The notes below the pieces were generated by a model, which saw nothing but the letters and a program-made list of their open reading frames with translations, made no database searches and was not told the DNA's origin. Below, one piece after another: positions 1 through 31,345 of a stretch of 31,345 nucleotides of DNA. The DNA comes from a virus. The translations under genes and the position numbers were made by a program. The stretch is taken from positions 1-31,345 of IMG/VR virus record IMGVR_UViG_3300009425_000056, one strand, 5' to 3'. Numbering within the stretch: the first letter of the stretch is position 1; every line of letters starts with the position of its first letter.

Positions 1-3000
1 AAGGACTATCTTCACCAGTTATGATTGCTGTTGCACCAGAAACAAAAGAATCAGTAGCACTTGCGGTAATCGTAACAGTTGGTGAAGTTAAATATCCACT
101 ACCACTTGCGGCCACAGCAGTTCCACCTGCAGGCCACGGAACAACATTTGATACTTGTCCAGTAACACCTCCACTAGTAGCAATAACTGCAAAGGTTTTA
201 GAAGGATTGGTGACTCCAGAGCCCGTCGCCCATGATGCTTGTGCTGCAGCATCAGATACTATATAAGTTCCATTTGCAAATACACCAAAACTATTTGCTG
301 ATGTTTTTATTGTGATGGTGGCTGTATTTCTATAAGAATCTCCACTCACATAAGTCACTGCTGAAATAACTCCAATAGCAGCATTTGCAAGATGAGTATG
401 TCCACCAGCTTGTTCAGCTGCTGTTATTTGTGTTGCCGCAGGAGATGGAGATGCGGATACACCACCATCTGTATGACTTGCGACAGTTCTTACTCCTTCA
501 CCAACCACATATTGACCTGCAGCTGTACCACTAACAGTATAACCATCATTTGCAGACTGTAGATGATTGGCATGAGCAGTAGATAATGTTAATACAACTT
601 CTACATGAACATTCGCAGTAGCTGTATTAGAACCTAAATCTGGTGCAGATAAAGTAGCCAGGAATGCATTAGGAGCAGTATTTGTAAATCCTGTTCCTCT
701 TGTGGTAACTGTAATATCATTCGCAGAAATCACTGCATTATCTACATCATTTTCTATAGTAATCACACTTAATCTATCAATATCAATGACAGGGGATACA
801 TGAGAATTTGATGTGCTCATTGTACAGTTTATAGCAAACATTCCATTTGTACTTGAAGTCATCATTCTTGTATTTGCAAGAGTGATGTTTTGTTCTGTAC
901 TAAATTCTGTAAATCCTACAAAAGTATTAGTTGTATTTGCTGAATTATATTTAAATGTTGTAGTAGTATTACTAAATTGTATTGTGGAAAGTGTGGTTTT
1001 AAAAGTTTCATAATTTACATTTGCAGTATTCCCACTAGCTCCATTTGCATGAGATTCAAACTTAGCATAGTTGTTAGCTCCACCAGTTCCAGTAAAATTA
1101 CATCGGCTTATTTTCATCATCAAAAATTCTTCACCCATTGCTTTCCACGTTCCAGCATTTTGAGGACGGTAGAAAGAACCTACAAATGGTTGTTTTGAAA
1201 TTTTCCTTGTAGTTCCAGATGAATTATCACCAAACTTAGCAGTATAGAGTTTGTATTCTGTACTATTTGAAATTACAGTTATAGCATATTCGTCTGGTGT
1301 CAAATATACAGGAGAATCAAAAGTAAATGTAGTTGAAGTTGATGTATTACTTGACTGAGCATTTGCAGTAGTTGATGTTTGAACTTTGTCTGGATTTAAT
1401 GTAACTTCTGAAAATGGTAAAATAATAGAACCACTTGGAAAACCATTCACCATAGGTCTGATTTGAACTGTGACAGGAAGATTTGCATCTTTTCCACTAA
1501 AGTATAGAGTTACATCCTTGAGAAACATTCCCAAAGGATAGGTGCTAGGCTCTACAAAGAAAGACTGTGCCATTGGATTAATCCAATTTGACTGTGAAGA
1601 TTGTCTTGATGTTGTGTCTGTAACAATTCCCTCATCTCCCAAAGACTCTCTTCTAAGAAGTGGTTCTCTTGTTGAGATGATAAGTTTTTCTCTATTCTGT
1701 AAAAGGCCTTTAGCTTTAAACAATGTTTCTGAAACTGTTGTTGTAGAAGATATCTCATTATTTGCATGGTCTGTTATCCGAACAATTCTATCACCAGCTC
1801 TAAATGTACCTGCAGGAATATTAATATCACCAGCAACTTCGCCATTATCATTCGTTTGTAACTTAGATATCCCAGTAGCCAAAATTCCTCTTGTGTTCGC
1901 AACTATCGTACTAATAGTTCCATTGGCAGAACTTGAGAGTCCTGTTATTACATTAGCTGCTGCGAATCCAACTGCTGAGTTTGTAATTCTATTATTCTGT
2001 GATGTAACTTGAGAAGAATGTGTTGCACTAGTATTTCCTGTAATATCTGTAATGAAAAGAGTAGCAACATTACTTACAGTATTTGATGAAATTCGTAAAA
2101 TTCCTCTATTGTTAGCAGAATCTTTAATAATTTCACCATTCTTAAATGCACCATTCGCATTACTCAATACTAATTTCTTAGCTCCTTCAGTATTGGCATT
2201 CATGTCTTTGTCTCCAATAAAGACATAAACATTAGAAAGAGGTTTCATTCCTTTAGCTGCAAAGGCAATTCTTTGACTACGAACAAAAGGAACTACACTC
2301 ATATCAAGAACTTTATTTCCAACAGATTTAACTATTGTCTCTACTGGATTGTCAGACTTAATACCAAATTTAGTTTTGTTTTGTTCAATTAATTTTGTAC
2401 TTCTAGTTTTAGTAGAAGTTGAAGCTCCATTAGACACAGCAGCTTCTGGTTCTGGATTGATTTGTTTTCCTGTCCAATTAACACTCCAATCATCCCATTG
2501 TGCACCGAATCCTTTACGACTTTCATCATTACTCAATGTCCAGTTATCATGGTGACCTTCTAAGTTTGTTGTAACTTCCGGCCGTGTAGTTTGGTCAAAC
2601 CATGTATCAGATGGTGGACTTAATTCTAAACTACCAATAAAATTCACAATATTAAATGGATTAATTGATGATGTATTACTCGTAAGTGGTTGCTCAATAA
2701 AGGTTGTACTAGTAAATGGTAATGTTATTAAATCCCCTGTTTGAACAGTATTATTACTATTCGTAAGTGAAAAATCAAATCCAAAATTGTCATAATAAAA
2801 TGGTGGCCGTAGTTGTTTCTTAGCAAAATGTATTGAAGAATTATAATCATCACTCGCAACATCACCGATTGAGTGGCCAGCAAATGGGTCAACCAGAATT
2901 CCATTTTTGAAACGTGAACCAGTAGTATTAAACAAAGAATCCCTTGAGCCATCTGAACTTATGTCTCTGGCTTCAGTTTCTTTTTCTAATACACTAAGAG

Positions 3001-6000
3001 AAGTAAAGTATTCAAGTCTTTCAATTCTCTTTTCTAATTTACCAATATCTCTCATGGTAAATCTTTTATTGTCAACGTATCGTGTTTCAATATCTGTAAG
3101 AGCAAACGTGTATGCAGGAATCATCAAAGTAAAGAGAGTCATTGAATCTTCATCATCTGGCGGAGCCACTGGATTAGATTCTGACTTACCTTTAATAACT
3201 TCAAATGTTCTATCTCTTGTAAGAGATAGTTTATCTATTCTTGGTAAATAATATGAATAGTCTAAAACAGTTGAGTTATCCGAGTCTGGATTTGTAATAG
3301 TAGATGCTGTTACTGCAGCAGTAGATGTTGCTACATTTATTGTTGCTCCATCCGCAACTATTGGTCTAAAATCTACAACATCGGTGAGTCTAAATGTTTC
3401 ACCCGATACTGGACTTGTGTATGATGGAATTGCTGCATAATCAAAAGAGCTTAGGCCGCCATTATAAGCCGCACCCCCATTGACCAGAGCATCATAAGAA
3501 TTGGCTGAAAAGTATCCAACTCCAGTATGTGAAAATTTATCATATACAACCACCATTTGTCCACTTGGAGGATTTTTGCCTGGCTTCAAAGTTATTGAAG
3601 AATGTCCATAGTAGTTATCAAGTGCTCCTGTATCAAATGAGTATGAAGCTGAAATATCATTTGCTGTAGCAATCATCATTGCATTTGTAACTGCAATTGT
3701 GGTATCTCCTGAGTCTACAATCTTAACAATGTTGAATACATCGGAAACTGGTAACTGAATTTTTGTTCCAACTTCTCTCGTTGGTGCAGCGACAAGGAAT
3801 TGACCATTTGCGATATGATTAGTAACAGACCCAGCAGCAGTATAATTATTTGTATACTTAGCAGCAGTTAGACCTTTTGTTCTTGTACTTCCAGTTACAG
3901 CATTACTATAAACAGTATAGGTTACTCCAACTTGTATTGAAGAATTTCCAGTATTCAGAGTAATAGTTCCAGTAGTTCCACTTGTAGATATTGAACGATC
4001 TTGGCCATCGGTAGCAACAGTAGTACCACCACCACCAAAAGGAATATATTGACCATTAGAAACTAATATTGAAGTAGTGGTATTTCCACCAGCAGTATCA
4101 TTACCTAATGCAACTACTGAGAAATTATCTGCAGCCTGAGCTGCTGTGTGTAAACTCCCAACTGGCCACTTTTCACTACCACTAAGAGAAATAGTAACAA
4201 CTCCACCAGATGCTGTATAAACGGCAGATTTTTTATGGTAGTATTTCGTATTGGCTACCATACTTATTGGTGAATCTGGTAAAGGAAATACCAAAGAATT
4301 AAATTGAGATTCTTTTAATACCGCATTAGCAGTAGCTACACCATTGTATCTGGAAAGTTCATCAACATCCGCGTCAGCTATTCTACAAGGAGTTATTGAT
4401 GTATTTGAAAATGTGACAGATTCAAGGTCTTTAAGTTGAAATGAAATGTCAAAAGTTGAACATAGTCCAGCTTCTGGATCTCCTGTAGTATTTGCAGAAA
4501 AATAAGTTCTTTCGGATAGAGCAGTATTACACGTTACAAATCCTCTAGTAGAATTTCCTGAGTAACTTTCAATAATTCTTGTATCGGTTACATTTGCTAC
4601 ACCATTAGCAGAACCCTGTTCTTCCATTAAAATAATACCATTATCTCCACCATGATTATTACCTTCTTCACATTGAATAAAATAAAGTCCAGAATCAGTT
4701 GAAACATCGGGACTAGCAGCAAATTCTTCTCCGACAAATTTATTTAATATGGGAGTAGTAATCTTAATTGTAGCACCATTGTATACATCATTGACTTGTG
4801 CAAGATAACCAAAATAAGCATTGGCTGATGTTGCAGCTGGAACAGCTCCATCCGTCCAATATGTACTACTTCCAACATGAACTATTGTGGTTGAATTATT
4901 TGAGTCTGCTACTGTTCCATATTTGTTGTTTGAAGTTCTTACATCATAGAGAGACAAAGCATAATCTGAATGAGAATGAGAAGTGTTCGCTGTGTTACCA
5001 GATGCTGAATAAAAATCTAAACCTCTTACTCTAGCAGTACCAATCATTGTTCTTGATTGGTTTCTATCGTGTGCTTTTACAGTAAGACCAGATTTTGGAT
5101 GAGTTTCAGTAGTAGCATCTGATACCGCTTGAACAGATACATTTGAACAATGAAGGTCAATTATTGAGTGTTCAGAAATATTGAAATATCCATTTGCATT
5201 CTTAATGTAAAGTTTATTCCCGACTGCTGTACTTGATGAATAAGTATTGACTGTAGTTGTATCTCTTCCCTTATCTACTGTGACAAAATTTGTTCCTAAA
5301 CTTTCGTATTCATACCCCTTTACATAAGCCTTGCCTGGATCTAAACCTGCAGAATACTTACTTTCAAAATAGATAACTTGGTTTGCAGTGTTTGCGTCAA
5401 ATCCTGAAGAAACACCAGAAAGAGTTATTGTTGTGGCATTAGTTACACCAGCAACAGTTGCTTTTTTAGTTGTATCTCCTGACAAATATATCACATCTCC
5501 AACAGAAAATGTAGATACAAAATCTGTGCCTATACCCTTTACAGTTGAAGTAGATGCGGCATTAATAGTTCTACCAGTAATCCCTTGATGATCTGCTAAT
5601 TGTAGATTGAACGGCGTAACTGTATAATCACCAGACTCATCATGTGTTCTACGAGCTAATGTTTTTTCTAATTCACTATAAACTGGATATTTGGTTTCTT
5701 GAAGTTTGACACCTTCACTAACCTTTAGAAGTTGATAAAAATTTTCATCAGCTGAGGCTTCTACTGGATCTGTTGCGGTGAAAGCTTTTGCACTAAGAGT
5801 GGCGACTACCTTATATCTATTTGCTCCTGCTGCAGCATAGTTATAAGCTCCCTGAGCAGGGTCTAACAGAGAAGCATCTCCATCGGATGTAATTGTAGTT
5901 TCTGTAACTTGTAAGCCAACACGATAAGAAGGAGTATTACTATATTTTTCAAGGATTACAGTTTCCGCATCTTTGAATATAAAATATCCACCAACATAGA

Positions 6001-6526
6001 AAACCCCCGAATTGATACTTGTTACAGCACCAACTCCAGCTGAACCAGTTAATCCAGAAGCTCCAGTTGAACTTACAGTATTTGCCTGAACAGTTGCACC
6101 CTCTACAGTAATAGTTTCACCATCAGAAAAAGTATTATTATTCAGATAATGAAACATTAAAGTGGGTTGTTCAGTGGCTGTTGAGGCCGAAGAAGATACA
6201 ATTTTTCCACGAGCATTAGAAGTTGCTCCTGTAACGATTCCGTTTGCAAACCCAGCAATAGTAAGGTCAACTCCAGAAAATTGAGTTTCCAATTTAAGAG
6301 ATTTTACCTCATTGTCGTAATTGAGTTCACATCCGAAAACAATACTACCTTCATCAAAGACATGGCTTCCGTGTCTTTCAATTTGTTTTTGAAGAATTGT
6401 TTGAAGTTGAGTTACTTCTCTCGCTTGAACGGCGTATCCAGGCCGGAACAAAATTCTATAAAATCCATCCGTTTGATCATAATCGTCATAATATGGATCA
6501 ACATTAAAATCTGTAGTAAGTGCCAT
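1..6526 (-). CDS. Giant DUF4815-type virion structural protein, C-terminus beyond left edge
   Basis: The frame is open from ATG at 6526 to the window edge (2175 full codons, no stop), so the gene is partial. AGGGA lies just upstream of the ATG. The N-terminus (residues about 5-65, with FRPGYAVQARE and QLQTILQKQIE) matches what I remember of the DUF4815 proteins found next to the baseplate genes of T4-like cyanophages. A short coiled coil begins near M1158 (RDIGKLEKRIERLEYF). Around 1645-1790 a sandwich-like module starts with NPMAQSFFVEP and continues with LPVTVQIRPMVNG. The rest is Gly/Ser/Thr/Asn-rich beta-type sequence, normal for peripheral baseplate or fibre-attachment proteins. It follows gp8, where T4 has gp9/gp10/gp11, so it may do the job of gp10 or of a fibre socket; that is inference. 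Confidence is high for the gene and moderate for the family. Confidence 0.85.
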   Translation of the reverse strand, partial: MALTTDFNVDPYYDDYDQTDGFYRILFRPGYAVQAREVTQLQTILQKQIERHGSHVFDEGSIVFGCELNYDNEVKSLKLETQFSGVDLTIAGFANGIVTGATSNARGKIVSSSASTATEQPTLMFHYLNNNTFSDGETITVEGATVQANTVSSTGASGLTGSAGVGAVTSINSGVFYVGGYFIFKDAETVILEKYSNTPSYRVGLQVTETTITSDGDASLLDPAQGAYNYAAAGANRYKVVATLSAKAFTATDPVEASADENFYQLLKVSEGVKLQETKYPVYSELEKTLARRTHDESGDYTVTPFNLQLADHQGITGRTINAASTSTVKGIGTDFVSTFSVGDVIYLSGDTTKKATVAGVTNATTITLSGVSSGFDANTANQVIYFESKYSAGLDPGKAYVKGYEYESLGTNFVTVDKGRDTTTVNTYSSSTAVGNKLYIKNANGYFNISEHSIIDLHCSNVSVQAVSDATTETHPKSGLTVKAHDRNQSRTMIGTARVRGLDFYSASGNTANTSHSHSDYALSLYDVRTSNNKYGTVADSNNSTTIVHVGSSTYWTDGAVPAATSANAYFGYLAQVNDVYNGATIKITTPILNKFVGEEFAASPDVSTDSGLYFIQCEEGNNHGGDNGIILMEEQGSANGVANVTDTRIIESYSGNSTRGFVTCNTALSERTYFSANTTGDPEAGLCSTFDISFQLKDLESVTFSNTSITPCRIADADVDELSRYNGVATANAVLKESQFNSLVFPLPDSPISMVANTKYYHKKSAVYTASGGVVTISLSGSEKWPVGSLHTAAQAADNFSVVALGNDTAGGNTTTSILVSNGQYIPFGGGGTTVATDGQDRSISTSGTTGTITLNTGNSSIQVGVTYTVYSNAVTGSTRTKGLTAAKYTNNYTAAGSVTNHIANGQFLVAAPTREVGTKIQLPVSDVFNIVKIVDSGDTTIAVTNAMMIATANDISASYSFDTGALDNYYGHSSITLKPGKNPPSGQMVVVYDKFSHTGVGYFSANSYDALVNGGAAYNGGLSSFDYAAIPSYTSPVSGETFRLTDVVDFRPIVADGATINVATSTAAVTASTITNPDSDNSTVLDYSYYLPRIDKLSLTRDRTFEVIKGKSESNPVAPPDDEDSMTLFTLMIPAYTFALTDIETRYVDNKRFTMRDIGKLEKRIERLEYFTSLSVLEKETEARDISSDGSRDSLFNTTGSRFKNGILVDPFAGHSIGDVASDDYNSSIHFAKKQLRPPFYYDNFGFDFSLTNSNNTVQTGDLITLPFTSTTFIEQPLTSNTSSINPFNIVNFIGSLELSPPSDTWFDQTTRPEVTTNLEGHHDNWTLSNDESRKGFGAQWDDWSVNWTGKQINPEPEAAVSNGASTSTKTRSTKLIEQNKTKFGIKSDNPVETIVKSVGNKVLDMSVVPFVRSQRIAFAAKGMKPLSNVYVFIGDKDMNANTEGAKKLVLSNANGAFKNGEIIKDSANNRGILRISSNTVSNVATLFITDITGNTSATHSSQVTSQNNRITNSAVGFAAANVITGLSSSANGTISTIVANTRGILATGISKLQTNDNGEVAGDINIPAGTFRAGDRIVRITDHANNEISSTTTVSETLFKAKGLLQNREKLIISTREPLLRRESLGDEGIVTDTTSRQSSQSNWINPMAQSFFVEPSTYPLGMFLKDVTLYFSGKDANLPVTVQIRPMVNGFPSGSIILPFSEVTLNPDKVQTSTTANAQSSNTSTSTTFTFDSPVYLTPDEYAITVISNSTEYKLYTAKFGDNSSGTTRKISKQPFVGSFYRPQNAGTWKAMGEEFLMMKISRCNFTGTGGANNYAKFESHANGASGNTANVNYETFKTTLSTIQFSNTTTTFKYNSANTTNTFVGFTEFSTEQNITLANTRMMTSSTNGMFAINCTMSTSNSHVSPVIDIDRLSVITIENDVDNAVISANDITVTTRGTGFTNTAPNAFLATLSAPDLGSNTATANVHVEVVLTLSTAHANHLQSANDGYTVSGTAAGQYVVGEGVRTVASHTDGGVSASPSPAATQITAAEQAGGHTHLANAAIGVISAVTYVSGDSYRNTATITIKTSANSFGVFANGTYIVSDAAAQASWATGSGVTNPSKTFAVIATSGGVTGQVSNVVPWPAGGTAVAASGSGYLTSPTVTITASATDSFVSGATAIITGEDSP

Positions 6527-6549
6527 TTATAATTCCCTAAAGAAATAAA

Positions 6550-8271
6550 TTAGAATTCTATAATCAATTTAACATCTTCAATCTGGTCTGCAGCTCGTGT
6601 AACTGGGGAACGATTTTCAACATAAATAATGTCTCCTGAAAATCTTGATAAATCCCCACCTGTGGCAGAACCATTTCCATTTGCAGTAGCTGATGCTCCA
6701 GAACCTCCGGCGCCTCCAGTATTAGCAGCGATAACTTCTGTATTTGTGAAGTATCCAAAAAGTCCATTATAACCAGCCGTTATTGAAGTCCCACTTGGAA
6801 TTATATCTGTTAAACGTAATGTATTATTACCAGTAAAGTCAACTACTCTTCCTGAAGCTCCAGAGGCTGCACCAGTTACTAATTCATCAGCAGCATATTG
6901 AGTTCCGTTCCAACTATTAAGAACAACAGTAGTTGCTTGGTCTATTACTGCACTAGTTGCAATATCTCCGTTTGCAAATTTTGGTTGTGCAACAAGTCCT
7001 ACCTTACGAAAATCATTATTTGTTGTGAAATTATTTGACTCTGAATACTCAAGACGAGCATTTGTGAGAACAAAGAATCCACCAAGTTCTTTAACAGCAT
7101 CTGAACCATGTCCACCAGCTGGGCCAACGACAGGAGTTAGAGTTGCTGTAGTTGGATTATAACTATTAGATTGAGACAGGTTTGCATGAAGTGTAATTAC
7201 AGCATTGGAATAATTATTTCCTCCTGCAAGCATTGTTACAGCATTGACAGCACCAGAACTATTAACGGTTGCCTTTGCATTTGCACCCTGACCATCACCA
7301 GAAATAACAACCTTAGGGCCAATTGAATATGTATCACCTGAGCCTGGAGCTGTTATAGCCGGAGAAAATGTAATCACTTTTGTAGATTGATTATAGTCAG
7401 TAATGGTTGAACCCAATCCCGAAGCATCGCCACTTGTAAAGTAAATATCACAATTCACAATACAATCAACTAGAGCAAGAGGATTACTACCAAGACCAGC
7501 ACCTGAAATAGTTGCAGATGTTGTATTTGGTGAACCGGCGAGAGTTCCAGTTTCACCAAGATATTGTGCTCCTCTAGTTGTCAAGTGTACTACTTCAATC
7601 GCTCCATTACCTGATGCAGCAGTATTTACCTCAACATCATATTGATTTTGGCCAGGAGAATTATCGTATGTATTTGCAAGATATCCATTAGACCGTCTTA
7701 CCGTATCAACTGGAATATAATTCGGTGTAACAAATTTGAGTGCATCTGCAGCAGAAATTTGATACATAAACTTCCATTTATATCCATCTGAGGTTGAAAC
7801 AATACTGGTTCCAGTTCCAGTTGGTTTAACTATAGAAGTTGTACCCACAACACCCGAAGAATTAGTATCATTATTTGCTAAACACTTATAAACATTATAT
7901 TCTGCAGTCATGACATAAAAATCTTGACTATGAAGTGTCGCTGTGGAATGAGAATATGCAAAGTAGCTCGTATTATTTGTCCAATTTTTTCTTGCTATAA
8001 CATGAGATACATCTGAAGAAGTGACCTTCTTTGCAGCAATCATATCACGCCAATTGTCATAATGAGTATTAGCTACTGAGTCTGTTGGTGTGGGTGGTGT
8101 GTTATCATCAGTCCAAGCTGATGGTCTACCTATAAAAAGGTACATATTACTATTGAGGAGCCCACTTGAGTCTGTAACTGCTGTTCCAGAAGTGAAGGAC
8201 ACCTCATCGAACGCCTCAACAAATTGTTTTGCGTTATGAATCCTAAATTTATTAGTTACTAAAGCAGGCAT
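6550..8271 (-). CDS. 8: Baseplate wedge protein gp8
   Basis: This 573-aa wedge subunit joins the baseplate arm to its periphery. The N-terminus (MPALVTNKFRIHNAKQF, then a TxYDNWRDMIAAKK segment and DGYKWKFMYQ near 165) is typical of gp8 in marine T4-like phages. ATG 8271 is chosen over the in-frame TTG at 8286 because GGAGGA lies 7 nt before the ATG and overlaps that TTG. T4 gp8 is 334 aa. The extra length here is mainly residues about 200-480, rich in Gly/Asn/Thr with GxNY or GxGY turns like those of the upstream 2086-aa protein. The C-terminus (IIYVENRSPVTRAADQIEDVKLIIEF) is a compact ending that I associate with gp8. The gene lies between the gp7-position gene and the DUF4815 gene. Assignment is by sequence resemblance and gene order. 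Confidence 0.85.
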   Translation of the reverse strand: MPALVTNKFRIHNAKQFVEAFDEVSFTSGTAVTDSSGLLNSNMYLFIGRPSAWTDDNTPPTPTDSVANTHYDNWRDMIAAKKVTSSDVSHVIARKNWTNNTSYFAYSHSTATLHSQDFYVMTAEYNVYKCLANNDTNSSGVVGTTSIVKPTGTGTSIVSTSDGYKWKFMYQISAADALKFVTPNYIPVDTVRRSNGYLANTYDNSPGQNQYDVEVNTAASGNGAIEVVHLTTRGAQYLGETGTLAGSPNTTSATISGAGLGSNPLALVDCIVNCDIYFTSGDASGLGSTITDYNQSTKVITFSPAITAPGSGDTYSIGPKVVISGDGQGANAKATVNSSGAVNAVTMLAGGNNYSNAVITLHANLSQSNSYNPTTATLTPVVGPAGGHGSDAVKELGGFFVLTNARLEYSESNNFTTNNDFRKVGLVAQPKFANGDIATSAVIDQATTVVLNSWNGTQYAADELVTGAASGASGRVVDFTGNNTLRLTDIIPSGTSITAGYNGLFGYFTNTEVIAANTGGAGGSGASATANGNGSATGGDLSRFSGDIIYVENRSPVTRAADQIEDVKLIIEF

Positions 8272-8308
8272 TTTAAAATCCTCCAAAGGTTATGATTTGT
8301 TATTCTTT

Positions 8309-8318
8309 TATATTTAGT
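8309..8318 (-). promoter_or_regulatory. Weak late-promoter-like motif before gp8
   Basis: The minus strand reads ACTAAATATA directly after the stop of the 2086-aa gene and 37 nt before the gp8 ATG, a distance close to that of the exact octamer before gp48 (34 nt). It keeps the TAAATA core of the T4 late octamer (6 of 8 bases). The 46-nt gap is the widest in this part of the operon. Such words are common in AT-rich DNA, so support is limited. Confidence 0.3.
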
Positions 8319-11300
8319 CAAGAAGTAACTCTTGAATTTACAGATTCCAAGTGATTCACTTTGAATGAAGCATCTGTAAATAGACTTGTTTCTTGATTTA
8401 ATTTCATGAAAGTGTTATTAGCAATACTATCAACCCTATATTTTTCTGTGTCAAGGTTGAGTACTTTATAATTATGATGTAAGTCTTCAAGAACCATTGC
8501 TGTATGTTCTTCAAATGTTAAATAAGTAGAATCATCTTCAAGTACAATTGCATTCGGGTCTTGAGTTACTTCACCATCTTCAAAGAGAATTAAAGTTCCA
8601 TCCTCGTTTACTATGTCATTGCCTAATCTTTCTCCGAGTTCTTCAGGAGTAATTTGGCCGGCAAGTCCACCAGCTGTACTGGTAAACCCATTAATCACAA
8701 AGAAATTTCCTCTTCCAATATTATTACAGTCCGTTGTACCTAATTCAACTTTCATAAATCTATCAGAATTAAGAGTACTGGCTTGAGTATATACACCATA
8801 TTCAAGTTTATAATTTTTAGCTAGAGAATCTGAAAAATTTCTCTTTGTCTTATCTCCATCTTCATTTAATACATGATAACCATCTTCAAGTGCTATGTTT
8901 CCAAAATCTACTTCAACTAAAGAATGATCTGTTACCGATGAAATGGTAGCAGTGTCTCCATCATATTCAGAATTTGAAATATAAGTAAATTTTCCATTAT
9001 ACTCTATACCATATGGAAAACGAAAATCTCCAATAAGTTCAATCTGACATAATGAATCTGATGCACTATTATTAACTTCAATCTGTCCACTTGAAAAGGT
9101 TTCCATATAAGATTCTTCATTGAGAATAAAGATAGCATTTGATAAGTCATCACCGCTGGTTTCGTCTATTAATCTATCTCCATCTTCAAAGAGAAAAACA
9201 GTTCCAAGTCCAGTAGGTGTTCGTTCTTCAAGAAGTATACTACTTCCACCTGTGCCGCCACTATCATCTTCAAGAGCTATATTCGCGACCAAGTTTTCAA
9301 TTCGTAAATTATCATTTGTAAAATTCTCAATTGTACTTGCACTACTTTGTTCTGTACCATAATTACCAGTTTGATGTTCCAATACCAAAGTATCTGTTCC
9401 ATTTTCGTGAATAAGAGTAAGTGCAGAACCAGCAGTACCTTCTTCTATTAACATTTTGAAATCTTCTTCAAGAGCTACAACTTCTTCATCTAGAACAAAA
9501 TCTAAAAAGTCTGTATATACGAGTCTTCTGTTAGAATTAAAGGCCTCATTCTCACTTTCAAGACCAAGATTACCATCCCCTGTTGCAGTTTCAAGTACAA
9601 TAGGAACAAATACTCTATCACCCCCTTCAATCAAAATTAAATCTTTATCATCTGTATGGCTTTCTAATGTAATAAAAGTAGCATCTTGTATAGTCTTATT
9701 TTCGTCTGAGTAAGTTTCAAGAACTATTGGTGCACTAAAATCTGAATTGAATTGGGTATTAAGTCCTGTTATACTTGCACGCCTATCATAAACTTCTGAA
9801 ACAAAAGCCCTTTCCAAAACTGAAGTTGTACTTATTGGATTTTCATGGCCAAAGTTATTATTTGATATTCCACCCTGTTCAAGAATATATTCATCTCCTG
9901 CTTCTGACAAAAATGTAGCTTCTTCTGCAACTGATTCTTCTATAAACCGAGCTCCAGCCTCTGAAAGAAGTTCAAATATTTCACCCATTGTAACATTGAC
10001 ATTACCCTCTGCCCTGACATCAAAGCTTGAAGACCTTCCAGTTCCATACGGATCTTCTAGATTACTTCTAAGAATTGCAGATGCACTAGAATAAAGAGGA
10101 GTTTCAAATGTAAATCTATTACCATCTTCTGCATACCAAGTTACATCTTCATTTGGTGTTCCGACTACAAATGGAACAGCTTCAGTATCTTCATCATAAG
10201 CTATTGGATTGATTTGTATTTCATGAAGTGAAATAACTTCATCTTCCATTGAATTTTCCATTGCCATATACAATGGGAACATACCTTCTGTTCTCTCAAG
10301 AAGTAGATACTCATCATCTTCAAGTTTCAATTGACTTCCATACCCCATGTCAATATGAACAGCTCCACTTTCGGTTTCTGGAAATTGAATCATTGGTAAA
10401 ATAGATCCAGAAGCCGACATTTTGTCTGTGATTATAAATCTGGTATCAAGTTCCAACATTTCATCATGAATTTCAAGCGTCATTCTAAGAGGCTCTAAAT
10501 CTGTTCGTTGTTCTTCTACATAAAGGAATCCTCCAGAATCATCTTCCAGTAAGAAATATTCTTCCGCGTCTGTTCCTTCTTGTTCTAGATAATACTCATC
10601 AATATTCTCTTCCATTTGAATATAGAATATATCAAACGCATCTTCACTAATAATTTGATTTGAATCATCTATTGGTTCATGAAGAAGATAATTTTTAGCT
10701 TGAAGGCCAGAAGAAGCACTATCCTCGTATGCAATTCCAACTCCCTCTTCATCATCGTATGTAATGGATTCCATAATGATACGATCACCTGTATCGCCTT
10801 CCAATAACATAACATTAAACGTATCAAATGAAGCATCTTCTATTTCAAGGTTAGAATCATCTTCTTGAATGAGAGAATCATAATATTCTTCAAATTGTAT
10901 ATTTGAAACTCCGTCTTCTTCTAAAGCTAAAGTTCCTCCTGTGTCTGTTTCAAATCCCATAATATCAGAAGCACCCTCAAGTGCAATACCTGCATTTTCA
11001 TGTTCTAGAATTAAGTCATAATCAATAAGAGGAAATTGTATTTTAAGGTTGTGAGCTATAGAAGGAGCAATAGAAGCTTGAAATAATGAGGTTTGAATAC
11101 CAATTTGAACATTTGAAGAAGCTGTATCTAAATTTGAGAATGTTATTTTGTGATGCATGTAATTTGGAACACCAAGTGTCCCTGCTACTTGTGCAGTGTT
11201 TGCAACAGTATCATTAATGGTATTTGCACCATTATTAAATAATTTGTTGGCTGCATTAGCATACATCACCACCTCACCGAACATTTTAAGTCCAGATGGA

Positions 11301-14300
11301 TGAACAAGATTTGTTATCTTTTCACGATATACTTCTGTATTAATATCGGTTTTAATAACGTATGAGAAATCTTGATAATAAAAATTATCCTGCATCTTGT
11401 TTTGACCACTCAACAATCCTTGAGCACCATCAAAAAATCCATCATAATCAGCAACAGCACCAAGAGATGATACTAATGATGCATTACCATCACCCACTGC
11501 AGTAGCATCAATAGTTGGAGCCGAAGTATATCCTGCACCAAAATTATAAATTGTTACAGATTGAATACCACCGATTGCAATAGCTGCGATTGAAATGAAT
11601 GCACTGTTACCCGCAATACCAGTATTTGCAAATACAACATTGGATGTATCTATTCCAACTTCAGATATAATAAATCCATTACTTGTAGAAGTACTGTAAG
11701 CAGGACTTGAAGTTCCTACTCCATTTTCAAAAGATAATTGTGTAGTAGTAGAATCTTCAGTAAGTAGTCTTTCGTATGCAGTATTTGCGGTGACTATTCT
11801 TCTAATTGTTAAATCTGATTCGCTATCATCAGTTGGGTCACTTGCAAGGGTTACAGTATATGTTGAAGAGTTTGATACTGTTGCAACAGTATGATTATTA
11901 TTATAAACAGCTGCGTCAGTTCCAGAAGTAGAACCAGTAACTACAATTCTTTGTCCTGCACCATAACCATGAGCTACTTGAGTAAATGTTGCTGTAGTAC
12001 CTGAAGTTGCAATGTCGGCTTGACCAAAATCTCCTACACCGATTGGTTGTTCACCTGCATTATTTTGATAAGCAGTCAGAATATCATCAGCAACGAAAGC
12101 TGTTGCAGATGTCATTTGTACTCTAAGTACTGTATTTCCTGTAGCTACTAATGCAGTATTAGAGGAAATGGGCCCGAGAACTACACCAGTTGCAGAATTT
12201 GAAGCATTCTTAACTATTGTATTACTTGTAAATTGATTTGCTATACTATTAGCAAGAGTTATAAAAACTGAATTAGCACCAGTTTTTTCTAAAGAACTTC
12301 CATAAGAAATAATTGTACTATTAGCAACTGTCACTACTGGAATTGATGAATAACCTTGACCTGAAGAAAGAACTTGTATAGAACGAATACCACCAATTGA
12401 AGCCTCTGTAACTGTTCCTGTAAGAGCACCATGATATGCCGTTCCTGTATTTGCAGTTGGAGCTCCATTTATAGTTAAACTACCACCTGTTGTTCTTATT
12501 GTGGCATTATGTCCATTAGCTGACTTAGCAGTTCCGTCTAAAGCTTTAGTTAAATCGTATATAGTTATAGCATCATTATTAATAAAATTATTAAGTGTAG
12601 CTGCAGCGGAATGGGTTGCAGTATAAACAATAGAACCTAAAGCATAAGTAATTGTACCAGTAGTAGCAGGACTTGATGCAGTGGTAGCAATTACTGTACC
12701 AAATTTAGATGTGCTTGGAGAATAATTTGAAACACTTTCAGTACCTCCAAACTTAGCAATAAAGTCACCAGCTTTTGGAATAGAACCAGAACGTCCATCA
12801 AATGGTACTGTAAAAGTTGTAGTAGAATTTGAATAGATGTGAGTATTAGCATCAGCTGCGGTTAATGGTGTAGAATATGCAGATGCACTAATAGTATCAT
12901 CTTTATTTGTATTAATAACCAGAGTATCTACAGACACATTTGCAGTTGGAGTAATAGATGCAATTCTAGCAGAACCACCCGAACCACCAGTTCCCTCATT
13001 AGCAAACACAACCGTATCACCAACCGAATACCCATCGCCAGGATCAAATATATCTACAGCACTAATTGTAGCATCAGATACCGATGCTACTTTTGCTGCA
13101 GCTTCAGCACCACCCCCACCAGTAATAGCAAGTTCATCACCGACTGAATAATTTGATCCACCACCTGAAATTTCTATTGATGCAAGAATACCAGCTACAT
13201 TTGCTTGACCATAATTTCCACTACTATCAGCGGTGGTTGTAGTAATTGTATCATTCGCTTGAAAGGTAGTAAAATTTATTAAAGTATCGGGATCGGCTAC
13301 AGCACCCACATCATCAACATTAGAAATAAAAAGTTCTGAAATTGTTGTAGCACCAACTTGATAAGTTTGAGTTCTTTCAACTAGTGCTGTGACATTTGAA
13401 TATGAACCTCTAACAACCTTTCCTTCAAGAACAGAAAAATTGTTAGACTGCAGTTGGTCTATTTTTAGAGTTTTATTTTTAGTCCATCTTCCATCAGACA
13501 ACCTAAGCATGTCTGTACTGGGATAATAAAACGTAACATCTTCTTTTCCGAATAATAGTCTAAAAATAAATTGGAAGGATGCTTCGTTACCCTTTGCTCG
13601 GTAAAAGTCTTTAATGTTTTTGAGTAGTCCTGCCTTGTCTCCAAGAGAACCTTTAGGAACTCCAGCTAAAAACTCTTTCCTGAAAAGTTCAACAAATCCA
13701 AGAGGAGCCTTATCTATGTCTTGGAAAGATTTTACATTTCTAGAAGCATTTAACGCCTGTCGTGAATACAAAGTAACATTAGCAGAAGCTCTAGAAGTGT
13801 CACCAACAATCCTTTCTCCAATTCGGAAATTTCCATTGTTAGTTTCTTCAACATAAACTTGAGTATTAGCATACTTACCTCTTACAACACCAGTTGCACC
13901 AGATTCATCACCTTCAATAGTTTCACCACTTAGAAATTGGCTGCCTTGTCTATTAGGATTTTCAAAGTCAATATAATCTGTAGAAGAATTTGCAGATTCA
14001 GTATTTCCATTTTCTTGAGAAATAAATGGTGTCGTATTTGCAATAGAAACCACACCACCCATTCCAGAGTGAGTATTACAATAATAGTATAAGGAAGTAT
14101 TAGCTAAAGAAGTACTGATATAAACTGAAGTTTGTGCTCCAGCTTCGCCGGGCGTACCAAAAGTTATAACATTGATTCCATTTGAATATTCTTCACCGCC
14201 AGGGGTATGTCTTCCATTTGGACTTTGAGATATTCTAAGAGGATGTCCAGCATTGGTAGATGCACTTTGGTTGAATATGTAAGTAGTTCCAGAAGATACA

Positions 14301-14578
14301 TTTAAAGTTGGGGAAGCCGCACCTGTAATGAAAAATTTATTTGCATTATTACTATAAGCATTATCTCCTGTTGCAACGGTTACTGTATACGTTACATCGT
14401 TTACTTCTTGTATGGGTTTATCTTCATTAAGGTCAAGATCATTGAACGTGAGAAGATTCAATTCCAAGAATTCATAATACTTCTCTACAAATTTAGAGAA
14501 ACTACCATGATTGTGCTGTACAAAATTTGGTAATTGTTGCTCTATTTGTGTGTATAGAGCTCCGCCATCTGATCTCAT
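8318..14578 (-). CDS. Giant baseplate wedge protein in the gp7 position, with cupredoxin-like insert and acidic repeats
   Basis: This 2086-aa protein lies between gp6 and gp8, where T4 has gp7 (1032 aa). Its ATG overlaps the gp6 stop (TAATG). Layout: residues 1-60 are helical (LPNFVQHNHGSFSKFVEKYY). Residues 63-180 form an inserted cupredoxin-like domain. Residues about 280-365 are the best conserved part (KNIKDFYRAKGNEASFQF, then LFGKEDVTFYYPSTDMLR), which I recognise from large structural proteins of marine T4-like phages. Residues about 400-1150 hold beta repeats with GxGY turns (GGGSNYSVGDEL, GDGYSVGDTV, GQGYSSIPVV, GAGYTSAPTI). From about 1186 to the end come short acidic repeats (LALEEDG, IVLEDDS, LILFEDG). 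A wedge role is inferred from position and from the conserved segment; equivalence to T4 gp7 is not shown. All tracts are in one uninterrupted frame. Confidence 0.8.
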   Translation of the reverse strand: MRSDGGALYTQIEQQLPNFVQHNHGSFSKFVEKYYEFLELNLLTFNDLDLNEDKPIQEVNDVTYTVTVATGDNAYSNNANKFFITGAASPTLNVSSGTTYIFNQSASTNAGHPLRISQSPNGRHTPGGEEYSNGINVITFGTPGEAGAQTSVYISTSLANTSLYYYCNTHSGMGGVVSIANTTPFISQENGNTESANSSTDYIDFENPNRQGSQFLSGETIEGDESGATGVVRGKYANTQVYVEETNNGNFRIGERIVGDTSRASANVTLYSRQALNASRNVKSFQDIDKAPLGFVELFRKEFLAGVPKGSLGDKAGLLKNIKDFYRAKGNEASFQFIFRLLFGKEDVTFYYPSTDMLRLSDGRWTKNKTLKIDQLQSNNFSVLEGKVVRGSYSNVTALVERTQTYQVGATTISELFISNVDDVGAVADPDTLINFTTFQANDTITTTTADSSGNYGQANVAGILASIEISGGGSNYSVGDELAITGGGGAEAAAKVASVSDATISAVDIFDPGDGYSVGDTVVFANEGTGGSGGSARIASITPTANVSVDTLVINTNKDDTISASAYSTPLTAADANTHIYSNSTTTFTVPFDGRSGSIPKAGDFIAKFGGTESVSNYSPSTSKFGTVIATTASSPATTGTITYALGSIVYTATHSAAATLNNFINNDAITIYDLTKALDGTAKSANGHNATIRTTGGSLTINGAPTANTGTAYHGALTGTVTEASIGGIRSIQVLSSGQGYSSIPVVTVANSTIISYGSSLEKTGANSVFITLANSIANQFTSNTIVKNASNSATGVVLGPISSNTALVATGNTVLRVQMTSATAFVADDILTAYQNNAGEQPIGVGDFGQADIATSGTTATFTQVAHGYGAGQRIVVTGSTSGTDAAVYNNNHTVATVSNSSTYTVTLASDPTDDSESDLTIRRIVTANTAYERLLTEDSTTTQLSFENGVGTSSPAYSTSTSNGFIISEVGIDTSNVVFANTGIAGNSAFISIAAIAIGGIQSVTIYNFGAGYTSAPTIDATAVGDGNASLVSSLGAVADYDGFFDGAQGLLSGQNKMQDNFYYQDFSYVIKTDINTEVYREKITNLVHPSGLKMFGEVVMYANAANKLFNNGANTINDTVANTAQVAGTLGVPNYMHHKITFSNLDTASSNVQIGIQTSLFQASIAPSIAHNLKIQFPLIDYDLILEHENAGIALEGASDIMGFETDTGGTLALEEDGVSNIQFEEYYDSLIQEDDSNLEIEDASFDTFNVMLLEGDTGDRIIMESITYDDEEGVGIAYEDSASSGLQAKNYLLHEPIDDSNQIISEDAFDIFYIQMEENIDEYYLEQEGTDAEEYFLLEDDSGGFLYVEEQRTDLEPLRMTLEIHDEMLELDTRFIITDKMSASGSILPMIQFPETESGAVHIDMGYGSQLKLEDDEYLLLERTEGMFPLYMAMENSMEDEVISLHEIQINPIAYDEDTEAVPFVVGTPNEDVTWYAEDGNRFTFETPLYSSASAILRSNLEDPYGTGRSSSFDVRAEGNVNVTMGEIFELLSEAGARFIEESVAEEATFLSEAGDEYILEQGGISNNNFGHENPISTTSVLERAFVSEVYDRRASITGLNTQFNSDFSAPIVLETYSDENKTIQDATFITLESHTDDKDLILIEGGDRVFVPIVLETATGDGNLGLESENEAFNSNRRLVYTDFLDFVLDEEVVALEEDFKMLIEEGTAGSALTLIHENGTDTLVLEHQTGNYGTEQSSASTIENFTNDNLRIENLVANIALEDDSGGTGGSSILLEERTPTGLGTVFLFEDGDRLIDETSGDDLSNAIFILNEESYMETFSSGQIEVNNSASDSLCQIELIGDFRFPYGIEYNGKFTYISNSEYDGDTATISSVTDHSLVEVDFGNIALEDGYHVLNEDGDKTKRNFSDSLAKNYKLEYGVYTQASTLNSDRFMKVELGTTDCNNIGRGNFFVINGFTSTAGGLAGQITPEELGERLGNDIVNEDGTLILFEDGEVTQDPNAIVLEDDSTYLTFEEHTAMVLEDLHHNYKVLNLDTEKYRVDSIANNTFMKLNQETSLFTDASFKVNHLESVNSRVTS
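8400..11025 (-). repeat. Region coding degenerate acidic LEDG/LEED-type repeats
   Basis: The codons for residues about 1186-2060 of the 2086-aa protein repeat the theme of two or three hydrophobic residues, then LE or FE, then an acidic turn (D/E-D/E-S/G). Examples are GTLALEEDGVSNIQFEE, SILLEERT, TVFLFEDGDRLIDE, LILFEDGEV and AIVLEDDSTYLTFEE. In the DNA this shows on the plus strand as recurring TCTTCAAG and ATCTTC words. The repeats are degenerate, with spacing of roughly 10-25 residues. Confidence 0.7.
14039..14392 (-). other. Cupredoxin-like (type-1 copper) domain inside the 2086-aa wedge protein
   Basis: Residues 63-180 read as a Greek-key beta domain: an initial strand pair (YTVTVATGDN), a strand before SSGTTYIFNQS, then GHPLRIS, GTPGEAG, and finally LYYYCNTHSGMGGVV. 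H112, C167, H170 and M173 fall where cupredoxins keep their copper ligands, and C-x2-H-x2-M is the amicyanin-like spacing. It interrupts a helical N-terminus, so it looks like an inserted module. Similar modules with a YYYC..H.GMGG ending occur in other marine phage structural proteins as I remember them. Copper binding is inferred from the motif only. Confidence 0.65.
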
Positions 14579-16455
14579 TAGTAACTACTGCTTGAAGTTG
14601 AAGTTGTTGCTGTGGTTGTTGTCGAGGTTGTCGTATTTGATATTCCAGTAGCACCGCCCGACCCGCCGGTATCATACATAGAAATTGTAATATCATTATT
14701 TGAAATAAGTAATATCTGTTCCCTTAATGGTGAAACATCATTTGATTCTAAAGAAACAGTAACTTCAACATTTGCTGTGCCATCTGCAATTACAATCGGT
14801 TTGAATGATGACAGTGCCACATTTCCACTTGCATAAGTAACAGTTCCTACATTATTTGCTACGACAATTGTACTTGCACCTGAAGTTCTATAAACTTGAA
14901 GGACTCCATTAGCATCTTGTAAAGAGCAATCAGTTCTTAAAATATCATCATCGTCATAATGAGTAAATGATGTACTAGATATTTGGGACACTCCATTTAC
15001 TGTTGGAATTTCATTTGAAAATTTAAGAGTATATGAAGAAGCCACATTTAATGTAGGAGCAAAAGTCCTTCTAAGTTGAATCGTAGTTAAACTACTCTCA
15101 ATAGCCGATTCTGTTTCATCAATCTTTTTTATTAGAGGTGAATATCTAAACTGGTCTGCAAACAGGCCTAATTCAGATTGACCATATTGATATATGGTAT
15201 TTGTTAATAAAGATTGAATACTTCCTGCTGTCAATGTAGTATTTGTAGAATCATATTTAACTTTAGTATCTATTGTGACATATAAATAATCTGGATCTGT
15301 AATTTCTGGAGAAACCGACACCACATTTCTATTTGCCAAAACTGTATCTTTAATATAATTCTTAGTTGAAGTAGATAATGTAAGTCCTGAAGCTGGTTTA
15401 ATAGCCAAATAAACTTTACCATATACGGGCGGATCGTTTGTTTCTCCACCCCACACTACAACAGATTCTGCTGCTGGATAGTCTCGTTCAAGTATTCTCT
15501 TATAGTCATTAATAGTCACTGCTCTATTTTGAGCTTGATAACTTCGTGGAGCATTAAATTTAATTTTTTTAATAGAATCTCGTTCTGACCCACCAGAAGC
15601 CGAACCCAATGTACTAACACTAACGGTTGAATAGCCCCCCACAGAACTAACAGGAGCAAAAGTTGCTGCTCCATTTGGATTATCTGCATCTGCAATCAAT
15701 GAAGATAACAATACTATATTTCCAGTTACAGGTTTTCTACCTATAACATCATCTCCAAATATACATTCATATTTTCCATCTTCAGCCTCTTCAAGGAAAT
15801 ATACATTAGAAGTAGCATTAATAGTTGTTGTGTCATTCGCAATTGCATAAGTAAATGTTGTTGAATCTTCTGCAGAGGTTTGAATCTTAACCGTGAGGGT
15901 ACTTGTATCTGTATTTGCGTTTGGTAATACAAATTTTTGGTCTGGATTTTTAGTATTTGCTGTATACCTGTGAGTTAATGGAATACCTTGATTTAATTCT
16001 ACGTTTGCTGTAGTATAAACTCCATTTGCATTTACATTAAGAGTGACAGAATTTGAAGTAGCAAAAAGATATGAAATACCATTTACAGAAGAAGAAAATT
16101 GTGTATCCTTTTCAATCACTATAGTAGCTGGGGTGTCTGTTGGTGTGATTGTAAGGTCAACGTAAGCTTTAGACCCTCGCACAGATTGTGGAGTATACCC
16201 TAAATGTTTAGCTCGTGATACAACAGAATTTCTAATTGATGCAGTGTCTAGAAACATTTCATTAACAATCATATTCAAATAGAACGCGTTGTAATGAGTA
16301 TTGTAGGCTAAAAGGTCTAGAAGGACAGACAGGGCGGATGCATCAAAATCATAATCAGCAAATTCGTTCTGATCCCCCATAAAATTTTTGAGGTTTGATT
16401 TTATTGCATCAAAGTCTAATTCTGCGACTTTTAATTTGGATGAAGTTGTGGCCAT
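14578..16455 (-). CDS. 6: Baseplate wedge protein gp6 (baseplate J-like)
   Basis: This 625-aa protein matches gp6, the wedge subunit that forms the continuous ring around the hub in T4 (660 aa) and carries the baseplate-J fold. The N-terminal segment (residues about 10-110: LDFDAIKSNLKNFM, DYDFDASALSVLLDLLAYNT, then HYNAFYLNMIVNEMFLDTA) is the strongly conserved gp6 signature. The middle (about 320-400: ITDPDYLYVTIDTKVKYD) fits the J-type domain. The last 25 residues or so are almost only Ser and Thr with a single Tyr. The gene follows gp25 after 3 nt, as in many contractile systems, and its stop overlaps the next start by one base. Confidence 0.93.
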   Translation of the reverse strand: MATTSSKLKVAELDFDAIKSNLKNFMGDQNEFADYDFDASALSVLLDLLAYNTHYNAFYLNMIVNEMFLDTASIRNSVVSRAKHLGYTPQSVRGSKAYVDLTITPTDTPATIVIEKDTQFSSSVNGISYLFATSNSVTLNVNANGVYTTANVELNQGIPLTHRYTANTKNPDQKFVLPNANTDTSTLTVKIQTSAEDSTTFTYAIANDTTTINATSNVYFLEEAEDGKYECIFGDDVIGRKPVTGNIVLLSSLIADADNPNGAATFAPVSSVGGYSTVSVSTLGSASGGSERDSIKKIKFNAPRSYQAQNRAVTINDYKRILERDYPAAESVVVWGGETNDPPVYGKVYLAIKPASGLTLSTSTKNYIKDTVLANRNVVSVSPEITDPDYLYVTIDTKVKYDSTNTTLTAGSIQSLLTNTIYQYGQSELGLFADQFRYSPLIKKIDETESAIESSLTTIQLRRTFAPTLNVASSYTLKFSNEIPTVNGVSQISSTSFTHYDDDDILRTDCSLQDANGVLQVYRTSGASTIVVANNVGTVTYASGNVALSSFKPIVIADGTANVEVTVSLESNDVSPLREQILLISNNDITISMYDTGGSGGATGISNTTTSTTTTATTSTSSSSY

Positions 16456-16458
16456 GTG

Positions 16459-16851
16459 TTATCTCTCCCTAGACAATAATACTTCTGTTTGCTGATCATC
16501 TGGATTGTTTACAATTCGGAAAATTACAGCTACTCTATATCGGTTATACTCTTCTTCTGGAAATACCTCAATACTTATAATTTGTGCTCGGTTTTCCCAC
16601 GCATCTATTGCACTTCTGACTTCACTTTCTAATAATTGAGCAGTCAAATCCGACATCTGTTCAAATAGAAGATTCTTTAATCCAGAACCAACTTCTGGTT
16701 GAAACAATCTTTCATTATTTTCTGTCATTAATATATTGTGTATCCCCCTTTTTACAGAGGTAACATTTTTAACTTTAGCCACATCACCAGTAATAGGATT
16801 TGCAGTAAAGTCAAAATCTAAATCTTGATATTCGTTGGCATATGTGGGCAT
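16459..16851 (-). CDS. 25: Baseplate wedge protein gp25
   Basis: This 130-aa protein is the length of T4 gp25 (132 aa), the small wedge subunit shared by contractile tails and type VI secretion (TssE family). It shows the family plan: an N-terminal strand (LDFDFTANP), a helix (SVKRGIHNILMT), the core loop ERLFQPEVGSGLKNLLFE at 47-64, the helix LLESEVRSAIDAWENRAQI, and two closing strands (ISIEVF, YRVAVIFRI). The EPR-type core is changed here to E47-R48 with P52. AGGAGA sits 5 nt before the ATG. gp25 meets gp6 in the wedge core, and the two genes are adjacent. Confidence 0.94.
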   Translation of the reverse strand: MPTYANEYQDLDFDFTANPITGDVAKVKNVTSVKRGIHNILMTENNERLFQPEVGSGLKNLLFEQMSDLTAQLLESEVRSAIDAWENRAQIISIEVFPEEEYNRYRVAVIFRIVNNPDDQQTEVLLSRER

Positions 16852-16864
16852 AAGTATCTCCTAC

Positions 16865-16874
16865 TATATTTAGT
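16865..16874 (-). promoter_or_regulatory. Weak late-promoter-like motif before gp25
   Basis: The minus strand reads ACTAAATATA in the 22-nt gap before gp25, and the same 10-mer lies before gp8. Compared with T4 TATAAATA it keeps the TAAATA core. It is only 13 nt from the ATG, so a transcript from it would start inside the ribosome binding site. That makes a working promoter doubtful. Confidence 0.15.
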
Positions 16875-18856
16875 TAAACAGACTGAAACTCTATTCCCAA
16901 CATTTCCCAAAGTTTTTTATTCATATCTGGGCCGGTTTTCATGATGGGGCCCACTAGCAATAAACCACCAGAAAATACATAACTTGAATCTGGAGCATTA
17001 TCTCCACCTCTCAATCCAGCAGCTAACCCCTCATTTCCAGTTGTAGTTGTCATTCCCATAAACCATATTCCAGTATTCGGTATTCCTTGAGTTAGTAATT
17101 CTATTAAAGTAATAATAGATTCTGCGAGTTCTTCAAAGAATTCAATAGCTTTATCTATGACATCTATAAGTTTTTGAATAGATTCTAAAGCTCCTTCAGC
17201 AAACGATTTTAACTTTTCTGCCAGATTAATCAACTCATCAAAAAATGCACCATAGCCTGGAATCATTTGTGCAAGTTTTGCACTTGAGAAATTTGGTGCA
17301 GTTGAAGCTTCAGCCAAAGGACTTTGAGCTTTAACGGTTGACCATTTTGGAAGAATACCTTGCCCCTTTTCTCCAGCGGCTAAAGTCCTATGCCAACCCT
17401 CCGGCGGGATTTTTTTAGAATAAGTAGTTGCGGGTTTCCCCCCAACATCAGTAACATTGGCCTGAGCTTCAAACACATTTTCGCGTGGATTAAATTTACC
17501 AAAGGGATGAGATTTCCCTCGCGGTTCCCATGTTATTACAACATCGTTAAACTGGCCATTTGGATTTCGGTCAATTGTTTTCTCTACAATTGAAATTGGT
17601 GGTTGAGCGGGCATAATAGGGCCGGGCCTTACATCAAGTTGATTAGTTTCCACAACAACTGAAGTCATTACACTATCTTCTGAACTAGTTACTCCTGTAA
17701 TTTCTCCTATACATCCACTCTTTTCTCCAATAATAAGATCTCCTTTTTGAAAATCTCCATAATCTGTATCTACTCTAAGTGTTAAATTTTGTTCTGTAAA
17801 GGTAAGACTTGCAGTGAATGCCGAAATAGACTTCATCAATTCTGTATGGTCTGGAAGTAGAGTCTCAATAAGCGATGATAGCGATTCAATAAATTTTAAA
17901 GGATTTTGTGCAGCAACAATTATAGCCACAGCTGACACTTCAACTCCTGCTGCTGATACATCACCATGATACTCTGGTCTACCAGTAGCTATTCTAGTAG
18001 TTAAAAGACCTCTTTCAGATGTAGCAATTTTAGTATTAGCACTAGAAAATAGTTCTAATCTTTGGTCTTTAAGTTTATCCTGTGAAGATAGAAAAGTTAC
18101 TTGAGCACCATCTACATCATAATATTTTTGCTTTGGTTTTTTATTCGGAGAATCTATTCTATATTTTGGAATATCACCCTCATCTTCAAATGCAGCTGCC
18201 ATCATTTCAATAGTTTCATCTGCAGGAAGTTCTGGAAAAGGAACGCCAGGAATTTCTACACCAGCGGCATTAACACCAGAAGATTGAGCTACAGATATAG
18301 CATCTCCTGTCCACGTTTCAGGATTATAACCACCCTGAACAAAATTATAAGGAAATACAAGTTTAGGAGTTGGTGGTATAAAACCTGCATGACCTTTTTC
18401 TTTCCCATTTTTATCTCTCCAATTTGTTAAATCACCAAGAGAAAGACTTTTTCTATATTCGTCATTCACAGTATATGAGCCAGAAATTGAACTTGGTGAT
18501 GGTTGTGGATGTGGGTAAGATATTTCAAACATTGGGCCCACCGAATCTCTTAACATTTCTAAGCCCAGTTTATTTTCTTGTTTTCTTCCATTCTGAGGAT
18601 CAGTAGGATCAATAATCAATATTGATATACCAGATTCTTTATATTGACCTAAAAGAGCTATCATCTCATCTGCAGCAATAACTATTGCAATAGCTAAAGG
18701 ATTTACAGCTGTCATCAAAAATAATTTTCCAATTTCTGCACCACCCTTTACAAGATCAAGAGCAATATTAATTTTTTCTACAGCTTGAGTTCCATATTTT
18801 CCGAGAGCTTCAAGAGTGTCACTATCAGCAAGTTCTACACTTTGCCATTCAGCCAT
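16874..18856 (-). CDS. Conserved unknown structural protein (660 aa) between the 58-aa helical protein and gp25
   Basis: I do not recognise a named family. The N-terminus (residues 1-75) is helical with a hydrophobic stretch (FLMTAVNPLAIAIVIAADEM, about 46-65), which could be a buried helix or a membrane-active segment. Residues about 90-470 are mixed, with a Pro-rich loop (SYPHPQPSPSS). Residues about 520-605 are a long helical stretch (INLAEKLKSFAEGALESIQK, IDVIDKAIEFFEELAESIIT). The C-terminus is Gly-rich beta sequence (GIWFMGM, LAAGLRGGDN, VFSGGLLLVGP). Its ATG lies inside the end of the 58-aa gene (8-nt overlap), so the two are probably translationally coupled. Its place between spike/hub genes and wedge genes suggests a baseplate component. 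T4 has no equivalent at this position. Confidence 0.75.
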   Translation of the reverse strand: MAEWQSVELADSDTLEALGKYGTQAVEKINIALDLVKGGAEIGKLFLMTAVNPLAIAIVIAADEMIALLGQYKESGISILIIDPTDPQNGRKQENKLGLEMLRDSVGPMFEISYPHPQPSPSSISGSYTVNDEYRKSLSLGDLTNWRDKNGKEKGHAGFIPPTPKLVFPYNFVQGGYNPETWTGDAISVAQSSGVNAAGVEIPGVPFPELPADETIEMMAAAFEDEGDIPKYRIDSPNKKPKQKYYDVDGAQVTFLSSQDKLKDQRLELFSSANTKIATSERGLLTTRIATGRPEYHGDVSAAGVEVSAVAIIVAAQNPLKFIESLSSLIETLLPDHTELMKSISAFTASLTFTEQNLTLRVDTDYGDFQKGDLIIGEKSGCIGEITGVTSSEDSVMTSVVVETNQLDVRPGPIMPAQPPISIVEKTIDRNPNGQFNDVVITWEPRGKSHPFGKFNPRENVFEAQANVTDVGGKPATTYSKKIPPEGWHRTLAAGEKGQGILPKWSTVKAQSPLAEASTAPNFSSAKLAQMIPGYGAFFDELINLAEKLKSFAEGALESIQKLIDVIDKAIEFFEELAESIITLIELLTQGIPNTGIWFMGMTTTTGNEGLAAGLRGGDNAPDSSYVFSGGLLLVGPIMKTGPDMNKKLWEMLGIEFQSV

Positions 18857-19025
18857 TTTGTTCCTTTTCTTTCATCTCTTGTTTTTTTTCTTCCATACCT
18901 TGAACTAGTTCCGCTCGTTTAATTTTTAATTCAGATAATTGTTTAAACACCAATCCCTTTAAATCAGTCAAGTCATTTATAAACTCATTTGTTTTTTCTG
19001 GTCTTCCTTCAGTCCACTTTCCCAT
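18849..19025 (-). CDS. Small helical protein of 58 aa
   Basis: This short open frame runs from ATG 19025 to TGA 18849, beginning MGKWTEGRPEKTNEFINDL. The rest is charged and helical with leucines spaced for a coiled coil (LKGLVFKQLSELKIKRAELV, then MEEKKQEMKEKEQNG). An AGGA lies about 12 nt upstream, so the ribosome site is weak. The frame fills the gap between the PAAR gene (9 nt upstream) and the 660-aa gene (8-nt overlap), which would otherwise be the largest gap of the leftward block. This filling of the operon is the main support for it being real. Function unknown; a small assembly factor or connector is possible. Confidence 0.7.
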   Translation of the reverse strand: MGKWTEGRPEKTNEFINDLTDLKGLVFKQLSELKIKRAELVQGMEEKKQEMKEKEQNG

Positions 19026-19034
19026 ATTAATTTT

Positions 19035-19319
19035 CTATCCTATCAAAACTGTTCCTGCGGAACCTAAAATTTGAGCACCACAATCTCCAGTATCCATAAG
19101 TCTTGCAGCAGCTTTCTTACCAAAGAAAACTGTAGTAGAAGCATTTAATATTGTCCCAGCATGTGCTGAATTTCCTAATACATGAACTGCAATCATATCC
19201 CCAGCAACATGAGGTATACTCTTCTCTACCATTACCGTTGTTGTAGTGGGAGTAATTGGACTTGGTGAAAACGCATGACCTATTGACATATCTCCTGCTT
19301 TTGATGCTGGCATTCCCAT
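19035..19319 (-). CDS. PAAR-domain tail spike tip protein
   Basis: This 94-aa protein is one PAAR domain, the pointed cap that sits on the gp5 or VgrG beta-helix and carries a metal ion (T4 gp5.4 is the counterpart). It starts MGMPASKAGDMSIGHAF, the usual MPAxxxGD opening, and has the PAAR-type turn-rich strands after it (IPHVAGD, VHVLGNSAH, MDTGDCGAQI, SAGTVLIG). Candidate metal ligands are H15, H37, H46 or H53, and C80; PAAR sites normally use three His and one Cys. AGGAG lies before the ATG. The gene follows the gp5-type gene and one unknown gene, as expected for the spike complex. Confidence 0.92.
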   Translation of the reverse strand: MGMPASKAGDMSIGHAFSPSPITPTTTTVMVEKSIPHVAGDMIAVHVLGNSAHAGTILNASTTVFFGKKAAARLMDTGDCGAQILGSAGTVLIG

Positions 19320-19328
19320 AATTTTCTC

Positions 19329-21650
19329 CTATTGATTTTTAAAAGTTCCATTTGCATAACCTAATGCTAAATGTTCTGTATTTGTTATTGCAACAGACTC
19401 TTCATCTACTGTTTTTGAAAATGATGAATCCGTATTTGCTACTCCAACTTTATTTGTTATATCAATATAATCTAATATTATTTCATTCCTATCACTATTA
19501 CTATTAGAATACACGTTAATACCAAATCTTCTATCAATATAATCTTCATTTTCTACATATGTATTAGTTCTTCTATGACTAGGATTTTTAAATGCTCGTA
19601 TAGTAAACCAGCACGTTTCATGAAGCCCATCTCTAGGAAGTAGTAATGTAGTTACAAGTCCAGCGGCATCTACTATAGGAGAATTTATCAGCTGGTCTAA
19701 TGAAAATTTTCCAGTAGTATTTGCCTTTAACAATTCTGTTATATCTGCTCGTTCTAAGGCTTTCTGTTTAGCATGAGCATATTTCGGACACCACGAATCT
19801 ATCTCCTTAACTCCACCAGTTGGATTTGTAGATGCATCAAACCCACCAGGCATTCCATCAGTTCCAGATGGTTGAGTAGACGGTGCATTATTAGTATATA
19901 TCCTACCACTTCCTGTGTCTAGCTTAAATCCTGCATCATCTAACATACTTTTTTGAGTAGTTGCACCAGTAAAATAAATAGTAGAAACTTGACCAGTTGT
20001 TGAGTTTCCATGAAACGAATATGTATCGCCAGGTGATATTGCTACACTACCAGCTAATAGTACTTGATTATTTCCATACACACCTCCACCAATAATCTCA
20101 ACATTATTTGCAGAGTCAAATACTCCTGCAGATCCTGACCATATTGTAGTTGAAGAAGTTACATTTCCACTTCCATTTGCCAATGTTGCAGTTAAAACTG
20201 TTCCACTAGTTCTAGTTATATTACCATCAAAATCACTGGCAGTACCTGAACTAGTACTATCAATATTTATTGATACAATACCACTTACACCAACTCCATG
20301 ACTACCAGTATAATCGTGGTATATTTCATGATATGCAGCTACATATCCAGGCGAGCTTGGTGAGCCTGATGCTGCATGACCCACTTTTCTTTCAACAATT
20401 GAAGTTATAGTTCCAACTCTGGCCAGTTGTTTAAGTACTCCCCCTGCCTTATCTATACCATCATATGTCTCTATAGTTACATCACTCGTTATTGCACTTG
20501 GGCCACAATGAGCACCAAAAATTGTTGTCGTAAATACTGTACTATTTGTGACTGCTGCTACATTCCAAAGACCATTGATTGCATTGTTACTTGCTCCCGA
20601 TATATAAACTCTATTATTCGCATCTGCCAAAAGGTGGTCTGAACTAGTTGTGAATGTTACTGACCTACCCTGACCAGCTGCCCAAGATGCTGTTCCTGCT
20701 ACTGTTTTTCTCTCATTACCACCATCAATAGTAGCCAAAGTATCATATCTCACTTCAAATAATATTGAACCAGTATGAATATCTGCTGGTGAAGTTCCCC
20801 CATTATGATACGATCCTCCTACAGTATATTGTTCAGATGTTTGATTTACAGCTGCCAGAGCATAGCCCGTGTCGCCAGGCCCAGACTCTTCGCCAGGGCT
20901 ACTACCAACCCCACCATTAGTCAAATAATAATAAGTGACTTGCGGTGCAGAAGAAACTCCAAATGCAGAAGTAAATATAGTTCCAGTTAAAGTCGCAGGA
21001 TTGGATGTGCCTGGAGTTGTCCCACTTGCGGGGGTTCCTGTCCATGCATTAGCTCCAGTTCCATATGTCGTACCTGGCGAAGAGTAAATGTTCATTGGAC
21101 TTATACTATAAGCATGTGTAGATTCTACATTTGCCTTCGCACCACAAAGTAAAATTCCAGCCTCTGTACTATTAGTTCCCGATTGACTATAAGATACTGG
21201 ATATGGACTATGACCAGTTCCAGCAAAATCAGTATATGTTACTGTAGTAGCTGGAGATACACCAGAAGAAAATGGTAATAATTCCCAAACTCCCCCCTCT
21301 AAACTTATATGTCCTCTGTCTACAAAAGTATAAGCAGAAATAGAAGGTGAATTATCATCTGGATTCGGTGAACCTGTCACTGCAGGAGTAAAGCTATAAT
21401 CTACATCATTAAATCTTGCAAAATATTTCCCCGCTACATAAGTTGATGGGGCTACTGCTGGGGTTGCTGGTGCCTTTCTAGAAATAGTAACTAAGTCGTT
21501 TCTTAAAATATGACTATCAGCTACTGTTATTACAATAGCAGGAGTAGCAGGAGTCCCATCACCCGCGCCTGGAGAAGACTCCGGCGTAGCTGGTGTGCCT
21601 GGTGTGCCTGAATTTAATGGTTGACCCCATATAATATTTGGTATTGCCAT
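19329..21650 (-). CDS. Unknown 773-aa structural protein between spike gp5 and PAAR tip
   Basis: I do not recognise the family. The N-terminus (MAIPNIIWGQPL) is followed by a Pro/Thr/Gly-rich linker (residues about 13-38, with GTPGTPATPE and GDGTPATPA, and again APATPAVAPS near 62). Residues about 75-590 are Ser/Gly/Thr-rich beta-type sequence. The C-terminal part (about 610-773) is more globular (SWCPKYAHAKQKALERADI, LPRDGLHETCWFTIRAF, DYIDRRFGINVYSN) and looks like the conserved core. TAGGAG lies before the ATG, 7 nt after the gp5 stop. Its place inside the spike genes suggests a hub- or spike-associated part, or a cargo carried at the tail tip. Confidence 0.75.
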   Translation of the reverse strand: MAIPNIIWGQPLNSGTPGTPATPESSPGAGDGTPATPAIVITVADSHILRNDLVTISRKAPATPAVAPSTYVAGKYFARFNDVDYSFTPAVTGSPNPDDNSPSISAYTFVDRGHISLEGGVWELLPFSSGVSPATTVTYTDFAGTGHSPYPVSYSQSGTNSTEAGILLCGAKANVESTHAYSISPMNIYSSPGTTYGTGANAWTGTPASGTTPGTSNPATLTGTIFTSAFGVSSAPQVTYYYLTNGGVGSSPGEESGPGDTGYALAAVNQTSEQYTVGGSYHNGGTSPADIHTGSILFEVRYDTLATIDGGNERKTVAGTASWAAGQGRSVTFTTSSDHLLADANNRVYISGASNNAINGLWNVAAVTNSTVFTTTIFGAHCGPSAITSDVTIETYDGIDKAGGVLKQLARVGTITSIVERKVGHAASGSPSSPGYVAAYHEIYHDYTGSHGVGVSGIVSINIDSTSSGTASDFDGNITRTSGTVLTATLANGSGNVTSSTTIWSGSAGVFDSANNVEIIGGGVYGNNQVLLAGSVAISPGDTYSFHGNSTTGQVSTIYFTGATTQKSMLDDAGFKLDTGSGRIYTNNAPSTQPSGTDGMPGGFDASTNPTGGVKEIDSWCPKYAHAKQKALERADITELLKANTTGKFSLDQLINSPIVDAAGLVTTLLLPRDGLHETCWFTIRAFKNPSHRRTNTYVENEDYIDRRFGINVYSNSNSDRNEIILDYIDITNKVGVANTDSSFSKTVDEESVAITNTEHLALGYANGTFKNQ

Positions 21651-21657
21651 ATCACTC

Positions 21658-23514
21658 CTAATTAATCATTACTAGACTACCTTTTACAGTATTAATTCCA
21701 CTAGACTCAAGGTTTAAAGTACCAGTGCCTGTCACTTTAGTAGCTGCACCTTCTACTGTAGCCATTGCCGTTCCTGCTAATTTAACCGTTATTCCTTCTA
21801 TCGTAACTCCAGCTGCATCTAGTTTTATACTAGAAAGCCCCCCCAAGTAGGAAAGTTCAATACCACTTGCACCGAGTGTTATTTCAGCAAGTCCTGCAAA
21901 AGCTTTAAGTGTAATATTTCCTAAAAAATCCATAGAAATAGCACCTATCGCTCCGGCTGGCCCTGCATTAAAATTAAAAGCTCCTGAAGCTGGACTAGAT
22001 AATACTGTTTCAAAATTAATATTTCCCATTCCTGCTGTGAAAGACCTAGCCGGAGCTCCAACAAGACCTGCAAGGTTCAAACAAGACTCTTGGACATTAT
22101 CACTAATAACAGTCATTGAACCACCAGCAGAGATTGAAGCTCCGCCAAGTGTCGCAAACCCTAATGACCCAGCCAATATATTATGAGATCCACCAGTATC
22201 CGCAGTAAAATTTCCTTTTGTCTTGACTGTGTTTTGAGCAGAAACTACTTCTTGGTGAAATGTTGACCCTCTCATAATTATTGGGCCACTACCAGCATCA
22301 ATAGTCACACCACCTTTACCCCCGATAGTTGTTTGGTCTGAAGCTGTTATAGAAATTGCTCCAGAAGAATTCATATCAACAGTTCCAGTATTATGAAAAT
22401 ATCCTGTAGAAACTATATCAAGATCATTACTTACATTAAGTAAATAATCACCCTGTACTTGTTCATAATAGTTAGACATACAAAATTTAAAATCTTGATT
22501 TGCTATCTTTGTGACTCTTTGACCCAATGAACCAATTTCTTCAAATGTTCCCATTCTATGATAACGATGAAGTCTTTCAGCACCTGGCGTATCGTCCATT
22601 TCAAAAAGATGTCCACTCTCAGATTGGTGAACATGATTATACGGATATCTTGCACCATATAAACTAATTGGCGGAGGTTCTTCCCACGTTTCTACATCTG
22701 AAGCTTTAGCTCTTCTAATATTTGAATTAAAAGCCAATCTCCATTTTTCTTTTTCTTGTAAAATTCCATCACCAGTATACAATCCAAATCCTCCCGCAAC
22801 TCCAAAAGCTCCCCTTGCAGCTCTTGGAGTAGTAGGTTCTCCAAGATAATCTTGATCTGGATATCTAGAACGAACTGCGTACTCTTTAACTATTGCTGTA
22901 AGAGTGTGTGGAACTGTTAGTTTACCATATCCCACAGATAGTGGTGATTCAGAATAATTAAATTTAGGGTTGTTAGCTTCTAAATCTTTGATTGTTTGAC
23001 CAGCTTTTAGTTCCGATTTTTTGTAGTACTCAATTGAAACTGGAGCAGTTGGTACACTTAATAAAGAACTTGCATCATTATCTAATAATGCTGCAACACC
23101 AAGTATTCCCGCTTTCTCAGCATCTGGATGTGCTGGGGGAAGTTCTTCCAATGACCTTCTTGGATCATAAAATCCCTTATTAGAATTGGGGTTAGGGGGA
23201 GTGTCGCCAGGTATGCCTCCTAAAGTTCCAAAGAAAACCCTTTCTTGAGCATCTTCACCATCACGGTAAAATCCAACAACCCATGTACCTTCCACTACAC
23301 CAGTAGGACTTATACCAACTCCTGTTTGAGCAGCAGAAGTAATCGGTTGTATTGGATAAGCCCAAGGCAATTCAATTGTGGGCATTCGTGATTTATCCTC
23401 TGTATCCCAACCAAGAATACGAACTCTACATCTTCCAAGAAACAGCGGATCAATGCGGTCTTCCACAACTCCCTGCCACCAAATAAATCCTCCCTTACCC
23501 ATAAAATTATTCAT
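21658..23514 (-). CDS. 5: Baseplate hub/spike protein gp5 (OB-fold plus beta-helix, no visible lysozyme)
   Basis: This 618-aa protein is the central membrane-piercing spike. Residues about 8-105 are the gp5-type OB-fold (WWQGVVEDRIDPLFLGRCRV, RILGWDTEDK, then GTWVVGFYRDGEDAQERVFF). Residues about 295-330 have the conserved bridge (HVHQSESGHLFEMDDTPGAE, RLHRYHRMGTFEEIG). From about 340 to the end it is repetitive beta-helix (GAISITASDQTTIGGKGGVT, IDAGSGPIIMRGS), as in the C-terminal needle of T4 gp5 and VgrG. T4 gp5 (575 aa) has a lysozyme domain between OB-fold and needle. Here residues about 110-290 show nothing like the T4-lysozyme signature. AAGGAG precedes the ATG. A hub gene lies upstream and the PAAR tip gene downstream. 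Confidence 0.9.
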   Translation of the reverse strand: MNNFMGKGGFIWWQGVVEDRIDPLFLGRCRVRILGWDTEDKSRMPTIELPWAYPIQPITSAAQTGVGISPTGVVEGTWVVGFYRDGEDAQERVFFGTLGGIPGDTPPNPNSNKGFYDPRRSLEELPPAHPDAEKAGILGVAALLDNDASSLLSVPTAPVSIEYYKKSELKAGQTIKDLEANNPKFNYSESPLSVGYGKLTVPHTLTAIVKEYAVRSRYPDQDYLGEPTTPRAARGAFGVAGGFGLYTGDGILQEKEKWRLAFNSNIRRAKASDVETWEEPPPISLYGARYPYNHVHQSESGHLFEMDDTPGAERLHRYHRMGTFEEIGSLGQRVTKIANQDFKFCMSNYYEQVQGDYLLNVSNDLDIVSTGYFHNTGTVDMNSSGAISITASDQTTIGGKGGVTIDAGSGPIIMRGSTFHQEVVSAQNTVKTKGNFTADTGGSHNILAGSLGFATLGGASISAGGSMTVISDNVQESCLNLAGLVGAPARSFTAGMGNINFETVLSSPASGAFNFNAGPAGAIGAISMDFLGNITLKAFAGLAEITLGASGIELSYLGGLSSIKLDAAGVTIEGITVKLAGTAMATVEGAATKVTGTGTLNLESSGINTVKGSLVMIN

Positions 23515-23523
23515 TATAACTCC

Positions 23524-25422
23524 TTATCTAAAACTGTCATTACCACCTCCGAGTCCACCACCAGCTGTTACATTTTGTCCAGATTTTCCATCTGGAGTTT
23601 GAATTTCTGGAACTTGTAAATCAAACCCAGTTGATGGTGTTGAAAGGTAAGAATCTTTTGAAGCTTCTATATGCATAGTATATTCAGTATCAGTTATTCT
23701 ATGTCTTATAGCAGTAATCAAATATCTACCACTATAATACTTATGCTCCTCCATTAATCCCTCATCTCTAACTTCTGCCTTTTCTGTTGGATAACTAAAA
23801 TATATAAGATCTCCCACTTCTCTTGCAGAGTCGCCCGGTACTTGAAATTCAATTATTATACTGTTCCTTTGAATTTTTTGTGAAATTCTTTTCCCCAAAA
23901 CTTCTTCTATATTTCTTTCATCTTCAGCAATACCGACAGGATCAGTTCCAGCTGGAGTCTTATTAGTTAATCCAATTCCAGCTATGATTGTCCCATTTGC
24001 TGTTGGTATAATATCCTTTACTGCACCACCGAAAAATTTACTTTTTTCTCCCCGATTTGTAGGATATAGTGAAATATGAGATTCTGGCCGATTGAGAAAA
24101 TCTGCCTGGTCTGAACATAATGCACCACCTTCAGCTGTAGTAGCCTTATCAGTTGCAACTTCTGCAGCTTCAGGTAATTTACTGGGATTTTTTTTATCTG
24201 TAGGAACACCACCAACTTCTACAGTTATGTTATCTTGTTGTGGTTTATAAAAATAATTAGCAGAATGAATAGACATATCCAATAAATTATGAGTAATAAC
24301 TCTGTTAGCATACATTCCTCCATTTAAACTGGAATAGGTATCAACTGACTTTACAACTTCAAAGCTTTGAACTGCGAACCTCTTTTGATATTCACTTTGA
24401 CCTTCAATGTTTGCTGGTTGATAAACATAAGTTGCAACGTGTGAAGGCTTATCGGGATCTGGTGGAATTGCCTGTTTATCAAAATATGGAATAAATGCAT
24501 TGGTTGAAGATTTATCAACATGACTCAATAACTCAGGAAATATTTTTTTCGTTTCATCGGTTGGCTCTACTATCTGTTGATAATTTTTAAATCCTCCTTG
24601 CATTAGAGTTTCCACAGAAATAAATCTATATCCCTTTAGAGTTTCATAAAATACAAAATTGGCGCCATTAGAATTGATATTAGAAGACTGTGCACGTTCA
24701 GTAAGAAATTTTATTGCTTTGAATGGAGTCCAATTTGGAATATGAACAGAATACAACCCTGCAGTTGGTTCTATAAGAAATTCTTTACTGGTTGGATTAC
24801 CATCTATATTTGCTTTACTAAAAGATACAAAACTCTCACAATAAATTTTTCTAGCAATATCAGCAATCGTAAGTGGAGTATTAATATTACCTTTAAATGA
24901 TTTTTGAACTTGAGTCTGTATATTTTTAACTGCTAAGTCCGAAACGAAATGAAGAGTTACTTCTCTCAGATTGTCTGAAATTTGTACCGGCGGGTCAGCT
25001 TTATATATCCTAAATCTATTGGTTATAATTTTTTCACTATTTGGTGATGGAGTAGTTGAACCAGCTGCAGGAATTGGAGCAGGTGTTACTCCTGCAGTTG
25101 AAAATTGTACTTCTAAAATCTCTTCGCCCAAAATTGGTGTACCTTCAATAAATCCTATAGCATCCGCAATAGTAACCATACCCTGAACACCTGGCCTATC
25201 TATATTTTCAAAAAAATTTAATTCTGTCCATGAAGTGGTATTAGGATTATCCAAAGATATTACATCAGCAGGTCTTTCAGATCTTCTAAGGGGAGATAAA
25301 ATACTAAGTTTTTCAATTTGATAAGACCCAATTTTGGGCAAATTACTAGGATCAAATGAAGATTCAGTATCAGTAGGAGTAAGTGTTCCACCCGCAGCTG
25401 CTTTTGTGGTAGTTCCAGCCAT
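23524..25422 (-). CDS. Baseplate hub protein, gp27-type
   Basis: This 632-aa protein starts on the last base of gp53 (TAATG). It has the layout of gp27/gpD-type hub proteins that form the ring between tail tube and spike. Residues about 30-110 form a first beta domain (SYQIEKLSILSPL, TSWTELNFFENI). Residues about 155-290 contain helix-strand units (TPLTIADIARKIYCESF, WTPFKAIKFLTERAQ, FVFYETLKGYRFISVETLM) much like hub proteins. A final beta domain holds IIIEFQVPGDSAREVGDLIY, RYLITAIRHRITDTEYTMHI and EASKDSYL, typical of gp27/VgrG. It is longer than T4 gp27 (391 aa), with Pro/Gly/Thr-rich ends. Role is inferred from these segments and from its place directly upstream of gp5. Confidence 0.75.
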   Translation of the reverse strand: MAGTTTKAAAGGTLTPTDTESSFDPSNLPKIGSYQIEKLSILSPLRRSERPADVISLDNPNTTSWTELNFFENIDRPGVQGMVTIADAIGFIEGTPILGEEILEVQFSTAGVTPAPIPAAGSTTPSPNSEKIITNRFRIYKADPPVQISDNLREVTLHFVSDLAVKNIQTQVQKSFKGNINTPLTIADIARKIYCESFVSFSKANIDGNPTSKEFLIEPTAGLYSVHIPNWTPFKAIKFLTERAQSSNINSNGANFVFYETLKGYRFISVETLMQGGFKNYQQIVEPTDETKKIFPELLSHVDKSSTNAFIPYFDKQAIPPDPDKPSHVATYVYQPANIEGQSEYQKRFAVQSFEVVKSVDTYSSLNGGMYANRVITHNLLDMSIHSANYFYKPQQDNITVEVGGVPTDKKNPSKLPEAAEVATDKATTAEGGALCSDQADFLNRPESHISLYPTNRGEKSKFFGGAVKDIIPTANGTIIAGIGLTNKTPAGTDPVGIAEDERNIEEVLGKRISQKIQRNSIIIEFQVPGDSAREVGDLIYFSYPTEKAEVRDEGLMEEHKYYSGRYLITAIRHRITDTEYTMHIEASKDSYLSTPSTGFDLQVPEIQTPDGKSGQNVTAGGGLGGGNDSFR

Positions 25423-26006
25423 TATCTAAACATCCCTCTTGATTCTGTAAGAACTTGAGATGCATATAATGGTTGAATTAGTTGAATCTTTCTATGACTT
25501 TCATTTAAATCTAATTCATATTCATAAGCATAGATTATTCTTTTAAAGTCTTCATTAATTGTAAGATATGTAGCATAATCAACTTCTACAAATTGTTCTA
25601 GTATGGGGTCTGAAGTTCCTGTGACCTCTACTCTTCCAGACCAAATATATTCATAATGATGTATAGTCGTTTTTGCAATTGCAACTGAACCATATTTGTT
25701 ATCTAGAAACTTACGGAAAAGTGCGGTGGTCAAAGGCCATTCCCAAACAGGATCAAGAATATTATTCACCAAAAATATTGTCCAAGTAAATTTAGTATCG
25801 CCATATACTTGATATGACAAAGTATCTGCTCGTGTAATATTATCTGGAACAACATAAGGATAATATATTGAAATATCTTTCTTTACAGCATCTTTCAACT
25901 TTTGTCTAATTAATAAATTAGTTCCAACAGTATAATTGGGAGATGTAGAATTAGTTCCATGAATATCATACAATATTTTTGGAAAATTGGAAAAATATTC
26001 TGACAT
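25422..26006 (-). CDS. 53: Baseplate wedge protein gp53
   Basis: This 194-aa protein is nearly the length of T4 gp53 (196 aa), the wedge subunit that clamps onto the gp6-gp25 core. The conserved features are the start MSEYFSNFPKILYDIHG, the helix LKDAVKKDISIYYPYVV, the segment ADTLSYQVYGDTKFTWTIFL followed by VNNILDPVWEWPL, and a Tyr/Glu-rich C-terminus ending ESRGMFR. It overlaps the genes on both sides by one base (TAATG). In T4 the order is also gp53 then gp5; here a gp27-type hub gene is inserted between them. Confidence 0.92.
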   Translation of the reverse strand: MSEYFSNFPKILYDIHGTNSTSPNYTVGTNLLIRQKLKDAVKKDISIYYPYVVPDNITRADTLSYQVYGDTKFTWTIFLVNNILDPVWEWPLTTALFRKFLDNKYGSVAIAKTTIHHYEYIWSGRVEVTGTSDPILEQFVEVDYATYLTINEDFKRIIYAYEYELDLNESHRKIQLIQPLYASQVLTESRGMFR

Positions 26007-26971
26007 TAGTATCCTTTTGCTATATCGTTTCTTGTTACGAGAGTAGTTTCTTTAAACTTTAATGCTAAAGTTGTAGTCACAGGAACACCATCACCAGAAC
26101 CCCGAAAAAATGCAGGTGCACTTGAAGTTGTAAAATCTGTGTCTAAATTTTCAAGGAAACATTTACCTATTAGAAATAAAGCTGGTTTTTTACCTGATGC
26201 AGATGGTTTCTTTACCCCCTTTCCATTTGCTCGTAATTCTATTTTCCATTCATCGGGATATGTAAAAGAAGAAGAACCAGTTGAGGCTGCACCACCAGAA
26301 GTTGTTTGACTTCCATCTGGTGTTACTCCATTGATGCCTGGATGCATATGAAACTTAAAAAAGTATACTATCTCTGCAATCATATCAGCTTCTGCTTCAT
26401 TTTCAGGCATCATTGTAAAAGTATAACCAAAATTCCTAAATCCGCCAGGGCCTTGATATACTACAGCCTTATGTGGATTCCTAACTTGTCCCAATACATT
26501 TTGTAATGCAGAAGTTGCTCCACCCAGAGCTCCACCAAACATTCCCGATACTGAATCTCTTGTCGCTTTTGCTGTAGATTCTTTTAGTGCGGCTGCCACT
26601 CTTCCACCTGCATCACCCCCTAAAGCGCTTTCCATTGTTTTCCTCATACGAAGTACAGATGCATCACTACCACTACCCATTTGTCTAGCTAAATCTTGTG
26701 CTTTTCCAGAATCCATTCCACTAACCAAATTTCCCATAGCTCCTAATTCTACATCTCCATAAGTTTGACCATAAGTAGTTTTTAGAGCTTCAGCTGGCAT
26801 ATATAAAGTTACTGTCCCATTTGGAGCAGTCTTACCATTACTAGGGTTATACTTTTGAGCCGTAAATGTAATTCGGTGTTTATATTCCGACGCCGAAGCA
26901 GTACCAATATTTAAAGGAAATTTTAAATTCGATGGCCCAGTGGCATTTGAGGGATTGGGGGCTATAGACAT
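26006..26971 (-). CDS. 48: Baseplate tail-tube cap protein gp48
   Basis: This 321-aa protein (T4 gp48 is 364 aa) resembles gp48, which sits on the hub and starts the tail tube with gp54. Supporting segments are FPLNIGTASASEYKHRITFT, VTLYMPAEALKTTYGQTYGD, a Gly/Ala-rich helical middle (about 95-165), and RNFGYTFTMMPENEAEADMI continuing with VYFFKFHMHPG. The C-terminus (LIGKCFLENLDTDFT, VTTTLALKFKETTLVTRNDI) is the tube-like closing fold. GGAGA lies 7 nt before the ATG. It is the first gene of the leftward operon, with a late-promoter octamer 34 nt upstream. gp54 is the main alternative name, but the tube-like gene on the other strand fits gp54 better. Confidence 0.85.
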   Translation of the reverse strand: MSIAPNPSNATGPSNLKFPLNIGTASASEYKHRITFTAQKYNPSNGKTAPNGTVTLYMPAEALKTTYGQTYGDVELGAMGNLVSGMDSGKAQDLARQMGSGSDASVLRMRKTMESALGGDAGGRVAAALKESTAKATRDSVSGMFGGALGGATSALQNVLGQVRNPHKAVVYQGPGGFRNFGYTFTMMPENEAEADMIAEIVYFFKFHMHPGINGVTPDGSQTTSGGAASTGSSSFTYPDEWKIELRANGKGVKKPSASGKKPALFLIGKCFLENLDTDFTTSSAPAFFRGSGDGVPVTTTLALKFKETTLVTRNDIAKGY

Positions 26972-26999
26972 AATTTGTTCTCCAAGAGATTTTTAGTTA

Positions 27000-27007
27000 T
27001 ATAGATA
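27000..27007 (+). promoter_or_regulatory. Possible late promoter variant for gp4
   Basis: The plus strand reads TATAGATA, one base off the T4 late octamer. It ends only 5 nt before the gp4 ATG, so a transcript from here would be leaderless or start inside gp4. It partly overlaps the minus-strand octamer. No Shine-Dalgarno sequence is visible for gp4. Confidence 0.25.
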
Positions 27008-27013
27008 TTTATA
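27006..27013 (-). promoter_or_regulatory. T4-type late promoter (TATAAATA) for the leftward baseplate operon
   Basis: The minus strand reads TATAAATA, an exact match to the T4 late-promoter -10 octamer used by the gp55 sigma with the gp45 sliding clamp. It lies in the 41-bp gap between divergent gp48 and gp4. Transcription would begin about 6-7 nt downstream and leave a leader of roughly 28 nt carrying the GGAGA of gp48. The match overlaps the first base of the gp4 ATG on the other strand. Confidence 0.7.
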
Positions 27014-27462
27014 TGAGTTATAGAGGAAAGTTTAAGCCCAGAAACATATCAAAATATAAAGGTGATTACACTGCCATAACCTATCGTTCTTCATGGGAAT
27101 TGAAGTTCATGGGCTATCTAGATAAGAATCCAGATATACTAAGATGGTCTAGTGAAGAAATAGTTATTCCTTATCGTTCACCCATTGATGGAAAGAGACA
27201 TCGTTACTTTCCTGACTTTTGGATTAAAGTCCAAAAAGCAAACGGAACTATTGAAGAAAGTCTTATAGAAATAAAACCAAAAAGTCAATGTTCTCCACCA
27301 AGAGGTGCTCCACCCAAAGATGGTAGAAAAAGAAGAAGATTCATACGAGAAGTAAAAACGTGGGGAAGAAATGAAGCTAAATGGAAAGCTGCTAAATCCT
27401 ATTGTGATGATAGAAACTGGAAATGGACAATATTAACTGAAGACAATTTGACTAAATATTGA
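27013..27462 (+). CDS. 4: Head completion protein gp4 (TnsA/PD-(D/E)XK nuclease fold)
   Basis: This 149-aa protein matches gp4 (also called gp50/65), which in T4-like phages acts on filled heads before tail joining. The start MSYRGKFKPRNISKYKGDYT and the sequence TYRSSWELKFMGYLDKNP are characteristic. Residues E29, D68 (RYFPDFW) and E86-x-K88 (LIEIKPK) lie in the E-D-ExK pattern of TnsA-like endonucleases, so the nuclease site looks intact. A basic stretch follows (GRKRRRF, 104-110), then a helix and a final strand (WKWTILTEDNLTKY). It is the first gene of the rightward block. There is no visible Shine-Dalgarno, but the N-terminus agrees with the family, so the start is kept. Confidence 0.92.
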   Translation: MSYRGKFKPRNISKYKGDYTAITYRSSWELKFMGYLDKNPDILRWSSEEIVIPYRSPIDGKRHRYFPDFWIKVQKANGTIEESLIEIKPKSQCSPPRGAPPKDGRKRRRFIREVKTWGRNEAKWKAAKSYCDDRNWKWTILTEDNLTKY

Positions 27463-27463
27463 T

Positions 27464-28060
27464 ATGGCTGAAGAAGAACAAAGTTATTTAGATAAATTAA
27501 AGAGTGCAATAGGTACAAGTACCGCTGGAGCGAAAGCTAGAGCAGCAGGGGATTGGTTTAAAGAGAAGGCTAAACAGGCTGGTGCGAGTGCTCGTATGAG
27601 AGTAGTCACACCTAAAGGACTTCTGCAAAAACAACCCGATAGTAACATCATGCTTGGAAATATGTTTTTCTATAAGTATGACCCAAAGTTTGCTGGAAAA
27701 TTACCTTATTGGGATATGTATCCTTTAGTGTTTCCATTTGAGAAAACTAAAGGTGGTTTCTTTGGATTGAATTTACATTATATTCCTCCAAGACATAGAG
27801 CTGTATTGATGGATGAACTTAAATCAAATACTAATAACAATAAATTTGATGAAACTACAAGATTAAATTTAGATTATGATTTATTGAAACAATATGGTAG
27901 AGCAATTCCTTGTGTAAAAAGGTATCTAGGCTCTCAAGTGAGGTCTGCAACAGTTCGTATAGATGCGGATGAGTGGGAAATAGCAATCTTTCTACCAGTA
28001 GAGAGATTCCAGAAAGAAAGTAAAGACACAGTTTGGAAAGATAGCAAAAGGTATTACTAA
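27464..28060 (+). CDS. Conserved T4-like phage protein of unknown role (198 aa)
   Basis: The protein has a charged helical N-terminus (residues 1-45, SYLDKLKSAI, AGDWFKEKAKQAGASARMRV) and then a conserved-looking core: SNIMLGNMFFYKYDPKFAGK, LPYWDMYPLVFPFE, GGFFGLNLHYIPPRHRAVLM. Such YDPK...YWDxxPLVFPF...GLNxHYxPP sequences are widespread in T4-like phages as I remember them, but I cannot attach a firm gene name. DNA end protector gp2 is one possibility, since T4 gp2 is next to gp4, but this is unproven. The C-terminus (ATVRIDADEWEIAIFLPVER) is beta-type. The gene starts one base after gp4 and overlaps the tube-like gene by one base, so it is in the same operon. Confidence 0.7.
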   Translation: MAEEEQSYLDKLKSAIGTSTAGAKARAAGDWFKEKAKQAGASARMRVVTPKGLLQKQPDSNIMLGNMFFYKYDPKFAGKLPYWDMYPLVFPFEKTKGGFFGLNLHYIPPRHRAVLMDELKSNTNNNKFDETTRLNLDYDLLKQYGRAIPCVKRYLGSQVRSATVRIDADEWEIAIFLPVERFQKESKDTVWKDSKRYY

Positions 28061-28656
28061 TGTTTGACACTAATAGTTTAAAATCTCAAGTCGCGAACAG
28101 GGGGGGATTTGCGTTTACAGGTAAATACTTGGTATCTTTTTTGAACACTCCAACGCGGCTTGGTTATGTTCCATCTAAGTTATTAAGTATGACTTGTGAA
28201 AATACTTCATTACCAACTAGGTCTATTCAGGCTAGTGAAAAATTGATATATGGAACTTCATATCAAATGCCGTACAAACATGCGTATGGAGAAATTTCAA
28301 TGACCTTTTATCTTACAAAAGATATGAGTGCTAAGAAAATGTTTGATAGGTGGTTAAATTTAATAGTAGATCCAGTTTCAGGAGATCTTGGTTACTACGA
28401 AAATTATACTTGTGATATTAATGTTGCAATGTTTGGAAAGAATATAGGTAATCCAGGCGAATCTAGTGCTACTGCAGATTATGCTGTTAAACTTATAAGG
28501 GCTTGGCCCAGCATTGTAGCTGAGGTCGCACTAACTCATTCTGGAGGTGCAGATATAGCTAAATTACCAGTAACTTTCCAATATAAAAAGTGGGAAGAAA
28601 GTTCTTGGCCGGTGGTTGGTGCTCCAGCAAGAACACCGAATCCCCATGAACGATAA
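28060..28656 (+). CDS. Tail-tube-like protein (gp54 or gp19 type)
   Basis: This 198-aa protein has the plan of the T4-like tail-tube family. It has an N-terminal arm, a first strand (FTGKYLVSFLNTP), the segment KLLSMTCENTSLPTRSIQAS, YGTSYQMPYKHAYGEISMTF, a helix (KDMSAKKMFDRWLNLIVDP), YYENYTCDINVAMF, and closing strands (VKLIRAWPSIVAEVALTHSG, AKLPVTFQYKKWEE). The main tube gp19 normally lies beside sheath gp18, which is absent here. This copy is between gp4 and gp26, so the initiator gp54, which has the same fold, is the better guess. A second gp19-type protein is the alternative. Confidence 0.75.
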   Translation: MFDTNSLKSQVANRGGFAFTGKYLVSFLNTPTRLGYVPSKLLSMTCENTSLPTRSIQASEKLIYGTSYQMPYKHAYGEISMTFYLTKDMSAKKMFDRWLNLIVDPVSGDLGYYENYTCDINVAMFGKNIGNPGESSATADYAVKLIRAWPSIVAEVALTHSGGADIAKLPVTFQYKKWEESSWPVVGAPARTPNPHER

Positions 28657-28659
28657 ATA
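28652..28659 (+). promoter_or_regulatory. Late-promoter-like octamer before gp26
   Basis: GATAAATA differs from T4 TATAAATA at the first base only. It overlaps the stop codon of the tube-like gene and lies 26 nt before the gp26 ATG, leaving a leader of about 20 nt with AAGGAGA. The 29-nt gap is the only sizeable one in the rightward block before the tape measure, which supports an internal promoter. Confidence 0.4.
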
Positions 28660-28685
28660 ATAACTGATTTGAAAAGGAGAATATT

Positions 28686-29417
28686 ATGGCTTTGCCGATA
28701 ATTACAGTAATGAAACATGAACTTACTCTTCCATCATCGGGAGAGAAGATCACCTTTAGACCATTCCTTGTTAAAGAGGAAAAGATTTTGATGATGGCCT
28801 TACAAAGTGGGGAGGCTAAAGACATGGTTAGAGGTCTAAAAGACATAGTTAATAATTGTGTAGATAAGGATTTGAAAGTTGATACTCTACCACCATTTGA
28901 TCTTGAATTTATTTTTCTACAATTAAGAGCTAGATCAGTAGGAGATAAAATACCGATTAATTATTCATTACCAGAAGAACTATGTAAAGATGGTAAACTG
29001 CAGTGTCTATTTAACATAGAACTTAATATAGATGATATTAAAGTTCAACAAGATAAAAATCATAAAGATCTTATAGATTTAACAGATACCATAAAATTGA
29101 AAATGAGGTATCCAGATATGGACTCTGCTGCTTCAATGACAGGAGTTGAAGGTACTGAGATGGTAGATAAAACTTTTGAGCTCATTGGACAATGTATAGA
29201 ATATATTGTAGATGGAAAAGAAATGCATAAATTGTCTGACTATACTAAAGCAGAAGCAGATGATTTTTTAAATAGTCTATCTTCTCAGAATTTTAAAGAA
29301 GTTCAAAAATTCTTTGATACCATGCCTAAATTGAAACATGAAATAACAGCAAAATGTAAGGTTTGTGGAAAAGAGAACAAGAGAGTTCTTGAGGGGATGG
29401 GAGATTTTTTCTCATAG
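28686..29417 (+). CDS. 26: Baseplate hub assembly protein gp26
   Basis: This 243-aa protein (T4 gp26 is 208 aa) fits the T4 gp26 baseplate family. The N-terminus is ITVMKHELTLPSSGEKITFR followed by PFLVKEEKILMMALQSGE. The central part is NCVDKDLKVDTLPPFDLEFI then FLQLRARSVGD, and a helical C-terminus (FLNSLSSQNFKEVQKFFDTM) precedes a CxxC finger (C224, C227, KCKVCGKEN) and the end EGMGDFFS. C100 and C107 (LCKDGKLQC) are a second Cys pair. AAGGAGA lies upstream of the ATG. The last codons GAT-TTT-TTC form a slippery heptamer directly before TCA-TAG, and gp51 sequence continues in the -1 frame. By position and size, the protein resembles the short form of a tail assembly chaperone pair. Confidence 0.88.
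   Translation: MALPIITVMKHELTLPSSGEKITFRPFLVKEEKILMMALQSGEAKDMVRGLKDIVNNCVDKDLKVDTLPPFDLEFIFLQLRARSVGDKIPINYSLPEELCKDGKLQCLFNIELNIDDIKVQQDKNHKDLIDLTDTIKLKMRYPDMDSAASMTGVEGTEMVDKTFELIGQCIEYIVDGKEMHKLSDYTKAEADDFLNSLSSQNFKEVQKFFDTMPKLKHEITAKCKVCGKENKRVLEGMGDFFS
29405..29411 (+). promoter_or_regulatory. Predicted -1 ribosomal frameshift site (T-TTT-TTC) joining gp26 to gp51
   Basis: In the gp26 frame the codons are GAT TTT TTC TCA TAG, giving the X-XXY-YYZ heptamer U-UUU-UUC at 29405-29411, two codons before the gp26 stop. After a -1 slip the ribosome reads CTC ATA GGT CTG AGT and so on, the gp51 frame, which is open to TAA at 29597-29599. The -1 frame is blocked upstream by TGA at 29390-29392, so only the 18 nt between that stop and the heptamer are open in both frames. 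The fusion would be 304 aa. Confidence 0.65.
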
Positions 29418-29599
29418 GTCTGAGTCATGATTCCTTAGCGAATCATTATGTTACGAATTTCGCTATGATTCAGCACCATAAATGGAGTCTTACGGAAATA
29501 GAGAATATGATACCTTTTGAAAGAATAATATATTCTGATATGCTTTCTGATTGGATTAAAGAAGAGAATGAAAGAATAGAAAACCTAAACAAAAGATAA
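29411..29599 (+). CDS. 51: Baseplate hub assembly catalyst gp51 (probably made as a gp26-gp51 frameshift fusion)
   Basis: The frame from the slippery site to TAA 29599 encodes 62 residues: LIGLSHDSLANHYVTNFAMI, then QHHKWSLTEIENMIPFERII, then a charged helix ending ENERIENLNKR. The SHDSLANHYVTNFAMIQHHKWS part looks conserved, in line with gp51-like proteins of marine T4-like phages as I recall them. Yet the first ATG is at 29465, inside that part, and has no Shine-Dalgarno. Starting there would leave only 44 aa. No ATG, GTG or TTG exists earlier in the frame. The simplest reading is -1 frameshifting from gp26. Less likely are non-AUG starts (ATA 29414 or CTG 29420) or a 44-aa protein. Much shorter than T4 gp51 (249 aa), so the name rests on position and memory of relatives. 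Confidence 0.7.
   Translation, partial: LIGLSHDSLANHYVTNFAMIQHHKWSLTEIENMIPFERIIYSDMLSDWIKEENERIENLNKR
29427..29446 (+). promoter_or_regulatory. Hairpin 3' of the slippery site, possible frameshift stimulator
   Basis: ATGATTC (29427-29433) and GAATCAT (29440-29446) are perfect complements around a 6-nt loop CTTAGC. The loop bases TAGC (29436-29439) could pair with GCTA at 29462-29465 to make a pseudoknot. Alternatively TAGCGAA (29436-29442) pairs with TTCGCTA (29459-29465). The stem starts 15 nt after the heptamer, longer than the usual 5-9 nt spacer, so its role is uncertain. Confidence 0.4.
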
Positions 29600-29608
29600 G
29601 GGTAATAT

Positions 29609-31345
29609 ATGGCTGAAGCCACTTTAAAAGATGTAATAAAAAAACTTGATGACGTTAAGAGCGCTGTGTCAGCTAGTGGTGCCACGGATGCAACTACTAC
29701 AGCTAAAGCAGCGGAGGCAGCTGCTGAATCTGCAAAGGCAGCTGCGGAGAGTGCACAAGTCCAGCTGGATATTAGAGATAATACTGCACCTCGTAAACCA
29801 GATAAAGAAAAGGAATCTTTTGGTCTGCTTGGTCTTATAGCAGGACTAACTGCAGCTGCTGCTGGACTCGTTGTTGGACTGACCGCAGGATTTATTAATT
29901 TCTATAAACATCTATTCAAGTTAGCAGGAAAACTCGCTCCAAAATGGTTAGATGATATATTCAAAAAATTCAAGGCCCCGAAATGGTTAGATGATTTCTT
30001 TAAGCAATTTACTAAAGAAGGAAAGATTGCTAAAAAAGTCATGAAGATTATTGATAACTTTAAAATGCCCAAAATAAATTTCCTTGATGATGTTTTCAAA
30101 GCATTTACAAAGGAAGGTAAACTTTTTAAAAAGATCACAGGAATTTTTGACAAATTTAAGATGCCAAAATTTACATTTATTACTAAGATAACAGATTTTC
30201 TTAAAAGCACAGATAAATTTAAAGAAATTAGTAAAGCTATTGATGGAGTCAAAGGCCTATTTCCAAAAGGTAAAGGTGGTGGAACTATTGGAAAAATGTT
30301 TAAGGGTATAGGAGATGTATTCAGACCTCTTGGAAAAATAGGAAAGACCCTTGGCGACGCATTCAAACCGATAAGTAAATTACTTGGAGGGGGAGTGCCA
30401 GGAAAAGGAATTTTAAAGTCTTTAAGCTTTCTGATGAAGGGTGGAATAATGGGAAGAGTATTCAGAGCCTTTGCAGCAGTTGGAAAAGCTATCGCTGCAC
30501 CACTCGCTATAATTATGGGTATCATTGATGGATTTTTTGAAGCAAAAGATGCTGTATCAAAAAGTGATGGTATTATGGCTTCACTTGTTAATGGTATTAT
30601 TGGTGCTATAGGTGGTTTCGTTGATGGTGCAATATTCCAACTCTTAGATCTAATCAAAAGTGGAATATCTTGGATTGCTGGATTTTTCGGATTTACTGAA
30701 ATTGAAAAGGCACTTGATAGTTTTTCGTTCTCTAAAATGTTCAATGAATTCTTAGATGATATCTATTCTTGGTTCAATCTCTTATTCAACAATCCAGTTG
30801 CAGCATTAACAAATTTATTAAAAAATTACTTTGGAGCCATGCTTTCAATAGGTGATTTTATTGTTGATATGCTTAAAAAACCTTTCGTGTGGATAATGGA
30901 ATTGTTTGGATGGGATGATGCTGCAGCTGCAACTGAAAAGTTTTCTTTTAGTGGAACGGTTATGGGCGTGTTCGATTCAGCGATGGCATGGATCACATCT
31001 CTATTTTCTGACCCTGTTACAGCACTCACCAATGCCCTAGCAACTATAGCCAAAGGATATCTTACAATAGGAGACTTTGTTATTGCTCCTCTCAAGATGG
31101 CTATAGCATGGGTACTAAGATTATTTGGATGGGATGAAGCAGCAGAAGCTACAGAAACCTTTTCCTTCTCTGGTACAATTATGGGAGTGTTTGAGTCTGC
31201 TAAAAAATGGATAATGGGTCTATTCTCATGGAGTCAAGAACCAGTAAAAGAAGATGATAGCTTTATTGTTAAAACCATAAAAGGAGTAGTGAAAACTGTC
31301 AAGGATTGGTTTGGGAATATGTTTAAATTTGATTCTACAGGTGAT
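29609..31345 (+). CDS. Tape-measure-type tail protein (gp29 role), C-terminus beyond right edge
   Basis: The frame is open from ATG 29609 to the edge (579 aa, partial). AAGGG lies 6 nt before the ATG and overlaps the gp51 stop. Residues 1-55 are an Ala-rich helix (TAKAAEAAAESAKAAAESAQ). Residues about 71-98 are strongly hydrophobic (GLLGLIAGLTAAAAGLVVGL), a candidate membrane-active segment. Residues 121-213 carry three degenerate units of about 31 aa (FKAPKWLDDFF..., FKMPKINFLDDVF..., FKMPKFTF...). Residues about 225-310 are Gly/Lys/Phe-rich helix. From 360 on there are 73-aa repeats. Helical, repetitive composition with hydrophobic stretches, placed right after gp26/gp51 (the tail-chaperone position), fits a tape measure that sets tail length. 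T4 gp29 (590 aa) is the functional counterpart; the length here is at least similar and probably greater. Confidence 0.75.
   Translation, partial: MAEATLKDVIKKLDDVKSAVSASGATDATTTAKAAEAAAESAKAAAESAQVQLDIRDNTAPRKPDKEKESFGLLGLIAGLTAAAAGLVVGLTAGFINFYKHLFKLAGKLAPKWLDDIFKKFKAPKWLDDFFKQFTKEGKIAKKVMKIIDNFKMPKINFLDDVFKAFTKEGKLFKKITGIFDKFKMPKFTFITKITDFLKSTDKFKEISKAIDGVKGLFPKGKGGGTIGKMFKGIGDVFRPLGKIGKTLGDAFKPISKLLGGGVPGKGILKSLSFLMKGGIMGRVFRAFAAVGKAIAAPLAIIMGIIDGFFEAKDAVSKSDGIMASLVNGIIGAIGGFVDGAIFQLLDLIKSGISWIAGFFGFTEIEKALDSFSFSKMFNEFLDDIYSWFNLLFNNPVAALTNLLKNYFGAMLSIGDFIVDMLKKPFVWIMELFGWDDAAAATEKFSFSGTVMGVFDSAMAWITSLFSDPVTALTNALATIAKGYLTIGDFVIAPLKMAIAWVLRLFGWDEAAEATETFSFSGTIMGVFESAKKWIMGLFSWSQEPVKEDDSFIVKTIKGVVKTVKDWFGNMFKFDSTGD
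30686..31240 (+). repeat. 73-residue tandem repeats in the tape-measure protein
   Basis: Three protein units start at F360, F433 and F506. They align as FGFTEIEKALDSFSFSKMF, FGWDDAAAATEKFSFSGTVM and FGWDEAAEATETFSFSGTIM, then (V/F)(F/D)ES/DSAxxWIxxLFS, PVxALTN, and LSIGDF or LTIGDF. Unit spacing is exactly 73 aa (219 nt) between starts. Units 2 and 3 are closer to each other than to unit 1. The third unit diverges after LFSW. More units may follow beyond the window. Confidence 0.8.

Follow-up and report, generated by a model that had tools for sequence, protein, structure and literature searches.

The stretch of DNA analysed here (the window) comprises 31,345 nucleotides, positions 1 to 31,345 of the IMG/VR virus record IMGVR_UViG_3300009425_000056, and carries three consecutive baseplate wedge genes on its minus strand (Table 1). 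The central one encodes a 2086-aa protein that matched Pfam PF23786 (Baseplate_wedge) at 1.4e-7, with 31.7 bits against a curated cut-off of 27, and PHROG 17744 (baseplate wedge subunit) at 1e-38. Gene order alone suggests that this protein occupies the position of T4 gp7, between a gp6-like and a gp8-like gene; a phmmer comparison with a cyanophage protein annotated as gp7 (L019) gave no match at all. About 26 short acidic motifs of the LED/LEE type (e.g. ILFEDG, IALEDD) are distributed across the C-terminal 900 residues of the protein (residues ~1200–2086, window positions 8318–10981).

Table 1. Features of the baseplate wedge locus, with positions in the window.
Feature	Positions	Strand	Basis or remark
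gp8-like baseplate wedge gene, downstream neighbour	6550..8286	(-)	Pfam PF09215, 3.1e-19
Baseplate wedge protein with the domain, 2086 aa	8318..14578	(-)	ORF; Pfam PF23786, PHROG 17744
Second small module, residues ~187-265	13784..14020	(-)	Same inserted stretch; missing from domain-free homologues
Predicted cupredoxin-like domain, residues 62-180	14039..14395	(-)	AlphaFold2 model, Foldseek, alignments
M173, candidate axial ligand	14060..14062	(-)	Invariant in family alignments and orthologues
H170, candidate ligand	14069..14071	(-)	Invariant; CAT/CAC
C167, candidate ligand (YYYC)	14078..14080	(-)	Invariant; TGT/TGC
H112, first candidate copper ligand (HP motif)	14243..14245	(-)	Invariant; CAT/CAC synonymous in orthologues
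N-terminal helix-type segment, residues 1-60	14399..14578	(-)	Common to homologues without the domain; homologue matches, most of L228-L277
gp6-like baseplate wedge gene, upstream neighbour	14578..16455	(-)	Pfam PF21379, 8.7e-21

The initial annotation had proposed a cupredoxin-like domain at residues 63–180 (positions 14039–14392) with H112, C167, H170 and M173 as a putative copper site, and all of these residues lie where it had placed them. An AlphaFold2 model of the domain, built with 38 family sequences (pLDDT 80.9, pTM 0.79), was all-beta with nine strands. When this model was compared with the PDB by Foldseek, all 30 matches at E ≤ 0.001 belonged to the cupredoxin superfamily, with no other fold among them. 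The three-domain nitrite reductase of Hyphomicrobium and rusticyanin came first, followed by CueO (E 4e-5 to 5e-4), and SufI and factor VIII were also found within the same threshold. The TM-scores of these matches to the query were moderate (0.41–0.55), and the loops are therefore expected to differ from those of solved cupredoxins. As the fold matches were uniformly cupredoxins, a prediction artefact is an unlikely source of the predicted fold, a Greek-key beta-sandwich matching solved cupredoxins.

At the sequence level, independently of the structural model, a family profile searched against the PDB ranked plastocyanins first, with the four ligands in register and E-values (0.018–0.022) that are marginal on their own; a larger family alignment (A2) produced weaker matches than the E of ~0.02 of the smaller one. 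The phage family aligned by hhalign to marine cellular cupredoxins, a set including two bridging sequences above the Copper-bind cut-off, at 95.6% and E 1.1e-8. A phage HMM also matched, at 1e-9, bacterial proteins that score above the Copper-bind cut-off of Pfam; this E-value was calculated over a small ORF set, and the training of the HMM included one similar phage domain (MED4-213, L020). In a single-cell assembly of a marine Bacteroidetes, two open frames longer than 1100 aa (L284 and L286) have a C-terminal cupredoxin domain that bridges the phage family to Copper-bind. No Pfam or NCBIfam model covers the domain, and Pfam, NCBIfam and single-sequence PDB searches with the window domain found nothing. 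For PF00127 (Copper-bind) the window domain remained below the cut-off, one of 17 family members gave E 0.019, and a search of the virus record itself returned no match. Together, model, fold matches and profile comparison support the assignment of residues ~62–180 to a predicted cupredoxin-like domain and bear out the fold that had been proposed.

The four candidate ligands have the order and spacing (C-x2-H-x2-M) of the known type-1 copper ligand set, and C167 is one of just three cysteines in the 2086-aa protein. The pattern H-x(30-80)-C-x2-H-x2-M occurred in 4 of 20,000 shuffles of this protein, and a chance motif was ruled out by this count together with the invariance of the motif across the family; as judged from the alignments, family homology is the stronger evidence for the motif. 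All four ligands were invariant in an alignment of 17 sequences with 24–95% identity to the window domain, as were G, T, F, G and Y positions, and in an alignment of 38 members the invariant columns were exactly H, Y, C, H and M.

Ligands were then counted in 262 distinct domains: 207 had all four, 50 had none, five had one, and none had two or three. Four of the five single-ligand domains keep only the Met, and the remaining one is cut off at a contig end. The 100% ligand conservation within the 207 complete copies follows from how this group was selected. The surroundings of the ligands in these copies were also regular, with the C-x2-H-x2-M spacing in 206 of 207, two Tyr before the Cys conserved at 98.6 and 99%, and 42–74 residues between the first His and the Cys. 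The Asn or Ser usual after the first His in small blue copper proteins was not found at that position, which is occupied by Pro in 201 of the complete copies (97%). Since some search baits contained ligand residues, separate counts were made for bait bias. Domains holding ligand-free bait peptides were complete in 18 of 18 and 52 of 52 cases, and never-baited domains in neighbouring proteins gave 56 complete sites and none with two or three ligands. Bait bias was rejected as the origin of the ligand counts.

Orthologues of the window protein were collected by a scan with residues outside the domain, and overlapping loci from two scans were counted once. In each of the 12 orthologous contigs that carry the domain the His/Cys/His/Met set is kept, and all codon differences at the ligands are synonymous (CAT/CAC, TGT/TGC). 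Three orthologues (L225-L227) have long acidic loop insertions of ~60–100 residues inside the domain, with the site intact; the inserted motifs are of the same LED/LEE type as those in the C-terminal part of the window protein. A degenerate copy is thus ruled out for the window protein by the 12 complete contigs. Neither of the two outcomes named beforehand as refuting the proposal, a predicted fold other than a cupredoxin or homologues with the domain but without the ligand set, occurred for this protein. The initial annotation had allowed for a degenerate adhesion module, a suggestion that finds no support for this copy: its type-1-like ligand set is intact and conserved both across the family and among orthologues, and the ligand-free branch described below lies in another protein. 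Around 50 more distant homologues of the 2086-aa protein lack the domain and align to the core only from residue ~266 onward. In most of them the N-terminal segment (LPEFVRxDHPxFVAFxxAYYEYLEQ) runs straight into the core, in agreement with the earlier proposal that the domain interrupts a helix-type N-terminus. On these alignments, what separates the N-terminal segment from the core is an inserted stretch made up of the domain and the module at ~187–265.

Ligand-free domains were confined to a single position: in 67 ORFs for a gp7-like wedge protein the final domain lacks the ligands, and one or two further domains of each ORF are complete. The wedge protein of L019, which has such a domain, belongs to phrog_708. 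Because all ligand-free copies belong to one orthologous domain, the all-or-none pattern probably records one loss of the site rather than many. A model of the ligand-free domain was less clear (pLDDT 78) and had weak fold matches (laccases, E 0.04), so that the apparent retention of the fold without the site in this branch is argued mainly from sequence. This domain (L102-L181, residues ~550–820 of the phrog_708-like wedge protein) keeps invariant residues of its own, such as W60, R101 and F118 in the numbering of alignment A3, and constitutes a natural site-loss experiment.

The persistence of this ligand-free orthologous group in phrog_708-type wedge proteins would be expected if the domain were a generic beta-sandwich module for adhesion or decoration, whose conserved His/Cys/His/Met were inherited and unused for metal, and the location of the domain in relatives next to other modules, such as collagen repeats, points the same way. 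Such a module is nevertheless quite unlikely, since the best conserved columns after the ligands themselves (the latter fixed by selection of the 207 copies) are the residues around them, no domain among the 262 has an intermediate set of two or three, and the ligand codons of orthologues change synonymously only.

The domain belongs to a widespread family, an extent on which the initial annotation had not remarked. By tblastn it was detected in at least 194 of 50,697 phage records; the carriers among the matches listed were Synechococcus, Prochlorococcus, Pelagibacter and Methylophilales phages or unassigned marine and environmental phages, and no others. Two scans of IMG/VR gave at least 599 and at least 592 confirmed viral-contig stretches with the domain. 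According to PHROG and annotation, the carrier proteins are gp9-like baseplate wedge tail-fibre connectors, gp7-like wedge subunits, tail fibres and virion structural proteins, and the domain is located at C-termini as well as in protein interiors. One cultured system is available, as gp9 of cyanophage S-ShM2 (tail-fibre connector) bears the domain with an intact site. A search of the plasmid collection for the domain gave no match. By sequence, the domain has spread through non-homologous tail proteins as a mobile module of the virions of marine phages, and from the kinds of carrier protein we infer that it is exposed at the virion surface.

The domain is furthermore encoded at 34 loci of bacterial and archaeal assemblies (SAR86, marine group II, Prochlorococcus, SAR92 and others). 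Many of these assemblies were derived from metagenomes or single cells, and viral contigs may be among them. In one SAR92 protein the domain is fused to a phosphatidylethanolamine-binding-protein domain. Two marine group II archaeal assemblies (L199 and L203) encode proteins, of host or viral origin, that combine collagen-type repeats with the domain close to their C-terminus. Three Prochlorococcus single-cell or metagenome assemblies (L212, L213 and L214) encode a related protein of 400 aa with a complete ligand set, possibly the product of a host gene.

Taken together, these data are best explained by an exposed module of the cupredoxin family with an intact mononuclear type-1-like site (H112, C167, H170, M173), inserted in the wedge protein at the gp7 position and loaded with copper, a reading to which we assign a probability of roughly 70%. 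Copper binding by the His2CysMet site is proposed because the ligand set is that of amicyanin. Virion assembly takes place in a reducing, copper-poor cytoplasm; for this reason the domain would fold there in the apo form, and copper is proposed to be taken up once the cell has lysed, either from seawater or at the host envelope. The bound metal would then rigidify the C-terminal ligand loop of the exposed domain, and the other loops may help to stabilise the virion or to contact the host surface.

A narrower version of this explanation, compatible with it, is a copper-scavenging or 'Trojan horse' role, in which seawater copper on the virion would be recognised by metal-uptake or surface copper proteins of the host, as a copper counterpart of the proposal made for HxH iron motifs. 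The exclusively marine origin of the phages among the matches listed and the presence of complete sites in fibre and connector proteins are consistent with it, and an iron precedent has been proposed (PMC11705849). The carrier phages, however, infect very different hosts, and the domain is also located inside a wedge protein, beyond the fibre tips. Moreover, we know of no copper receptor in the hosts of these phages, and we consider this role improbable.

Cupredoxin sites accept Zn in vitro, which favours a cupredoxin fold whose conserved site is occupied by a metal other than the proposed copper (Zn, Fe, Ni or Cu(I) only) and acts as a purely structural pin. The site and its conservation do not single out one metal, and T4 gp37 has HxH motifs that bind iron (PMC11705849). 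Nonetheless, His-Cys-His-Met arranged as C-x2-H-x2-M is the copper arrangement of amicyanin, and the closest matches of known structure, by sequence as by fold, are copper proteins, so that we regard such a structural pin with a different metal as unlikely. Blue copper sites are normally redox centres, and an electron-transfer or redox-sensing cupredoxin could trigger the baseplate by reacting with donors in the periplasm. No redox centre that might act as its partner was observed, however, and the domain occupies many unrelated tail positions, both C-terminal and internal, which makes a trigger of this kind highly improbable; long-range electron transfer is unlikely in the setting of a virion.

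If copper is bound as in our preferred reading, some of the most abundant marine viruses bear a copper site on the tail, virus particles are tied to marine copper chemistry, and a testable handle is gained on the attachment or the lasting infectivity of these phages. Extended to marine phages at large, this would make their virions copper metalloparticles, whose cupredoxin modules load copper extracellularly and use it in attachment or virion survival, a generalisation that we offer tentatively as a real possibility at somewhat below even odds. Copper binding would also give a name to a large unannotated domain, present in structural proteins that by the hundreds are annotated only as 'hypothetical' or 'virion structural protein'. 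No virion cupredoxin was found in the full-text literature, a search whose coverage excludes most subscription papers and preprints, and a virion-borne copper site appears to be without described precedent in the literature searched. The cupredoxin itself is known; the novelty is its widespread virion context.

Among known systems, plastocyanin and amicyanin (PF00127) share with the phage domain the beta-sandwich and the ligand order, and the C-x2-H-x2-M spacing is that of amicyanin. Asn usually follows the first His in small blue copper proteins and Pro follows the T1 His in multicopper oxidases; the phage domain, with His-Pro, differs from the His-Asn of the former and resembles the latter at this position. 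Small blue copper proteins are also free electron carriers, whereas the phage domain is part of virion proteins. Rusticyanin and the cupredoxin domains of Hyphomicrobium nitrite reductase and CueO are its best fold matches but differ in ligand-loop spacing and size, and the phage domain has no trinuclear site or enzyme partner. In tailed phages, Ig-like decoration domains are mobile beta-sandwich modules inserted in or appended to virion proteins; the phage domain is alike in mobility and architecture, but the Ig-like domains have no metal site, whereas its matches are cupredoxins and its ligands are conserved. Finally, the tail fibres of T4 (gp37) and of alterophages have iron-binding HxH motifs, for which the 'Trojan horse' proposal was made (PMC11705849). 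Metal would be held on phage tail proteins in both cases, at unrelated sites: the HxH site is an octahedral, His-only iron site in a trimeric fibre, whereas the candidate site of the phage cupredoxin (His2CysMet) would be formed by one chain within a beta domain.
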